Origin: Frondihabitans australicus
GTDB lineage: Bacteria > Actinomycetota > Actinomycetes > Actinomycetales > Microbacteriaceae
Assembly: GCF_003634555.1 (NCBI RefSeq)
Contig: NZ_RBKS01000001.1
Span: 868,001-932,000 of the forward strand
Direction: 5' to 3'
Length of the DNA: 64,000 nucleotides
In this document: piece by piece, positions 1 to 64,000 of the stretch
How positions within the stretch are numbered: position 1 is the first letter of the stretch
Layout of the letters: each line of letters starts with the position of its first letter
Made by a program: the position numbers and the translations under genes
The notes under the pieces: generated by a model
Database searches by the model: none
What the model was told of the DNA's origin: nothing
What the model saw: the letters and a program-made list of their open reading frames with translations, nothing else

Positions 1-1
1 G

Positions 2-1066
2 GTGCTGGCGATCCTCGCGGTGCCCCTCGCCGGACTCCGCCTCGGGCTGCCGAACGACGGCGACGACACCCCGGGTACGACCACCCGCGAGGCGTACGAC
101 CTCATGGCCGAGGGCTTCGGCGCCGGATTCGACGGCCCGATCCTGGTGCTCGCCCACGGCGCGACCGCGTCCGACGTGCCGGCCCTCGAGAAGGCCCTGG
201 ACGGCACCGACGTCGACCGCGTGATTCCCTCCGGGGTCGCAGGATCCGACGTCCTCCTCACCGTGATCCCCGAGTCCGGGCCGTCCGACGCCGCCACCGA
301 GACACTCGTGCACACCCTCCGGCGGTCGTCGGCTCAGCTCGGCCTCCCGCAGGGGGTCTCCCTCGAGGTGACGGGCACGACCGCCGTGGCGATCGACATC
401 TCGCAGCGACTCCTCGAGGCGCTGCCGGTGTACCTCGCGCTGGTGGCGGGCTTCGCGTTCCTGCTGCTCATGGTGGTGTTCCGGTCGCTGCTGATCCCGC
501 TGAAGGCGGTGCTGAGCTTCCTGCTGTCGCTCGGCGCGGCCCTCGGCGCGACCGTCGCGGTGTTCCAGTGGGGGTGGCTCGGCGGGCTCTTCCACGTGGA
601 TCCTGCGGCTCCGCTGCTGAGCTTCCTGCCGATCCTGGTCGTCGGGGTGCTGTTCGGCCTCTCCATGGACTACGAGATGTTCCTCGTCTCGGGCATGCGC
701 GAACGACGCGCCCACGGCGACTCGTCGCCCGCCGCCGTCACGACGGGCTTCTCGAACGGGGCCAAGGTGGTCGCCGCTGCGGCGCTGATCATGATCGGCG
801 TCTTCGGCAACGGCGCGGTGATGGGGCACGGCACCGTGCAGCCGATCGCGTTCGCGCTGGCCGTGGGCGTGCTCGTCGACGCCTTCGTGGTGCGGATGAC
901 GCTCGTGCCGGCGGTGATGCGCCTGTTCGGCGACGCGGCGTGGTGGCTGCCCCGGTGGCTCGACCGCGTGCTGCCGAACGCGGACGTGGAGGGTGCGGCG
1001 CTCGAGCGCGAGAAGACGGAGGGCGGGCGGCTCTCGGATCCTGCGCCCGCCCTCGTCGGAAGGTAG
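2..1066 (+). CDS. MMPL/RND-family transporter, C-terminal part (5' cut by window edge)
   Basis: C-terminal half of an MMPL-type RND membrane transporter, a family that exports lipids or drugs across the cytoplasmic membrane using the proton gradient. The visible 354 residues hold a short soluble extracytoplasmic domain (about 20-130) and then a block of membrane segments (about 140-320). The family motif DYEMFLVSGMRE follows a loop near residue 220, and the acidic DAFVVR segment lies in a late helix. The first base in frame is at the window edge, so the real start is upstream and the N-terminal half is missing. It converges with glgB, with only 2 bases between the stops. The substrate cannot be read from this fragment. 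Confidence 0.88.
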   Translation: MLAILAVPLAGLRLGLPNDGDDTPGTTTREAYDLMAEGFGAGFDGPILVLAHGATASDVPALEKALDGTDVDRVIPSGVAGSDVLLTVIPESGPSDAATETLVHTLRRSSAQLGLPQGVSLEVTGTTAVAIDISQRLLEALPVYLALVAGFAFLLLMVVFRSLLIPLKAVLSFLLSLGAALGATVAVFQWGWLGGLFHVDPAAPLLSFLPILVVGVLFGLSMDYEMFLVSGMRERRAHGDSSPAAVTTGFSNGAKVVAAAALIMIGVFGNGAVMGHGTVQPIAFALAVGVLVDAFVVRMTLVPAVMRLFGDAAWWLPRWLDRVLPNADVEGAALEREKTEGGRLSDPAPALVGR

Positions 1067-1068
1067 GG

Positions 1069-3255
1069 CTACTCGAGGCGCAGCCAGATCACGCCGAGAG
1101 GCGGCAGCGTCACGTCGGCGGACGCCGGGCGACCGGCCCACGGGTCGGCCGTCGCCGTGACGCTGCCCATGTTGCCCACTCCCGACCCGCCGTACTCCAG
1201 CGCGTCGGTGTTCAGGATCTCGTGCCACACGCCCGCCGCGGGCAGCCCGAGGCGCATCTGCACGGGCTGCCCCGAGAAGTTCGCGCAGACGGCGACGCGC
1301 GAACCGCCGGGCGTCTTGCGGAGGAACGCCACGACGCTCTGCTCGGCGGCGCCGCCGTCGATCCACTCGAAGCCGTCGGTGTCGAAGTCGTGCTGCCAGA
1401 GGGCAGGCTCGCCCTGGTACACGTGGTTGAGGGTCTTCACGAGCGAGTGCAGGCCCTGGTGGGTGGGCTGGTCGAGCATCCACCAGTCGAGGCCGCGCTG
1501 CTCGCTCCACTCCGAGGGCTGCCCGAACTCGGAGCCCATGAACAGCAGCTGCTTGCCCGGGTGGCCCCACATGAAGGCGAGGTAGGCGCGCAGGTTCGCG
1601 CGCTTCTGCCACTCGTCGCCGGGCATCTTGCCGTAGAGAGAGCCCTTCCCGTGCACGACCTCGTCGTGGCTGATCGGCAGCATGAAGTTCTCGCTGAACG
1701 CGTACACGAACGAGAACGTGATCTCGTTGTGGTGGTAGCTGCGGTACAGCGGGTCGCGCTGGATGTACTCGAGCGAGTCGTGCATCCAGCCCATGTTCCA
1801 CTTCAGGCCGAAGCCGAGCCCTCCGTCGGCCGTGGGCCTCGTGACGCCGGGCCACGACGTGGACTCTTCGGCGATCATGACGATGCCGGGGTTCTTGCGG
1901 TAGGCAGTCGCATTCGCCTCCTGCAGGAACGAGATGGCCTCGAGGTTCTCGCGGCCGCCGAACTTGTTCGGCACCCACTCGCCGTCGTTGCGCGAGTAGT
2001 CGAGGTAGAGCATCGAGGCGACGGCGTCGACCCGGAGGCCGTCGATGTGAAACTCCTCGAGCCAGTAGAGCGCGTTGGCCACGAGGAAGTTGCGCACGTG
2101 CGAGTCGCCGAAGTTGAACACGAGGGTGCCCCAGTCGGGCTGCTCGCCGAGGCGCGGGTCGCTGTGCTCGTAGAGGGGCTGGCCGTCGAAGCGGGCGAGG
2201 GCCCACTCGTCCTTCGGGAAGTGCCCGGGCACCCAGTCCATGATCACGCCGATGCCGGCCTGGTGGAGCCGGTCGATCAGGTAGCGGAGGTCGTCGGGCG
2301 TGCCGAAGCGCGACGTCGGGGCGTAGTAGCCCGACACCTGGTAGCCCCACGAACCGCCGAACGGGTGCTCGGCGAGCGGCATGAACTCCACGTGGGTGAA
2401 CCCGAGGTCGCCGACGTAGCCGATCAGCTGGTCGGCGAGGTCGCGGTACGACAGGCCGGGGCGCCAGGAGCCGACGTGCAGCTCGTACACGCTCATCGGC
2501 TTCGACCACGGCTGGCTCGACGCCCGGCCCTCCATCCACGCGGTGTCCTGCCACTCGTGGAACGCCTTCGTGATCACGGAGCCGGTCGCGGGCGGGGTCT
2601 CCGCCTGACGGGCCATCGGATCGGCGCGGTCGACCCAGCGGCCGTCGGCGGTGAGGATCTCGTACTTGTAGACGCCGTCGGTGAGGCCGGGCACGAACAG
2701 CTCCCAGACGCCGTTGCCGTCGAGGCGGCGCATGGCGTGGGCGACGCCGTGCCAGCCGTTGAAGTCCCCCTTGACTCTCACTGCCTGCGCGTGCGGCGCC
2801 CACACCGAGAACGCGGTGCCGACGGTGCCCTGGTGCTCGCGCACGTGCGAGCCGAAGACCCGCCAGAGCTCTTCGTGGCGGCCCTCGCCGAAGAGGTACA
2901 GGTCGACGTCGCCGACGGTCGGCCAGAAGCGGTACGGGTCGTCGGTGGTCCACGCGCCGGAGGCGTCGTAGGTCGCCTCGACGCGGTAGGCGCCCGGCTC
3001 GATGATGGCCAGCGCCTCCCAGATGCCGTGCGAGACGTGCGCCATGGCGAGGCGTGCCCCGGTCTCGAGCACGAGCGTGACGCTCTGAGCGAGAGGGCGG
3101 AGGACGCGCACGAGCACGCCCGAGTCGAGGTGGTGCGGGCCCAGGATCTGGTGCGGGTGCGGGTGCGACCCGATCGACACGAGGTACGCCTCGTGGCCGT
3201 CGAGCGGCGGGACGAGCTGGGTGTCGGTGCGGGGTGTGGCGCTTCCGGTGGTCAT
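1069..3255 (-). CDS. glgB: 1,4-alpha-glucan branching enzyme GlgB
   Basis: Makes alpha-1,6 branches in glycogen-like alpha-glucan in the cytoplasm. At 728 aa it has the usual length: an N-terminal carbohydrate-binding region (about 1-220) followed by a GH13 barrel. The GH13 landmarks are present: DWVPGHFP, the nucleophile region GLRVDAVAS, the acid/base region MIAEESTSW, and SHDEVVHGKGSL. The ATG has a strong AGGAGG seven bases upstream. That Shine-Dalgarno overlaps the stop codon of glgE (gap 11 bp), so the two genes form a translationally tight operon. GlgE elongates the chain with maltose-1-phosphate and GlgB branches it. Confidence 0.97.
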   Translation of the reverse strand: MTTGSATPRTDTQLVPPLDGHEAYLVSIGSHPHPHQILGPHHLDSGVLVRVLRPLAQSVTLVLETGARLAMAHVSHGIWEALAIIEPGAYRVEATYDASGAWTTDDPYRFWPTVGDVDLYLFGEGRHEELWRVFGSHVREHQGTVGTAFSVWAPHAQAVRVKGDFNGWHGVAHAMRRLDGNGVWELFVPGLTDGVYKYEILTADGRWVDRADPMARQAETPPATGSVITKAFHEWQDTAWMEGRASSQPWSKPMSVYELHVGSWRPGLSYRDLADQLIGYVGDLGFTHVEFMPLAEHPFGGSWGYQVSGYYAPTSRFGTPDDLRYLIDRLHQAGIGVIMDWVPGHFPKDEWALARFDGQPLYEHSDPRLGEQPDWGTLVFNFGDSHVRNFLVANALYWLEEFHIDGLRVDAVASMLYLDYSRNDGEWVPNKFGGRENLEAISFLQEANATAYRKNPGIVMIAEESTSWPGVTRPTADGGLGFGLKWNMGWMHDSLEYIQRDPLYRSYHHNEITFSFVYAFSENFMLPISHDEVVHGKGSLYGKMPGDEWQKRANLRAYLAFMWGHPGKQLLFMGSEFGQPSEWSEQRGLDWWMLDQPTHQGLHSLVKTLNHVYQGEPALWQHDFDTDGFEWIDGGAAEQSVVAFLRKTPGGSRVAVCANFSGQPVQMRLGLPAAGVWHEILNTDALEYGGSGVGNMGSVTATADPWAGRPASADVTLPPLGVIWLRLE

Positions 3256-3266
3256 GGTGCTGCCTC

Positions 3267-5294
3267 CTAGGGGGCGCGGTTGTAGTCGACGCTGAGGATG
3301 TGCGCGGGCTCGACGAACGAGTCGAGGCGCACGTAGTCGTCGTCGGTCCAGGTCCAGGACTGCTGGGTGATGAGGTCGCGCACGGTGAACCGGCTGCCGG
3401 GCTCCAGGCCGATCGCCCGGAGGTCCAGGTGCACGGTCGTGTCGCGGGCCGAGTGCGGGTCGGTGTTGACGACGACGATGATCGCGTCGGACCGCCCCGA
3501 GCGGATGTGCCTGCCGTCGAGGTACTTCGAGTAGACGAGGATCGCGTCGTCGTCGGAGGAGTGCACGGTCAGGTTGCGCAGCTGGCGGAGGGCGGGGTGC
3601 GCGCCGCGGATCCGGTTCAACTGGGTCAAGTACGGGGCGATGGAGGCGCCCGCGGCCTCCTCGCCGGCCCAGTCGCGCGGCTTAAACTCGTACTTCTCGT
3701 TGTCGATGTTCTCTTCCGAGCCCGGGCGGGCGACGTTCTCGATCAGCTCGTAGCCCGAGTACACGCCCCACGTCGGCGACGCGGTGGCGGCGATCGCGGC
3801 GCGGATCTTGTACGCGGGCACGCCGCCGTACTGCAGGTACGGCGTCAGGATGTCGTGGGTGTTGACGAAGAAGTTCGGGCGGAACCACGGGCTCGTGACC
3901 TTCGAGATCTCGTGGAGGTACTCCTCGAGCTCCCACTTCTCGTTGCGCCAGGTGAAGTAGGTGTACGACTGCTGGAACCCGACCTGCGCCAGGGCCTGCA
4001 TCATCGCCGGCTTGGTGAACGCCTCCGCGAGGAAGACGACCTCGGGGTGGTCGCTGCGGATGTCCTCCAGCAGCCACTCCCAGAAGTGCACCGGCTTGGT
4101 GTGCGGGTTGTCGACGCGGAAGATGGTGACGCCGCGATCGATCCAGAACCGAACGATCCGCAGGATCTCGCGGCTGAGGCCCTCGTAGTCGTTGTCGAAG
4201 TTGAGCGGGTAGATGTCCTGGTACTTCTTCGGCGGGTTCTCGGCGTACGCGATGGTGCCGTCCGGCAGCGCCGTGAACCACTCCGGGTGCTCGGTGACCC
4301 ACGGGTGGTCGGGCGAGCACTGCAGGGCCAGGTCGAGGGCGAGCTCGAGGCCGACGTTCTTCGCCGCGCCGACGAACCACTCGAAGTCGGCGAGGGTGCC
4401 GAGCTCGGGGTGGACGGCGTCGTGGCCGCCGTCAGCCGAGCCGATCGCATAGGGCGAGCCCGGATCGTTGGGGCCGGCGTCGAGGGTGTTGTTCGGACCC
4501 TTGCGGAAGGTGCGGCCGATCGGGTGCACCGGCGGGATGTACACCACGTCGAAGCCCATGCGCGCGATGGCCGGAAGGCGCTTTGCCGCGGTGCGGAAGG
4601 TGCCGCTCTGCCACGACCCGTCGTCGCGCTTCTTGGCGCCCTCCGAGCGCGGGAAGAACTCGTACCAGTTGCCGACGGCGGCGCGGCTCCGCTCGACGCG
4701 GACGTGCTTCTTCGCGCTCTGGGTGATGAGGCTCGCGAGCGGCCGCGCGAAGATCGCGGCGTTCAGGCGACTGTCGGTGGCGACCTTGAGCCGGGCCTGC
4801 GGGCTCAGGGCGGCGTTGCCGAGGGCACGGGCGGCGTCGGCGAGGAGGGCGTTGGACGAGTCGCGCTTCGAGGCCCTTTCCAGCAGGAGCCGACCGGAGG
4901 CGAGCACGTTGTCGATGTCCTGCCCGGCCGGGATCTTGATCTCGGCCGTGTGCAGCCACGTCGCCCAGTCGTCGGTCCAGGCCTCGACCTGCCAGGTGTA
5001 GGTGCCCTCGGCCTCGAACAGCCACTCGGTGCTCCAGAGGTCGGTGCCAGGGATGCCCGCGGTCATCCGCTGCCGACGGACGGCGCCGGTCGGCTCGGTG
5101 ACGACGATGGCCGCGTCGATGACGTCGTGGCCCTCGCGGAAGACCGTCGCCTCGAACGGCACGACCTCGCCGACGAACGCCTTGGTGTCGAACGCGTCGT
5201 CGGGGGTGCGCGGCCTCAGCCCCGCGATCGGGATCCGGCCGGTGATGGTTCTGGCCGGGCTCTGCCCGACTCTGGACTGTTCTCTGGTCACCAC
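3267..5294 (-). CDS. glgE: alpha-1,4-glucan:maltose-1-phosphate maltosyltransferase GlgE
   Basis: GH13_3 enzyme that transfers maltosyl units from maltose-1-phosphate to growing alpha-glucan; in actinobacteria this links trehalose to glycogen. Visible signatures are VVYIPPVHPIGRTFRKG, the nucleophile segment FRVDNPHTKP, the acid segment VVFLAEAFTKP, and NTHDILTPYLQ. The N-terminal ~190 residues are the usual beta-sandwich plus helical region. A longer reading frame starts at 5357, but a TAGCGT hexamer seven bases before the GTG at 5294 suggests a leaderless message starting there (GTG 5291 is equally possible), giving about 675 aa. glgB follows 11 bp downstream. Confidence 0.95.
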   Translation of the reverse strand: MVTREQSRVGQSPARTITGRIPIAGLRPRTPDDAFDTKAFVGEVVPFEATVFREGHDVIDAAIVVTEPTGAVRRQRMTAGIPGTDLWSTEWLFEAEGTYTWQVEAWTDDWATWLHTAEIKIPAGQDIDNVLASGRLLLERASKRDSSNALLADAARALGNAALSPQARLKVATDSRLNAAIFARPLASLITQSAKKHVRVERSRAAVGNWYEFFPRSEGAKKRDDGSWQSGTFRTAAKRLPAIARMGFDVVYIPPVHPIGRTFRKGPNNTLDAGPNDPGSPYAIGSADGGHDAVHPELGTLADFEWFVGAAKNVGLELALDLALQCSPDHPWVTEHPEWFTALPDGTIAYAENPPKKYQDIYPLNFDNDYEGLSREILRIVRFWIDRGVTIFRVDNPHTKPVHFWEWLLEDIRSDHPEVVFLAEAFTKPAMMQALAQVGFQQSYTYFTWRNEKWELEEYLHEISKVTSPWFRPNFFVNTHDILTPYLQYGGVPAYKIRAAIAATASPTWGVYSGYELIENVARPGSEENIDNEKYEFKPRDWAGEEAAGASIAPYLTQLNRIRGAHPALRQLRNLTVHSSDDDAILVYSKYLDGRHIRSGRSDAIIVVVNTDPHSARDTTVHLDLRAIGLEPGSRFTVRDLITQQSWTWTDDDYVRLDSFVEPAHILSVDYNRAP

Positions 5295-5301
5295 GACACC
5301 G

Positions 5302-5307
5302 ACGCTA
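5302..5307 (-). promoter_or_regulatory. -10-like hexamer TAGCGT of glgE
   Basis: TAGCGT on the minus strand, seven bases before the GTG chosen for glgE, with no Shine-Dalgarno between. This is the same arrangement as at many other genes here and suggests a leaderless transcript. Inferred from spacing only. Confidence 0.45.
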
Positions 5308-5397
5308 CCCGGTCCGCGACGGCGCGGGTCTGAGATTGCCCCCCGCTTTGGGTGCATGCGTCGACATGAATTCGCTTGTCCGCACTATGGGGGACCG

Positions 5398-5433
5398 CTA
5401 ATGTCGTCATCACAGCAACGGAAGGTCAGCTGA
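5398..5433 (+). other. possible micro-ORF/orphan promoter in glgE-ybaK intergenic region
   Basis: The 235 bp between glgE (start 5294) and the YbaK-type gene (stop 5530) hold no convincing gene. A TAATGT hexamer at 5398 lies about 20 bases downstream of a TTGTCC, and an ATG at 5401 opens a 10-codon frame (MSSSQQRKVS). No plus-strand gene follows, so if transcribed this would be a small RNA or leader-like transcript. Weak evidence. Confidence 0.15.
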
Positions 5434-5505
5434 ACGACCATCCCGACGAACCGTCCGCAGCTGTCTCTCGCTCCGCCGGCGCACTCCTGCGCCCGCGCCG
5501 GTGCC

Positions 5506-5528
5506 GGGTCCCCGCCCGAATGGGACCC
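5506..5528 (-). terminator. hairpin after the YbaK-type gene
   Basis: GGGTCCC (5506-5512) pairs with GGGACCC (5522-5528) across a nine-base loop, directly after the stop codon of the minus-strand YbaK-type gene at 5530. There is no T-tract. It is a plausible end for the glgX-ybaK transcript. Confidence 0.45.
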
Positions 5529-5529
5529 G

Positions 5530-6009
5530 TCACCGGGCGATGGCGGCGAACGTCCCTCCGGTGGCCCGGGCGAGGTCGCCCGGCGTCAGCTCGACGTCGA
5601 ATCCGCGTCGTCCGCCCGAGACGAAGACCGTGTCGTAGAGCTCGGCCGTCTCGTCGATCACCGTGGCCAGCGCCGTCTTCTGCCCGACGGGGCTGATCCC
5701 GCCGACCACGTAGCCCGTGCGTCTCTGGGCGAGCGCAGGATCAGCGAGTGCCGCCTTCTTCGCGCCGACCGCCGCCGCGAACGCCTTCAGGTCCACCCGC
5801 CCCGACACTGGCACGACCGCCACGGCGAGGGCGTCGTCCGTCTGCAGCACGAGGGTCTTGAACACCTGCCCCTCGTCGAGGCCGAGCAGGGCCGCGGCCT
5901 CCTCGCCGAAGTTCGTCGCTGTCTCCTGGTGCTCGTAGGTGTGCGCCGTGAAGGCGATCCCCGCTCGCTCGAGCGCGAGCGTGGCCGGAGTGCCGGGGGA
6001 GGAACTCAC
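5530..6009 (-). CDS. YbaK/EbsC-family aminoacyl-tRNA deacylase
   Basis: A 159-residue single-domain protein of the YbaK/ProX family, which hydrolyses mischarged tRNAs (classically Cys-tRNA-Pro). Family features are the early ERAGIAFTAHTYEH segment, GQVFKTLVLQ, the DLKAFAAAVGAKKA helix, RRTGYVVGGISPVGQK with its glycine-rich loop, and the FVSGGRRGFDVEL segment. The GTG start overlaps the glgX stop as GTGA, so it is co-translated with glgX. The functional link to glycogen debranching is unclear; the pairing may be historical. Amino-acid specificity cannot be decided from sequence. Confidence 0.9.
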   Translation of the reverse strand: MSSSPGTPATLALERAGIAFTAHTYEHQETATNFGEEAAALLGLDEGQVFKTLVLQTDDALAVAVVPVSGRVDLKAFAAAVGAKKAALADPALAQRRTGYVVGGISPVGQKTALATVIDETAELYDTVFVSGGRRGFDVELTPGDLARATGGTFAAIAR

Positions 6010-8069
6010 GACACCTTCCACAGCGTCACCGTCGGGCCCACGACGTCGTAGAGGTCGCCGGGCTTCCGCGGCGTGGGGTCGAACGTGTCGCCGCTGGTCC
6101 ACAGGGCCTCGTACGAGCGGACCCCGCGATGCTCGGGGAGCGTCACGGCGACGCTCGACTCGGAGCCGTGGATGCTCACGAGGACCCGGTTGAACTCCTC
6201 GAGCTCGGGCGTGGAGGCGGCGAGGTACTGGAGGGTGCGTCGGTGCGGGTCGTTCCAGGCGTCGCCGGCCACCTCTGCTCCTGCGGCATCGAACCAGGTC
6301 ATGTCGGTCGCCGACAGCGTGACCTGGCCCATGGTGCCGAAGCGGACCGGTCGGAGGGCGGGGTTCTCGCGGCGGTGGCGGATCAGCGCGCGGGTGTCGG
6401 CCAGCAGGGCGGCCTTCTCGTCGTCGAGGATCCAGTCGACCCAGCTGGTCTCGTCGTCGGAGCAGTAGCCGTTGTTGTTGCCGCGCTGCGTGCGGCCGAT
6501 CTCGTCGCCCGCGGTGAGCATGGGGATCCCGGCCGATAGGAACAGGGTCGCCAGGAGATTGCGGGAGGCGCGGCGGCGGGCGTCGATGATCCACGGGTTG
6601 TCGGTCGGCCCCTCGGCCCCGTGGTTGAACGACCGGTTGTCGTCGGTGCCGTCGCGGTTGTCCTCGCCGTTGCGGAGGTTGTGCTTCGCGTCGTACGAGA
6701 CGAGGTCGGCCAGGGTGAAGCCGTCGTGGGCCGTGATGAGGTTGACGCCGGCCAGCGGGCCGCGGTCGTGCGCGTAGATGTTGCTCGACCCGGAGATCTT
6801 TGACGCGAAGCTGCCGAGGCCGTTCGCGGCGACCCCTCCGCCGCGGGCGTCGGCGATGTCGCGCAGCCAGAAGTCGCGCGCGCGATTGCGGAAGCGGTCG
6901 TTCCACTCGCTCCAGCCGTCGGGGAAGTTGCCGGTCTGCCAGCCGCCGAGCCCGACGTCCCACGGCTCCGCGATGAGCTTGACCCCGGCCAGAGCCTCGT
7001 CGTCGCGGATAGCTCTCAGCAGCGGTTCCTCGCTGCTGAACACGGCGTCGGTGCCGCGCCCGAGCGTCGCCGCCAGGTCGAAGCGGAACCCGTCGATCTG
7101 GCACTCGTTCGCCCAGTACCGCAGCGAGTCGAGGACGAGACGGGCGCCGGCCGGCAGCGACGTGTCGAACGTGTTGCCGCAGCCGGTCACGTCGATCGGG
7201 TGACCCGCCTGGTTGTGCCGGTAGTAGGCGCCGTCGAGACCGCGGAAGCTCGTGACCGGGCCGCCCTCGCCCTCCTCGGCCGTGTGGTTGTAGACCACGT
7301 CGAGCCAGACCTCGATGCCCGCCGCGTGCAGCAGCCGCACCATGCCCTTGAACTCGCGCAGGATCGCGCTCGGCCCGCCCAGCTGCGCCTCGCGCGACGC
7401 GTACGCCGGATGCGGCGCGAAGTACGACAGCGTGTTGTAGCCCCAGTAGTTCTCGAAGCCCTGCTCGACCAGACGCTGCTCGTCGACGTGGTGATGCACC
7501 GGCAGAAGCTGCACGGCCGTCACGCCGAGAGCGGTCAGGTGCGCGATCGTCGACTCGTGGGCGAGGCCCGCGTACGTTCCGCGCAGGTCGTCGGGCACCG
7601 CCGGGTTCAGCCTCGTGAGCCCCCTCACGTGCGCCTCGTAGACCACGGTGTGATCCAGCGGCACCGCCGGCTTCTCCACCCCGCCCCAGTCGAACGACTC
7701 GTCGACGACGATCGACCGCCACTCGCCGCGGCCCGTGCGCGCCAGCCCCCGCGCGTAGGGATCGAGCAGGTTGACCGCAGGATCGAAAGGCGTCACGACC
7801 CCGGCGTCGCTCACCCGGTCGCCGTCCGCCCGCAGCCAGTAGCGCCTCCCGGGCGTCAGCCGCGGGTCGGAGCCCGTCCACACCCCGGACGCGTCGCGCG
7901 TCAGCGGAACGACCCGCTCGGTCGGAGCGTCGTCGATCACGAGGTCGATCGACGACGCCGCCCCCGACCACACGCGCAGCGTCGGGCCGGCCTCGCCCCA
8001 CCGCACGCCGAGGTCACGGAACGGATCGGCCTTCGGGGGCGCGGCGCTCACCAGGTCGACGTCGGACAT
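6006..8069 (-). CDS. glgX: glycogen debranching enzyme GlgX (isoamylase family)
   Basis: A 687-residue GH13 isoamylase-type enzyme that removes alpha-1,6 branches from glycogen or limit dextrin. It has an N-terminal CBM48-like domain (about 10-130) and then the barrel with VWLDVVYNHT, the nucleophile region GFRFDLAATLGRG, the acid region LIAEPWDVG and LITAHDGFTLADLV. The frame is open far upstream, but the ATG at 8069 sits seven bases after a TACTCT hexamer and begins the recognisable domain. The stop overlaps the YbaK-type gene. It is divergent from the cysteine desulfurase at 8151. It could equally be named TreX if trehalose genes lie nearby outside the window. Confidence 0.94.
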   Translation of the reverse strand: MSDVDLVSAAPPKADPFRDLGVRWGEAGPTLRVWSGAASSIDLVIDDAPTERVVPLTRDASGVWTGSDPRLTPGRRYWLRADGDRVSDAGVVTPFDPAVNLLDPYARGLARTGRGEWRSIVVDESFDWGGVEKPAVPLDHTVVYEAHVRGLTRLNPAVPDDLRGTYAGLAHESTIAHLTALGVTAVQLLPVHHHVDEQRLVEQGFENYWGYNTLSYFAPHPAYASREAQLGGPSAILREFKGMVRLLHAAGIEVWLDVVYNHTAEEGEGGPVTSFRGLDGAYYRHNQAGHPIDVTGCGNTFDTSLPAGARLVLDSLRYWANECQIDGFRFDLAATLGRGTDAVFSSEEPLLRAIRDDEALAGVKLIAEPWDVGLGGWQTGNFPDGWSEWNDRFRNRARDFWLRDIADARGGGVAANGLGSFASKISGSSNIYAHDRGPLAGVNLITAHDGFTLADLVSYDAKHNLRNGEDNRDGTDDNRSFNHGAEGPTDNPWIIDARRRASRNLLATLFLSAGIPMLTAGDEIGRTQRGNNNGYCSDDETSWVDWILDDEKAALLADTRALIRHRRENPALRPVRFGTMGQVTLSATDMTWFDAAGAEVAGDAWNDPHRRTLQYLAASTPELEEFNRVLVSIHGSESSVAVTLPEHRGVRSYEALWTSGDTFDPTPRKPGDLYDVVGPTVTLWKVS

Positions 8070-8076
8070 GCGATCT

Positions 8077-8082
8077 AGAGTA
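8077..8082 (-). promoter_or_regulatory. -10-like hexamer TACTCT of glgX
   Basis: TACTCT on the minus strand, seven bases before the glgX ATG; no ribosome binding site in between. A leaderless start is likely. Confidence 0.45.
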
Positions 8083-8102
8083 GTGAACCGGACGATGCCG
8101 GA

Positions 8103-8118
8103 TTTCCGAGATCGGAAA
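8103..8118. promoter_or_regulatory. 16-bp dyad between glgX and cysteine desulfurase
   Basis: TTTCCGA-GA-TCGGAAA is a perfect inverted repeat in the 81-bp divergent intergenic region. It lies just upstream of the glgX -10 hexamer and 33 bp before the cysteine desulfurase ATG. It has the size of a dimeric repressor site; no regulator is encoded next to it. Confidence 0.35.
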
Positions 8119-8150
8119 CACGGCCGAAACGTAGGCAGGAGGCCCGGCCC

Positions 8151-9383
8151 ATGGCCGTCTATCTCGACCACGCGGCGACAACCCCCATGCTGCCCGAGGC
8201 GATCCAGGCCTACACCGCCGCGCTCTCGACCGTCGGGAACCCCTCGTCCATCCACAGCGACGGGCAGAACGCCAAGCGGGTGCTCGAGGAGGCACGAGAG
8301 ACGGTCGCCGCCTCCCTCGGCTGCGACCCGATCGAGGTCGTGTTCACCTCGGGCGGCACCGAATCGGTGAACCTCGCGGTGAAGGGACTCTGGTGGGCCC
8401 GGCAGGAGGGGCCGGTGAAGCGCCCCCGGATCCTGGTGCCCGGAGGCGAGCACCACGCGACCGTCGACACCGTCGAGTGGCTCGAGCGGTACGAGGGCGC
8501 CGTCATCGACTGGCTGCCCGTCGACGCCTACGGCCGCATCGTGCTCTCGGCGCTCGCCGCGGCGCTGGAGGCGCACGACGACGTCGCGCTCGTGACGTTC
8601 CTCTGGGTGAACAACGAGGTCGGGACGATCCAGCCCGTCGACGAGATCGTGGCGCTCGCCGCCGCCCACGGCGTGCCGACGCACTGCGACGCGGTGGCGG
8701 CGTACGGCCAGGTGCCCCTCGACTTCCGCTCGATCGGCCTCGACGCGCTGAGCGTGTCGGCGCACAAGGTGGGCGGCCCCATCGGGATCGGAGCCCTCGT
8801 GCTGTCGCGCGCGGCGACGGTGGTGCCGCTGATCCACGGCGGCGGCCAGCAGCGCCAGGTGCGCAGCGGCACGCAGGACGCCCCGGCGGCCGTGGCGTTC
8901 GCGGTGGCCGCCCGGCACGCGTCGCGCCCCGAGAGCGCGGGGGAGTACGCCCGGCTGCGCGATCGCGTCGTCGACGGCGTTCTGGCGAGGGTGCCGTCCG
9001 CGATCCTGCGAGGAGACCCGGTCGACCGGCTGCCCGGCAACGCGCACTTCACCTTCCCGGGCTGCGAGGGCGACTCTCTGCTGTTCCTCTTGGATGCGGC
9101 GGGCGTCTCGGTGTCGACCGGGTCGGCGTGCCAGGCGGGGATCCCCGAGGCGTCGCACGTGCTCCTCGCCATGGGGCTCTCGGATGACGAGGCCCGCGGA
9201 GCGCTCCGGATCACGGTGGGGCACTCGACGACCGACGCCGATGTCGACGCGTTCCTCGACGCCCTGCCCGACGCCGTGGCGCGTGCGACGAGGGCGGGCT
9301 ACGCGGCGCGCGAGACGCGCCTGAGCGGCACCCACGCGCAGACGCCGCAGAGCACCGCGACTCCGACGAACGCGGCCAGGTAG
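8151..9383 (+). CDS. cysteine desulfurase (NifS/IscS-like)
   Basis: PLP enzyme of 410 aa that takes sulfur from cysteine for Fe-S cluster or thionucleoside synthesis. It starts with the typical YLDHAATTPM, has the GGEHHATVDT histidine region, the PLP lysine in SVSAHKVGGPIGIGALV, and the active-site cysteine in STGSACQAGIPEASH. The ATG has AGGAGG nine bases upstream. The last 25-30 residues (rich in T, Q and A) look non-conserved and run 85 bp into the convergent MFS gene. In actinobacteria such a gene often precedes mnmA; here it stands alone. IscS-like versus NifS-like cannot be decided. Confidence 0.93.
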   Translation: MAVYLDHAATTPMLPEAIQAYTAALSTVGNPSSIHSDGQNAKRVLEEARETVAASLGCDPIEVVFTSGGTESVNLAVKGLWWARQEGPVKRPRILVPGGEHHATVDTVEWLERYEGAVIDWLPVDAYGRIVLSALAAALEAHDDVALVTFLWVNNEVGTIQPVDEIVALAAAHGVPTHCDAVAAYGQVPLDFRSIGLDALSVSAHKVGGPIGIGALVLSRAATVVPLIHGGGQQRQVRSGTQDAPAAVAFAVAARHASRPESAGEYARLRDRVVDGVLARVPSAILRGDPVDRLPGNAHFTFPGCEGDSLLFLLDAAGVSVSTGSACQAGIPEASHVLLAMGLSDDEARGALRITVGHSTTDADVDAFLDALPDAVARATRAGYAARETRLSGTHAQTPQSTATPTNAAR

Positions 9384-10483
9384 CCGACCACGGGGGCGAG
9401 CGCCGCCAGGATCATCGGCAGGAAGAACCCGGCGTAGCTCACCGAGTAGAAGATCGCGGTCAGCCCGGCGAGGTCGTTCCCGTCGGCCATCGCCTGCACC
9501 GCCGACAGCCCGGCCACCATGCACAGGCCGTAGCCGGCGCCGAAGATCGGAGCGGCGACGAGCACGGCCGCGATCGACGAGTCGAGGGCGGCGGCGACCA
9601 GGATCACGGCGCCGATCCCGGCGAGTGCCACCCCGACGGTTCCCGACCGACCGTGCAGGGCCCGGTCGATGGCCGCGAACGCGAGCTGCACGGACGTCCC
9701 GACGCCGAGCGTGATGACGGTGGCGAGGGTCGCGAAGGCGACGTCGAGGTGCCCGGTCCGAGCCGTCACGAGACTCGGCCCCACGGCGAAGGCGAGAGCG
9801 GAGGCCCCGAAGATCCACGGCGCGATGGGGAGGACTCGGCGCAGGAACACGCCCCGGATCGCCGGGCGGATCCGGACGTCGCCGATGATCGCCGTGATCG
9901 ACGGGTCCGGCTGCCGGGTCTCGGCGGCTCCCAGGACGACCACCAGGCCGACGAGCGTCGCGGCGATCTGGACCGCATACGGCAGGATCGTCGGCCACGG
10001 CCCCCACTGAGCGAGTACGCCCGCCACACCCGCCCCGCCGCCGAAGCCGAGCGAGAGCGTGATCGACGCACGTCGCGCCCCCGCCTGACCCTGCCCGCTC
10101 GCCTCGGAGAGCTCCTTGATCCAGCTCGATCCGACGACCATCGCCACGGCGACGCTCACGCCGCTGAGGAACCGGCCCGCGCACATGCCGGCGATCGTGG
10201 AGCTTCCGAGGGCCAGGATCACGCTGCCCGCGATGCCGATCGGCAGCCCGGCGAGCATGATCCGCCTGCGGCCCCACCGGTCGGACCACGTGCCGGCGAG
10301 CAGGAACCCGGGAACGAGGCCGATGACGTAGACGGCGAGGAAGAGGTCGACCTGCACCTGGTCGTACCCGTCGATCGACCGGTACATGAGCATGAGAGGG
10401 ATGAAGTGGTTTCCGCCCCAGGCCAGCGCCGCCACCGCCGGGGCCACTCGGAGGAAGCCGCGAGGGTCGTCGGTTCGGGTCAC
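9299..10483 (-). CDS. MFS transporter
   Basis: About 394 residues with roughly 12 hydrophobic segments. The cytoplasmic loop motif [16 protein letters not shown] between helices 2 and 3 is the signature of the major facilitator superfamily. Substrate unknown. The frame opens at 10522, but that extension ([13 protein letters not shown]) is encoded by a duplicated 27-bp unit and looks non-coding, so the GTG at 10483 ([10 protein letters not shown]) is preferred. Its 3' end overlaps the cysteine desulfurase by 85 bp in convergent orientation, and it is divergent from prfB. Confidence 0.85.
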
Positions 10484-10535
10484 GCCACCAGCCTGGCACG
10501 CTCCGCCGGCGCCACCAGCCATGCACGCTCCGCCG
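10484..10535. repeat. 27-bp tandem duplication upstream of prfB
   Basis: Two copies of a 25-base unit (10484-10508 and 10511-10535) beginning GCCACCAGCC and ending GCACGCTCCGCCG, differing at two bases and separated by GC. They lie between the MFS start and the prfB -10 hexamer and could affect promoter spacing. Confidence 0.7.
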
Positions 10536-10537
10536 AC

Positions 10538-10543
10538 TAGACT
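10538..10543 (+). promoter_or_regulatory. -10-like hexamer TAGACT of prfB
   Basis: TAGACT ends eight bases before the prfB ATG; no Shine-Dalgarno is present, so the message is probably leaderless. Confidence 0.5.
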
Positions 10544-10551
10544 CGAAAACC

Positions 10552-11658
10552 ATGATCGAGCTCGACTTCTCCGACCGGATCGCGGCCCTGCGCTCCACCT
10601 TCGCCGACATCTCCGCCGTGGTCGGCCCGGAGCGCCTCGAGGCGGAGATCGCCGACCTCGAGAAGCAGGCGAGCGACCCCGAGCTCTGGAACGACACCGA
10701 GAACGCCCAGAAGGTGACGTCGGCGCTCAGCCACCGCAAGTCCGAGCTCGAGAAGATCACCACGACCGCGCAGCGGCTCGACGACCTCGAGGTGCTCGTC
10801 GAGCTCGCGAACGAGGGCGACGACCAGGAGTCCGCCGACGAGGCGACCGCCGAGCTGGCGAGCATCCAGAAGATGATGGACACCCTCGAGGTCCAGACCC
10901 TCCTCGACGGCGAGTACGACCCGCGCCCCGCGGTCATCACGATCCGGTCGGGCGCCGGCGGCGTCGACGCCGCCGACTTCGCCGAGATGCTGCTGCGCAT
11001 GTACCTCCGGTACGCCGAGCAGCACGGCTTCAAGACCACGGTGATGGACACCAGCTATGCCGAAGAGGCGGGCATCAAGTCGGCCACGTTCGAGGTCGAC
11101 GCACCCTACGCCTTCGGCACGCTCAGCGTCGAGGCCGGCACGCACCGCCTCGTGCGGATGTCGCCGTTCGGCGCGGCCGGCAAGCGCCAGACCAGCTTCG
11201 CCGCCGTCGAGGTGATCCCGCTCATGGAGGAGACGGAGTCGATCGACATCCCCGAGAACGACATCCGCGTCGACGTCTTCCGCTCCTCCGGCCCCGGCGG
11301 CCAGTCCGTCAACACGACCGACTCCGCCGTCCGCATCACCCACCTGCCCACGGGCACGGTCGTGTCGATGCAGAACGAGAAGAGCCAGATCCAGAACCGC
11401 GCCGCGGCGATGCGCGTGCTGCAGTCGCGCCTGCTCCTGCTCAAGCGCGAGGAAGAGAACGCGAAGAAGAAAGAGCTCGCCGGCAACATCACGGCGTCGT
11501 GGGGCGACCAGATCCGCTCCTATGTGCTCGCGCCGTACCAGATGGTCAAAGACCTCCGGTCGGAGTACGAGGTCAACAACCCGTCGAACGTGTTCGACGG
11601 CGACCTCGACGGGTTCCTGTCGGCGGGCATCCGCTGGCGGAAGCGCAAGGAAGACTAA
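10552..11658 (+). CDS. prfB: peptide chain release factor 2
   Basis: RF2 recognises UGA and UAA stop codons and triggers peptide release. The 368 residues include the SPF stop-codon-reading tripeptide ([10 protein letters not shown], near 205) that distinguishes RF2 from RF1, and the catalytic GGQ in [15 protein letters not shown]. The frame is continuous from the ATG: there is no in-frame UGA near codon 25, so the autoregulatory frameshift known from E. coli prfB is absent. It is followed by ftsE, ftsX, smpB and ssrA, a conserved actinobacterial order. Confidence 0.98.
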
Positions 11659-11761
11659 GTCTCTTCGATCCTGCGACCGGGTCGCGCTGTCGGCACGTTC
11701 CCAGGCGATTCCGAGGCTCGCCCGGGAGGCGCGCCTCCTGCCGTTTCGGCTGTACCCCGCC

Positions 11762-11767
11762 TAGTCT
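11762..11767 (+). promoter_or_regulatory. -10-like hexamer TAGTCT of ftsE
   Basis: TAGTCT lies nine bases before the ftsE ATG, so ftsEX probably has its own leaderless promoter in the 118-bp gap after prfB. Confidence 0.45.
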
Positions 11768-11776
11768 TGCCCCGTC

Positions 11777-12597
<821 letters not shown>

Positions 12598-12601
<4 letters not shown>

Positions 12602-13512
12602 GGCTCGGGCTCGTCTTCAGTGAGGTCGGCCAGGGCCTCCGCCGCAACCTCTCGATGGTCATCTCCGTCGTGCTGGTCACCTTCATCTCGCTCACCTTCG
12701 TCGGCGTCGCCGTGCTGATGCAGATGCAGATCAACCAGATGAAGGGGTATTGGTACGACAAGGCGCAGGTTGCCGTCTACCTGTGCACCGACACCGACAC
12801 GACCGGCAACTGCACCGGAGCCAAGGCCACCACCGACCAGGAGGCGCAGGTCAAGGCGCAGCTCCAGTCGACGACCCTGTCGCCCTATATCAAGAAGTTC
12901 TACTTCCAGGACCAGCAGCAGGCCTACGACGAGTTCAAGAGGCAGTTCGCGAACAGCCCGGCCACGGAGTTCGTGCAGCCGTCGTACCTCAACGAGACGT
13001 TCTGGGTGAACCTCAAGAACCCGTCGCAGTCCGACGTGCTCATCGAGGCGCTGTCGAACCAGGCCGGAGTGCAGAGCGTCGTCGACCAGAGGGGCTACCT
13101 CCAGCCGATCTTCGCCGTCCTCAATGCGGCGAGCTACACGGCCATCGGCATCGCGGTTCTGATGCTGATCGCGGCCGTGCTTCTGATCGCCACCACCATC
13201 AGGCTGTCGGCGTTCTCGAGACGCCGAGAGCTCGGCATCATGAGACTCGTCGGGGCGTCGAACCGTTTCATCCAGACGCCGTTCATCCTCGAGGGGGTGA
13301 TCGCAGCGCTCGTGGGATCGGTTCTCGCCGGAGGGGCGATCTACCTCATCGTGCGGTTCTTCGTGCGCGACTACCTCGCGGCGTCGTTCGCCTCCACGCC
13401 GTTCGTCGGCATGAACGCGACCGTGTTCGTGGTGCCGCTGCTGATCGTCATCGGCGCGGTGCTCGCCGCGCTGTCGGCGAACGTCGCGATCCGGCGGTAC
13501 CTCAAGGTCTGA
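12598..13512 (+). CDS. ftsX: cell division protein FtsX
   Basis: Membrane partner of FtsE, 304 aa. One N-terminal transmembrane helix (about 20-45) is followed by an extracytoplasmic loop (about 50-175) with two cysteines in its first part ([10 protein letters not shown]). Three further helices in the C-terminal part follow, around the conserved [14 protein letters not shown] coupling segment. The extracytoplasmic loop is the part expected to bind a RipC-type hydrolase. Translationally coupled to ftsE. Confidence 0.96.
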
Positions 13513-13531
13513 CGCCGGCGCCACCGCCCTC

Positions 13532-13537
13532 TATACT
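13532..13537 (+). promoter_or_regulatory. -10 box TATACT of smpB
   Basis: TATACT, the most canonical -10 in the window, 51 bases before the smpB ATG. Unlike its neighbours, smpB has a leader and a Shine-Dalgarno (GGGAGG, 13577-13582). Confidence 0.55.
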
Positions 13538-13588
13538 GGGAGGCTGCCCTGATCGGGGCGGAGCGACAGCGACAGCGGGAGGCACAGC

Positions 13589-14083
13589 ATGGCGAAAGCG
13601 CCGTCCGAGAGGGACAGAGGCGAGAAGGTCGTCGCCACGAACCGGCGCGCCCGCTTCGACTATCTGATCGACGACACGTACGAGGCCGGCATCGTCCTCA
13701 CCGGCACCGAGGTCAAGGCGCTGCGACAGGGTCGGGCCTCGCTCGTCGACGGCTACGGTTACATCGACGACTCCGGCGAGATGTGGCTCGACGCCGTCCA
13801 CATCCCCGAGTACACCGAGGGCACCTGGAACAACCACTCGCCGCGCCGCAAGCGGAAGCTGCTGCTCCACAAGGCTCAGATCGTCAAGATCAGCCACAAG
13901 ACGAAAGAGGGCGGCTACACGCTCGTCCCGCTGCGCATCTACTTCGCCGACGGCCGGGCCAAGGTCGAGCTCGCCGTCGCGAAGGGCAAGAAGGAGTACG
14001 ACAAGCGCCAGACGCTGCGCGAGCGCACCGACCGTCGCGAGGCCGAGCGGGCGATGTCGTCTCGACGCAACATGGGCGACTGA
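13589..14083 (+). CDS. smpB: SsrA-binding protein SmpB
   Basis: Small basic protein (164 aa) that binds tmRNA and places it in the A site of stalled ribosomes. Typical features are [35 protein letters not shown], the [11 protein letters not shown] segment, and a basic C-terminal tail rich in [21 protein letters not shown] that folds into the mRNA channel. The ATG has GGGAGG six bases upstream. The tmRNA gene follows 90 bp downstream, so both parts of the rescue system are adjacent. Confidence 0.98.
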
Positions 14084-14085
14084 GC

Positions 14086-14091
14086 TAGACT
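14086..14091 (+). promoter_or_regulatory. -10-like hexamer TAGACT upstream of ssrA
   Basis: TAGACT just after the smpB stop and 82 bases before the mature tmRNA 5' end. It would give a precursor needing 5' processing by RNase P. Inferred. Confidence 0.4.
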
Positions 14092-14173
14092 GAATGGCCC
14101 GCTTCGGCGGCACGAGGTTCGGCTCACAGCCGGGCGAGCACAACTCCACAGCGCACGACAGAAGGCCCAGCAT

Positions 14174-14550
14174 GGGGATGATCGGTTTCGACATTGCCTG
14201 TATGCGAACGAGAAGCGGGCCGAGGATGTGGGGTTATCTCGTAAACGCTCCCCGCAAAACAATAAGTGCCAATAAAAAGAGCACTGACTTCGCTCTCGCT
14301 GCGTAAGCAGTAGAGCCCTAAAAGTCCGTCAGACCGGTGACCGTTCTCTAACCGGATCCTGGCGTCAGCTAGAGAACTCGCTGCACGGTTGCGTCACAGG
14401 GCCGCGCGGGACTTCCACTGCGACTGGGCTCGTCCACCTAGATGCCGATAGCAAAGGTGGGAGCCGAGCAGAACGAATCAATCGGCTACACCCGTAGAAG
14501 GCGTTCAATCTCAGCAGTGGACGGGGGTTCAATTCCCCCCATCTCCACCA
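14174..14550 (+). ncRNA. ssrA: transfer-messenger RNA (tmRNA)
   Basis: About 377 nt. The 5' end GGGGATGATCGGTTTCGAC matches the tmRNA consensus. The first seven bases pair with CATCTCC before the encoded terminal ACCA, and GGGGGTTCAATTCCCCCC forms the T arm with GTTCAAT. The internal reading frame ends at the TAA at 14304-14306 and encodes a tag ending in TDFALAA, the usual degradation signal. If the resume codon is GCT at 14247 the tag is 19 residues (APRKTISANKK then STDFALAA), but the resume codon is inferred. It works with SmpB, encoded just upstream. Confidence 0.96.
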
Positions 14551-14628
14551 ATTTGTCTTCTGTCGTGCGCTGGTGCGCCCGCCACGCCGGTCCCCGCCCG
14601 GCGCGGGCCTCTCTCGTGCGCTGGCAGT

Positions 14629-14688
14629 CGCGACAAAAAGCGACACCTGCGACGCGTTTAAGCGTCGCAGGTGTCGCTTTTTGTCGCG
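14629..14688. repeat. long perfect palindrome, family 1 copy A (tmRNA/kinase convergent gap)
   Basis: Two 27-base arms pair perfectly around a six-base loop GTTTAA (14656-14661). The arms start C-GCGACAAAAAGCGACAC and continue CTGCGACGC. Copy B lies at 37889-37946 with the same arm except one base, changed on both sides. The element sits between convergent genes and carries a T5 run in its right arm (A5 in the left), so it may act as a bidirectional terminator for ssrA and the kinase gene. Confidence 0.85.
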
Positions 14689-14698
14689 GGGGGACGCG

Positions 14699-15733
14699 CT
14701 AGCGGGCGAGGGGGAGCTCGAAGGCCATCGTCGTGCCCGCGGACGACGTCGACTCGACGCGCACCCGCCCGCCCTGACGCTCGGCGATGTCCCGCACGAG
14801 CGACAGCCCGATGCCGAAGCTCTGCCGGTTGGCCGTCGGCCCGTCGGCCCTCCCGTCGTCGCCGCTCGGCGCCGAGTGCGCGAAGCGGTCGAAGACGCGC
14901 TCCGGGGCGATGCCGGTGATGCCGGGCCCGTCGTCGGCGACGCGCAGGGCGAACGACGCCCCGGCGACGGAGGCCGAGACGCGCACGGTGCCGCCCCGGG
15001 GCGAGTGGCCGATGGCGTTGTCCACGAGGGCGACGGTGCAGCGGCGGAGGGCGGCGGCCGGGATGGCGACCCGCCCTGGCTCCTGCGCCGTGATCTCGAG
15101 CGTGACGCCCCGATCTCGGGCGAGGATCTCGAGCGATCGCACCGCCTCGGCCACCACGGGTGCGGCGTCGATGGCGGCGCTGTCAGCCCGGTCGCCGCCC
15201 GCGGCGAGCAGCAGGTCGTTGACGATGTCGATGAGCGCGCGCGAGTCCGAGCGCAGCTCTGCGACGGTCTGGCGGGTGCTCGCAGGATCAGGAGCGCCGT
15301 CGGCGTCGAGTCTTCTCTGCAGCACCTGGATCCGTGCGTCCAGCACCGCGAGAGGCGTGCGGAGCTCGTGGCTGGCGTCGGCCACGAACTGCCGCTGAAG
15401 CCGCAGCGCTGTGCCGAGCGGCTTGACGGCCCGCCGCGCCACGAACCAGCTCACGAGCCCGGCGAAGACGACCGCGCCCGCGCCGAGGAGCACCAGCGCC
15501 TGCATCACGTCGGACGAGTCGACGTACACGTGGCTGGACGAGTGCTCGAGGTCGATCTGCTCGCGGGGGAGCGCCTGGTGCAGCAGGAACACGATGCCGA
15601 TGACCACGATGCCGAGCACGAGCACGGCGGAGGCCGCCATGATCTGCCAGCCGATGACCAGCGACGCGCGCCGCGTGGCGCGGGCGTCGGGATCGCTCCG
15701 GTCGGCGCGGGGCGACGAGCCGGAGTCTGTCAC
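14699..15733 (-). CDS. sensor histidine kinase
   Basis: Membrane sensor of 344 aa. Two N-terminal helices (about 25-55 and 75-105) bracket a short extracytoplasmic loop of about 25 residues, so it may sense a membrane or small-molecule signal. The H-box is FVADASHELRTPLAVLDARI, with N-box LVDNAIGHSPRGGTVRV, G1 VADDGPGI, and further glycine motifs near the C-terminus. The GTG start overlaps the upstream response-regulator stop as GTGA, so the two are translated together. The signal is unknown. Confidence 0.93.
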   Translation of the reverse strand: MTDSGSSPRADRSDPDARATRRASLVIGWQIMAASAVLVLGIVVIGIVFLLHQALPREQIDLEHSSSHVYVDSSDVMQALVLLGAGAVVFAGLVSWFVARRAVKPLGTALRLQRQFVADASHELRTPLAVLDARIQVLQRRLDADGAPDPASTRQTVAELRSDSRALIDIVNDLLLAAGGDRADSAAIDAAPVVAEAVRSLEILARDRGVTLEITAQEPGRVAIPAAALRRCTVALVDNAIGHSPRGGTVRVSASVAGASFALRVADDGPGITGIAPERVFDRFAHSAPSGDDGRADGPTANRQSFGIGLSLVRDIAERQGGRVRVESTSSAGTTMAFELPLAR

Positions 15734-16413
15734 AGCGACCCCAGCCGGTAGCCGCGCCCGCGCATGGTGAGCACGATCTCCTTCTCGGTCTTGCGACGCA
15801 GGTAGTGGACGTAGGTGTCGACCGTGCCGGGCTTCTCGCCGGCGGGGAAGGCCACGCGCAGCAGGTGCTCGCGCGAGAAGGTCCGCTCGGGCTCGCGGGC
15901 GAGTACCGCCAACACGCCCGACTCGCGCTCTGTGAGCACGACGTGGTCGCCGTAGGGGGAGGTGAGCACGTGCTCCTCCGGTGCGAAGCGCCAGGAGCCG
16001 ATGGGCAGCGTCGACCCGGAGGCGCTGAACGTGCGGGTGAGGGCTCGAAGGCGCGCGAGGAGCTCGTCGAACTCGAACGGCTTGACCAGGTAGTCGTCGG
16101 CGCCGGCGTCGAGACCGTCGACGCGGTCGGCGACGGTGCCGAGGGCCGTGAGCATCAGGATCGGAGACGTCACCCGACCGCGACGGAGCCTCTCGACGAT
16201 GCCGAGCCCCTCGATCGACGGCAGGCGCCGGTCGACCACGAGCACGTCGAAGTCGCCGTCGAGACCGGCGACGAGCCCCTCGCGGCCGTCGACGTGGCGC
16301 GTGACGTCGTACACCTCCGACAGCACCTCCTCGATGAGGGGGCCGAGGCCGGGGTCGTCTTCGATGAGAAGAAGCGTCGGCCGGGCTCCTGCGCCCCTCG
16401 CGTCAGCGTTCAT
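15730..16413 (-). CDS. OmpR/PhoB-type response regulator
   Basis: Transcription factor of 227 aa: an N-terminal receiver (about 12-125) with the acidic pair in LIEDDPG, phospho-acceptor Asp in VLVVDRRLPS, Thr in LMLTALG and Lys in YLVKPFEF, then a C-terminal winged-helix domain with SREHLLRVAF and GTVDTYVHYLRRKTE. It is partner of the kinase that follows in the same operon. A TAGCCT hexamer six bases before the ATG suggests a leaderless start. Target genes are not identifiable; the divergent permease at 16565 is one possibility. Confidence 0.95.
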   Translation of the reverse strand: MNADARGAGARPTLLLIEDDPGLGPLIEEVLSEVYDVTRHVDGREGLVAGLDGDFDVLVVDRRLPSIEGLGIVERLRRGRVTSPILMLTALGTVADRVDGLDAGADDYLVKPFEFDELLARLRALTRTFSASGSTLPIGSWRFAPEEHVLTSPYGDHVVLTERESGVLAVLAREPERTFSREHLLRVAFPAGEKPGTVDTYVHYLRRKTEKEIVLTMRGRGYRLGSL

Positions 16414-16513
16414 GGCCCCAGGCTACCGGGCGGAGAAGGGGCGTCACGGGAGGAGCCTGTCGCGCGCGTTCCCAGAAAGGGCCAAGGCCGCCCGGATCGC
16501 CAGTGCGTCGCAA

Positions 16514-16530
16514 ATACCCCAGGGGGGTAT
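16514..16530. promoter_or_regulatory. CsoR-like operator
   Basis: ATACCCC-AGG-GGGGTAT is a perfect dyad around a G/C tract, the form known for CsoR-family (copper or related) repressors. It overlaps a TATAGG that could be the -10 box, 35 bp before the permease start. No csoR gene lies in this window, so the regulator would act from elsewhere. Family-level match by eye. Confidence 0.6.
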
Positions 16531-16564
16531 AGGGTTCTGGGGAGATGACGGAAGGCTGGTGGAC

Positions 16565-17812
16565 ATGTTCGTGCTCGACGCGATCCTCGACGCGCTGAAG
16601 ATGGCGGGGCTCATGGGGTGGGAGATCCTCTGGCCGCTGCTGCTCGGCTTCACGCTGTCGGGCGTGATCCAGGCCGTGGTGCGCACCGAGCGCATCACGA
16701 AGCTGATGAGCGACGACTCACCTCGGTCGATCTCGGTCGCGACGGGCCTCGGCGCGCTGTCGTCGTCGTGCTCCTACGCCGCCGTCGCCCTGGCGCGGGC
16801 GCTGTTCCGCAAGGGCGCGTCGTTCTCGTCGGCGATGGCCTTCGAGATCGCCTCGACCAACCTCGTCGTCGAGCTGGGCCTCGTCCTCGCGTTCGTGCTC
16901 GGCTGGCAGTTCACGGCGGCCGAGTTCGTGGGCGGGCCGCTCATGATCCTGCTGGTCGCCCTCGGGTTCCGCCTCTGGATGCGGGGCCGGGTCGCCGAGG
17001 CCGCGCGCGAGCAGGCCGACCGCGGGCTCGCCGGCGGCATGGAGGGGCACGCGGCGATGGACATGTCGGTCGCGGGCGACGCGCCGTTCCTCCGCCGTCT
17101 CTTCTCGAAGCCGGGCATCGTGTCGACGTCGCAGTACTTCGTCATGGACTGGGCGTCGGTGCTGCGCGACATCGTGATCGGCCTGCTGATCGCCGGCGCC
17201 TTCGACGCCTGGGTGCCGAAGGAGTGGCTGCAGGCCGTCTTCGCCTCGCACCACCCGGCCGTCTCGTTCGTGATCGGGCCGCTCGTCGGGCCGCTGCTCG
17301 CCGCGGTCTCGTTCGTGTGCTCGGTGGGCAACGTGCCGCTGGCGGCCGTGCTGTGGAACGGCGGCATCTCGTTCGGCGGCGTGGTGTCGTTCGTCTTCGC
17401 CGACCTCATCATCGTGCCGATCATCCTCATCTACCGCAGGTACTACGGCGGGCGGGCGGCCTTCAGGATCACGGCCGTGTTCTACGGGGCGATGGTCGTC
17501 GCCGGCTACATCGTCGAGCTCGTCTTCACGCCCCTCGGGCTCGTGCCGACGGGGCGCGACGTCACGATCCTCGACGCCGGGATCTCGTGGAACTACACCA
17601 CCTGGCTCAACATCGCCTTCCTCGTGATCGCGGCGCTGCTGCTCGTCGTGTTCGTGCGGTCGGGCTCGTGGTCGATGCTGGCGATGATGGGCGGCAGCCC
17701 CGATCAGGAGCACGACCACTCGCACCACGACCACGGTTCGGCGGGTCACGACCACGCCGCGCACGACCACGCCGCGCACGACCACGCTGGTCACGACCAC
17801 TCGCACCCCTGA
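16565..17812 (+). CDS. ArsP/DUF318-type permease with His-rich C-terminal tail
   Basis: Integral membrane protein of 415 aa related to the ArsP_1/DUF318 (UPF0718) permeases. It has about eight to ten helices in two homologous halves, each with a small-residue motif: LGALSSSCSYAAVALARALF in the first and a CSVGNVPLAAVLW segment in the second. The last ~35 residues are an extreme metal-binding tail with repeated HDH, HAAHDH and HAGHDH units. GGAAGG nine bases upstream supports the ATG. The CsoR-like operator in its promoter and the His tail suggest a role in handling a transition metal (copper is the first guess), though family members are best known for organoarsenical export. Confidence 0.82.
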   Translation: MFVLDAILDALKMAGLMGWEILWPLLLGFTLSGVIQAVVRTERITKLMSDDSPRSISVATGLGALSSSCSYAAVALARALFRKGASFSSAMAFEIASTNLVVELGLVLAFVLGWQFTAAEFVGGPLMILLVALGFRLWMRGRVAEAAREQADRGLAGGMEGHAAMDMSVAGDAPFLRRLFSKPGIVSTSQYFVMDWASVLRDIVIGLLIAGAFDAWVPKEWLQAVFASHHPAVSFVIGPLVGPLLAAVSFVCSVGNVPLAAVLWNGGISFGGVVSFVFADLIIVPIILIYRRYYGGRAAFRITAVFYGAMVVAGYIVELVFTPLGLVPTGRDVTILDAGISWNYTTWLNIAFLVIAALLLVVFVRSGSWSMLAMMGGSPDQEHDHSHHDHGSAGHDHAAHDHAAHDHAGHDHSHP

Positions 17813-17817
17813 GGCCT

Positions 17818-17873
17818 CGAGTGGCCCGGAACGTACGCGAGTCCTCGCGGCGGCGTACGTTTCGGGCCACTCG
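17818..17873. repeat. long palindrome, family 2 copy A (permease/fdh convergent gap)
   Basis: Arms of 21 bases (17818-17838 and 17853-17873) start CGAGTGGCCCGG and end CCGGGCCACTCG-like; only one G:T mismatch. The loop contains CGAGTCCTCG, itself a small hairpin. The terminal CGAGTGGC/GCCACTCG is shared with the palindrome at 58255-58319. It is located between convergent stop codons, so it may terminate both transcripts. Confidence 0.8.
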
Positions 17874-17888
17874 GGCAGCGGGGTGTCG

Positions 17889-19055
17889 CTACGAGGAGGC
17901 GGGCTTCGCGTACGACGTCGCCCCGGTGCCGGCGTAGGCGCCGCCCTCGACGATGAGGTACTCCTTGCGGATGGGACGACCGGCGAAGAACGCCTCCAGG
18001 ATCTCGCGAGTGCCCGCCGCGTACCGGTACTGCGACGGTAGCGACGATCCCGAGACGTGTGGCGTCATGCCGTGGTGCGGCATCGTGCGCCAGGGGTGGT
18101 CGGCGGGGGCGGGCTGGATGTCCCAGACGTCTCCCGCGTATCCTGCGAGCTGCCCCGAGTCGAGGGCGCGGACGATCGCGTCGCGGTCGGCGATCGCGCC
18201 GCGCGCGGGATTCACGATGTACGCGCCGCGGCGCATGGTCGCGAGGCGGGCGTCGTCGAAGAGCCCGCGCGTCTCGTCGGTGAGCGGTGCGTGGACGGTG
18301 AGGACGTCGACGAGCGGCAGCATCTCGTCGATCGACTCGTGGAAGGTCAGTCCGAGGCGCTCCTCGACGTCGTGGGGGAGCCGCGCCCGGTCGGTGTAGT
18401 GCAGGCGCACGTCGAACGGCGCCAGGCGCTCGAGGACGGCCCGGCCGATGCGCCCGGCGGCGAACACGCCGACGTCCATGCCCTCGAGGTCGTAGGCGCG
18501 GGCGACGTTGTCGGCGATGTCCCATCCGCCGTCGAGCACCGTCTCGTACGCGGGCAGGTAGTTGCGCACGAGGGTGAGCACCTGCATCACGGTGTGCTCG
18601 GCGACGCCGATGCTGTTGCTGTACGTGACCTCGGCGACGGTGATGCCCTTCTCGATCGCCTTCGCCAGGTTGACGTGGTCGCTGCCGATGCCGGCCGTGA
18701 TCGCGATCTTGAGGTTCTGCGCTTTCTCGAGGCGCTCGGGCGTGAGGTAGGCGGGCCAGAACGGCTGCGAGATGACGACGTCGGCGTCGGGCAGCTCGCG
18801 CTCGAACACCGAGTCGGGGCCGTCCTTGTCGCTCGTCACGACGAGCGTGTGCCCGGCGTCTTCGAGGTACTTCCGCAGGCCCAGCTCGCCCGACATGCTG
18901 CCGACCAGCTCGCCGGGTGTGAAGCCGAGCCCCTCCGGCGTGGGCAGCGTCTGCCCGTTCGGGTAGTGGTCGATCTGCGGCAGGCCGTCGCGCGCGTACT
19001 CGGGCGGGTAGCCGGTCTTGGGGTCGGGGTACAGGACGAGCAGGACTTTGGCCAT
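17889..19055 (-). CDS. fdh: NAD-dependent formate dehydrogenase
   Basis: Oxidises formate to CO2 with reduction of NAD+. At 388 aa it closely follows the single-subunit FDH group of the D-2-hydroxyacid dehydrogenase superfamily: SQPFWPAYLTPERLEKA near 105, ITAGIGSDHVNLAKA, the Rossmann loop GVFAAGRIGRAVLERLAPFD, the NAD-selecting acidic residue in HYTDRARLPH, DVWDIQPAPADHPWR, MTPHVSGSS with the catalytic His, and the C-terminal EYLIVEGGAYAGTGA. The ATG has GGAG six bases upstream. It stands alone after hisN. In an aerobe it would detoxify formate or supply NADH from C1 compounds. Very secure at family level. Confidence 0.96.
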   Translation of the reverse strand: MAKVLLVLYPDPKTGYPPEYARDGLPQIDHYPNGQTLPTPEGLGFTPGELVGSMSGELGLRKYLEDAGHTLVVTSDKDGPDSVFERELPDADVVISQPFWPAYLTPERLEKAQNLKIAITAGIGSDHVNLAKAIEKGITVAEVTYSNSIGVAEHTVMQVLTLVRNYLPAYETVLDGGWDIADNVARAYDLEGMDVGVFAAGRIGRAVLERLAPFDVRLHYTDRARLPHDVEERLGLTFHESIDEMLPLVDVLTVHAPLTDETRGLFDDARLATMRRGAYIVNPARGAIADRDAIVRALDSGQLAGYAGDVWDIQPAPADHPWRTMPHHGMTPHVSGSSLPSQYRYAAGTREILEAFFAGRPIRKEYLIVEGGAYAGTGATSYAKPASS

Positions 19056-19129
19056 GATCACTCCATCGTGGGTCGGGGCGGTTGCTCGTCGAACGTACCC
19101 CCGGCTCCTGCGCCCCGCTGTGCCCGCCG

Positions 19130-19960
19130 CTACTTCGCGAGCGCTGTGAGCGTCGCCTCGTGCAGCAGGCCGTTGGTGGCGAGCGCCGAGCCGTGCCAGA
19201 TGCCGTCGCCGCCGTCGATTCCGCCGAAGCGCCCGCCGGCCTCGCGGACGATCACGTCGAGCGCGGCCATGTCGTACGGCTGCAGGTCGAACTCGCCCGA
19301 GATGTCGATGGCGCCCTCGGCGACGAGCATGTACGACCAGAAGTCGCCGTACGCGCGCGTCCGCCAGACCTGCGACGCCAGCGCCAGCAGCTGCGGCACG
19401 CGGTCGGCCTTTATCCAGTACTGCAGGCCGTTGTAGCTGAGGCTCGCCGCGTCGAGCGTCGACACGGCCGAGACGCGCAGGAGCCGCGGCACGGCCGCCC
19501 CGCCCTCGCTCTGCTCCGCGACGAACGCGCCGCCCCCGGCACGCGCCCACCACCGCCGCCCGAGGGCCGGAGCGCTCACCACACCGACCACGGGCTGCGA
19601 GTCGACCACGAGCGAGACGAGCGTGGCCCACACCGGGACACCCCGCAGGAAGTTCGCCGTGCCGTCGATCGGGTCGACGATCCACTGGCGGTGGGGCATG
19701 CCCTCGATTGAAGTGCGGCCGGTCTCTTCGCCGAAGAAGGCGTCGTCCGGGCGCTCCCTCGCGAGGAGGTCGCGGATCCTGCGCTCCACCGCCCTGTCGG
19801 CGTCGGTGACGTGCGTGTGGTCGGCCTTGAGCGACACGTCGAGGTCGGCGGCGCGGTAGCGGGCGTGGCTGATCGCGTCGGCCTCGTCGGCCAGGCGGAG
19901 GGCCAGCGCGAGGTCGTCGGCGTACGAGGCGTCGTCGGAGTGCGAGGGCGAGGTGGTCAC
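19130..19960 (-). CDS. hisN: histidinol-phosphatase, inositol monophosphatase type (HisN)
   Basis: Removes phosphate from histidinol-phosphate in histidine synthesis, using an IMPase-like Mg2+ site. The 276 residues show the metal motifs GEETG (near 82), DPIDGTANFLRG (near 97) and YDMAALDVIVREAGG, with the actinobacterial HisN segment YGDFWSYMLVAEGA. The GTG start follows a TAGCCT hexamer by six bases. The order aroA-rsgA-hisN is common in actinobacteria, which supports HisN over a generic inositol phosphatase. Confidence 0.88.
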   Translation of the reverse strand: MTTSPSHSDDASYADDLALALRLADEADAISHARYRAADLDVSLKADHTHVTDADRAVERRIRDLLARERPDDAFFGEETGRTSIEGMPHRQWIVDPIDGTANFLRGVPVWATLVSLVVDSQPVVGVVSAPALGRRWWARAGGGAFVAEQSEGGAAVPRLLRVSAVSTLDAASLSYNGLQYWIKADRVPQLLALASQVWRTRAYGDFWSYMLVAEGAIDISGEFDLQPYDMAALDVIVREAGGRFGGIDGGDGIWHGSALATNGLLHEATLTALAK

Positions 19961-19982
19961 GAAGCCAGGCTATCGGCCGGCA

Positions 19983-21047
19983 TCAGCCGGAGACGGCGCC
20001 GCCGGTCGACTCGACGAGGGAGAGCAGGGACTCGAGGCGCTCGCGACCGACGTCGCCGAGCTCGCCCTCCTCGACGCGGTCGACGATCTCCCAGTCGTGG
20101 GCGTCGACGAGGGCGATGCCGTCGGGCGGCTCGTAGCCGGGCGGGAAGACGGCGTGGGAGGCGAACGACCGGAGGATGTTCTCGGGGTCGACGTGCCCGA
20201 GGCCGAAGGAGCGGACGCCGGGAGTGTCGATGATCCTGCCGCCCGTGGGCACCCGGAGCGAGACGGTCGACGACGAGGTGTGACGACCCCGGCCCGTGAC
20301 CGTGTTCACCACCCCGGTGGCGCGGGTCGAGCCGGTGAGAGCGTTGACGAGGGTCGACTTGCCGACTCCCGAGTGGCCGACCGTGACCGTGACGTGCCCG
20401 TCGAGGATCGCCCGCAGCTCGGCGAGGGTCGGCTCGTCGACGCGCGTCGACGAGGAGGTGACGACCTGCAGGTCGAGGCAGGCGAACTGCTCCGCGAACG
20501 GCTCGGCCGACGCGAGGTCGGTCTTGGTGATGCACAGGATCGGCTCGATGCCCGCGTCGAACGCCGCCACCATGTAGCGGTCGACGAGGCGCGGCCGGGG
20601 CTCGGGGTCGGCCGCCGCCACGACGATGAGCATCTGGTCGGCGTTCGCGACGATGACCCGCTCGACGGCATCGGTGTCGTCAGCGCTCCGTCGCAGAAGC
20701 GTGGTGCGGTCGTGGACGCGGACGATGCGCGCCAGCGACCCCTCGGCGCCGGAGGTGTCGCCGACCACGTCGACGACGTCGCCGGTGACGACGCTCTTCT
20801 TGCCGAGCTCGCGGGCACGGTTGGTCGTGATCTCGCGCTCGTCCGGCGTGCCGGCGGCCAGCAGGACGCCGTAGCGGCCGCGGTCGACCGTCCAGACCAC
20901 ACCCACGGCGGCGTCGTCGTACGTCGGCCGCTGCTTGGTGCGAGGCCGGTTGCCCTTGGGGTTCGGGCGGACGCGCACCGACGACTCGTCGTACTCGCCG
21001 TACTCCTCGTCGTCGTCAGCGTCGTCGACGTCGTCCCACCACGGCAT
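19983..21047 (-). CDS. rsgA: ribosome small-subunit GTPase RsgA
   Basis: Circularly permuted GTPase that acts late in 30S assembly. The 354 residues contain an acidic N-terminus (about 1-25), an OB fold (about 45-115) and the permuted G motifs in order G4 CITKTD, G1 GHSGVGKST and G3 DTPGVRSFG. The C-terminal region that normally carries a Cys/His zinc knuckle has none here: after [14 protein letters not shown] no cysteine remains. It is 8 bp downstream of aroA and so in one operon. Function is secure; loss of the zinc site is notable. Confidence 0.94.
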
Positions 21048-21055
21048 CCGCGCGC

Positions 21056-22486
21056 CTACAGGAAGCCGAGAAGGCTCGTGTCGGCCGGGCTGACCGAGAC
21101 GGTGCGGCCGAGCAGGTCGTCCCAGAGCTCGACGAACTGCGGCAGGGTCTTCGAGACGACGCGCACATCGTCGAGCTCGACGTTCGGCACGGCGAGGCCG
21201 ATGATCGCCGCGGCGTGGGCCATGCGGTGGTCTTCAAACGTGCGCCACTGGCCGCCGTGCAGGGGCGAGGGTTGGAGGTGGAGGCCGTCGTCGAGCTCGG
21301 TGACGCGACCGCCGAGTGCGTTGATGTCGTCGGCGAGAGCCTTGAGGCGGTCGGTCTCGTGGCCGCGCAGGTGACCGATGCCCGTGATCGTGCTCGGGCC
21401 CTCGGCCAGCGCCGCGAGGGCGACGAGGGCGGGCGCCAGCTCGCCGCCGCGCGAGAGGTCGAGGTCGACGCCGGGCAGCGACCCGCCGCCGACGAGGCCG
21501 ACGCCGCCGTCGACGGTGAGCCGGTCGCCGTCGCGGGTGACCGTTGCACCCCACAGCGGGAGGAGCTCCTCGAGGTCGCCACCGACCTGGGTCGTCTCGG
21601 TCGGCCAATTGCGCACCGAGACACGCCCGCCCGCGACGAGAGCCGCGACGAGGAACGGGGCGGCGTTCGAGAGGTCGGGCTCGATGGTGACGTCGCGGCC
21701 CAGGATCGGCGACGGCGGCACGACCCACACCCCGCGCTCTGGCGACTCGACGGCGACCCCGCGCTGCGCGAGGGCGTCGATGGTCATCTCGATGTGCGGC
21801 ATGCTCGGCAGCGTCTCACCGGTGTGGCGCAGCGTGAGCCCGCGGGTGAAGCGAGGGGCGGCCAGCAGGAGCCCGGAGACGAACTGACTGGAGGCCGACG
21901 CGTCGATCTCGATCTCGCCCCCCTCGATCTCGCCGGTGCCGTAGAGGCTGAACGGCAGAGTGCCTCGGCCGTCGTCGGAGACCTCGACACCGAGGGCCCG
22001 GAGAGACTCGATCGTGGTGCGCATCGGGCGACGGCGGGCGTTGACGTCGCCGTCGAACGTGACCGGGCCGGAGGCGAGAGCCGCGACGGGCGGCATGAAG
22101 CGCATCACCGTGCCTGCCAGGCCGCAGTCGATCGACGAGCCGCCCGTGAACGCGCCGGGCGTCACCCGGAGGTCGGGGCCGTACGCGCTGTCGTTCGGCA
22201 CCTCGTCGATCTGCGCCCCGACGTCGCGGAGCGCCTCGATCATCAGTTTGGAGTCGCGGGAGTGCAGGGGCAGGCGGATCAGCGACTCGGAGTCGGCCAG
22301 CGCGGCGAGCACCAGCTCGCGGTTCGTCAGCGACTTCGAGCCGGGCAGCGACACGACGCCGTTCACCGGCTCGGTGACGGTCGGCGCGACCCAGAAGCCC
22401 TCGTCGATCTCGGGCTTCTTCTGCGTCTCGCCGCTGCCGTCGTCGTAGGGGTTGAACTCCGGGTCGGAATACGTGAATACCTGCAT
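21056..22486 (-). CDS. aroA: 3-phosphoshikimate 1-carboxyvinyltransferase (EPSP synthase)
   Basis: Sixth step of the shikimate pathway, joining shikimate-3-phosphate and PEP. Of 476 aa, the first ~35 residues form an extension before the conserved core, which starts [19 protein letters not shown]. Other signatures are [50 protein letters not shown], and [18 protein letters not shown] near the C-terminus. A TACCCT hexamer lies nine bases before the ATG. It heads the aroA-rsgA operon (hisN has its own -10-like hexamer) and is divergent from the sigma factor gene. Confidence 0.97.
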
Positions 22487-22495
22487 CGGTTGTCA

Positions 22496-22501
22496 AGGGT
22501 A
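22496..22501 (-). promoter_or_regulatory. -10-like hexamer TACCCT of aroA
   Basis: TACCCT nine bases before the aroA ATG on the minus strand; no Shine-Dalgarno between. Confidence 0.4.
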
Positions 22502-22568
22502 ATGCACCCCGATCCCGGAGGAACCGTGGCAACTGTCACCGCAACGCGTGCCCCGAGCATCGCCGAAC

Positions 22569-22574
22569 TAGAAT
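22569..22574 (+). promoter_or_regulatory. -10-like hexamer TAGAAT of the SigR-type gene
   Basis: TAGAAT eight bases before the ATG at 22583. No SigR-type GGAAT/GTT promoter could be recognised here. Confidence 0.45.
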
Positions 22575-22582
22575 CGGCGCTG

Positions 22583-23281
22583 ATGAGCACTTCCGAGGGC
22601 GCCACCCGTGCGTCGGCCGAGTCCACCAGCGCCGAGTCGAGCGAGAGCGAGACCGAGGCCGTCGAGAGCGCCCTGGAGGCCGTCCCGTCGACGGCCGACG
22701 TGCGAGCGCTCTTCGAAGAGCAGGCGCTGCCGTTCATGGACCAGCTCTACGCCGCCGGCATGCGCATGACGCGCAACCCCGCCGACGCGGCGGACCTCGT
22801 GCAGGAGACCTACGTCAAGGCGTTCGCGGCGTTCGGGCAGTTCACCCAGGGGACCAACCTCAAGGCGTGGCTGTATCGGATCCTGACCAACACGTTCATC
22901 AACAACTACCGCAAGAAGCAGCGCGACCCGTACCAGGGCACCATCGACGAGCTCGAGGACTGGCAGATGGGCGGCGCCACGTCGGCGACGCTCACCACGA
23001 CGTCGCGGTCCGCCGAGGCGGAGGCCATCGACCACCTGCCCGACTCCGCCGTCAAGGAGGCGCTGCAGAAGGTGCCGGAAGACTTCCGGCTGGCCGTCTA
23101 CCTCGCCGATGTCGAGGGCTTCTCGTACCAGGAGATCGCCGACATCATGAAGACCCCCGTCGGCACCGTCATGAGCCGACTCCACCGAGGGCGGCGCCTG
23201 CTGCGCGACCTGCTCGGTGACTACGCACGCGATCGCGGGATCGCCGTGCCAGAACCTTCCACGAAAGGCAGCAAGAAATGA
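22583..23281 (+). CDS. sigR: ECF sigma factor, SigR/SigH (redox) type
   Basis: Alternative sigma factor of 232 aa. An acidic, Ser/Glu-rich N-terminal extension (about 1-40) precedes region 2 ([55 protein letters not shown]) and region 4 ([38 protein letters not shown]). This pattern is that of the SigR/SigH group, which controls the thiol-oxidative stress regulon in actinobacteria. The frame is open upstream, but the TAGAAT hexamer and overall length support ATG 22583. The stop overlaps the anti-sigma start as ATGA. Confidence 0.93.
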
Positions 23282-23523
23282 CCGACTGCGGCTGCGACAA
23301 GGCGAAGGCCGAGCTGGTGGAGTACCTCCACAACGAGCTCGCGCGCGACGACGCGAGCGACATCCGCGAGCACATGGCCGGGTGCGCCGACTGCTCCAGC
23401 GAGTTCCACGTCAACGTCGTCATGACCGAGACCGTCCAGCGGGCGTGCCGCGAGACCGCTCCGGAGGAGCTCCGTGTCCAGGTCCTGGCGCGGCTGCGCG
23501 ACCTGCAGGCGAGCCACGGCTGA
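23278..23523 (+). CDS. rsrA: zinc-binding redox anti-sigma factor (RsrA/RshA-like)
   Basis: An 81-residue ZAS-domain protein expected to hold the adjacent sigma factor inactive until its thiols are oxidised. It has the N-terminal Cys4/Cys6 (DCGCDKAK) and the H32-x3-C36-x2-C39 signature (HMAGCADC), plus Cys57. In RsrA-like proteins zinc is released upon disulfide formation. Translational coupling (ATGA) to the sigma gene gives stoichiometric synthesis. The family is often annotated as mycothiol-system anti-sigma factor. Confidence 0.92.
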
Positions 23524-23598
23524 TCGCGAGGTCGGGCGGCCCGTGCGGGTCTCGGATCCTGCGCCCTGCGCGTGACGTCACACCGTCGTGACGTGCTG

Positions 23599-23604
23599 TA
23601 GCGT
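23599..23604 (+). promoter_or_regulatory. -10-like hexamer TAGCGT of the GNAT gene
   Basis: TAGCGT six bases before the ATG at 23611; leaderless arrangement. Confidence 0.45.
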
Positions 23605-23610
23605 CGGGGC

Positions 23611-24051
23611 ATGACCGCCACCGTGGAGTCGCTCGGCGAAGCGACGCCTGATGACCTCGTCGATCTCGTGCACCTCATCGAGCTGCTGGGCTACAGCGTC
23701 GACGCCGAGCGGCTGGCCGCGCGACTCGGCCACCTCGACAGCGCGGCGGGCTATGAGACCTGGGTGGTCCGCGACGAGGGCGGCAGGATCTCGGCCGTCG
23801 CCGGCGGGCACGTGCTCTGGGCCTACAACGCCGACCGCCCCGCAGCCCAGCTGATGCTGCTCGTGGTCCGTGAGGACGCCCGCCGCGAGGGGCTCGGCTC
23901 GCAGCTGCTGTCGCACTTCGAGGCGTGGGCGCGGTCGCACGACGCGGCGTCGCTCGCAGCGGTCTCGGCCGCGGCGCGAGAGAACGCCCACCGCTTCTAC
24001 CAGAAGCGCGGCTACCACGCGGCCGGCAGCGCCTACACGAAGATGGCCTAG
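23611..24051 (+). CDS. GNAT-family N-acetyltransferase
   Basis: Single GNAT domain of 146 aa. It shows LMLLVVREDARREGLGSQLL, where the R/Q-x-x-G-x-G/A acetyl-CoA loop appears as RREGLG, and the C-terminal ENAHRFYQKRGYHAAGSAY, typical of beta-7. The acceptor is unknown. Monocistronic, with its own -10-like hexamer, and convergent with kgd across a strong hairpin. Confidence 0.88.
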   Translation: MTATVESLGEATPDDLVDLVHLIELLGYSVDAERLAARLGHLDSAAGYETWVVRDEGGRISAVAGGHVLWAYNADRPAAQLMLLVVREDARREGLGSQLLSHFEAWARSHDAASLAAVSAAARENAHRFYQKRGYHAAGSAYTKMA

Positions 24052-24078
24052 CCCCCGCCCTCGACCCCGCACGAACGA

Positions 24079-24110
24079 GAAGGCCGCCACCCCGAGGGGT
24101 GGCGGCCTTC
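24079..24110. terminator. strong bidirectional hairpin terminator
   Basis: GAAGGCCGCCACCCC pairs perfectly with GGGGTGGCGGCCTTC across a two-base centre, between the convergent GNAT and kgd stops. The A-rich left and TTC right flanks are short. A transcription terminator for both genes is the simplest reading. Confidence 0.8.
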
Positions 24111-24129
24111 GCCGTGGGTCGGTGGCTCG

Positions 24130-27100
24130 CTAGCCGAGGGCGCGGTCGAGCAGGGCGGCGAGCTCGCCGGCGCTGCGCTTCGACGACCCGTTGGCCGGCG
24201 ACGCCGACGCCGGACGCGACGCGACCGCGAGCGGTCGGCCGAGCTTCGGCGCGAGCTCGAGCGCCATGAACGGCCAGGCGCCCTGGTTCTCGGGCTCTTC
24301 CTGCGCCCAGACGAGCTGCGCGTTGGGGTAGCGGTCGGTGATGCGGGTGATGTCGCCGGCCTCGAGCGGGTACAGCTGCTCGATGCGCACGAGCGCCACA
24401 CGGTCGGCGACGCCGCGCTTCTCGATCTCGCCGAGGAGGTCGTAGTGGATCTTGCCGGAGTGCAGGACCACGCGGGTGACCGCCTCGGGGTTGGTGATCC
24501 GTGCGTCGTCGATCACCGGCTCGAACCGGCCGGAGGTGAACTCGGCCACATCGCTCGTCGCGCCGCGCAGGCGCAGCATCGCCTTCGGGCTGAAGACGAT
24601 CAGCGGCTTGCGCGGCCTCGCGTACGCCTGGCGGCGCAGCAGGTGGAAGTACGAGGCCGGGGTCGACGGGCGGGCGACGGTCATGTTGTTCTCGGCGCAC
24701 AGCTGCAGGTAGCGCTCGATGCGAGCCGACGAGTGGTCGGGCCCCTGGCCCTCGTAGCCGTGGGGGAGCAGCAGCACGACGCTCGACCGCTGACCCCACT
24801 TCTGCTCGGCGCTCGACACGAACTCGTCGATGATCGTCTGGGCGCCGTTGGCGAAGTCGCCGAACTGGGCCTCCCAGAGCACGAGGGCGTCGGCCCGCTC
24901 GACCGAGTAGCCGTATTCGAAGCCCATCGCCGCGAACTCGCTGAGCAGCGAGTCGTAGATCCACAGCTTCGCCTGGTTGTCGGTGACGTTCTGGAGCGGG
25001 ATCCACTCCTGGCCGTTCTCCTTGTCGTGGAGCACGGCGTGGCGCTGCACGAAGGTGCCTCGACGGGAGTCCTGGCCGGCGAACCGCACCGGCGTGCCCT
25101 CGATGAGAACCGAGCCGAGGGCCAGGAGCTCGCCGTACGCCCAGTCGATACCGCCCGAGCGGCTCATCTCCGCGCGCTTCTTGAGCAGCTGCTGCAGCTT
25201 CGGGTGCACCGTGAAGCCTGCGGGCGGATTGTCGAACGCGTCGCCGATCGACTCGATGACCGAGACGTCGACGGCGGTGTCGAACGAGGTGCCGGTCGCG
25301 GCGTCGTCCTGCTGGGCAGCCGGGCGCTCGAGGTCGGCGACGGCGCCGCCGTCCTCGGTGATGATCGGGATCGACCCGGTCTGCGCGGCGTGCGTCTCGG
25401 CGAACGCACGCTCGAGGCGGTCCTGGAAGTCGCGGTGCGCCTGCTCGTACTCTTCGTCGGTGATGTCGCCGCGGCCGACGAGAGCTTCGGTGTAGAGGGT
25501 GCGGACACTGCGCTTCGCGTCGATCAGCGAGTACATCAGCGGCTGGGTCATCGACGGGTCGTCGCCCTCGTTGTGACCGCGGCGGCGGTAGCAGACGAGG
25601 TCGATGACCACGTCGCGCTTGAACTCCTGCCGGTAGGCGAACGCGAGCTCGGCGACGCGGGCGACGGCCTCGGGGTCGTCGCCGTTCACGTGGAAGATCG
25701 GCGCCTGGATCGTCTTCGCGACGTCGGTCGAGTAGATCGACGAGCGCCCCTCGCTCGGCGACGTGGTGAAGCCGACCTGGTTGTTGATGACGATGTGGAT
25801 CGTGCCGCCGACGCGGTAGCCGCGCAGCTGCGACATCTGCATCGTCTCGACGACCACGCCCTGGCCGGCCATGGCGGCGTCGCCGTGCACGAGGATCGGC
25901 AGCACCGAGAAGGCGAGCGGCACACCGCGGTCCTGCTTGGCGCGGACGATGCCCTCGAGCACTCCGTCGCCGGCCTCGAGGTGCGAGGGGTTGGCGGCGA
26001 TGTAGACGGGGATCGTCGAGCCGTCGGCCGAGGTGAACTCGCCCTCGGTGCCGAGGTGGTACTTGACGTCGCCGGAGCCCTGGACGGTCTTTGGGTCTTG
26101 CGTGCCCTCGAACTCGCGGAAGATCTGCCCGTAGGTCTTGCCGGCGATGTTGGTGAGGACGTTGAGGCGGCCGCGGTGGGCCATGCCAATGGCGACCTCC
26201 TGCAGGCCCGCGGTCGCGGCGTCCTGGATGATCGTGTCGAGCAGCGAGATCGCCGACTCGCCGCCCTCGAGGCTGAAGCGCTTCTGGCCGACGTACTTCG
26301 TCTGCAGGAAGGTCTCGAACGCCTCCGCCTCGTTGAGCTTGCCCAGGATCCGCATCTGCTCGTCGTGGCCGGGCTTCTGGTAGGGGACCTCGACGTGCTC
26401 CTGCACCCAGCGGCGCTGCTCCGGGTCCTGGATGTGCATGTACTCGATGCCGATCGTGCGGCAGTACGAGTCGCGCAGGACGCCGAGGATGTCGCGCAGC
26501 AGCATCGCGGACTTGCCGCCGAAGCCGCCGGTCACGAACTCGCGGTCGAGGTCCCAGAAGGTGAGACCGTGACGCTCGATCTCGAGGTCGGGGTGGATCC
26601 GCTGGCGGTACTCGAGCGGGTCGATGTCGGCCATGAGGTGGCCGCGTACGCGGAAGCTGTTGATGAGCTCTTGCACCCGCGAGGTCTTGCCGACGCGCTC
26701 GGACAGGTTGACGTTGATGTCGGGGGTCCACTTGATGGGCACGTAGGGGATGCGGAGGGCGGAGAAGATGCCCTCGTAGAAGCCCTGCTCGCCGATCAGC
26801 AGCTCGTGCACGATCTTCAGGAACTCGCCCGAGCCCGCGCCCTGGATGACGCGGTGGTCGTAGGTCGAGGTCAGCGTGATCGTCTTGCCGATGCCCAGCT
26901 CGACCAGCGTCTTGGGGGAGGAGCCCTGGAACTCGGCCGGGTACTCCAGCGCGCCCGCGCCGATGATCGAGCCCGCGCCCTTCATGAGCCGCGGCACGCT
27001 GTGGACCGTGCCGATGCCGCCGGGGTTCGTGAGCGAGATCGTGTTGCCGGCGAAGTCGTCGGCGGTGAGCTTGTTGCCGCGGGCGCGCTTGACGATGTCC

Positions 27101-27861
27101 TCGTAGGCGGCGACGAACTGCGCGAAGCTCATCGTCTCGGCCTTCTTGATGCCGGGTACCAGGAGCGCGCGAGTGCCGTCGGGCTTCGGGATGTCGATGG
27201 CGAGGCCGAGGTTGATATGGGCAGGGGTGACGACGGAGGGCTTGTCGTCGACCACGTCGTAGTAGACGTTCTGGCTCGGGAACTGCTTGAGCGCCTGGAC
27301 GAGCGCCCAGCCGATGAGGTGCGTGAACGACACCTTGCCGCCGCGCGTGCGGCGGAGGTGGTTGTTGATGACGATGCGGTTGTCGATCATCAGCTTCGCC
27401 GGGACGGTGCGGACGCTGGTGGCGGTGGGGACCGTGAGGCTGGCGTCCATGTTGGTGGCGAGGCTCTTCGACATGCCGCGCAGCGGCTGGACGACGTTCT
27501 CGGCCTCGGCCTGCGGCTCTTCGCCCTTCTTCGGAGCCGTCTGCGGCGCCTCCGCCGGGATCGGCTTCTCCTTCGGCTGCACCGAGGTCGTGCGGGCGGC
27601 GACGACCGGGGTGGAGGCGGTGACCGGCGCGGGCACCGACGCCGGGGCGGCGGAGGGCGCAGGAGCCGCGGCTGCCGCGGCCTGGGCGGGTGCCGCGGGC
27701 GTGTCGTCGGCGGGCTTGTAGTTCTCGAGAATGGGCCACCAGGACTGGTCGACGGAGTTCTTGTCGACGACCCACTTCTCGTACTGCTCGTCGACGAGCC
27801 ATTCATTGGCACCGAACTCGTCGGAACCCTTGTCGGTCGTCCCGGTCACGTGGCTTGACAC
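24130..27861 (-). CDS. kgd: multifunctional 2-oxoglutarate decarboxylase/dehydrogenase with fused E2 domain (Kgd/SucA)
   Basis: TCA-cycle enzyme that converts 2-oxoglutarate to succinyl-CoA or succinic semialdehyde. About 1243 aa in the actinobacterial fused layout: an N-terminal docking helix ([16 protein letters not shown]), an Ala/Pro-rich linker (about 50-130), an E2 acyltransferase domain with [18 protein letters not shown], then the thiamine-diphosphate E1 part with [25 protein letters not shown] and [12 protein letters not shown], and the C-terminal [14 protein letters not shown]. No lipoyl domain is present, as expected for this type. The ATG at 27921 sits only 4 bases after a TAGTCT hexamer, so the GTG at 27861, behind GGAGAG, is preferred; the start is uncertain. 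Confidence 0.95.
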
Positions 27862-27993
27862 AGCCGATCGCCCACTCTCCGTTGATTGTTGATCAGGGCC
27901 GGCCCGCCCGCGAGCCGACATGTCAAGACTAATCGTTCGACACCGAGTGATGGGCGGAGGTCTCTCGGCGCTTCACCCAGTTCGCGGCGGGAA

Positions 27994-27999
27994 TAGGTT
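27994..27999 (+). promoter_or_regulatory. -10-like hexamer TAGGTT of guaB1
   Basis: TAGGTT seven bases before the guaB1 ATG; leaderless arrangement. Confidence 0.45.
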
Positions 28000-28006
28000 G
28001 GGGCTC

Positions 28007-29446
28007 ATGAGGTACTACGAGACGACTCCGACGCACGATCTGACGTACTCCGACGTGTTCCTCGTCCCGAGCCGCTCGGGCGTCACGTCGCGGCTGGACG
28101 TATCGCTCGACACGGGCGACGGCACCGGAGCATCGATCCCCATCGTGTCGGCGAACATGAACTCGGTGACCGGCCCGCGCCTCGCGGCGACGCTCGCCCG
28201 CCGCGGCGGTCTCGGCGTCCTGCCGCAGGACATGCACCTGCAGGATCTCGACGCCGCCATCCGGTGGGTCAAAGACCAGCCCGTCGTCTTCGACACCCCG
28301 TACGCGATGGCCCCCTCCGACACCGTCGAGCAGGCCCTCACCCGCCTTCCGGCCGTCGAGGGGCAGGGCATCGTGCTGCACGAGGCGAACGGCGGGTTCG
28401 TCGGCTGCCTTCCCGCGCAGCGGCTCGCCACGGCACCCCGGGACGCGCTCCTCGGCGACCTCCTGCACGGGCCGCTGACCTCGCTCGACGCCGACGACAT
28501 CGACGGACCCCGCGCGGCCTTCGACCTCCTGGTGGCCGCGGACCTCGACTTCGCCCCGGTCCTGCACCAGGGCCACGTGGTCGGCACGCTGAGCCGGAAG
28601 GGCGCGCTCCGCTCGACGCTCTACCGGCCCGCGCTCGACCGCGACGGCCGGCTCGTCGTGGCGGCCGCCGTCGGCATCAACGGCGACGTCGCCTCGAAGG
28701 CGAAGGCGCTCGTGTCGGCCGGGGTCGACGTCCTCGTCCTCGACACGGCGCACGGCCACCAGGAGGGGATGCTCCGCGCCATCTCGACCGTGGCCTCGCT
28801 CGGTCTCGGGATCCCGATCGTCGCCGGCAACGTCGTCACCGCCGACGCCGTGCGGCACCTCGTCCACGCCGGCGCGACGATCGTCAAGGTTGGCGTCGGC
28901 CCGGGCGCCATGTGCACGACGCGCATGATGACGGCCGTCGGGAGGCCGCAGTTCTCCGCCGTGCTCGAGACCGCCGACGCCGCGCGGGCGCTCGGGGCGC
29001 ACGTGTGGGCCGACGGCGGCGTCCGCTACCCGCGCGACGTCGCGCTCGCGCTGGCCGCCGGCGCGGCGAGTGTCATGATCGGGTCGTGGTTCGCGGGGAC
29101 GATCGAAGCCCCGGGCGAGCTGGTGTCGGATCCTGCGGGCGCCGTCTACAAGGAGAGCTGGGGCATGGCGTCCACCAAGGCGGTCCGGTCGAGGTTCGAG
29201 CGGCTCGACCCGTACGAGCTGGCGCGGAAGACGCTGTTCGCCGAGGGGATCTCGTCGTCGAAGATCCACCTCGACCCGCTGCGGCCGAGCGTGGAGGACC
29301 TCCTCGACATGATCACGTCGGGCGTGAGGTCGTCGCTCACGTACGCCGGGGCCAGGTCGCTGGCCGAGTTCTCGGATCGCGCGCTCGTCGGCATCCAGTC
29401 CGCCGCCGGGTACGAGGAGGGGAAGCCGCTGCCGGTGTCGTGGTGA
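28007..29446 (+). CDS. guaB1: GuaB1-family IMPDH-like protein (probable GMP reductase)
   Basis: A TIM-barrel enzyme of 479 aa in the IMPDH/GMPR superfamily with an inserted CBS pair (about 95-200). The active-site loop is VGPGAMCTTRMMTAVGRPQF: the catalytic Cys is in AMCTTR rather than the SICTTR of true IMPDH. Other family features are IPIVSANMNSV, VLVLDTAHGHQEGMLRAI, GNVVTADAVRHLVHAGA and WADGGVRYPRDVALALAAGA. This GuaB1 group is widespread in actinobacteria, and a mycobacterial member has been reported to act as a GMP reductase. Divergent from kgd. Confidence 0.9.
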   Translation: MRYYETTPTHDLTYSDVFLVPSRSGVTSRLDVSLDTGDGTGASIPIVSANMNSVTGPRLAATLARRGGLGVLPQDMHLQDLDAAIRWVKDQPVVFDTPYAMAPSDTVEQALTRLPAVEGQGIVLHEANGGFVGCLPAQRLATAPRDALLGDLLHGPLTSLDADDIDGPRAAFDLLVAADLDFAPVLHQGHVVGTLSRKGALRSTLYRPALDRDGRLVVAAAVGINGDVASKAKALVSAGVDVLVLDTAHGHQEGMLRAISTVASLGLGIPIVAGNVVTADAVRHLVHAGATIVKVGVGPGAMCTTRMMTAVGRPQFSAVLETADAARALGAHVWADGGVRYPRDVALALAAGAASVMIGSWFAGTIEAPGELVSDPAGAVYKESWGMASTKAVRSRFERLDPYELARKTLFAEGISSSKIHLDPLRPSVEDLLDMITSGVRSSLTYAGARSLAEFSDRALVGIQSAAGYEEGKPLPVSW

Positions 29447-29492
29447 CGCCCGGCGGTTCGGCGTTTTCTCGGTCAGCCGCGGTCGCCGTTCC

Positions 29493-29498
29493 GTAGAA
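29493..29498 (+). promoter_or_regulatory. -10-like hexamer TAGAAT before CNNM operon
   Basis: TAGAAT lies 96 bases before the ATG at 29595. The leader between them contains a small GTGTCG...CGACAC dyad and ends with GGAGG nine bases before the start, so this operon has a real 5' leader, unlike most genes around it. Confidence 0.4.
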
Positions 29499-29594
29499 TG
29501 GCGGGACGATGGACGACCCCCACCATAAACCTGTCTCGCCCACCCGTGTCGACTACACGACACGATCCCTCCCGCCGAAGCGGAGGTCCCGCCG

Positions 29595-30953
29595 ATGAAC
29601 GAGTGGATCCTGCTCGCCATCGGTCTCGTGCTCACCGTCGGCACCGGCTTCTTCGTCGCCAGCGAGTTCTCGCTCGTGAACCTCGACCGCGCCGACCTCG
29701 AGGCCCGGCAGGAGCGCGGCGAGAAGCGCCTCGGCGTCACGATCGGCGCCCTCAAGGTCACCTCGACCCACCTCTCGAGCGCGCAGCTGGGCATCACGCT
29801 GACGACCCTGCTCACCGGTTTCACGATGGAGCCGGCGATCGCGACCCTCCTCGAGGACCCGTTCCGCTCGTTCGGCGGCGATCTCGCGGTGGTCGACGTG
29901 GTCGCGCCGATCCTGTCGATCGTCATCGCGACGCTTCTCTCGATGATCATCGGCGAGCTCGTGCCGAAGAACTTCGCGCTCGCCCTGCCGCTCGCGACCG
30001 CGCGGCTCGTCATGCCGTTCCAGGTGGGGTTCACCGCGGTGTTCCGCCCGGCCGTCGCCCTGCTGAACGGCACGGCGAACGTCGTGCTGCGCTCCATCGG
30101 CATCGAGCCCAAGGAGGAGCTGTCGGGTGCTCGCACCGCCGAAGAGCTGTCGTCGCTCGTGCGCCGCAGCGCCTTCGAGGGCAGCCTCGACCTCGACACG
30201 GCGACGCTGCTCGCCCGCACCCTCGTCTTCAGCGACCACACCGCCTCCGACGTCATGACACCGCGGCCGCGGGTGACGAGCGTCGCCCGCACCGACCCGG
30301 CGTCCGCCGTCCTCGAGGCGGCGCGTCGCACGGGCTACTCCCGGTTCCCGGTCACCGACGACGACATCGACGACATCGTCGGCCTCGTCCATGTGAAGCA
30401 GGCCGTGTCGGTGCCGCGGAAGAAGCGCGACCAGGTGCCGGTGTCGGCGCTGCAGACCGACGCGATCCGGGTGCCCGAGACGATGAAGCTCGACTCGCTC
30501 CTCGGCGAGGTGCGCGGCAAGGGCTACCAGATGGCCGTCGTCGTCGACGAGTACGGCGGCACGGCAGGCGTGGTCACGCTCGAAGACCTCATCGAGGAGC
30601 TCGTCGGCGAGGTGTCGGACGAACACGACCGCACGCGCGTCGACGTGGTGAGGTCGCGTGGCTGGCTGACGTTCCCCGGGCTCCTGCGACCCGACGAGCT
30701 CTGGGAGCGCGCGAACGTGCGCGTGCCCGACGACGGTCCGTATGAGACCGTGGGCGGCTACCTCATGGCGATGCTCGGCCGTCTGCCGGTCGTCGGCGAC
30801 GTCGTGTCGACCGACGAGGGCGAGTTCCGCGTCGAGCGGCTCGAGGGGCGGCGCATCGACCGGGTGCGGTTCACTCCGCGCGCCGATCTCGAGAGCGGCC
30901 CGGTGCCGTCGGCCGACGCCCAGGGCGCAGGAGCCGGGGAGGTCCGCTCGTGA
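29595..30953 (+). CDS. CNNM/HlyC-CorC-type membrane protein with CBS pair
   Basis: A 452-residue protein of the hemolysin C/CorC (DUF21-CBS) family, implicated in Mg2+/divalent cation transport. DUF21 with about four membrane helices (about 1-190) includes [20 protein letters not shown] and [16 protein letters not shown]. The CBS pair follows (about 205-330; [40 protein letters not shown]), and a C-terminal CorC_HlyC domain (about 345-430; [20 protein letters not shown]). The ATG has GGAGG nine bases upstream. The stop overlaps the next, related gene as GTGA. Confidence 0.93.
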
Positions 30954-31987
30954 GCGACTGGCTCGGCATCATCTGGCTGATCGTCCTCCTGCTCGGCAAC
31001 GCCTTCTTCGTGGGTGCCGAGTTCGCCGTCATCTCCGCGCGCCGCTCGTCGATCGAGCCGAAGGCGGAGTCCGGCAACCGCTCGGCGCAGACGACCCTTT
31101 ACGCGATGGAGCACGCGACGCTCATGCTGGCGACGAGCCAGCTCGGCATCACCGTGTGCTCGCTGCTGATCCTCAACGTCTCCGAGCCGGCGATCCACCA
31201 CCTGCTGGAGGGCCCGCTGCACCTCACCGGTCTCACGGACGGACTCGTCGACACCGTCGGCTTCATCATCACGCTGGTCGTGGTGTCGTTCCTCCACGTC
31301 GTGTTCGGCGAGATGGTGCCGAAGAACCTCTCCTTCTCGGTGCCCGACCGCGCGGCGCTTCTCCTCGCGCCGCCGCTGGTGTTCGTTGCGCGCATCTTCC
31401 GCGTCGTCATCGTGACGCTCAACTGGCTGACGAACGCGGTGGTCAAGGCGTTCGGCGTCACGCCAAAGAACGAGGCGACGAGCGCGTTCACGGTCGAGGA
31501 GGTGCAGACGATCGTCGCGCAGTCGCAGCGCGAGGGCGTCCTCCTGGACACGACGGGCACCCTGCGGGCCGCGTTCGAGTTCACCGAGAAGACCGTGGCC
31601 GACGTCGCGCTGACGATGGACTCGCTGGTGACGCTGCCCGACTCGGCCACGCCCGCCGACGTCGAGAAGGCCGTCGCCCGCAAGGGGTTCTCGCGGTACG
31701 TGCTCGTCGACGGGCGAGGAGAGCCGACCGGCTACCTGCACCTGAAGGACGTCATCGACCTCGACGAGGCGGAGTTCCGCGAGCCGGTGCCGCCGAAGCG
31801 GATCCGACAGCTCATCTCGATCTTCGAGGGGACCGAGCTGGAGGACGCCCTGGCGACGATGCGTCGCGCGGGCGTGCACGTGGCGCGGTCGTTCGACGCG
31901 ACCGGCGCCACGCGCGGCGTGCTCTTCCTCGAGGACATCCTCGAGGAGCTCATCGGCGAGGTCCAGGACGCCACCCGCCGCGCCTAG
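30950..31987 (+). CDS. second CNNM/DUF21-CBS membrane protein, lacking the CorC_HlyC domain
   Basis: Paralogue of the preceding gene, 345 aa: DUF21 membrane part (about 1-190; NAFFVGAEFAVISARRSSIE, TSQLGITVCSLLILNVSEPA, EMVPKNLSFSVPD) and a CBS pair (about 205-335) ending LFLEDILEELIGEVQDATRR. It stops right after the CBS pair, without the C-terminal CorC_HlyC domain of its partner. The GTG start overlaps the upstream stop (GTGA). Two co-translated unequal CNNM proteins suggest a heterodimer; CNNM family members are dimeric. Ion specificity is not readable. Confidence 0.92.
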   Translation: MSDWLGIIWLIVLLLGNAFFVGAEFAVISARRSSIEPKAESGNRSAQTTLYAMEHATLMLATSQLGITVCSLLILNVSEPAIHHLLEGPLHLTGLTDGLVDTVGFIITLVVVSFLHVVFGEMVPKNLSFSVPDRAALLLAPPLVFVARIFRVVIVTLNWLTNAVVKAFGVTPKNEATSAFTVEEVQTIVAQSQREGVLLDTTGTLRAAFEFTEKTVADVALTMDSLVTLPDSATPADVEKAVARKGFSRYVLVDGRGEPTGYLHLKDVIDLDEAEFREPVPPKRIRQLISIFEGTELEDALATMRRAGVHVARSFDATGATRGVLFLEDILEELIGEVQDATRRA

Positions 31988-32001
31988 CCCCGAGATTCAC
32001 G

Positions 32002-32106
32002 GTGAGCGGCGTCCCGACGGGTGAAATGCAAGGCGGAGGACGCAGCCATGGCGGAGCCATCGCGAGGACGACAACGCCGCAGATTGCCCGCCGGGGCGTC
32101 GCTCAC
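32002..32106. repeat. 105-bp imperfect inverted-repeat element (CNNM2/OYE convergent gap)
   Basis: Ends GTGAGCGGCGTCCCGACGGG (32002-32021) and CCCGCCGGGGCGTCGCTCAC (32087-32106) pair with three mismatches. The interior pairs imperfectly and the tip is ATGGC-GGA-GCCAT. The whole element could fold as one long hairpin. Its right end contains the stop codon of the oxidoreductase gene. It may be a mobile palindromic repeat or an elaborate bidirectional terminator. Confidence 0.7.
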
Positions 32107-33185
32107 GAGTGGAAGGGGGCGCGGTGGTATTGCTGCGGGTAGTACGGCAGGTCGACGCCGAGCTCGAAGGCGGCTCGCAGGGCGAAGTGCGGGTCGCGGA
32201 GGAACTCGCGGCCGACGAACACGACGTCTGACTCGCCCGTCGCCACGATCTCCTCGGCCTGCTGCGCCCCGATGATGAGCCCCACGGCGCCGGTCTCGAC
32301 GTCGCCGTCGCGCTTCACGGTCGCGGCGAGCGGCACCTGGTAGCCGAGGCCCACGGGGATCTCGGCCTTCGCCGCGATGCCGCCGGAGGAGATGTCGAAG
32401 AGGTCGGCACCCGCATCCTGCGCCCAGGCCGCGACCTGCGCGGTCGACGCCTCGTCCCAGCCGCCGTCGACCCAGTCGGTCGCCGAGAAGCGGACGACGA
32501 TCGGGAAGCCCTCGCCGGTGGCGGCGCGGATGCCCTTCACGGCGTCGATCACGATGCGGGCGCGGTTCTCGAGCGACCCGCCGTACTGGTCGGTGCGCTC
32601 GTTGCTGAGCGGTGACAGGAACTGGTGCATGAGGTAGCCGTGGGCGGCGTGCAGCTCGACGAAGTCGAAGCCGGCCTGCTGCGAGCGGACGGCAGCGTCG
32701 ACGAACGCCTGGACGACGCCCTCCACCTCGGCGGCCGTGAGCTCGCGAGGCGTGTCGAGGCCGTCGAACGCGATCGGCGACGGGCCGACGACGGGCCAGC
32801 CGTGCTCGGCCTCCGAGAGCGTGCCGACCTGAGGGTCCCAGGTGCGGGCGGTCGACGCCTTGCGGCCGGCGTGCGCCAGCTGGACGCCGATCTTCGATCC
32901 CTCGGCGTGCACGAAGTCGACGATCGGGCGGTACGCGTCGCGCTGCTCGTCGTTCCAGATCCCCAGGTCGTTCGGCGAGATGCGGCCCTCCGGCACGACG
33001 GCGGTCGCCTCGGTGATGATGGCTCCGGCGCCGCCCCGGGCGAACGAGCCGAGATGCACCAGGTGCCACGTGGTGGGCACGCCGTCGCGCTTCTCGACGG
33101 AGTACTGGCACATGGCCGGAACCCAGAGGCGGTTGCGGAACTCGGTGCCGCGCAGGGTGATGGGGGCGAAGAGGGCAGACGTCAT
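32103..33185 (-). CDS. NADH:flavin oxidoreductase, old yellow enzyme (YqjM-like)
   Basis: FMN-dependent ene-reductase of 360 aa. It has the YqjM-class N-terminal VPAMCQYSVEKRDGVPT, whose Cys modulates the flavin, then QLAHAGRKAS, the substrate-binding His pair in ELHAAHGYLMHQFLSPLSN, RTDQYGGSLENRARI, and phosphate-binding GLIIGAQQAEEI and DVVFVGREFLRDP. Natural substrates are unknown; such enzymes reduce alpha,beta-unsaturated carbonyls. ATG 33185 is preferred to a TTG two codons upstream; a TTGTCT hexamer lies five bases before it. Confidence 0.92.
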   Translation of the reverse strand: MTSALFAPITLRGTEFRNRLWVPAMCQYSVEKRDGVPTTWHLVHLGSFARGGAGAIITEATAVVPEGRISPNDLGIWNDEQRDAYRPIVDFVHAEGSKIGVQLAHAGRKASTARTWDPQVGTLSEAEHGWPVVGPSPIAFDGLDTPRELTAAEVEGVVQAFVDAAVRSQQAGFDFVELHAAHGYLMHQFLSPLSNERTDQYGGSLENRARIVIDAVKGIRAATGEGFPIVVRFSATDWVDGGWDEASTAQVAAWAQDAGADLFDISSGGIAAKAEIPVGLGYQVPLAATVKRDGDVETGAVGLIIGAQQAEEIVATGESDVVFVGREFLRDPHFALRAAFELGVDLPYYPQQYHRAPFHS

Positions 33186-33237
33186 GTTCAAGACAACAGT
33201 CGTCGCCCGCGTGCATTCCCGGGCGGCGGGCCAGGGC

Positions 33238-33891
33238 TCAGACCGAGGGCGCAGGAGCCGCGAGACCCCGGAGGAACGACTCGAGCCCGGCCGGCGACGT
33301 GAACACGTGGCCGGTGATGCCGAGCTCCTGCGCCCCCTCGATGTTCTCGGCCTTGTTGTCGATGAAGACCATGGCGGACGGCTCGATGCCGAGCTCGTCG
33401 AGGACGGTGCGGTAGATCGAGGCGTTCGGCTTGAGGTCGTACATCTCGGCGCTGACGTAGACGTGGTCGAAGAGCGAGCCGACGGGGGAGAACCGGAGCG
33501 GCGAGGCGTAGTCGAAGCCGGCGTTCGACAGGATCGCGAGAGGCGTGCCGCCCTCGTGCAGGGCCGCGATGACGTCGACCGTGCCGGGCTCGGGGTCGAT
33601 CCAGGCGGGGAAGTCGATCGCCCAGAGCTCGTGGATGCGGGTGATGGACAGGTCGAGGCCGTTCTCGGAGGCGAGGGTGCGCCAGTAGTCGACGACCGAC
33701 AGGGATCCGCCGTCGAGGGCGTGGCGGTGGCGGCCGTAGCTCGCCCAGAACGCGTCGATGTCGGTCGCGCCCGCCAGGGCGAGGAGACGGTCGCGAACCG
33801 AGTCGGCCGGCGTCCGGCTGATCACCTCGCCGTAGTCGAAGACGACGGTCTTGCCGGGCAGCGACAGCGGTGCGACGGGGTTCGAGGTCAT
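33238..33891 (-). CDS. HAD-superfamily hydrolase
   Basis: A 217-residue HAD-IA-like phosphatase. Motif I is VVFDYGEVI, with the nucleophile Asp but Gly at the usual second-Asp position (DxG, as in YihX-type members). Motif II is LAILSNAG, motif III Lys lies in MYDLKPNASIY, and motif IV is MVFIDNKAENI. The helical cap lies at about 35-95. A TAGCGT hexamer is six bases before the ATG. Substrate unknown. Divergent from the NAD(P)H-hydrate dehydratase. Confidence 0.88.
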   Translation of the reverse strand: MTSNPVAPLSLPGKTVVFDYGEVISRTPADSVRDRLLALAGATDIDAFWASYGRHRHALDGGSLSVVDYWRTLASENGLDLSITRIHELWAIDFPAWIDPEPGTVDVIAALHEGGTPLAILSNAGFDYASPLRFSPVGSLFDHVYVSAEMYDLKPNASIYRTVLDELGIEPSAMVFIDNKAENIEGAQELGITGHVFTSPAGLESFLRGLAAPAPSV

Positions 33892-33938
33892 GTGGCCACG
33901 CTAGCGGCTGCTTGGGCCCGCTCGGGGGGCGGCGCGGA

Positions 33939-33944
33939 TACTGT
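33939..33944 (+). promoter_or_regulatory. -10-like hexamer TACTGT of nnrD
   Basis: TACTGT seven bases before the ATG at 33952. With the HAD gene hexamer at 33898-33903 on the other strand, this 60-bp gap carries two back-to-back leaderless promoters. Confidence 0.45.
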
Positions 33945-33951
33945 CGAGGGC

Positions 33952-34794
33952 ATGACCGAGACGTACACCCCCTTCGGGCCCGCCGACGCCGCGCGCTGGA
34001 TCGCCGTTCCGAAGGTCGACGACGACAAGTACAGCCGCGGCGTGCTGGGGGTCGTCACGGGGTCCGATCAGTACCCGGGCGCGGCCGTCCTCGGAGTCGA
34101 GGCGGCCCTGCACACCGGCGTCGGCATGCTGCGCTACCTCGGGCCCTCGCGCGCCGCCGACTTCGTCCTCCACCGGCGACCGGAGGCCGTGACAAGCCCT
34201 GGGCGCGTGCAGGCCTGGCTGCTCGGCTCGGGCATCGACCCGGCGACGCTCGACGGCGTGACCGCGAACCGGTTTGCCGAGGCGGCGGAGTCGGGTGTGC
34301 CGCTGGTGCTCGACGCCGGTGCCCTCTCGCTGCGCGAGCAGACAAGTGCGCCGGTCGTCGTGACGCCGCACTTCCGCGAGCTGGCACGAGCCACGGGGAA
34401 GACCGTGGACGAGATCGCCTCGGATCCTGCGCGCGCCGCGGCCGAGGTCGCCGAGCAGTGGGGCGCGACCGTGCTGCTCAAGGGGCATCACACTTTCGTG
34501 GCGGGGCCGGACGGCAGCCGCTTCGTGGCCTCGAGCGCTCCCTCGTGGCTCGCCACCGCCGGCGCCGGTGACGCGCTCGGCGGGATCCTCGGCGCCCTCG
34601 TCGCCACGCACGCCGATCAGGTGGCGCAGGATCCGGCGGCCCTGCCGGCCCTCGCCGCCACGGCCGCCGTCGTCCACGGCCTGGCGGCCTCCCGGGCGTC
34701 CGGCGGTGGGCCTCTCACGGTGCTCGGCCTCGTCGCGGCCGTGCCGGGCTGCATCGCCGAACTCGTGGCCGGGGCCGGTAGCGTGTCAGCGTGA
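33952..34794 (+). CDS. nnrD: ADP-dependent NAD(P)H-hydrate dehydratase
   Basis: Metabolite-repair enzyme (CARKD / YjeF C-terminal domain) that dehydrates damaged NAD(P)H hydrates. The 280-residue single domain carries KYSRGVLGVVTGSDQYPGAA, AWLLGSGIDP, VLDAGAL, VVTPHFRELARATG, GATVLLKGHHTFVAGPDG and the nucleotide/phosphate loop TAGAGDALGGILGALVA. The N-terminal epimerase domain found in YjeF fusions is absent. The stop overlaps the next gene as GTGA. Confidence 0.92.
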   Translation: MTETYTPFGPADAARWIAVPKVDDDKYSRGVLGVVTGSDQYPGAAVLGVEAALHTGVGMLRYLGPSRAADFVLHRRPEAVTSPGRVQAWLLGSGIDPATLDGVTANRFAEAAESGVPLVLDAGALSLREQTSAPVVVTPHFRELARATGKTVDEIASDPARAAAEVAEQWGATVLLKGHHTFVAGPDGSRFVASSAPSWLATAGAGDALGGILGALVATHADQVAQDPAALPALAATAAVVHGLAASRASGGGPLTVLGLVAAVPGCIAELVAGAGSVSA

Positions 34795-36077
34795 CGACAG
34801 CCCCGGGCCGAGCCCAGCCCGCGCCCCGGAGCCCGATCGCCCTGTTCTGGGCGGCCTTCGTCGGGGTGCACCTGTGTCTCTGGGTGCTCGAGGGCGTCGC
34901 ACCGCACACGCCGCTGAACGACGTGAGCCAGGTCTACTACGACTGGGTCGACGCCGGCCTCCACGGGTCGGGATGGGTCGGCGTGACGCTCGACTGGGTC
35001 TACCCCTCGGCGGCGCTCCTGCCCATGCTTGCCGCGGCCGGGCTCGGTCTCGCCCACTACACGACGACATGGCTGGCACTGGTCACCCTCCTCGACGCGG
35101 CGGCGATCGCGTTCGTCACCCGGGGCGGCACGTCTCGTCGCGAGGTGGGCTACTGGTGGCTGGCCTTCCTGCTGCTCCTGGGGCCCATCGCCCTGGGTCG
35201 TCTCGACTCGGTGAGCGTGCCGCTGGCGATCGTCGGCCTGCTCTACGCCGTTCGCCGCCCCGTCGTCGCCGGGGTGCTCGTCGGCCTGGCCACCTGGATC
35301 AAGGTCTGGCCCGCCGCCCTCGCACTGGCCCTCCTCGTCGCGGTGGGTCGCAGGATCCGCGTGGCGATCGGCCTCGTCGGCGTCAGCCTCGCGACCGTGC
35401 TCGCCGTCCTCCTTCTCGGCGGCTCGACCTCGGTGGTCCTGTCGTTCGTCGGCCAGCAGACCGGCCGCGCCCTGCAGATCGAGGCGCCCGTGACGACCTG
35501 GTGGCTGTGGCAGGAGGCCCTGCACGTGCCGGGCACGACGACCGCGTTCGACTGGCTGCTGCTCACGTACCAGGTCAGTGGCCCGGGGGCTGTGGCTGCG
35601 GCGCGCGCCATGACGCCGATCATGGGCGTGGCGATGCTGGGGGTCGCGGTGCTCGGCGTCCGCGCCGTCCGTGGCGGCGCACGGCCGGTGCACGTGCTGG
35701 CGCCGCTCGCCCTGGCCTTCACCGCGGCGTTCATCGTGACGAACAAGGTCGGCTCGCCGCAGTACCAGACCTGGATCGCGGCGCCGGTCATCCTCGGGCT
35801 CCTGCTGGCCCGCCGGGGTGGCGGGTCGTTCGTCGTCCCCGCCCGCCTGGCGCTCGTGATCGCGGCCCTGACCCAGGTGATCTACCCGTGGGCCTACGAC
35901 CCCCTCGTGGCCGGTCAGCTCTGGATCGTCGCCGTCATCACCGTCCGGAACGCCCTCGTCGTCGCCCTCCTCGGCTTCGCGGTCGTGCGTCTGTGGCACG
36001 TCGGCGCGCCCGCGATCGACCGCGTCGCCGTACCGACCGGCGCGCGGCACGAGGCCGACGAGCCCGTGACAGGATGA
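34791..36077 (+). CDS. polytopic membrane protein, GT87/DUF2029-like glycosyltransferase
   Basis: 428 residues with about ten membrane helices. The early NDVSQVYYDW motif faces the outside, as the catalytic Asp loop does in GT-C enzymes, and GRLDSVSVPLAIVGLLYAVR followed by GLATWIKVWPA is typical of the GT87/DUF2029 polyprenyl-phosphate-dependent mannosyltransferase group. A role in lipomannan or wall glycolipid synthesis is inferred from the family; the sugar and acceptor are unknown. The GTG start is coupled to nnrD (GTGA), with no obvious functional link. Confidence 0.78.
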   Translation: MTTAPGRAQPAPRSPIALFWAAFVGVHLCLWVLEGVAPHTPLNDVSQVYYDWVDAGLHGSGWVGVTLDWVYPSAALLPMLAAAGLGLAHYTTTWLALVTLLDAAAIAFVTRGGTSRREVGYWWLAFLLLLGPIALGRLDSVSVPLAIVGLLYAVRRPVVAGVLVGLATWIKVWPAALALALLVAVGRRIRVAIGLVGVSLATVLAVLLLGGSTSVVLSFVGQQTGRALQIEAPVTTWWLWQEALHVPGTTTAFDWLLLTYQVSGPGAVAAARAMTPIMGVAMLGVAVLGVRAVRGGARPVHVLAPLALAFTAAFIVTNKVGSPQYQTWIAAPVILGLLLARRGGGSFVVPARLALVIAALTQVIYPWAYDPLVAGQLWIVAVITVRNALVVALLGFAVVRLWHVGAPAIDRVAVPTGARHEADEPVTG

Positions 36078-36081
36078 ACCC

Positions 36082-36408
36082 ATGCTCGTAGCGTTCAGCG
36101 TCTCCCCGTCCGGCGGCCCGGCCGCGGGCTCGGAGCCCGACTCCGTGCACACGGCGGTCGCGGCGGCCGTCAAGGTCGTGCGCGACTCCGGGCTCCCGAA
36201 CCGCACCACGTCGATGTTCACCGAGATCGAGGGGGAGTGGGACGACGTCATGGCCGTCGTCAAGGCCGCGACCGAGGCCGTCGCGCCCTTCGGCCGCCGG
36301 GTGTCGCTCGTGCTCAAGGCCGACATCCGCCCCGGGCACACGGGCGAGATCGACGGCAAGGTGGCGCGGCTCGAGCAGGCTCTCGACGGGGAGAGCGGCG
36401 AGGGCTGA
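36082..36408 (+). CDS. MTH1187/YkoF-type thiamine-binding protein
   Basis: Small protein of 108 aa in the UPF0045/DUF77 family, ferredoxin-like folds reported to bind thiamine or its pyrimidine part. Characteristic segments are MLVAFSVSPSG at the start, HTAVAAAVKVVRDSGLPNRT, TSMFTEIEGEWDDVMAVVKAA and RVSLVLKADIRPG. It starts four bases after the stop of the membrane protein gene, so it belongs to the same transcript. Physiological role is not established. Confidence 0.83.
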   Translation: MLVAFSVSPSGGPAAGSEPDSVHTAVAAAVKVVRDSGLPNRTTSMFTEIEGEWDDVMAVVKAATEAVAPFGRRVSLVLKADIRPGHTGEIDGKVARLEQALDGESGEG

Positions 36409-36493
36409 TCGGGCTTCCCGATCCTGCGACCCGATTTGTTGCCCTCGGCGGCAAAACGGTGCCTCGCTTGTCGTGACAAGGGCCCGGCGGCCC

Positions 36494-36499
36494 TAGCAT
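36494..36499 (+). promoter_or_regulatory. -10-like hexamer TAGCAT before MFS gene
   Basis: TAGCAT, with a GTGACA-like -35 about 15-16 bases upstream in the 170-bp gap. It gives a leader of roughly 70 bases before the GTG at 36578. Confidence 0.35.
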
Positions 36500-36577
36500 G
36501 GGAGGACGGGCACGCGCCCGACGGACTCGATGGCGAGCCGACCCGCTCCCCACCGCACCCGTCTCGAAGGCCCGCCC

Positions 36578-37852
36578 GTGTCATCGCTCGCACCCGCCCC
36601 TCTCTCCGCCACGCGCCGCCGGCTCGCGCTGCTGTCTCTCGCGATGGGCGGCTTCGGCATCGGCGCGACCGAGTTCGTCGCCATGGGGCTGCTGCCGAAC
36701 ATCGCCCACCAGCTGCTTCCGACGGCGTACGCGGCCTCGGCGGAGGACGCCACGGCGCACGCGGGCATCCTCATCTCGGCGTACGCGCTCGGCGTCGTCA
36801 TCGGTGCGCCCACGATCGCGGCGACCACCTCGCGCATGCCGCGGAAGAAGCTGCTGCTGATGCTGCTCGCCGCGTTCGTCGTGGGCAGCGTCGCGTCCGC
36901 CGTGCTGCCGACCTTCGGCCTCGTCGTGCTCGCCCGCTTCGTCGCCGGGCTGCCGCACGGCGCCTACTTCGGCATCGCGTCGCTCGCCGCGGCGAACCTC
37001 ATGGGGCCGGGCAATCGCGGCAAGGGCGTCGCGTTCGTCATGGCGGGACTCACGATCTCGAACGTCGTCGGCGTGCCCCTCATCACCGCTCTCGGGCAGG
37101 CGGCCGGCTGGCGCGTGGCCTACGGGGTCGTCGCCACGATCTTCGCCCTCACCTTCATCGCCGTGGCGATCGCGCTGCCGCACCAGCCCGCCGCCGAGGG
37201 CGCCTCGATCAAGCGCGAGCTGAGCGCCTTCGGCAAGCCGCAGGTGTGGCTCGTCATGGGCGTCGGAGCGATCGGCTTCGGCGGGTTCTTCGCCGTCGAC
37301 AGCTACGTCTCGACCGCGGTCACGCAGGGGGCGGGGGCGCCGGAGGCGGTGGTCCCGTTCGTCCTCGTCGGCATCGGCCTCGGCATGACCGTCGGCAACC
37401 TCCTCGGGGGCTGGGGCAGCGACAAGAGCATCGGGAAGACGCTCGTCGTCGGCTTCACGGGCCTCCTGGTCGCCCTGGCCGGCTACGCGCTGACCTCCCA
37501 CGCCATCGCCGGGATCTTCGTCTTCGCGTTCCTGCTCGGCACGTTCTCGTCGATGATCAGCCCGGCGATCCAGACGCGGCTCATGGTCGTCGCGGGCGAC
37601 TCGCAGGTGATCGCGGCGGCACTCAACCACTCGGCGTTCAACATCGGCAACAGCCTCGGCGCCTTCCTCGGCGGCGTGGTCATCGCGGCCGGCCTCGGCG
37701 CGGGCGCCCCGGCCTGGGTCGGGTTCGTGCTCGCGCTGTTCGGGATCGCGCTGACGGCGATCAGCTTCGCGGCGCAGAGGCGGTCGACCCGGCGTGACGG
37801 GCTCACGGGGGCGACTCCTGCGACGCAGCCGGTGCCGATCGCCGGGCTCTGA
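36578..37852 (+). CDS. MFS transporter (DHA1-type, AraJ/YdhP-like)
   Basis: Exporter of 424 aa with 12 predicted helices. The first helix carries MGGFGIGATEFVAMGLLPNI, typical of the DHA1 arabinose-efflux/chloramphenicol-resistance-like group, and later helices include GLPHGAYFGIASLAAANLMG. Substrate unknown. Two starts are possible: ATG 36530 with weak translation signals, or GTG 36578 with GAAGG seven bases upstream, chosen here. It converges on the response-regulator gene across a long palindrome. Confidence 0.9.
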   Translation: MSSLAPAPLSATRRRLALLSLAMGGFGIGATEFVAMGLLPNIAHQLLPTAYAASAEDATAHAGILISAYALGVVIGAPTIAATTSRMPRKKLLLMLLAAFVVGSVASAVLPTFGLVVLARFVAGLPHGAYFGIASLAAANLMGPGNRGKGVAFVMAGLTISNVVGVPLITALGQAAGWRVAYGVVATIFALTFIAVAIALPHQPAAEGASIKRELSAFGKPQVWLVMGVGAIGFGGFFAVDSYVSTAVTQGAGAPEAVVPFVLVGIGLGMTVGNLLGGWGSDKSIGKTLVVGFTGLLVALAGYALTSHAIAGIFVFAFLLGTFSSMISPAIQTRLMVVAGDSQVIAAALNHSAFNIGNSLGAFLGGVVIAAGLGAGAPAWVGFVLALFGIALTAISFAAQRRSTRRDGLTGATPATQPVPIAGL

Positions 37853-37888
37853 CCCCTCCCGGTGGGACGGGCCCGATCGTGGCCTGAT

Positions 37889-37946
37889 GCGACAAAACGC
37901 GACACCTGCGACGCTGTCGGGCGTCGCGGGTGTCGCGTTTTGTCGC
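37889..37946. repeat. long palindrome, family 1 copy B (MFS/response regulator convergent gap)
   Basis: Arms of 26 bases (37889-37914, 37921-37946) around the loop TGTCGG. The left arm matches copy A at 14630-14655 except that base 10 is C instead of A, and the right arm carries the matching G for T, preserving the pair. One further position is a G:T wobble. Loop sequences of the two copies are unrelated. It lies between convergent genes. Confidence 0.85.
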
Positions 37947-37977
37947 GGCGAGAGAGCCGCAGGGGACAGCGGAGGGG

Positions 37978-38658
37978 CTAGAAGCCGGCGGAGGGCGCGG
38001 CGTCGTCCGTCTGCAGAAGGATGCCGTCCTGGATCGCGCGCTTCCGCAGGGCCACCTTGGTGCCCACGTCGAAGCCGGCGACGCGGTACTTCTCGCGGAT
38101 GCGCTTGAGGTAGCTCTTCGCGGTCTCCTCCGAGATGCCGAGCTGGTAGGCGACGGCCTTGACCGGCTCGCCACCGCCGTAGAGGGCCATGACGCGGCGC
38201 TCCTGGGCGGAGAGCTTCGGCACGCCGCCCACCTCGGCGGCGTTGAGCGCGAGGTCGAGCTCGGCCGAGATGTACGACTCGCCGTTGGAGGCGGTGCGGA
38301 TGGCCTCGACGATCATCTCGGCGTCCTCGCTTTTGACGAGGTAGCCGAGCGCGCCTGCGGCGAGGGCCTCGCGCACGACGTTGGGCTCGGAGTACGTCGA
38401 CATGAGCACCGTCTTGACGCCGGCGGTCTTGAGGGTCGAGATCTTGAGCGAGATCGGCAGGTTGTCCTTGAGGTCGAGGTCGAGCAGCACGACGTCGACG
38501 GGGAACTCCGGGTGCGTGAGCAGCTCGGGCCACGACGCGACCGCGGCGACCATGGAGATGTCGCTGGCGGCGCCGCGGATCCACTCGCTGAGCGCGCCGA
38601 GCAGCATCTTGTGGTCGTCGACGAGGGCGAGGCGAATACGGCCGTCGGAATCAGGCAC
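37978..38658 (-). CDS. LuxR/NarL-type response regulator
   Basis: 226 aa: a receiver domain (about 8-125) with ALVDDHKMLL, phospho-acceptor in VVLLDLDLKDN, LMSTYSEPN and the switch Lys in GYLVKSEDAEM, then a C-terminal HTH (about 150-215) with LSAQERRVMALYGGGEPVKA and LGISEETAKSYLKRIREKYR. GTG 38658 is chosen because GAGAG lies seven bases upstream; an in-frame GTG at 38676 is possible. It is the last gene of a three-gene operon with a kinase-like membrane protein and a histidine kinase. Confidence 0.92.
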   Translation of the reverse strand: MPDSDGRIRLALVDDHKMLLGALSEWIRGAASDISMVAAVASWPELLTHPEFPVDVVLLDLDLKDNLPISLKISTLKTAGVKTVLMSTYSEPNVVREALAAGALGYLVKSEDAEMIVEAIRTASNGESYISAELDLALNAAEVGGVPKLSAQERRVMALYGGGEPVKAVAYQLGISEETAKSYLKRIREKYRVAGFDVGTKVALRKRAIQDGILLQTDDAAPSAGF

Positions 38659-38710
38659 GGATGTTCTCTCTTTCACTGAAGATGAGGTGAAGCACAGTGT
38701 TGACGAAATC

Positions 38711-39979
38711 TTAGGTGTCTGCAGGGTTTTCGACCGTGCATCTGATGGCGAGCCGCAGACTTCCGCTCTGGGTGGAGGTCTGGAAGTCGCCCACGCGCTG
38801 CAGCGCGCTCCACGTCGGCGGAGTCACCCGGTTGCGGCGGATGCCGGTCGTCGAGACGTCGATCGGCACCTCGACCGTGCGACCGGCGAGCGACGCGATG
38901 GAGTTCGACTGGGTGATCGGGCCGAGGGTCAGGGTCACGCTCACGCCGGCGGCACGCGTGCGACGGTCGCCGAGCAGCAGCCACACGGCCTGAAGCAGAC
39001 CGTCGCGCTGTTCGGGCGCCAGGAGCCCCGCGAGGCTCGACGGGTCGGAGAGCTTGACGGCGCGCCCGAGGTACTCGGACTCGGTGACCGCGTGGTACAG
39101 CCAGGTCTCGCGGCGCCCTTCGATGAGGTGCAGGCGCAGCTCGGTCGCGAGCGACGCGGCGGTCGACGCGACCTGCGGCTCGAGGGGGAGCGGGACGTCG
39201 CCTGTCGCGACGCCGTCGAGGAGCTTCTCGGCGGCGAGGTCGAGGCGGGCGAGCTCGTCGCTGGCGAGCATGCCGACCGCGAGGCGCGGCTGGGTCACGG
39301 TCGACTGGACGAGCACGCGGTCGAGCTCGATCTGGATCATGCGCCGGAAGCGCTGCACGAGGTAGATCGCGATGAGCGCGGGGAGGATCGCGATGCCGAT
39401 CATCGACACCTGCTGCGGGAACGTCTTCGCGGTGATGGGCGTCGTGAGGACGACGGCGACGACGAAGGCGACGAACAGGACGCTGAGGCAGATGATCAGC
39501 TCGCAGGCCGGCCGGAGGGTGACGAGCGGCAGGAGCCCGAAGCCCACGGTGATGCTCGCGGTGGCGTAGGCGCCGACATTGTGGAGCGGCCAGATCGCCA
39601 CGAAGTCGAGGCCGACGACGATCGCGAGCGCGACGCAGACGCCGATCATCACGGTGGCGGTGAGGCGCTCGCCCTGGATCGCGACGAGGGTGACGACGCC
39701 GATGAACGTGGCGAGGTAGATCAGCCAGGCGATGATCGCGGGAGCCGCCACGGGGTACACCGACAGGTGGACGAGGAAGAAGATGAGGCTGTAGATCGCC
39801 TGCACGGCGGCCACGGCGGCGGCGCCCATGCCGAGGTACCCGGTGCCGAGCGTCGCGCCGGCCTGCTGCGCCTGGCGGAGCGACCGGGCTCCTGTCGAGG
39901 AGGTCGGGAGGCCGCGAGCGGCGCGTCGGTGGCGCGGGACGCCGAGGGTGTTCTCGTCGAGGCCGGAACTGCTGCTCAT
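38711..39979 (-). CDS. kinase-like multi-pass membrane protein without recognisable catalytic motifs
   Basis: 422 aa between a histidine kinase and its probable regulator. The N-terminal half (about 40-215) has roughly six membrane helices. The cytoplasmic half begins with a long basic/coiled segment (FRRMIQIELDRVLVQS) and has ELRLHLIEGRRETWLYHAVT and a beta-rich end (VSVTLTLGP, LRLAIRC). The order resembles a sensor kinase, but no phospho-acceptor H-box and no N/G ATP-binding boxes are visible. It could be a degenerate kinase or accessory sensor. ATG overlaps the kinase stop (ATGA); the regulator follows 52 bp later. Assignment is inference from layout. Confidence 0.75.
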   Translation of the reverse strand: MSSSSGLDENTLGVPRHRRAARGLPTSSTGARSLRQAQQAGATLGTGYLGMGAAAVAAVQAIYSLIFFLVHLSVYPVAAPAIIAWLIYLATFIGVVTLVAIQGERLTATVMIGVCVALAIVVGLDFVAIWPLHNVGAYATASITVGFGLLPLVTLRPACELIICLSVLFVAFVVAVVLTTPITAKTFPQQVSMIGIAILPALIAIYLVQRFRRMIQIELDRVLVQSTVTQPRLAVGMLASDELARLDLAAEKLLDGVATGDVPLPLEPQVASTAASLATELRLHLIEGRRETWLYHAVTESEYLGRAVKLSDPSSLAGLLAPEQRDGLLQAVWLLLGDRRTRAAGVSVTLTLGPITQSNSIASLAGRTVEVPIDVSTTGIRRNRVTPPTWSALQRVGDFQTSTQSGSLRLAIRCTVENPADT

Positions 39980-41127
39980 CGCGGTGCCTCCAGGACGACG
40001 GTGGTGCCCGCGCCGGGGGCGGAGAACAGGCGGGCGCTGCCGCCGACGTCGCGGAGGCGGTTGACGACGCTCTCCTTGAACCCGAGGCGCTCCTCGCTGA
40101 CGCCGTCGAGCTCGAACCCGACGCCGGCGTCGGTGACCATGGCGCGGACCATGGCGTCGTCGTGGATGATCGTGACGTGCGCCTCGGTCACGCCGGCGTG
40201 GCGTCGGACGTTCTCGAGGCACTCCGCGAGGGCGAGCAGGAACGCGTCGAGCACGTGCGACGGCAGCAGCACCTGGCCGGTGCCGTGCCACGACACCTCA
40301 AGGCCCATGCGCCCGAAGCGCTGCTTGACCGACTCGAGGGTCTGCCCGAGCGGGCTCTCCTCGGCCGTCTCGAGGTTGTAGTTGCCGGCCTGCTGCGGCT
40401 GCGGGGTCGATCCGAGGCGCAGATGGCGCAGGAGCCGCGCATCCTCTGCCGCCTGAGCTCTCAGCGCATCCGGCGTCACCCCGAACCCCGAGTGGGCGAG
40501 CAGCGTCAGCGTGGCGAGGACCGTGTCGTGCAGGAGCCGGGCGCCCTGACGGCGCTGCGCCTCGGTCTCGGACGCCTGCCGCTCGGCGCGGTGGGCGTTG
40601 CCGATGGAGTAGATGCGGCGGGCGGCCCGAGGGACGCTGTTGCCGATCCAGAAGCCGGCGACGAAGCAGAGGACCCAGCCGAGGAGGACCGCGGCGACCT
40701 GCACGGTGAAGACCGAGTGCATGCCCACGATGACCATCGCGACGACGAGGACGGCGGCGATGATCGCGAGGACGACGCGACGCGTGGTGGAGGAGAGGAG
40801 GAGGGCGAAGGAGGCGATCGAGCCGCCGACGAGGGGGATGACCGCGGTGGCGAGCGGCCCGTCGACGTGGCCGGGGAGGAGGGCGATGGCGCCGGCGCCG
40901 AGACCCGAAGCCATTCCCAGGACAACCCACAGGAGCCTTCCACTTCGGCCCACCATGATGAGGAAGACGATCATCAGAAGGCTGAACAGGGCGATGGCGC
41001 CCTGACGCGGCAGACCCGTCACCCCCGGGTAGCTGATCGACACGAGTGACACGACCGTGCAGGCGATTCCGAGGAAGCGCGTGGTCGTCCGCAGGAGGCG
41101 ATCGCGCTCCTGGGCGAAGAGGTCCAT
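39976..41127 (-). CDS. NarL-partner histidine kinase (DesK-like)
   Basis: 383 aa. About six membrane helices (about 15-180) without a large extracytoplasmic domain, then a cytoplasmic dimerisation region with GARLLHDTVLATLTLLAH, which carries the likely phospho-acceptor His of the HisKA_3 type. An HATPase domain follows, with ALAECLENVRRHAGVTEAHV as N-box and VTDAGVGFEL as G-box. Start ATG 41127, 128 bp from metX, which ends at 41256 on the same strand. First gene of the kinase/membrane protein/LuxR-regulator operon. Signal unknown. Confidence 0.9.
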   Translation of the reverse strand: MDLFAQERDRLLRTTTRFLGIACTVVSLVSISYPGVTGLPRQGAIALFSLLMIVFLIMVGRSGRLLWVVLGMASGLGAGAIALLPGHVDGPLATAVIPLVGGSIASFALLLSSTTRRVVLAIIAAVLVVAMVIVGMHSVFTVQVAAVLLGWVLCFVAGFWIGNSVPRAARRIYSIGNAHRAERQASETEAQRRQGARLLHDTVLATLTLLAHSGFGVTPDALRAQAAEDARLLRHLRLGSTPQPQQAGNYNLETAEESPLGQTLESVKQRFGRMGLEVSWHGTGQVLLPSHVLDAFLLALAECLENVRRHAGVTEAHVTIIHDDAMVRAMVTDAGVGFELDGVSEERLGFKESVVNRLRDVGGSARLFSAPGAGTTVVLEAPR

Positions 41128-41255
41128 TCGTGTCCAAGAGAGGTCGAGAGTCAGGCGTCGGTAACGCGCCTAGACACATCGTTCCATAATTCGGGCCCGG
41201 CGGAGCGCCGCGGCGCGCGATTTCGTGCCCGAAACGAGACCGAACGGTGTGGAAC

Positions 41256-42503
41256 TCAAGCTTCAAGCAGTGCTCGAAGGTACTTCCCGACGTATTCGTT
41301 CTCGATGAGGAAGCCGTCGTGACCGAACTCGCTGGCGACCATCACTGCTCCTGAGGCCTCGGTCTTGGCCCTGTGGTCGTCGGTGTCGGGCGCGAACCGG
41401 GACGACGGCCGGAGGCTCTGCGCGATGCGCCGCTGGTCGTCGGGCGGGAACAGCCGGTCGCTGTCGATGCCGAGGATCAGCGACTTCGCCGTCACGCGCT
41501 GCAGCGCCGTCTCGACGCCGCCGCGGTCGCGCCCGAGGTCGTGCGAGTTCATGGCCCGGGCCAGGGTGATGTAGCTGTTCGCGTCGAAGCGGCGCGTGAA
41601 CTTGTTGCCGTGGAAGTCGAGGTAGCTCGCGACGGCGAAGCGGCCCTGGCCGACCATCGGCGACAGCTCGCTCTGCCAGGATCGGCCGAAGCGGTCGTTG
41701 AGCTCGTCGGGCGAGCGGTAGCTGAGCAGCGCCATGCGCCGCGCGAGGGCGAGGCCGCGGTAGGGGCCGTCGCCGTCGGGGGCGTCGTAGTAGTCGCCGC
41801 CGGAGAATGAGGGGTCCATGTGGATCGCCTCGATCTGGACGATGTTCTGCGCGATCTGGTCGGCGCTCGTGAACGACGTGGTCGACAGGGCTGCGAGGCG
41901 CTCGACGCGGTCGGGGAACGTGACGGCCCATTCGAGCGCGTGCATGCCGCCCATCGACCCGCCGACGACGGCGGCGAAGCGGTCGATGCCGAGGGCGTCG
42001 GCGAAGCGGGCCTGCGCCTCGACCTGGTCGCGGATCGTGAGGTGCGGGAATCTCGCGCCCCACTCGCGGCCGGAGTCGTCGAGGGAGGCGGGGCCGGTCG
42101 ACCCCTGGCAGCCGCCGAGCATGTTCGGGGCGACGACGAACCAGCGGTCGGTGTCGACGGCGAGCCCCGGACCGACGATGCCGGTCCACCAGCCGGCGGT
42201 GGCGTGCCCGGCCGAGGCGTCGCCGATCACGTGGCTGTCGCCGGTGAGGGCGTGGAGCAGCAGGATCACGTTGGAGTCGTCGGCCGCCCGCTCGCCGAAG
42301 GTCTCGTAGGCGATGCGCGGCTTCGTGAGGACGTCGCCGCTCTCGAGAGCGAGGTCGTCGATCGTGACGAAGCGTCGGCCGCCCACGGGGTCGCCCTCGC
42401 GCCAGGCGCCGGTGGCCGGCGGCTTGCCCAGCATCGACCTGCGTGCCCGGTCGGTCACGACGCTCGAGGGCACCGTGTCTTCGGAGGTTGTCTGCCAGTC
42501 CAT
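41256..42503 (-). CDS. metX: homoserine O-acetyltransferase
   Basis: Acetylates homoserine for methionine synthesis by direct sulfhydrylation. The 415-residue alpha/beta hydrolase shows LLLHALTGDSHV, NMLGGCQGSTGPAS, the nucleophile elbow VVGGSMGGMHALEW, the catalytic Asp region ILGIDSDRLFPP and the His in SEFGHDGFLIE. A CACACT hexamer is seven bases before the ATG. metY lies upstream on the same strand (109 bp gap), so the two steps are neighbours. Confidence 0.96.
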   Translation of the reverse strand: MDWQTTSEDTVPSSVVTDRARRSMLGKPPATGAWREGDPVGGRRFVTIDDLALESGDVLTKPRIAYETFGERAADDSNVILLLHALTGDSHVIGDASAGHATAGWWTGIVGPGLAVDTDRWFVVAPNMLGGCQGSTGPASLDDSGREWGARFPHLTIRDQVEAQARFADALGIDRFAAVVGGSMGGMHALEWAVTFPDRVERLAALSTTSFTSADQIAQNIVQIEAIHMDPSFSGGDYYDAPDGDGPYRGLALARRMALLSYRSPDELNDRFGRSWQSELSPMVGQGRFAVASYLDFHGNKFTRRFDANSYITLARAMNSHDLGRDRGGVETALQRVTAKSLILGIDSDRLFPPDDQRRIAQSLRPSSRFAPDTDDHRAKTEASGAVMVASEFGHDGFLIENEYVGKYLRALLEA

Positions 42504-42612
42504 CGGTCTCAGTGTGACAGGAGACGGGCCGCGCCCGCGAAGTGTGACGCGATGTGCGGCACGCGGGTCGCGGCCCGTCTCGACGGTGTCGGAGCGGTCG
42601 CAGGATCTCGGG

Positions 42613-43941
42613 TCAGCTCGACTTGAGGAGCCCCTCCGTCACCTGCCGCGCGGCTTCGAACCCGGCCTCGAGGTCGGCCTTGAGGTCGTCGACGTTCTCG
42701 AGCCCGACGCTGAGGCGCACGAGGCCGGGCGTCACGCCGGTGGTGAGCTGCTGCTCCGGCGTCAGCTGCGAGTGGGTGGTCGAGGCGGGGTGGATGACGA
42801 GCGAGCGCACGTCGCCGATGTTCGCCAGGTGGCTGAACAGCGACAGCCCGTCGACGAGGGCGCGGCCGGCGTCGACGCCGCCCTTCAGTTCGAACGAGAG
42901 GACCGCGCCGACGCCTCGGGGCGCGTACTTGTTGGCGGCGGCGTACCAGGGGCTCGTCGGCAGGCCGGCGTAGTAGACCGTCGAGACGTCGTCGCGGGCG
43001 TCGAGCCACTCGGCGATCTCCTGAGCGTTCTGCACGTGGCGCTCGATGCGGAGGCTGAGCGTCTCGATGCCCTGGATGAGGGCGAAGGCCGTGTCGGCCG
43101 AGTTCGACGAGCCGAGGTCGCGGAGCAGCTGGACGCGCGCCTTGATGATGTAGGCGAGCGGGTCGCCGACGGCCGCGGTGTAGCTGGCGCCGTGGTACGA
43201 GGGGTCGGGCTCGGTGAGCTCGGGGAACTTCTCGACGTTCTTCGACCACTCGAACCTGCCGCCGTCGACGATGAGGCCGCCGATGACGGTGCCGTGGCCG
43301 CCGAGGAACTTCGTCGCCGAGTGCACGACGATGTCGGCGCCGTGCTCGAACGGGCGGATCAGGTACGGGGTGGCGATCGTGTTGTCGACGATCAGCGGGA
43401 CGCCGTTCTCGTGGGCGATGCCCGACGCGAGCTCGATGTCGAGGACGTTGATCTTCGGGTTGCCGATCGTCTCGGCGAAGAACAGCTTCGTGTTGGGGCG
43501 GACCGCGCGGCGCCACTCCTCGGCGTCGTCCTGGTTCTCGATGAAGGTCGTCTCGATGCCGAGCTTCGCGAGCGTGTACTTGAAGAGGTTGTAGGTGCCG
43601 CCGTAGATCGACGACGACGACACGATGTGGTCGCCGGCCTTCGCGATGTTGAGCACGGCGAACGTCTCGGCCGCCTGGCCGGACGCCACCAGGAGCGCGC
43701 CCGTGCCGCCCTCGAGCGCGGCGATGCGCTGCTCCACGACGTCGTGGGTGGGGTTCATGATGCGCGAGTAGATGTTGCCGAACTCGGCCAGCGCGAAGAG
43801 GTTCTTCGCCTGCTCGGAGTCGCGGAAGACGTACGAGGTCGTCTTGTAGATCGGGGTGGCGCGGGCGTGCGTGGTCGGGTCGGGCTGGGCCCCGGCATGG
43901 ATCTGCTGGGTCTCGAACTTCCAGGCGGGCTGGTCGGTCAT
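42613..43941 (-). CDS. metY: O-acetylhomoserine sulfhydrylase (aminocarboxypropyltransferase)
   Basis: PLP enzyme making homocysteine from O-acetylhomoserine and sulfide. About 442 aa starting [20 protein letters not shown], with [40 protein letters not shown], the cofactor Asp in [14 protein letters not shown] and the PLP-binding Lys in [18 protein letters not shown]. Two adjacent ATGs exist; the second (43941) has better spacing to AGGAG. A dyad over the presumed promoter (43971-43989) may be a regulator site. It produces the substrate for methionine synthase and uses the metX product. Confidence 0.95.
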
Positions 43942-43970
43942 CATGGCTCCTGACTGTGGGTTGCCTGAAG

Positions 43971-43989
43971 CGTAGGAGCGTCCCCTACG
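43971..43989. promoter_or_regulatory. dyad over the metY promoter
   Basis: CGTAGG-N7-CCTACG, 27 bp upstream of metY. The minus-strand hexamer TACGCT that could be the -10 box overlaps one arm, as expected for a repressor operator. The regulator is unknown; it does not match the McbR pattern I know. Confidence 0.4.
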
Positions 43990-44081
43990 AGCGGGCAATG
44001 GATCGGACATGCGACGTAATCTCACGCGGGCCGGGTCGACTAGCGTTGCTGACGAAACCACGTCGAGAGGAACATGTCAGC

Positions 44082-44852
44082 ATGGCGAAACGCGTACTGG
44101 TCACCGGAGCGAGTTCGGGCATCGGGGAGGCGACCGTGGAGCTGTTCCGCGCGCGCGGCTGGGACGTCCTCGCCGTGGCCCGCCGTGAGGACCGCCTGCA
44201 GGAGCTCGCGGAACGCACCGGCGCCGAGTGGTTCCGCGCCGACGTCACGAGCGACGCCGACATGGAGGCCCTCCGCGACCACGTCGAGGCCACCGGTCCG
44301 CTCCACGCCCTCATCAACAACGCCGGCGGAGCCTTCGGCCTCGCCACGGTCGAGGAGGGCTCGATCGACGACTGGCGGAACATGTACGAGGTCAACGTGA
44401 TCGGCACGAAGCGCACGATCTCGCTGCTCCTGCCGGCCCTCCGTCGCGGAGCCGACGACGCTGGCTCCGGCGACATCGTGAACATCACCTCGATCGCCGG
44501 GCACAGCGTGTACGAGAAGGGCGCGGGCTACAACGCCGCCAAATTCGCCGAGCACGCCCTCACCGCGGTCCTGCGCCTCGAGCTGAACGGCGAGCCGCTC
44601 CGCGTCATCGAGGTGGCGCCGGGCATGGTCAAGACCGACTTCTCGCTCGTGCGGTTCGAGGGCGACCAGGCCAAGGCCGACGCCGTCTACGACGGAGTGG
44701 TCGCGCCGCTCACCGCCGACGACATCGCCGAGGCCATCGTCCACTCGGTCGAGCTGCCCAGCCACGTCAACATCGACCTCGTCACCGTCAAGCCCGTGGC
44801 CCAGGCCGCGTCGACGAAGCTCGCGCGGGGCGAGCTCGTCACGAAAAAGTAG
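44082..44852 (+). CDS. short-chain dehydrogenase/reductase
   Basis: Classical SDR of 256 aa. The Rossmann start VLVTGASSGIGEATVELF, NNAGGAFG, the catalytic Ser in VNITSIAGHSVYEKG and Tyr/Lys in GYNAAKFAEHAL are all present. NADP preference is suggested by the basic ARRED after beta-2. Close to YdfG/serine 3-dehydrogenase-type members that act on 3-hydroxy acids, but the substrate is not certain. GAGAGG lies eleven bases before the ATG and a TAGCGT hexamer at 44041. Divergent from metY. Confidence 0.92.
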   Translation: MAKRVLVTGASSGIGEATVELFRARGWDVLAVARREDRLQELAERTGAEWFRADVTSDADMEALRDHVEATGPLHALINNAGGAFGLATVEEGSIDDWRNMYEVNVIGTKRTISLLLPALRRGADDAGSGDIVNITSIAGHSVYEKGAGYNAAKFAEHALTAVLRLELNGEPLRVIEVAPGMVKTDFSLVRFEGDQAKADAVYDGVVAPLTADDIAEAIVHSVELPSHVNIDLVTVKPVAQAASTKLARGELVTKK

Positions 44853-44889
44853 CGGGCGGCGACGAGCGATCGGCCGGTGCGCCGAGCGC

Positions 44890-45681
44890 TCAGCCGATCG
44901 ACACGAAGTCGCGGACGTCGTCGCGGGGAAGCTCGTCGACGACGGCGCCGACCTCGAGGTCGAGCAGCTTCACCCAGCCGCCGGAGGACGACAGGAACGC
45001 CGTGTCGGACGCGTCCCGCCCCGTCGCGATCCGGATCAGGCTCTGCCGCGGAGCCAGCGCCGTCGCATCGACGACGAACCAGGTGCCCTCGACGAGCGCC
45101 TCGGCAACCGCGTGGAAGTCCATCGGGTACAGCCCGGGCGCGTACACCGAGACCAGCCTGGCCGGCACGTCGAGTGCTCGCAGGAGCGCGACGACGAGGT
45201 GCGCGTAGTCGCGGCAGACGCCCCGACGGTCGAGGAACGTCTGCACCGCGCCGTCCGTCGGCGCGCTCGACCCGGGCACGTACGACAGGTGCGCGCCCAC
45301 CCACGAGGACACCGCGGAGACGAGCTCGCGTCCTGCGAGGCCCGCGAACTCGCTGCGCGCGGTCGGGAACAGTGTGTCGGACTCGCAGTAGCGACTCGGG
45401 CGGAGGTACTGGATCTCGTCGAGCGGGACTGTCGCGATCGGCTCCTGCCGCCCCTCGACCTCGACCCGGTAGTCGATCTCGCAGGTGCCTGGCTGCATCT
45501 CGGCGACGTGCAGCCGCGTGCCCCGGTCGTCGACGATCTCGCGGACGTCGAGCGGCGCGCCGCCCTGTGACACCGACAGGGTCTCGGAGATCCGCTGGCC
45601 GTCGGAGGCCGCGACCGACAGGACCAGCGAGGCCGGCGCCTGGGCGCTGAGGGTCATCCGCGAGAAGGCGCTGCGCTTCAT
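44890..45681 (-). CDS. transglutaminase-like protein
   Basis: 263 aa: an N-terminal beta-rich domain (about 1-115) and a transglutaminase/papain-like core (about 120-235) with Cys in DRRGVCRDYAHLVVALL, His in MDFHAVAEALV and Asp in FVVDATALAPR, forming the triad. Bacterial members are usually proteases or peptide-modifying enzymes, not crosslinkers. The ATG overlaps the stop of the upstream PQQ-propeller gene (ATGA), so both are made together. No signal peptide, so it is cytoplasmic. Confidence 0.85.
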   Translation of the reverse strand: MKRSAFSRMTLSAQAPASLVLSVAASDGQRISETLSVSQGGAPLDVREIVDDRGTRLHVAEMQPGTCEIDYRVEVEGRQEPIATVPLDEIQYLRPSRYCESDTLFPTARSEFAGLAGRELVSAVSSWVGAHLSYVPGSSAPTDGAVQTFLDRRGVCRDYAHLVVALLRALDVPARLVSVYAPGLYPMDFHAVAEALVEGTWFVVDATALAPRQSLIRIATGRDASDTAFLSSSGGWVKLLDLEVGAVVDELPRDDVRDFVSIG

Positions 45682-47282
45682 CCTGCGAGCATGCCATGCC
45701 CGACGGGCGCTCCGTCGCGCTGTGCGTCGTGCGCAGAGACCGACACCAGCTCGTGCGAGACGCCGTCGGAGCCCGTCTCGACCAGGTGGCCGCCCCAGAG
45801 GGCGATGGACTTCGCCCGGTACGTCCATAGCTGGTGCCCGCTGGCGACGTCGAACGCGATGAGGGAGTCGGAGTCGGCCAGAGACGAGTCGATCGCATAC
45901 CCCGTTCCCACCGACTGCCCGACCACGACCGCTCCGCGCGGCAGCGTCGTGGTGAACCGGGTCCGCCCCGTGGCCCCGTCGACCTCCGACACCGTCAGAG
46001 TGCTGTCGGTCGAGCGCACCAGGCCGACCGTCTCGACGTCCGACGTCGTGGCGCCGGTCGGGGTGCCCAGGGGCGAGCCGGTGAAGTCCGTCGACCACCG
46101 CACCGCGCCCGAGGACGGGTCCAGGCAGGTCAGCTTCGACGTGACCGAGGTCATCATCACGCACGACCGCGACGTCGTGAGGCTCGTCACCGCCAGCGCC
46201 GGCACCTGCCAGATCGACCGCCCCGAGGGGTCGAGGCGCACCACGTACGACCCCAGCCCCACGCCCTCCGCGATCGTCACCCCCAGCACCGAGTCGCCGA
46301 CGACCCGGATGCTCGACAGCTCACGCAGATCGCTGCCCCAGCGCGACACCCGCCCGGTCGCCCCGTCGACCGCGATCGTGCCCGTCGTCAACGGCACGAG
46401 CAGACGATCGCGCAGGAGCTGCGGAGACACCGACTGCGACACCGTCTGCCGCCACACCACCCGCCCGAGCGATCGCGCTCGCCGCAGCTCGTACGTCGTC
46501 AGCTCGCCGCCCTGGTTCGGCTCGGCGCTCAGCACCAGGTCGCCCGAGACGCCGAAGTTGACTGCGGCGTCGGAGTTCGCCACCGCGGAGTGGTCGACGA
46601 CCCGGCCCGTGCGCGTGTCGACGAGCACGAGAAACGAGCCGTCCGCTCCGTTCACGCCCACCACCACGCCGTGGACCGACGCCGCCGCATGCCTCACGAT
46701 CGAGAAGACCGTCGTGTGCAGGAACGCACCGAGATCGAGACGCCACAGCGTGCGCCCCGTGTCGGGATCGACCATCATGATCCGCCCGGTCTGCTCCACC
46801 GCCTTCGACTCGCACGACGCGTTCTGACCGGCGGGCCCGACGCTCGGCAGCAGCGCGGTCACCAGCTCGTGCCCGGCATCGATCTGCCCGGTGTCGACGC
46901 GCAGACAGCCGCGCGAGAGGGACGGCGCCAGCCGATGGGGGAGATCGGCACTCCAGCCCGACGCCGTCGGCGCCGACCGCAGGTCGTCGAGGGACGTGCC
47001 GCCGAACGGAGCCTCGGAACCGTAGACGGGCTGCGTCGCCACCCCGGCGACGACGACGAGCGCCACCACGACCAGGAGCGCGCCGTACGCCACGGCGATC
47101 GCCCGCCCCGGCGAGAACCGCCGCACCGGACGACGCCGGGCCGACCCGACAGGCTCCTCCGACACCGAGCCCTCCGCGTTGGAACGCCCCGCAGCGTGCT
47201 CGACCGGCCACCCGGCCTGCTCGCCGAACCGCGCCGTCGTCCGGTCGAGCCCCTCGGGGCGGGCGGGACTCCACGCCGTCAT
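45678..47282 (-). CDS. membrane-anchored PQQ-like beta-propeller protein
   Basis: 534 aa. A cytoplasmic N-terminus (about 1-60, with the basic run SARRRPVRRF), one helix (about 60-85, AVAYGALLVVVALVVVAGVA), then an extracytoplasmic propeller with recurrent PQQ-type repeats: MVDPDTGRTLWRLDLG, VDTRTGRVVDHSAV, VDGATGRVSRWGSDL, LDPSSGAVRWSTDF and DVASGHQLWTYRAK. Four cysteines in the propeller could form disulfides. Similar proteins are scaffolds; no dehydrogenase active site is evident. The frame continues upstream, but ATG 47282 precedes the conserved architecture. Operon with the transglutaminase-like gene. Confidence 0.8.
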   Translation of the reverse strand: MTAWSPARPEGLDRTTARFGEQAGWPVEHAAGRSNAEGSVSEEPVGSARRRPVRRFSPGRAIAVAYGALLVVVALVVVAGVATQPVYGSEAPFGGTSLDDLRSAPTASGWSADLPHRLAPSLSRGCLRVDTGQIDAGHELVTALLPSVGPAGQNASCESKAVEQTGRIMMVDPDTGRTLWRLDLGAFLHTTVFSIVRHAAASVHGVVVGVNGADGSFLVLVDTRTGRVVDHSAVANSDAAVNFGVSGDLVLSAEPNQGGELTTYELRRARSLGRVVWRQTVSQSVSPQLLRDRLLVPLTTGTIAVDGATGRVSRWGSDLRELSSIRVVGDSVLGVTIAEGVGLGSYVVRLDPSGRSIWQVPALAVTSLTTSRSCVMMTSVTSKLTCLDPSSGAVRWSTDFTGSPLGTPTGATTSDVETVGLVRSTDSTLTVSEVDGATGRTRFTTTLPRGAVVVGQSVGTGYAIDSSLADSDSLIAFDVASGHQLWTYRAKSIALWGGHLVETGSDGVSHELVSVSAHDAQRDGAPVGHGMLAG

Positions 47283-47362
47283 CCTCGACCACCTCCGCCC
47301 GACCTCGTCACCCCATCCTCGTCCACGCCGCACCCGCTCGTCGACGCACGGCACCGGGCACG

Positions 47363-47368
47363 TAGGGT
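47363..47368 (+). promoter_or_regulatory. -10-like hexamer TAGGGT of the FAD oxidase gene
   Basis: TAGGGT seven bases before the ATG at 47376; leaderless arrangement. Confidence 0.45.
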
Positions 47369-47375
47369 CGAGGTG

Positions 47376-48956
47376 ATGCCACAGAGAACACGACGCACGA
47401 CCATCGACCGACGGACCTTCCTCGCCGGGGGAGCAGCCGCGGGCGCATTGGCGCTCGCGGGATGCACTGCGCCTGCTCCTGCGCCCACCACGTCGCCCTC
47501 GGCCACGGCGACCGCCACCGGGCCCGACGACTGGACCTCGCTCGCCTCGGCGGTCCGCGGCACGCTGCTGCGCCCCACCTCCAGCGGGTACGCGACCGCG
47601 CGACTCACCGAGAATCCGCGATTCGACGACGCGAAGCCACTCGGGGTCCTCGAGGCGGCCTCGGCGGCGGACGTCGCAGCCGGCCTCGCCTTCGCCCGCA
47701 ACACCAGGACGCCCCTCGCCGTCCGCTCGGGCGGACACAACTACGCCGGCTGGTCGGCCGGAGGGGCGTCCGGCACCGACGTGAAGCCGTCGCTCGTCAT
47801 CTCGACCGCGGGGCTCGACGATGTGCGGATCTCGGGCGAGGGCACGCTCACCGTGGGGCCCGGCGCCTCCATGGCGAAGGTGTACGCCGCGCTCGGCGAG
47901 GCGGGGAGGGCGATCGGCGCAGGCTCCTGCGCCACCGTGGCCATCGGCGGGCTGACCCTCGGCGGCGGAGTCGGCGTGCTCGCACGCTCGTTCGGCCTCA
48001 CCTGCGACCAGCTGACCGGCGTCGAGATCGTCACCGCCGACGGCGCCGTCCACCACTGCACCGCCACGAGCGACGCCGACCTGTTCTGGGCCAGCCGCGG
48101 CGGCGGAGGGGGCGTCACCGGCGTCGTCACATCGATGACCTTCGACACGCAGGCCGCACCGCAGGTGACGATGTTCGCCCTCACCTGGCCCTGGTCGGCC
48201 GCCGCGCAGGTCGTCGCCGCCTGGCAGGACTGGGCGCTCGCCGAAGGCGCGCCCGATCAGCTCTGGTCGACGCTCAAGCTGCTGGGCGGGCAGACGCACC
48301 CCTCGGGCCCCGCCCTCACGGTGTCGGGCACCTGGACCGGCGACTCGGCCGCGCTCGCAGCCCAGCTGGCGCCGCTGCTGAAGGCCGTGAAGACGGCGCC
48401 CACGAGCAATGTCGCGACCTCGCACACCTACCAGGACGCCATGTTCCGGTACGCAGGATGCGCGGACCAGCCCGCCTCGAAGTGCACCACCGCTCCCGGC
48501 GGCGTCCTCGACCGCGTCGCCGAGTCGGGCACGTCGCATCTGCCGACCACGACCTTGCCGGCCGCCGGGATCGCCGCTCTCGTGGCCAAGGTCGAGGCCG
48601 CGCAGAGCGTCGTCGGCCTCACCGAGGGCGGCATCTCGCTCGACGCGCTCGGCGGTGCGGTGTCGCGCGTCGGGGCCGCCGACACGGCGTTCGCCCACCG
48701 CTCGGCGCTCATGAGCGTGCAGTACACGGCCACGTTCGCCGACGGCGCCTCGCCAGCCGCCTACGACTCGTACGTGCGCGGCTTCCGCACGGCGATGGGG
48801 CAGTACTGGAGCGACACCGCCTACGTCAACTACGCGGACCCGTCGCTCAGCGACCCCGGGCAGGCGTACTTCGGCGACAATCTAGCGGGGCTGAAGTCCA
48901 TCGCCAAGAAGGTGGACCCCGACGGCATCTTCGCGCAGCCGCACCTGCTCGACTAG
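47376..48956 (+). CDS. exported FAD-linked oxidase (BBE family), Tat lipoprotein
   Basis: 526 aa. The N-terminus carries a twin-arginine motif (DRRTFLAGG) and a lipobox ending LALAGC, so it should be Tat-exported folded with FAD and lipid-anchored outside the membrane. The FAD domain shows LAVRSGGHNYAGWSAGG, where the His after SGG is the usual covalent flavin site, plus GAGSCATVAIGGLTLGGGVG and the C-terminal YVNYADPSL of berberine-bridge-type oxidases. Substrates of this family are typically sugars or alkaloid-like compounds; here unknown. The stop codon lies inside the LexA-like box of the next gene. Confidence 0.9.
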   Translation: MPQRTRRTTIDRRTFLAGGAAAGALALAGCTAPAPAPTTSPSATATATGPDDWTSLASAVRGTLLRPTSSGYATARLTENPRFDDAKPLGVLEAASAADVAAGLAFARNTRTPLAVRSGGHNYAGWSAGGASGTDVKPSLVISTAGLDDVRISGEGTLTVGPGASMAKVYAALGEAGRAIGAGSCATVAIGGLTLGGGVGVLARSFGLTCDQLTGVEIVTADGAVHHCTATSDADLFWASRGGGGGVTGVVTSMTFDTQAAPQVTMFALTWPWSAAAQVVAAWQDWALAEGAPDQLWSTLKLLGGQTHPSGPALTVSGTWTGDSAALAAQLAPLLKAVKTAPTSNVATSHTYQDAMFRYAGCADQPASKCTTAPGGVLDRVAESGTSHLPTTTLPAAGIAALVAKVEAAQSVVGLTEGGISLDALGGAVSRVGAADTAFAHRSALMSVQYTATFADGASPAAYDSYVRGFRTAMGQYWSDTAYVNYADPSLSDPGQAYFGDNLAGLKSIAKKVDPDGIFAQPHLLD

Positions 48957-48969
48957 AACATACGTTCGA
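48954..48969. promoter_or_regulatory. LexA/SOS-like box
   Basis: TAGAACATACGTTCGA, one mismatch from the actinobacterial LexA palindrome TCGAAC-N4-GTTCGA. It ends seven bases before the TAGGGT -10-like hexamer of the AlkB-like gene, a repressing position. Seen directly; regulation by LexA is inferred. Confidence 0.6.
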
Positions 48970-48976
48970 ACGCGCG

Positions 48977-48982
48977 TAGGGT
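48977..48982 (+). promoter_or_regulatory. -10-like hexamer TAGGGT of the AlkB-like gene
   Basis: TAGGGT six bases before the ATG at 48989; leaderless arrangement, with the LexA-like box just upstream. Confidence 0.45.
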
Positions 48983-48988
48983 GTGGGC

Positions 48989-49633
48989 ATGTCCCTTTCC
49001 TTCCAGGCCTCGCTCTTCGACTCGCTCGACGACACCCCGTCGCCGCGACTCGGCGCCCTCGGCTCGGCCGTCGAGCGCATCGAGCTCGACAGCGGCGCCT
49101 GGCTCGATCTGCGACCCGGCTGGGTCGCGGGCTCCGACGAGCTGTTCGAGCGTCTCGTCGAGCACGTGCCGTGGAAGGCCGACCGTCGCGAGATGTACGA
49201 CCGCGTCGTCGACGTGCCGCGCCTCGTCTCCTGGTTCGGGCCCGGCGCCCCGCTGCCCGACCCGACGCTGCCCGAGGCCATGGACCGCCTCAACGACCAC
49301 TACGGCCGGCCACCCCGTCAGGTGTTCGAGACGGCGGGTCTGTGCTTCTACCGCACCGGCGACGACAGCATCGCCTGGCACGGCGATCGCGTCGGGCCGG
49401 CCATCGACCGCGACACGATGGTGGCGATCGTGTCGGTCGGCGCCGCCCGCACGCTGGCGGTGCGGTCGCGGGCGACGGGAGTCGTGCGGCGGTTCCCGCT
49501 CGGCCACGGCGATCTGCTCGTTATGGGCGGCAGCTGCCAGCGGACGCAGGAGCACGCGATCGCCAAGACGAGGTCGGCCGTCGGGCCGCGGATCAGCATC
49601 CAGTACCGCCCCGTCTGGGCCCGTTCGGTCTGA
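48989..49633 (+). CDS. alkB: AlkB-like 2-oxoglutarate/Fe(II) dioxygenase
   Basis: 214 aa. Fe(II) ligands appear as HGD in IAWHGDRVG and the distal His in TQEHAIAKT, and the 2-oxoglutarate Arg in GPRISIQYR. The segment RTGDDSIAWHGD and the preceding Tyr match AlkB-type alkylated-base demethylases. ATG 48989 follows the -10-like hexamer; an in-frame GTG six bases earlier is less likely. The LexA-like operator upstream fits a DNA-damage repair role. Confidence 0.88.
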   Translation: MSLSFQASLFDSLDDTPSPRLGALGSAVERIELDSGAWLDLRPGWVAGSDELFERLVEHVPWKADRREMYDRVVDVPRLVSWFGPGAPLPDPTLPEAMDRLNDHYGRPPRQVFETAGLCFYRTGDDSIAWHGDRVGPAIDRDTMVAIVSVGAARTLAVRSRATGVVRRFPLGHGDLLVMGGSCQRTQEHAIAKTRSAVGPRISIQYRPVWARSV

Positions 49634-49690
49634 CGTCGGTCGCGTCGTCGGCGTTCCCTCGGGGTCGCGCGTGCCGCTACGGTAGAGCGC

Positions 49691-50206
49691 ATGGTTCTGG
49701 TACCCGATGAGACCCCGATCGCGGCCCGCGACTCGACCAGAGAGATCCTGGGCTGGCTGGAATTCGGCGAAGCGGCTCGCGACCTGGCGCAGGACGTCCT
49801 CGGCTCCGGCTTCCGCCCGGACGTCATCGTGGCCATCGCCCGTGGCGGCCTCGTGCTCGCCGGCGCCATCGCCTACGCGCTCGACACGAAGATGTGCGGC
49901 TCGATCAACGTCGAGTTCTACACCGGCGTGAACTCCGTGCTCGACGCCCCGGTCGTGCTGCCCCCGGCCCTCGACGCGCCGTCGCTGGCGGGCAAGCGCG
50001 TGCTGCTCGTCGACGACGTCTCCGACTCGGGCCGCACTCTCGAGCTCGTCCGCAACCTGCTGCGCGAGATCGGCGCCGACGTCCACACGGTGTGCCTCTA
50101 CGCGAAGCCGCGCACGATCCTCGAGCCCGACCACGTGTGGCGTCACACCGCCGACTGGATCACCTTCCCGTGGAGCGCTCTGCCCCCGGTGACGGTGTCC
50201 ACGTGA
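49691..50206 (+). CDS. type I phosphoribosyltransferase (purine type)
   Basis: 171 aa with the PRPP-binding loop RVLLVDDVSDSGRTLELV and the PPi loop IARGGLVLAGAIAYAL. Short, with a hood region (DHVWRHTADWITFPW) like xanthine/hypoxanthine phosphoribosyltransferases, so purine salvage is likely, but base specificity cannot be decided. A TACGGT hexamer lies seven bases before the ATG. The stop overlaps the S51 peptidase start (GTGA). Confidence 0.86.
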   Translation: MVLVPDETPIAARDSTREILGWLEFGEAARDLAQDVLGSGFRPDVIVAIARGGLVLAGAIAYALDTKMCGSINVEFYTGVNSVLDAPVVLPPALDAPSLAGKRVLLVDDVSDSGRTLELVRNLLREIGADVHTVCLYAKPRTILEPDHVWRHTADWITFPWSALPPVTVST

Positions 50207-50946
50207 GCATCCACCTCGTCGGTGGGGGCTGGTCGGCCGAGTCGACCGAGGTCTACGAGCTGTTCGTCGCCGAGGCGGCGACCCGCGCCGCGCGCGTCGG
50301 TCGCGACGTGCCCCGCATCGCGGTCCTGATCGTCGTCGAGGACGACGTGCCGTCGGAGGAGTTCCGTACGGGCTATCCGGCCATGCTGGCGTCGGTGGGT
50401 CCGTGCGAACCCCTGGTCCACGAGGTCGACGGCGGTGAGGCGTTCGACACGGTCGTGCTCTCCGACATCGACGCGCTCCTCGTCGCCGGCGGCATGACGC
50501 CGGCGTACTTCGACGCGGTGATGCCGATCGTCGATCAGGTGCGGCTCCTCGTCGCCGACGGGCTGCCCTACCTGGGGTTCTCGGCCGGCGCGATGATCGC
50601 CGCCGACACCGCGATCCTCGGCGGCTACATGATCGGCGGCGTCGAGGTGTGCCCGGCCGACGCGGCGGAGGACCTCGACGAGGTGACGCTCGTGCAGGGC
50701 CTCGGCCTGGTCGACCTGGCGATCGACGTGCACGCGGCCCAGTGGGGCACGCTGACGCGCCTCATCGCGGCGACCGAAGCGGGCATGGTCACGGGCGGCG
50801 TCGCGATCGACGAGAACACCGTGCTCGTGGTCGGCGAGGGCGCCCTCGCCGTGATCGGCTCCGGCAGCGTGTGGCGGGTCGAGCCGCAGATCGACGACGA
50901 CGGCGAGATCACGGGCGTCTCCGTCGGCACGATCGGCGTCGACTGA
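50203..50946 (+). CDS. peptidase S51 / cyanophycinase-like protein
   Basis: 247 aa with a class-I-glutamine-amidotransferase-like fold. The nucleophile elbow [18 protein letters not shown] has Ser where the S51 family has it, [16 protein letters not shown] precedes it and [16 protein letters not shown] supplies the later His. Family members are Asp-specific dipeptidases (PepE) or cyanophycinases; which applies is unclear. Coupled to the phosphoribosyltransferase gene (GTGA), and ung starts 2 bp after its stop, so these form one transcript. Confidence 0.8.
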
Positions 50947-50948
50947 CC

Positions 50949-51650
50949 GTGGAACCCCGTCCCGTCGCAGACCTCGTCGACCCGGGCTGGGCGGCCGCTC
51001 TCGAGCCGGTCAGCGGTCGGATCGCCGAGATGGGCTCGTTCCTGCGGGCCGAGGTCGCGGCCGGTCGGCACTATCTTCCGGCCGGGTCGTCGGTGCTCCG
51101 GGCGTTCACGTACCCCTTCGACGAGGTCAAGGTGCTGATCGTGGGGCAGGACCCCTACCCGACGCCGGGGCACCCGATCGGACTCTCGTTCGCCGTCGAC
51201 CCGCACGTCCGCCCCGTTCCGCGGAGCCTCGCCAACATCTACCGCGAGCTGCAGACCGACCTCGGCATCGAGCCCGTCCCTCACGGCGACCTGCGGGCGT
51301 GGTCGTCGCGCGGCGTCATGCTTTTGAACCGGGTGCTCACCGTGGCCCCGGGCGACGCCGGCTCGCACCGCGGCAAGGGCTGGGAGGCCGTCACCGAGCA
51401 GGCGATCCGGGCCCTGGCGGCTCGACGTGGGCCCCTGGTCGCCGTGCTGTGGGGGCGGCCGGCGCAGGAGCTGAAGCCTCTCCTCGGCGACGTCCCCACC
51501 GTCGAGTCCCCCCATCCGTCGCCGTTGTCCGCGTCGCGCGGCTTCTTCGGGTCCCGGCCGTTCAGTCGCGTCAACGCGCTGCTCGAGAAGCAGGGCGCCG
51601 AACCCGTCGACTGGCGGCTGGACTCGGTTCCGCCCGACGTGGCAGGGTGA
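50949..51650 (+). CDS. ung: uracil-DNA glycosylase
   Basis: Removes uracil from DNA. The 233 residues carry the water-activating loop [30 protein letters not shown] for uracil recognition and the DNA-intercalation loop [15 protein letters not shown] with the catalytic His. The GTG start lies 2 bp after the S51 gene. Actinobacterial family-1 enzyme of normal length. Confidence 0.96.
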
Positions 51651-51654
51651 GCGG

Positions 51655-52254
51655 GTGCTTGAAGAGGAATACCAGCCCAGGCGCCAGCTGCCTCGCCACC
51701 TGAGGCCTGCGCCGGCTCCTGAGCCCGAGTTCTCGTTCGAGATCAGGCCCGCGACGGCGACCGACATGCCTGCGGTGCGCGACGTCTACAACCTCTACGT
51801 GGCGAACTCGACGGTGACATTCGACTCGCGGCAGAAGTCGCTAGGCGAATGGCGGGCCGTCTTCGCTCGCGCCACCCGGCTGCGACTGCCGTTCCTCGTG
51901 GCAGTGTCGCCTGCCGGCACCGTGCTCGGCTACGCCCACGTCGAGCCGTGGCAGGGGCGGGAGACGAACCGCTCGATCGTCGAGACGTCGATCTACCTCG
52001 GGCCGGCGGCGACCGGGAAGGGACTCGGGCGAGCGCTGCTGGCGGCGCTGCTCGACGCCTGCCAGGAGGCCGGGATCCGGCAGATCATCGCGATCATCGC
52101 CGACCAGGGCGCCGACGCGTCGATCCGGTTGCACGCGTCGCTCGGGTTCAAGGAGATCGGCCGGATGGGGCGGGTCGGCTTCAAGTTCGACCGGTGGCTG
52201 GGCACCGTGACGATGCAGAAGAACCTGAAGAAGAAGTCGCGGGTCGGGCGCTAG
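51655..52254 (+). CDS. GNAT acetyltransferase, phosphinothricin-acetyltransferase-like
   Basis: 199 aa. An N-terminal ~30-residue Pro/Arg-rich stretch precedes the GNAT domain: IRPATATDMPAVRDVYN, GYAHVEPWQGR, the acetyl-CoA loop ATGKGLGRALLAALLDA and ASIRLHASLGFKEIGRMGRV before a Lys-rich end. This layout matches the Pat/methionine sulfoximine acetyltransferase group. The GTG start lies 4 bp after ung, so it is the last gene of that transcript. Acceptor unknown. Confidence 0.87.
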   Translation: MLEEEYQPRRQLPRHLRPAPAPEPEFSFEIRPATATDMPAVRDVYNLYVANSTVTFDSRQKSLGEWRAVFARATRLRLPFLVAVSPAGTVLGYAHVEPWQGRETNRSIVETSIYLGPAATGKGLGRALLAALLDACQEAGIRQIIAIIADQGADASIRLHASLGFKEIGRMGRVGFKFDRWLGTVTMQKNLKKKSRVGR

Positions 52255-52279
52255 GAGTCGCGGCGAGTCGATCGCGGCG

Positions 52280-52636
52280 CTAGTGCGTCGCGGCCGCGCT
52301 GTGCCGCCCGCCGACCTCGAGGAGCGCGACGCCGGCGATGACGAGCACCATGCCGCCGATCTGCACGAGGGTGAGCGACTCGTGGAACACCAGCCACGAG
52401 ATCACGGCGACCAGGACGACGCCGACCCCGGCCCAGATCGCGTACGAGATGCCCAGCGGGATGCCCTGGTTGAGGGCGCGCTGCAGGAGCACGAACGAGG
52501 CGATGTAGCCGACGGCGACGATGGCGTACGGCCACACGGGCGCCTTGCCCTCGGCGCCGGGGGTGCTCGTGACGCGGAGGAACGTGGTCGCGACCACTTC
52601 GCTGACGATCGCCGCGGCGAGGAGGAGGTAGCCCAT
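52280..52636 (-). CDS. SMR-family multidrug efflux protein
   Basis: 118 aa, four membrane helices. The essential membrane Glu is at position 13 (GYLLLAAAIVSEVVAT), and LNQGIPLGISYAIWAGVGVV in helix 3 matches EmrE-type members. Exports cationic compounds or acts in a pair; it is single here. A TACGGT hexamer seven bases before ATG 52636 supports this start over the one three codons upstream. The palindromic array at 52773-52866 lies about 140-230 bp upstream of it. Confidence 0.92.
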   Translation of the reverse strand: MGYLLLAAAIVSEVVATTFLRVTSTPGAEGKAPVWPYAIVAVGYIASFVLLQRALNQGIPLGISYAIWAGVGVVLVAVISWLVFHESLTLVQIGGMVLVIAGVALLEVGGRHSAAATH

Positions 52637-52643
52637 GGCTCTC

Positions 52644-52649
52644 ACCGTA
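52644..52649 (-). promoter_or_regulatory. -10-like hexamer TACGGT of the SMR gene
   Basis: TACGGT on the minus strand, seven bases before the SMR ATG; leaderless arrangement. Confidence 0.45.
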
Positions 52650-52772
52650 GCGTCTCGCCGTGAATGACTCGTGCCGTGCCGGGCGTGGTCGCCGTCGCTA
52701 GTGGCTCCTCGCTCATCGCTTTTCCCTGCGCGGCTGCCAGTCGTCGCCGGGGAGGTTGTCCCATGGACGTTC

Positions 52773-52866
52773 TTCAGGTTCGCCTGAATTCAGGAATTCC
52801 TGAAGCTGGCCTCACCCTTCACCTGAACCCCAATTTCAGGTTCGCCTGAATTCAGGCGAACCTGAA
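52773..52866. repeat. four-copy palindromic array TTCAGG-N4-CCTGAA
   Basis: Copies at 52773-52788 (spacer TTCG), 52789-52804 (AATT), 52835-52850 (TTCG) and 52851-52866 (CGAA). Copies 1-2 and 3-4 abut directly; the pairs are separated by 30 bp that hold one more half site (CCTGAA, 52822-52827). The second pair lies inside a perfect 34-bp palindrome, 52834-52867. The array is clearly less GC-rich than its surroundings. It lies in the 370-bp gap between the SMR gene and the chaplin-like gene, which holds nothing else I recognise. Probably an operator for an unknown dimeric regulator. Confidence 0.8.
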
Positions 52867-53006
52867 AGACGCCCTGCGGCATACCTGCCCGCGGCCGGTG
52901 CTGTAGGGGGGCGCAACAGTGTCGACCGGGCGGACCCCTGATCCCGTGCAGGCCAAACGGCCCGACCGGCGGGAGGATGCCGGCGGGCCGATCGGCCTCG
53001 CTCGAC

Positions 53007-54950
53007 TCAGCGGTGCAGGCGTGCCCTGAGGGCCAGGGCCAGGCCTCCCATCACGAGAAGCGCCGCTGCGACGAGACCCGCGAGCGGGTTCGCGCTGCCG
53101 GTGTAGGCGAGGGTGCCGGAGTCGGCGAGGGCGGTGGTCCCGCCCAGGCCGGCCATAGTGGCGTTCCCCGCCAGCGAGGTGTCGAGGGAGCCGGTGACGA
53201 CGTCACCCGTTCCCGAGCCGATCCCGGAACCCGAGGTGGACGAGCCGCCCGGGATGGTGGAGGTTCCGGGGTCGGAGGTGCTTCCGCCCGTGTTGCCGCC
53301 GGTCGAGCCGCCCGTGTTGCCGCCGGTCGAGCCGCCGGTCGAGCCGCCAGTGTTGCCGCCGGTCGAGCCACCCGTGTTGCCGCCGGTCGAGCCACCGGTC
53401 GAGCCGCCAGTGTTGCCGCCGGTCGAGCCACCCGTGTTGCCGCCGGTCGAGCCACCGGTCGAGCCGCTGCCCGTCGACGTGGTCGAGCTGTCGCCGATCA
53501 CCGAGACGGCGTCGCCGCCCACGGTCACCGGCAGCGAGATCACGGGGGTGATCTGCGTGCCGCTCAGCAGGCCTCCGTCACCGGTGGTTGTGCTGCCCGC
53601 GGTGGTTCCGGTCGCAGGATCCGAGGCGGTCGTCGACCCGGTCGAGGTCGCGTCGCCGAGCACCGACACGGCGTCGCCCGTCGCCGTGACCGGAGCGGTC
53701 AGCGTCGGGGCGATCTGCGTGCCGGAGGCGGTGCCGTCCGAGCCGGTCGTGCTGTCACCGGCGGTAGTGCCGGTGCCGGTGCCGGTCGAGGTGCCGGTGG
53801 TCGGCGCCGAGGCGCCGCCCGTCGTCGAGCCGGTCGAGGTCGCGTCGCCCAGCACCGAGATGCCGTTGCCCGAGACGGTGACCGGTGCGGTCACGTCGGG
53901 GACGATCTGCGTTCCCGAGGCGATGCCGCTGGTGCCCGAGGTGGTGTCGCCCGATCCTGCGCCCGGAGCCGGCGCAGCCGACCCCGCAGGAGTGCCCGAG
54001 GCCGTCGACGACCCGGTCGACGACGAGTCGCCCAGCACCGAGATGCCGTTGCCGGCGATCGTGATCGGCACGTCGAGCCCGATCAGCGCCTGGGTGCCGC
54101 CGAGCGTCGACGAGTCGCCGCTGGTCGTGGCCGGCGAGCCGGTCGCAGGAGCCGCGGCAGAGCCGCCCGCCCCCGCGTTCGACCCGCTCGATGACGAGTC
54201 CCCGATCACCGAGATGCCGTTGCCCGACACCGTCACCGGCACCGTCAGCCCGATGAGGGCCTGCGTGCCGCTGGCCGTTCCGTCGCTGCCCGACGTCGTC
54301 GGAGCGGCGGCCGAGGCCGCGGCCGGAGCCAAGCCGGAGGTCGGCGTAGGAGCCGCGTTCGACCCGCTCGAGGACGAGTCCCCGATCACCGAGATGCCGT
54401 TGCCGGACACCATCACCGGCGCGGACACGGTCGGGGCGACCTGGGTGCCGGAGGCGGTGCCGTCGGAGCCCGAGGTGCTGGGCGCGGCGGCCGGAGTGAC
54501 AGCCGACGAGGCGGGCGCGGGGGTCGAGGAGGCCGGCGCGGCCGAGGCCGTGGAGCCGGTCGACGTGGACGATCCTGCGACCGAGACGGCGTTGCCCGAG
54601 ACGGTGACGGGCAGGTGCACGGAGACGATGCCCTGCGTGCCCGAGAGCAGACCGTTCGAGCCGGTCGTCGTCGGAGCGGCGGCGGGCGTGGTCGCCGCCG
54701 GCGCTGCCGCGGCCGAGGCCGGAGCAGGTGTCGCGGCGGGTGCCGCCGACGTGCTGACGGCGTGGCCGAGGACGCTGATGGCGTTGCCCGCGGCCGTGAC
54801 GGGGGCGGTGATGCCGCCCGTGACCTGGGTGCCCGACGCGATGCCGTCGTTCCCCGAGGTCGTGGCGGCGTTGGCCGCCGTGGCGCCGAGGGCCCAGAGG
54901 CCTCCGACGAAGCAGGCTCCGATGAGCCCGCGGAAGACGTACTTGTTCAT
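53007..54950 (-). CDS. large chaplin-like, LAxTG-anchored cell-wall protein with eight repeats
   Basis: 647 aa. Signal peptide (about 1-28, ending TAANAA). Eight units of about 45 residues recur at roughly 50-70 aa intervals, each of the form SGTQ-x2-P-x-V-x2-PVTVSGN-x-ISVLGD (for example SGTQIVPDVTAPVTVSGN). This matches the hydrophobic beta pattern of the chaplin domain of aerial-hypha surface proteins but has none of its cysteines. A Gly/Ser/Thr/Asn spacer encoded by a 60-bp tandem repeat follows, then LAYTGS, a hydrophobic helix and the basic end RARLHR: a sortase signal of the LAxTG type used by class E sortases. AGGAG lies eight bases before the ATG. A surface or amyloid role is inferred. 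Confidence 0.85.
   Translation of the reverse strand: MNKYVFRGLIGACFVGGLWALGATAANAATTSGNDGIASGTQVTGGITAPVTAAGNAISVLGHAVSTSAAPAATPAPASAAAAPAATTPAAAPTTTGSNGLLSGTQGIVSVHLPVTVSGNAVSVAGSSTSTGSTASAAPASSTPAPASSAVTPAAAPSTSGSDGTASGTQVAPTVSAPVMVSGNGISVIGDSSSSGSNAAPTPTSGLAPAAASAAAPTTSGSDGTASGTQALIGLTVPVTVSGNGISVIGDSSSSGSNAGAGGSAAAPATGSPATTSGDSSTLGGTQALIGLDVPITIAGNGISVLGDSSSTGSSTASGTPAGSAAPAPGAGSGDTTSGTSGIASGTQIVPDVTAPVTVSGNGISVLGDATSTGSTTGGASAPTTGTSTGTGTGTTAGDSTTGSDGTASGTQIAPTLTAPVTATGDAVSVLGDATSTGSTTASDPATGTTAGSTTTGDGGLLSGTQITPVISLPVTVGGDAVSVIGDSSTTSTGSGSTGGSTGGNTGGSTGGNTGGSTGGSTGGNTGGSTGGNTGGSTGGSTGGNTGGSTGGNTGGSTSDPGTSTIPGGSSTSGSGIGSGTGDVVTGSLDTSLAGNATMAGLGGTTALADSGTLAYTGSANPLAGLVAAALLVMGGLALALRARLHR
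53281..53460. repeat. 60-bp tandem repeat, three copies
   Basis: Bases 53341-53400 and 53401-53460 are identical, and 53281-53340 is a diverged third copy. It encodes a 20-residue Gly-Ser-Thr-Asn unit of the wall-spanning spacer in the chaplin-like protein. Perfect identity of adjacent copies suggests recent expansion and possible copy-number variation. Confidence 0.9.
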
Positions 54951-55114
54951 GGTGAGAACTCCTGATTCGCGGATGCGATGCATCCCGGGTGCGAAGACAC
55001 GCGGCCGGTGGCCGGGTGCGAAGTGACCTTGCCTGGCACTGCGCGAGGCGGTGCCGACGATGCCGCGACAAGGCGGCGGGGCTTCAGGCCGCGCTGGAGG
55101 CGGCCGAGCCGAGG

Positions 55115-56539
55115 TCAGTCAGGAGTGGTGTCGGACTCGAAGGTCGGCGCCGCCGGCGCGGTGAGGTCGGCGGCGCGAAGTGCGAGGGTGAGGCTGAGTG
55201 CGGGGCGCGCGAACCCATCGGTCGTGACGGCCGCCGTCGTGCTGCCAGCCGAGGCTGCGCCCGCCGTTCCGCCGCTCATGGTGCCCGCGGGAGTCCCCGG
55301 GGTCGGGCCCTGCGGCGCCGGCGACGTCGGCGCCGTGGCCGGGGCGGTCGGCTGTTGAGTCGAGCCGAGGCCTGCGCCGGCCGAGACGGTCGACGTGGCC
55401 GGGATCACGGTCGCAGGAGCAGCCGACACGTTCGCCGTGGAGATGCCCGGGGCGGCGAGGAGGGTCGCCGCCCCGGGCGTGCCGGCAGCGGTCGTCGTCG
55501 TGGCGGCCGGCGGCAGCTCGGAGAGGATCGGGGACGTCGGGAGGATGGTCGGCGGGAGGACGACCGGGCCCGTCGGCGCGGTGGAGGCGAGGCCGCCGGC
55601 GAGGGCCGAGACGGTGTCGTCGACGGTGCTGACGAGCGGTGCGGTGAGGGTCGCGACGGGCGCCGACCCGGTGAGAGATCTGACCAGCGGGACCGCGTCG
55701 ACGACAGAGTCGAGGGTCGAGGCAAGGGGGGTGACGACGCTGCCGACGAGCCCCGGCCGAACGGGCGACGAGGCGGACGCAGGCGCCGCAGGCGCCGCGG
55801 TCGTGGGGGTCGAGGAGGGTGCAGATGCCGCGGTCGTCGTGGTCGACGACGGGGCGGGCGTCGCGGTCGCGACCGGCGCCGGGGCGGGTGCGACGTCGCT
55901 GAGGAGGCTGCCGACCGTCGCTCCGACGGTGGACGCGACGGGGACGGTGACCTGCTGGGTCAGCGGGGTCGTGATGGCCGAGACGACGTGCGCGAGGCTG
56001 CCGACGAGGCCGGGGTCCGCCTGTGCGGCGGCTGCGGGGCCTGCTGTCGGCGTCGCCGCCGGGCGTGTCGCGACCGTCGAGCGCGGGGCGGGCGCCGCGG
56101 CTGGAGTGGCTGCTGGGCGAGCCGGGACCGCCGGTCGCGCGGCCGGCGCGGACACCGTGGCGGGCGCGGCCGGCGTGTGCGCGGCCGCGGCGGGCGCGGA
56201 GACCGCGTGGGTGGCCGGTGCCGCGGCGACCGCGGGCGCGGAGACCGCCGAAGCCTGCGCCGGCGCCGCAGAGGCCGGCGTGATCGCCTTCACGACGTCG
56301 TGCACGACGCCCGCCAGGGTCGACCCCAGCGTCGGTGTGCTCTGCGCGACAGATGTCGTCTGGGACGTCGACGGGACAGTCGACGCGGCGCCCTCGGCGG
56401 TGGCGGCCGAAGCCGACTGCGGCGAGAAGAAGATGCTGATCACGACCCAGATGGCACCGGCGAGCGCGGCGAGGAGAAGGACGCGCAGAAGGCGCGTCGA
56501 CCCCAGGGGTCGCCTCGCTGTCGCTGCCGCCTGATCCAC
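55115..56539 (-). CDS. secreted Ala/Pro/Thr-rich low-complexity protein
   Basis: About 474 aa with a signal peptide (about 10-45; RLLRVLLLAALAGAIWVV then an AxA site near SASA). The mature part is roughly half Ala, Pro, Ser and Thr. Four amphipathic valine/leucine-rich segments are embedded in it (LGSTLAGVVHDVVKAI, LVGSLAHVVSAI, LVGSVVTPLASTLDSVVDAV, VSTVDDTVSALAGGLA), similar to one another. No sortase signal or transmembrane anchor at the C-terminus. Start chosen as GTG 56539 because AAGGTGATC precedes it; GTGs at 56548 and 56554 are alternatives. It lies upstream of the chaplin-like gene on the same strand. I do not recognise the family. Confidence 0.6.
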   Translation of the reverse strand: MDQAAATARRPLGSTRLLRVLLLAALAGAIWVVISIFFSPQSASAATAEGAASTVPSTSQTTSVAQSTPTLGSTLAGVVHDVVKAITPASAAPAQASAVSAPAVAAAPATHAVSAPAAAAHTPAAPATVSAPAARPAVPARPAATPAAAPAPRSTVATRPAATPTAGPAAAAQADPGLVGSLAHVVSAITTPLTQQVTVPVASTVGATVGSLLSDVAPAPAPVATATPAPSSTTTTAASAPSSTPTTAAPAAPASASSPVRPGLVGSVVTPLASTLDSVVDAVPLVRSLTGSAPVATLTAPLVSTVDDTVSALAGGLASTAPTGPVVLPPTILPTSPILSELPPAATTTTAAGTPGAATLLAAPGISTANVSAAPATVIPATSTVSAGAGLGSTQQPTAPATAPTSPAPQGPTPGTPAGTMSGGTAGAASAGSTTAAVTTDGFARPALSLTLALRAADLTAPAAPTFESDTTPD

Positions 56540-56743
56540 GGCGATCACCTTCACTGGTCGATCGTGCTGATGTGGGCCAGAGTGGTTGGCTCGGGCCCCG
56601 CGCGCTGGTTGGACGCGTGATGTCGTCACCATACGCTTCGGTACGGTGGCGTGTCCAGATTGGTGGGGCGGCGCTGCGGTTCGGGTTCGAGTGGCCGCGC
56701 GGCGATCGCGATCCTGCACCCTGAATGGGCCCTGGGCCCTGGA

Positions 56744-56749
56744 TAAGCT
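56744..56749 (+). promoter_or_regulatory. -10-like hexamer TAAGCT of the amidase gene
   Basis: TAAGCT seven bases before the ATG at 56757; leaderless arrangement. The rest of the 217-bp divergent gap shows nothing recognisable. Confidence 0.4.
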
Positions 56750-56756
56750 CGGGGCG

Positions 56757-58178
56757 ATGTTCGAACTCCACCACCTCACCGCGCAGGAGCAGTACGACTG
56801 GCTGCGCCGCCGCGAGGTCTCGCCGCGCGAGCTCGCCGACCACTACCTCGGCCGCATCGAGCGGATCGACCCGGGGCTCGGGGCCTTCGCGACCGTCACC
56901 GCCGACCGAGCGAGGGCACGCGCCGACGAGCTGACCGCCGCCGGGCCCGGCCCGCAGCCGCTGTGGGGGCTGCCTCTCGCCGACAAAGACCTGTACGACC
57001 GAGCGGATGTGCCGACCGGGTCGGGGTCGAGGCTGTCGAGGGGCAGGATCCCGCGGGTGTCGTCGCCGATCGTCGCGGCGGTCGACGAGGCGGGCGCGGT
57101 GAGTCTCGGCAAGACGGCGACGCCCGAGTTCGGTCTCACCAGCTACACCGAGAGCCTCGTCGGCCCTCCGGCGCGGAATCCGTTCGACCTCGATCGCAAC
57201 GCGGGAGGGTCGAGCGGGGGAGCAGCGGCAGCGGTCGCGGCCGGACTCGTGCCGTTCGCTCCGGGGTCGGACGGCGGCGGCAGCATCCGTATTCCCGCAG
57301 CGGCATGCGGCCTCGTCGGGCTCAAGCCGAGCCGTGGCCGCGTGCCCGCGCAGTCGGGCATCGCCAGCCTCGGCGGGCTCAGCGTCGGCGGCCCGATCGC
57401 TCGGACGGTGGCCGACGCCGGAATGCTGCTCGACGCGCTCGTCTCGCCCGACTCCGGCCCGGCGCGCCACCCGTACAGCCTGCGCGCGCCCGAGAACCCC
57501 GAGGGGTCGTTCCTCGGCGCGGCCGTCCGTGGTGAGGGCAGATTCCAGATCGGTGTGATGACGACGAGCCCGTGGGACTCCGAGTACGACGTCCGCCTCG
57601 ACCCGAGCGTGCTGGACGCCCTCGGTGTGGCGACGCGTGAACTCGAGGCCGTCGGGCACGGACTCGACGAGACCGCTCTCGGGCCGTCGGACTACGGACG
57701 GTGGTTCCGGGTGCTCTGGCAGGCCGGCGCCGCATCGATCCCGGCCGAGGGCGCCGACCTCGGGCTGCTGGAGCCGATCACCCGCTGGCTCGTCGAGCGG
57801 GGGCGCGCGATGTCGGCGCGGACCCTCGCGGAGGCGCTGTCCGGGCTCCTGGCGTTCGAGCGGTCGGTCATCGCGCAGTTCGATGCGTTCGACGCGGTCC
57901 TCACGCCGACGCTCGCGCTGCCGAGCCGGCCGAACGGCTGGTACGACACTGAGGACGCCGAGCGGAACTTCGATCAGCAGTGCCTCTACGCGCCGTTCAC
58001 GTCGTTCGTGAACGTCTCGGGCCTCCCGGCGATCACGCTGCCCGTGCACGAGGCCGACGGACTGCCGGTCGGCGTGCAGCTGATCGGCCGCCCCGGGCGT
58101 GAGGACGTCCTGCTCGCGATCGGCGCGCAGCTCGAGCGGCGCCTGCGCTGGCAGCGTCGGCACCCGCCCCAGTGGTGA
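56757..58178 (+). CDS. amidase (amidase signature family)
   Basis: 473 aa. The Ser-cisSer-Lys triad is visible: Lys in LPLADKDLYD, cis-Ser in GGSSGGAAAAVAAGLVP and nucleophile Ser in GSDGGGSIRIPAAACG (Gly replaces the common Thr of GSDTGGS). C-terminal FTSFVNVSGLPAITLP and LPVGVQLIGRPGREDVL are family-typical. Not a GatA, since no gatB or gatC is near. Substrate unknown. Convergent with the ABC operon across a long palindrome. Confidence 0.9.
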   Translation: MFELHHLTAQEQYDWLRRREVSPRELADHYLGRIERIDPGLGAFATVTADRARARADELTAAGPGPQPLWGLPLADKDLYDRADVPTGSGSRLSRGRIPRVSSPIVAAVDEAGAVSLGKTATPEFGLTSYTESLVGPPARNPFDLDRNAGGSSGGAAAAVAAGLVPFAPGSDGGGSIRIPAAACGLVGLKPSRGRVPAQSGIASLGGLSVGGPIARTVADAGMLLDALVSPDSGPARHPYSLRAPENPEGSFLGAAVRGEGRFQIGVMTTSPWDSEYDVRLDPSVLDALGVATRELEAVGHGLDETALGPSDYGRWFRVLWQAGAASIPAEGADLGLLEPITRWLVERGRAMSARTLAEALSGLLAFERSVIAQFDAFDAVLTPTLALPSRPNGWYDTEDAERNFDQQCLYAPFTSFVNVSGLPAITLPVHEADGLPVGVQLIGRPGREDVLLAIGAQLERRLRWQRRHPPQW

Positions 58179-58195
58179 CCCGCTGACGCGCGCCC

Positions 58196-58400
58196 TGCCG
58201 CCGCCTGCCCCCGCCTATCCCGCCCCGCCCCCGCCCACCCCGCCCCCGCCCACCCCGCCGAGTGGCAGAAAAGTGCTGATCAACAAGCTCTCGATCAGCA
58301 CTTTTCTGCCACTCGGCGGAGGTCGGGCGGCGGAGGTCGGGCGGAGGCGGAGGGTGGGGCGGAGGCGGAGGGTGGGGCGGAGGTCGGGCCGGCGGGGCGG
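58196..58400. repeat. long palindrome (family 2 copy B) with C-rich and G-rich flanks
   Basis: Core arms of 27 bases (58255-58281 and 58293-58319) pair perfectly around an 11-base loop; the left arm starts CCGCCGAGTGGCAGAAAAGT. The CGAGTGGC/GCCACTCG part is shared with 17818-17873. To the left lie repeated CCCGCCCCCGCCCAC tracts and to the right GGAGGCGGAGGGTGGGGC twice in tandem. The flanks could form G-quadruplexes on opposite strands. The element fills the convergent gap between the amidase and ABC genes. Confidence 0.8.
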
Positions 58401-58415
58401 GAGGGAGCGGACCCG

Positions 58416-59204
58416 CTAGGCGGGGAGGGTCGGCACGGCGGCGATGAGCGCGCGCGTGTAGGGGTCCTTCGGCGCCCGGAGGACGGCCTCCGTCGCCCCC
58501 TGCTCGACGATCCGGCCGGCGCGCATCACCGCGACCCGATCGGCGAGGTGGTTCACCAGCCCGAGGTCGTGCGACACGATCAGCATCGCCAGCCCGCGCT
58601 CGTCGCGCAGTTCGCGGAGCAGCTGCAGGATCTGCGCCCGCACCGTGACGTCGAGCGCGCTCAGCGGCTCGTCGCCGACGAGCAGGCGCGGCCCGTGCAC
58701 GAGGGCCCGGGCGAGGGCGATGCGCTGCCGCTGACCACCCGAGAACTCGTGCGGGTAGCGGTCCGCCGCCGCGCTCGGGAGTCCGACTCGGTCGAGCATC
58801 TCGGCGACGAGCGCACGGTGCGAACCCGGGACGTCGAGGGCCCGCAGCGGCTCGCGGACGGTGTCGAAGACGCGCATGCGCGGGTCGAGCGAGGCGTACG
58901 GATCCTGCAGCACGACGCCCGTCTGGCGCCGGAACCAGCGCAGCGCCCCGGCGCGACCGGGTGCGACCGGTCGGCCGTCGAACTGCACCCGACCCGTCGT
59001 CGGGGTGTCGAGGGCCAGCAGGATCCTCACGAGCGTCGACTTGCCGCTGCCCGACTCGCCGATGAGGCCCACCGTCTCGCCGTCGCCCACCTCGAGCGAC
59101 GCGTCGACGACGGCGTGCCTCACCGCGCCCGGGGTGAAGAGCGACTGCCGCGGCAGCGTGAAGTCGCGCCCGATGCCGCTGCCCGCGAGGAGAGCGCCGC
59201 TCAC
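58416..59204 (-). CDS. oligopeptide-type ABC transporter ATP-binding protein (DppF/OppF-like)
   Basis: 262 aa. Walker A GLIGESGSGKSTLVRI, Q-loop VVLQDPYASLDPRM, signature FSGGQRQRIALARAL, Walker B LLVGDEPLSALDV and the switch His in IVSHDLGLV. The GTG start overlaps the preceding ATPase stop (GTGA). Last gene of a five-gene peptide/nickel-type operon: substrate-binding protein, two permeases and two ATPases. Confidence 0.95.
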   Translation of the reverse strand: MSGALLAGSGIGRDFTLPRQSLFTPGAVRHAVVDASLEVGDGETVGLIGESGSGKSTLVRILLALDTPTTGRVQFDGRPVAPGRAGALRWFRRQTGVVLQDPYASLDPRMRVFDTVREPLRALDVPGSHRALVAEMLDRVGLPSAAADRYPHEFSGGQRQRIALARALVHGPRLLVGDEPLSALDVTVRAQILQLLRELRDERGLAMLIVSHDLGLVNHLADRVAVMRAGRIVEQGATEAVLRAPKDPYTRALIAAVPTLPA

Positions 59205-59980
59205 GAGGCGCTCCAGGTGGTGTCTCGGGCGGCGGCCACGAGGCCCTGCGTGACGGGATGCGTCGGCGAGTGCAGCAGCGTGTCGAGGGCACCGGTCTCG
59301 ACCGCACGCCCGTTCGCCAGGACGACCGCGTCGGTGACGATCTGCGAGAGCACAGCCAGGTCGTGGGTGACGAAGAGCAGCGACATGCCGCGCTCCTCGA
59401 CGAGGCGGTGCAGCAGCGCGAGCACCTCGGCCTGCGTCGTGACGTCGAGCGCGGTCGTCGGCTCGTCGGCGAGCAGGATCGCGGGGCGTCCGATCAGCGC
59501 CATGGCGATGCCGACCCGCTGCCGCTGACCGCCCGAGAGCTGGTGCGGGTAGAGGTCGACGATCGTCTCGGGGTCGGGGAGGTTCACCTCGCGGGCGGCC
59601 TCGACCGCACGGGTGCGGGCGGCCGCGGCGGAGAGCCGCTCGTGGATCCGCAGGGTCTCGCCGATCTGACGCCCGACGGTGCGGAGCGGGTTGAGGGCGG
59701 CGAGGGGATCCTGGAACACCATCGCGACGTCGCTGCCGCGCAGCCGGGCGAGGGCGCGCTCGGGGAGGCCGACGAGCTCGCGGCCGTCGAGCCGGACGCT
59801 GCCCGTGACCTCGGCCTCGTCGGGCGCGAGTCCGACGAGCGAGAGGAGCGTGAGCGACTTGCCCGAGCCGGACTCGCCGATGAGGCCGAGCCGGTCGCCG
59901 TCGCCGAGAGTGAACGCGAGGTCGTCGACGAGGCGGGTGCCGCCGATCGACACGGTGAGGCCGGAGACGCTGAGGGTCAT
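59201..59980 (-). CDS. oligopeptide-type ABC transporter ATP-binding protein (DppD/OppD-like)
   Basis: 259 aa. Walker A GLIGESGSGKSLTLLS, Q-loop MVFQDPLAALNPLRTVG, signature LSGGQRQRVGIAMAL, Walker [14 protein letters not shown] and switch His FVTHDLAVL. It is shorter than most DppD because the C-terminal Cys-rich extension is missing. ATG overlaps the permease stop (ATGA) and its own stop overlaps the next ATPase start. Confidence 0.95.
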   Translation of the reverse strand: MTLSVSGLTVSIGGTRLVDDLAFTLGDGDRLGLIGESGSGKSLTLLSLVGLAPDEAEVTGSVRLDGRELVGLPERALARLRGSDVAMVFQDPLAALNPLRTVGRQIGETLRIHERLSAAAARTRAVEAAREVNLPDPETIVDLYPHQLSGGQRQRVGIAMALIGRPAILLADEPTTALDVTTQAEVLALLHRLVEERGMSLLFVTHDLAVLSQIVTDAVVLANGRAVETGALDTLLHSPTHPVTQGLVAAARDTTWSAS

Positions 59981-60843
59981 GAGTCCTTCCGATCCTGCGA
60001 ACGCGACTGCGCCCTGGATCGCGACACCCGCAGCCGAGGGTCGCTTGCCTCGCGGATCGCGTCGCCGAGCAGGTTGAACGCGAGCACGGTGAGGGTGATG
60101 GCGGCGCCGGGCCAGACGACGCTGCCGGGGTGGATCGCGATGTAGACCTGGAGGTCGTTCAGCAGGCGACCCCACGACGCCGTCGAGGCGGACGCCCCGT
60201 AGCCGAGGTACGACAGGCCGGCCTCGGCCAGGATCGACGTGGCCATGGCCAGCGACAGCTGCACGACGAACACCGGTGCCACGTTCGGCAGGATGTGGCG
60301 CACCAGCACGCCGCCCGACGAGACGCCACCCGCCCGGGCCGCCAGCACGTAGTCGGTGCCGCGCACCCGCCGGATCTCGCCCCGGGTCACGCGGGCGATG
60401 TTGACGCCGTAGCCGATGCCGACCGCTGTGATCACGACTCCGAGCGACCCGCCGAGGATCGACGACAGCAGCATGGCGATGAGGATCACCGGGAACGCGA
60501 TGAGGATGTCGATGAGCACCGCCATCGCCTCGCGCACCCACCGCGCGGTGAGAGACCCGAGAGCCGCCAGCCCGATGCCGACGAGCGACGCGAGCACGCC
60601 CGCCAGCACGGCCACGATCAGGGTCGTGCGGGTGGCGGCGAAGACGTACGAGAAGATGTCGCGCCCGATGCCGTCCGTGCCGAACAGGTGCGCGGGCGAC
60701 GGGGTCTCCCACTGGTGGTACGGGTCGGTCGCGAACGGGTCGTGCGGGGTCCAGAAGGTCGACACGACCGCGCTGATCACGAGCAGCAGGATCCACACGC
60801 CGGCCGCCACACCGGCCGGCCGCCGGAGAAGCTCCCTCACCAT
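59977..60843 (-). CDS. oligopeptide-type ABC transporter permease (DppC-like)
   Basis: 288 aa with six membrane helices. An N-terminal helix, the periplasmic segment HLFGTDGIGRDIFSYV typical of DppC/OppC, and the EAA loop VLAARAGGVSSGGVLVRHILPN. ATG 60843 lies 2 bp after the upstream permease stop. C-terminal end is basic (RSRAQSRSQDRK). Confidence 0.95.
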   Translation of the reverse strand: MVRELLRRPAGVAAGVWILLLVISAVVSTFWTPHDPFATDPYHQWETPSPAHLFGTDGIGRDIFSYVFAATRTTLIVAVLAGVLASLVGIGLAALGSLTARWVREAMAVLIDILIAFPVILIAMLLSSILGGSLGVVITAVGIGYGVNIARVTRGEIRRVRGTDYVLAARAGGVSSGGVLVRHILPNVAPVFVVQLSLAMATSILAEAGLSYLGYGASASTASWGRLLNDLQVYIAIHPGSVVWPGAAITLTVLAFNLLGDAIREASDPRLRVSRSRAQSRSQDRKDS

Positions 60844-60845
60844 CC

Positions 60846-61799
60846 TCACGAGTCGACCGCCCGCTGCCGGGGGTCCACGAGCCGGTGGACGATGTCGACG
60901 GCGAACCCCAGCACCAGCACGAGGCCGGTGAGCGCGAACAGCTCGCCCTGGACCTTCGTCAGATCGCGCACGCCCACGTCGGAGACGAGCATGCGGCCGA
61001 CGCCGGGCAGGGCGAAGAGCTGCTCGACGAGCACGGCGCCGACGAGCAGACCCGCGATCTGCACGCCGAGCACCGACACGACGCTCAGCATGACGTTCGG
61101 CAGCCCGTGGCGGATCACGGCCTGAGTGCGGGTGAGGCCCTTCGCCGCCGCGGTGCGGACGTAGTCCTGGCCGAGGGCGTCGAGCGTGGCCGAGCGGGTG
61201 AAGCGCAGGATCACGGCACCCTCGATGATCCCGATCGTCAGCGCCGGCAGGATGAGGCTCCGGAGCGCGAGGCCCGGCTGAGCCCAGCCGGCGGTCGGGT
61301 AGCCCTGCGTCGGCAGGAGCTTCAGCTGGACCGCGAACACGGCGATGAGGATCATTCCGCCCCAGACGGCAGGGACGGCGGCGAGGGCCTGGGCGATCAC
61401 CGAGAGGGCGGTGCCCCCGATCCTGCGACGGTTGAGAGCCGAGATCACGCCCAGGGGCACGCCGAACGCGAGGCCGAAGACGAGGGCCAGCCCGGCGAGG
61501 GGAAGCGTGACGGACATCTTCTGGACGAGCTGGCTCGAGACCGACGAGCCCGTGACGAGCGACCTGCCGAGGTCGCCGTGAACAAGCCCGCCGAGCCAGG
61601 CACCGTACTGCACCACGAGCGGCCGGTCGAGCCCCAGCGATCGCCGGATCGCGGCGACCTGCGCCGGGGTGCCCTGCGTGCCGGCGATGACCTGCGCCAC
61701 GTCGCCCGAGAGCAGGCGGAGCGTGAAGAAGATCAGGGCGCTGGCGACGACGAGGCCCAGCAGCAGCAGGACGACGCGCGACAGGACGAAGCGGAGCAT
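60846..61799 (-). CDS. oligopeptide-type ABC transporter permease (DppB-like)
   Basis: 317 aa, six membrane helices. N-terminal LSRVVLLLLGLVVASALIFF, then the DppB-type periplasmic region LGLDRPLVVQYGAWLGGLVH and GDLGRSLVTG, and the EAA loop YVRTAAAKGLTRTQAVIRHG with ALPGVGRMLV. Starts 3 bp after the substrate-binding protein stop. Confidence 0.95.
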   Translation of the reverse strand: MLRFVLSRVVLLLLGLVVASALIFFTLRLLSGDVAQVIAGTQGTPAQVAAIRRSLGLDRPLVVQYGAWLGGLVHGDLGRSLVTGSSVSSQLVQKMSVTLPLAGLALVFGLAFGVPLGVISALNRRRIGGTALSVIAQALAAVPAVWGGMILIAVFAVQLKLLPTQGYPTAGWAQPGLALRSLILPALTIGIIEGAVILRFTRSATLDALGQDYVRTAAAKGLTRTQAVIRHGLPNVMLSVVSVLGVQIAGLLVGAVLVEQLFALPGVGRMLVSDVGVRDLTKVQGELFALTGLVLVLGFAVDIVHRLVDPRQRAVDS

Positions 61800-61802
61800 C
61801 CG

Positions 61803-63371
61803 CTACGACTTGGCGAGGTTCGCGAGGTTCAGGCGGGCCGAGGTGCTCGACGTCGGGAACCCGGTGATTCCCGAGTGGATCGCCGTGATGGTCGTCGCGG
61901 TGTAGAGCCACTCGGCCGGTGCGTCGTCCGCCACGATCTTCGCGGCCTGCCGGAGCTTCGCGTCGGCCTCGGCCTGCGTCGTCGCGGTCTGCGACTCGGC
62001 GTAGAGCGTCTGCACCTCTTTGTTGTCGTAGCCGAAGTAGTACGACGGGTCGGCCCACTCTCCGAAGTCGTGCGACTCGGCGTGGTCGACCATGCTCAGC
62101 TGGTACGTCGGCAGGCCTGTCTTCGGCACCGTGAACACGTCGTTCAGCCAGGTCGTGAAGTCGACCTGCTTGACCTTGAGGGTGATGCCGACGGCCTTGA
62201 GCTGCGTCGTCAGCACGTCGCCGATCGAGGCCGGGTAGATGTTCGGGTACTCGAGCGTGAGGGTGAGGTCGGTCTTGCCGGCCTCCTTCAGCAGCTTCTT
62301 CGCGTTCGCAGGATCGTAGGCATCGACCGAGTCGAGGTTCTCGTACCCGGGGTCGAGCTCGGGGATCGGGCCGCCCTGGCGCACGCCGGCACCGCCGAGG
62401 GCCTTGATGAGCGCCTTCGTGTCGATCGCCTCGCGGATCGCCTTCCGCACGCGGATGTCGGTGAACGGGGCCACCTTGTTGTTGAACGCGAGCGTGTACT
62501 TGTCGGTCGTCTTGCCCGTCTTGAGCGCGATGTCGCTCGAGCCCTTGAGCTGCGCCGACAGTGTCGGATCGACGGCGGTCTGGACGTCGACGTCGCCCGA
62601 CTGCACCGCGTTGATGGCGGCGGACGGGCTCGTGTAGTACTTGAAGACCACTCCGGCGACCTTCGCCTTCTTCCCCCAGTACGCCGAGTTGCGCACGAGA
62701 TGGATGCTGTCGCCCTGCTTCCAGTTCTGCAGCTTGTACGGGCCGGTGCCGTTCGCCGTCGTCTTGAGGTCGTTCGTCGCGGCCTTCTCGAGCACGAGGC
62801 CGGCGCGACCGGAGAGCGCCCAGAGCAGGCCCGAGTCGGGCTGCTTGAGCTTCAGCTGCACCGTGTCGGCCGATGGCGACGAGATGCTGGTGACGTCGGC
62901 GAGGTCGGCCGTGTTCTGGAAGGTCGGGGTGTCCTTCACCTGCTCGAGCGACCAGACGACGTCGGCGGCGGTCATGGCTGCGCCGTCGTCGAACTTCACG
63001 CCCTGCTGCAGCGTGAACGTGTAGGTGAGGCCGTCGGTGGAGATCGTGTGGCTCTTCGCGAGCACGTTGACGATGCCGTTCGTCGAGGTGCGCCCGACGA
63101 GTCCCTGGTAGACGTTGTCGATGAGGACCTGTTCGAGCGCGATGCCCGAGGTGGTGCGGATGTCGAGGTCGGTGGGCTCGAGGACGAGCCCCACGTTCAC
63201 CGTCGCGCCCGTGTCGGGCTTGGTCGACGAGCCGTTGCCGCCCCCTGCGCCCGACGTGCAGCCGGCGAGGACGAGAGCGGTCGCGGCGGCGACGGCCGCG
63301 AGGGGGAGGAGGCGTCGGCGGGCGACGGAGAGTCGACCGGAGCCGAGAGCAGGGCGCTGGGACAGGCGCAT
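61803..63371 (-). CDS. ABC transporter substrate-binding lipoprotein, family 5 (DppA/OppA-like)
   Basis: 522 aa. Signal peptide with lipobox (ATALVLAGC) and a Gly/Ser linker, then a family-5 solute-binding fold with GVKFDDGAAMTAADVVWSLE, NGTGPYKLQNWKQGD, FNNKVAPFTDIRVRKAIREA and LKAVGITLKVKQVDF. Ligand probably a peptide, but family-5 proteins also bind nickel, sugars or glutathione. The ATG has AAAGG about 12 bases upstream. First gene of the operon, behind a roughly 250-base leader able to form several hairpins. Confidence 0.93.
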   Translation of the reverse strand: MRLSQRPALGSGRLSVARRRLLPLAAVAAATALVLAGCTSGAGGGNGSSTKPDTGATVNVGLVLEPTDLDIRTTSGIALEQVLIDNVYQGLVGRTSTNGIVNVLAKSHTISTDGLTYTFTLQQGVKFDDGAAMTAADVVWSLEQVKDTPTFQNTADLADVTSISSPSADTVQLKLKQPDSGLLWALSGRAGLVLEKAATNDLKTTANGTGPYKLQNWKQGDSIHLVRNSAYWGKKAKVAGVVFKYYTSPSAAINAVQSGDVDVQTAVDPTLSAQLKGSSDIALKTGKTTDKYTLAFNNKVAPFTDIRVRKAIREAIDTKALIKALGGAGVRQGGPIPELDPGYENLDSVDAYDPANAKKLLKEAGKTDLTLTLEYPNIYPASIGDVLTTQLKAVGITLKVKQVDFTTWLNDVFTVPKTGLPTYQLSMVDHAESHDFGEWADPSYYFGYDNKEVQTLYAESQTATTQAEADAKLRQAAKIVADDAPAEWLYTATTITAIHSGITGFPTSSTSARLNLANLAKS

Positions 63372-63649
63372 GTGCGGGTGCAGACCTTTCGGGACGTGCT
63401 GCGGCGACACAGGGGTCGTGGTCGTCGCAGGACTGACGGACCACCGTGTCGTCGGTGAGCACGGTGCTGCGGAGGGCTCCAGGTGCTGTGGAACGCGTGT
63501 CGCTTGCGGACACGGAGCCGTGCGGAGTCTCGCGTCGCTGGTGAACGCGAGACCGCTCTCCACCACGGGTCGCTGCTGAACCCGAGGCCAGCAAGAAAAG
63601 TACCACGGGGCCTGCGAGTTTCCTCGGATGTGACGCCGCCGGTAGCGAC
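63372..63649 (-). promoter_or_regulatory. structured 5' leader of the ABC operon
   Basis: The 309-bp divergent gap has no gene. On the minus strand a TACTTT hexamer at about 63598-63603 could be the -10 box. The leader after it contains three hairpins: CTCGCG/CGCGAG (63529-63551), GTGTC/GACAC (63497-63513) and CACCGTG/CACGGTG (63442-63466). I cannot match it to a known riboswitch class. It may be an attenuator or a binding site for a small RNA. Confidence 0.35.
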
Positions 63650-63668
63650 GTAGGTAAGCCTTACCTAT
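63650..63668. promoter_or_regulatory. IdeR/DtxR-like iron box
   Basis: TAGGTAAG-CCTTACCTA within a 19-bp window matches the IdeR/DtxR consensus at about 14 of 19 positions. It ends 12 bases before the start of the siderophore-interacting-protein gene, a position for iron-dependent repression. Confidence 0.7.
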
Positions 63669-63680
63669 AGTGAGAGGGAC

Positions 63681-64000
63681 ATGTTCCTCGATACCCGTGA
63701 GCCCGCTCTGCAGCCCAGCGCCACCCGCATCCTGTTCGCCGGCGACAGCTCGTCGATCGACGACATCCAGACGATGCTCGAGGTGCTTCCCATCTGCGCG
63801 CGCGGCCAGGTGTTCATCGAGGTCGCCGACGCGTCCGAGATCGTGCCCGTCACCGCTCCCGGTCGCGTGAGCGTCACCTGGCTCGATCGGTCCCGCCGCT
63901 CCGGCCGGCCGGGCACGGGCGAGCGGTGCACCAGCGGCGTCGCTCTCGACCGGGCCGTCCGCGCCTGGGTGGAGGAGTTCTTCGTCGACCGCGAATCTCT
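63681..64000 (+). CDS. siderophore-interacting-protein (SIP) domain protein, N-terminal part
   Basis: Frame open from ATG 63681 to the window edge (106 codons), so it is 3'-truncated. It encodes MFLDTREPALQPSATRILFAG, then DDIQTMLEVLPICARGQVFIEV and RVSVTWLDRSRRSG, which matches the C-terminal NAD(P)H-binding SIP domain (DDxTAxPAI-like helix, then the x-V-x-W-L-x-R strand) found in ferric-siderophore reductases such as ViuB/YqjH. The start lies directly at the SIP domain, so an FAD domain may be missing. GAGGG five bases upstream and an IdeR-like box support the call. Confidence 0.72.
   Translation, partial: MFLDTREPALQPSATRILFAGDSSSIDDIQTMLEVLPICARGQVFIEVADASEIVPVTAPGRVSVTWLDRSRRSGRPGTGERCTSGVALDRAVRAWVEEFFVDRES

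Follow-up and report, generated by a model that had tools for sequence, protein, structure and literature searches.

A dispersed intergenic palindromic repeat in Frondihabitans australicus and its relatives, with an ArsR-like protein as candidate binder

The window, a stretch of 64,000 nucleotides from Frondihabitans australicus, carries a short palindromic array at positions 52773-52866. This array is a copy of a dispersed repeat rather than an operator of the neighbouring SMR efflux gene: almost certainly, it is one two-unit copy of an intergenic repeat that recurs elsewhere in the same genome. We suggest that the repeat is a dispersed, copied recognition element for a dimeric protein, with an ArsR-like protein as candidate binder. 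Judged from sequence comparisons, we give this reading as a whole a probability of about 50%. The comparisons involved seven genomes of the genus, comprising the organism's own genome (G000; 4.04 Mb) and six others (G001-G006).

The array consists of four exact TTCAGG-N4-CCTGAA dyads (52773-52788, 52789-52804, 52835-52850 and 52851-52866) with the spacers TTCG, AATT, TTCG and CGAA, in this order. They form two directly abutting pairs with 30 bp between the pairs, just as an earlier note on this DNA had described them. Six matches to the dyad with at most two mismatches were found in the window, a number reached by none of 100 dinucleotide shuffles (mean 0.80, largest 4). Dyads 1 and 2 make up unit 1 (52773-52804; 32 bp), which by exact pattern matching reads TTCAGGTTCGCC-TGAATTCA-GGAATTCCTGAA around its centre TGAATTCA (52785-52792), and whose arms are symmetric at 9 of 14 positions in the unit scan. 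Dyads 3 and 4 make up unit 2 (52835-52866), a perfect 32-bp palindrome (TTCAGGTTCGCC-TGAATTCA-GGCGAACCTGAA) inside the perfect 34-bp palindrome that the earlier note had seen (52834-52867; G000:C1:920834-920867), which equals its own reverse strand at 100%. The 30-bp inter-unit spacer (52805-52834) was delimited by aligning the copies. On the left, an outer half-site part (52745-52772) holds a weakly conserved box that extends to about -40 from the centre, based on a second, weaker information peak at -35 to -26 in 14 half-sites of G000. On the right, the same box is found inverted (52867-52895). None of these features is assigned a strand.

Measured in 94-base steps, GC content falls to 0.57 and 0.53 in the two that mostly cover the array, compared with 0.63-0.77 in the remaining nine steps of 52500-53063, in agreement with the less GC-rich patch reported before. 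Both neighbouring genes also lie where they had been placed. The SMR-family efflux gene (Multi_Drug_Res; 52280-52636, minus strand; Pfam PF00893, E 1.4e-22) has its predicted start at 52636, 137-230 bp from the array. The chaplin-like gene (53007-54950, minus strand; Pfam PF03777, E 3.1e-14) points its 3' end towards the array, which lies 141 bp past the stop. According to Pfam, the chaplin-like protein of 647 aa has two ChpA-C stretches; by eye, it shows a long GGSTGGNTGG-type repeat followed by a hydrophobic C-terminal end.

Searching the whole of G000 confirmed that the dyads are real, yet showed that the array is not unique. In total, 17 exact TTCAGG-N4-CCTGAA dyads occur at seven places only, located at about 597.7, 628.8, 708.3, 831.5, 920.8 (the window), 1609.9 and 1884.8 kb; the reversed control pattern gave none. 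All seven places lie between predicted genes, so that the family is dispersed, extragenic and palindromic in the manner of REP and ERIC elements. The two-unit repeat is present at six of the seven. A DNA search with the window copy returned four copies that were 92-93% identical over 99-111 bp and one that was 84% identical, while the single-unit copy (39 bp) was 95% identical to the window copy. The copies occur in both orientations. The genes beside the other six places differ from place to place; they encode LRR/DUF3761 together with TM2 proteins, FAD-binding together with GNAT proteins, HutD together with a protein that Pfam does not match, an FMN oxidoreductase, a LigD primase-polymerase together with a second such unmatched protein, and an epimerase. 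Genes were labelled globin, biotin carboxylase, purine phosphorylase or LXG-like presumptively, by the appearance of their sequences. The non-palindromic 30-bp spacer is nearly identical in five of the six two-unit copies, with the 708k copy as the exception. This conservation points to copying, and a regulator would leave it unexplained.

MITEs are short non-coding inverted-repeat elements that are copied between intergenic sites. A MITE-like mobile element, whose inverted halves would be recognised by a transposase encoded elsewhere and whose copies would enter intergenic regions, could account for the highly identical copies, spacer included, at unrelated loci in both orientations. It would also account for presence and absence at orthologous sites, as seen for the 1884.7k copy, which in all six other genomes of the genus is absent from the stretch of about 420 bp that follows the orthologous upstream gene, and for a placement that, by length, resembles random intergenic space. 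However, direct repeats of 3, 4, 5, 6, 8 or 9 bp at equal offsets of 10-79, as expected of target-site duplications, were found in at most 2 of 10 elements in G002, 2 of 10 in G001 and 1 of 7 in G000. The inner arms, next to a centre that served as the search key, are more conserved than the outer ends, which is the opposite of terminal repeats. Moreover, Pfam identified no transposase among 11 of the 12 immediate neighbours at the other six G000 places. We therefore regard a MITE-like element as possible but somewhat doubtful. An origin from phages or plasmids was rejected: three exact pattern scans of viral_contigs gave no matches, the window element had no phage match, and the sole plasmid match was weak, covered 26% of the query and lay inside an annotated helicase gene.

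The repeat was also studied across the genus and beyond. The 30-nt tandem pattern was present in 3 of 99 genomes (G000, G001 and G003), and the 16-nt core, with one mismatch allowed, in 9 of 99. These nine were five genomes of the genus plus four from outside it, each of the latter with a single altered core. Within the genus, the repeat unit occurred in five of the seven genomes, with T(A/T)CAGG arms in three and CTTTCC arms in two. Elements were found in G001 at 11 examined places plus the rpsP interval, and in G003 at two places, one of which is an array between smc and a mutM-type (Fapy glycosylase) gene (L147, 2353-2516). The CTTTCC-arm version comprised 12 units at 10 places in G002 and 10 units in two arrays in G005, with none in the other five genomes of the genus. 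Allowing up to three mismatches, 21 of the 22 CTTTCC-arm matches kept TGAATTCA; altered centres were seen at L144 and in one G005 unit. Part of this constancy follows from the method, because units were mostly located by an exact TGAATTCA match.

In G002 and G005 the 16-bp sub-dyads are gone and the palindrome of ~32 bp around TGAATTCA stays; sub-dyads were found in CAGG-arm species only. The 16-bp dyad is not the general unit. What the genus has in common is a palindrome of ~32 bp centred on TGAATTCA and, more weakly, boxes further out that reach about ±40. The centre-to-centre spacing is 62 bp in the window, 37-47 bp in G001, 56-57 bp in the rpsP array of G005 and 58-82 bp in G003. The layout is common to four other species of the genus and the arms are species-specific. 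As far as searched, the repeat appears limited to this genus, and the titles and abstract openings of the open-access literature yielded no description of it.

The earlier note had interpreted the array as a protein-binding site connected with the SMR pump. The first part of this interpretation held up, the connection with this particular pump did not. An operator array that specifically controls the pump would agree with the position of the array 137-230 bp upstream of the predicted SMR start, and with the amidase-SMR interval of two relatives, where an element is also present: in G001 it lies 66 bp from the predicted SMR start, and in G002 it is located ahead of a mycothiol-S-transferase gene, which in turn precedes SMR. 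Including G000, this interval holds the element in three of the six genomes with an SMR gene; G004 gave no SMR gene match. In contrast, none of the other six places in G000 has an adjoining SMR gene, and the SMR genes of G003, G005 and G006 have no TGAATTCA unit in the surrounding 6.5 kb. Absence upstream of SMR in close relatives, which the earlier note had named as evidence against its own proposal, was thus observed in three relatives and not in two. Furthermore, a simple scan detected no sigma-70-like promoter in the interval. Specific control of the pump by this array is therefore very improbable. In G001, two units that are direct repeats, similar over about 65 bp, flank a lower-GC island of 7.7 kb (L151, 4681-12378). 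The island contains a WXG100 gene, a gene for a 522-aa protein without a Pfam match and a tandem series of short proteins that resemble each other, and it sits between the chaplin-like and SMR genes, which are neighbours in the window.

We compared the gene context of 33 places, consisting of the window and 32 loci (L140 and L141 were counted as two). Not included were the G004 places L148 and L149, a one-mismatch core of G001 at 4328321, and partial G000 matches at 1116.5k and 2766.4k. The position of L144, which has an imperfect centre, was set manually. Units per place were counted within 900 bp of the locus middle, which gives five for L177, where the unit scan gives six. Genes were predicted with a home-made codon-usage script, and the gene contexts are approximate because this script missed the ArsR-like gene itself. 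As predicted, 10 places were convergent, 4 divergent and 19 tandem. By count, convergent intervals made up 17% of the background (p 0.048) and divergent ones 28% (p 0.023); by length, the shares were 30% (p 0.56) and 20% (p 0.18), respectively. Since the background by length matches, and was taken from samples of G004 and G006, we claim no enrichment in placement. By length, the places are distributed as random intergenic placement would have them, which disagrees with a promoter regulon. In particular, ArsR-family operators would be expected in the promoters of regulated genes, whereas ten of these places lie between predicted convergent genes.

Half-sites were aligned on the centre for G002 (n = 20), G001 (n = 20) and G000 (n = 14), leaving out G003 and G005. 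Information was high from -15 to -1 in all three species, with a second, weaker peak between -35 and -21. Beyond -40, five-base means were at most 0.07, 0.09 and 0.19 bits in G002, G001 and G000, respectively. This profile used L142 (one unit, both halves) and omitted L178 and L144, whereas the comparison of outer-box sequences used L178 (one unit of four) and omitted L142 and L144.

A REP/ERIC-like hairpin in RNA, or a cruciform, would be another explanation of the palindromes, for instance as a stabiliser of 3' ends or a terminator without a U tail. As RNA, the window copy would fold strongly (-61.8 kcal/mol; z -11), one or more predicted gene 3' ends border 29 of the 33 places, and a palindrome family of ~64 bp exists in G006. 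A hairpin would be expected to show co-variation between its arms. However, the pairing of arms from the same element was 0.686 in G000 and 0.677 after shuffling (7 elements; reached by 35% of shuffles), and 0.700 and 0.688, respectively, in G002 (10 elements; 25% of shuffles). In G001 there was a weak excess (0.660 vs 0.603; 10 elements; 2.6% of shuffles), perhaps due to two sub-families there; its three single-unit elements alone showed none (0.650 vs 0.639; 34% of shuffles). In addition, a simple scan of 52630-53020 found no terminator-like site (GC-rich hairpin followed by a T run), and Rfam gave no match at the gathering score in 52000-53600, the best being a miRNA model with 34 of the required 90 bits (E 9.8e-5). 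A hairpin function is thus unlikely. The lack of co-variation in G000 and G002 favours recognition of the DNA by a protein, whereas the weak excess in G001 would speak for a hairpin. Together with the conserved half-sites and the absence of terminator-like sites, the results in G000 and G002 support the earlier preference for protein binding over a terminator. Each unit is probably a protein-recognition site.

We compared up to four neighbours of each of the 33 places. Only two positions were common to more than one species, the amidase-SMR interval and the interval upstream of rpsP. The latter contains both an ArsR-like gene and units in all five gene-bearing genomes (G000, G001, G002, G003 and G005), and neither the gene nor TGAATTCA in G004 and G006. 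With five genomes having both and two having neither, the co-occurrence is suggestive only. The units lie upstream of the ArsR-like gene in five of five cases, where the gene is assumed to be the cognate one. Depending on the possible starts, they are about 90-135 bp upstream in G000, 30-130 bp in G002 and 170 bp in G005. In G003 another open reading frame lies between the units and the gene, and in G001 the start of the gene is ambiguous. The G001 gene seems to lose its frame close to the 5' end (L178, 1644-2120), which may reflect a sequencing error or a decaying gene.

The ArsR-like gene matched HTH_5 (E 3.7e-5; 24 bits, cut-off 22) and, below the cut-off of 55 bits, NF033788 (E 6.6e-12; 45 bits). 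An AlphaFold model based on five sequences, with a low mean pLDDT of 64, matched ArsR-family structures such as 3f6o and 7p6f. The protein diverges fast, as its orthologues are 48-56% identical to the G000 copy, compared with 81-92% for rpsP (in blast pieces). Weaker relatives (at most 44% identity) were found in 14 genomes outside the genus, all without the 30-nt element. A link between recognition helix and arm class was rejected: one column of the helix (R/K) tracks the arm class, and this is no evidence because dividing the five proteins in other ways also yields 0-2 columns of this kind. The tree of the five ArsR-like proteins does not follow the arm class either. Against the protein stand three CCTGAATTCAGG in 157 bp of G004, which lacks the gene (L148, 2413-2569; near 1126.9 kb), and a different palindrome at rpsP in G006. 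In G006, which likewise lacks the gene, the palindrome belongs to a separate family of ~64 bp centred on GGTCCTAGGACC (G006:C1:870791 and 1000497; L242 and L249). Its two copies in the 400 kb sampled, one of them in the rpsP interval, are about 85% identical over 66 bp, and the same sample contained no TGAATTCA. The rpsP-linked ArsR-like protein is proposed as a tentative candidate binder.

A parallel was found outside the genus. We scanned genome_contigs (84,980 species, each represented by a single genome; records very near the own genome are possibly absent) for exact matches to CAGG-N4-CCTGAATTCAGG-N4-CCTG, and obtained nine stretches. In six of these (five Streptomyces and one Microtetraspora; L069, L070, L071, L074, L075 and L077), a cmtR-type ArsR gene follows about 40 bp after the start of the palindrome. 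All six palindromes share 24-25 of 32 bases with the G000 unit TACAGGTTCGCC-TGAATTCA-GGCGAACCTGTA. One of the six genes encodes the probe protein, which scored 139.5 bits against the CmtR model (cut-off 150); four more encode proteins that share 79-98% identity with this probe, and the remaining one is represented by a fragment of 30 residues where its locus ends. The other three stretches (Acidimicrobiaceae, Cytophagales and Gammaproteobacteria) contain no cmtR-type gene. The palindrome in Streptomyces and Microtetraspora is likely a CmtR operator. G000 encodes no close CmtR (best match 41% over 85 residues), so the outside case is a parallel in architecture and not the regulator itself. A CmtR regulon in the own genome was rejected, because, of the seven genomes, G005 alone encodes a close CmtR (56%), and the palindrome is missing from the ~120 bp in front of its gene.

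In the reading that we prefer, each unit would be a recognition site at the DNA level for a dimeric protein. The protein would read the TGAATTCA centre and inner arms of ~14 nt, with a weaker contribution from an outer box at a distance of about two helical turns. Copies would spread among intergenic regions and be kept alike within a species. The best candidate for the binder, the ArsR-fold protein that diverges fast and whose gene immediately precedes rpsP, would be autoregulatory at the rpsP interval, and the other copies would act as extra operators, decoys or roadblocks. Alternatively, an unseen transposase or another protein may have made the sites and may read them. We also considered, as a long shot, that the ArsR-fold protein evolves rapidly as a pair with an operator that spreads by itself. 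The unit would be copied with TGAATTCA kept and the arms changing between species, it would serve as a roadblock or insulator separating adjacent genes and not at promoters, and species without the protein would lose the palindrome in the home interval. If the ArsR-like protein binds, five species with two arm classes and a common centre make up a small natural series. Swapping the protein and its DNA site among them could show how binding specificity and a dispersed family of sites change together. If no host protein binds, the repeat is a compact low-copy family for finding movers in high-GC Gram-positive bacteria.

Several known systems resemble the element in part. REP/BIME and ERIC elements are short palindromic intergenic units that are dispersed, species-specific, and single or clustered, and the same can be said of the units in this genus. 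Unlike REP and ERIC elements, the genus element is low-copy, with 2 to about 12 places found per genome, its arms are conserved as half-sites and show no pairing co-variation in two of the three species compared, and its 8-bp centre is identical in five species. With MITEs it shares short non-coding inverted repeats copied between intergenic sites; it differs in the lack of target duplication, in the lack of a transposase among the tested neighbours, and in the conservation of inner arms instead of ends. Among ArsR/SmtB proteins, Rv2034 is reported to repress its own expression by binding to an inverted repeat whose halves are 4 bp apart (PMC3338718). In contrast to the operators of CmtR and Rv2034, many copies in the genus lie outside promoters, and the G000 array was copied together with its spacer. 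A further resemblance to ArsR/SmtB operators is seen in the cmtR-type genes of Streptomyces and Microtetraspora, which are preceded by CAGGN4CCTGAATTCAGGN4CCTG.
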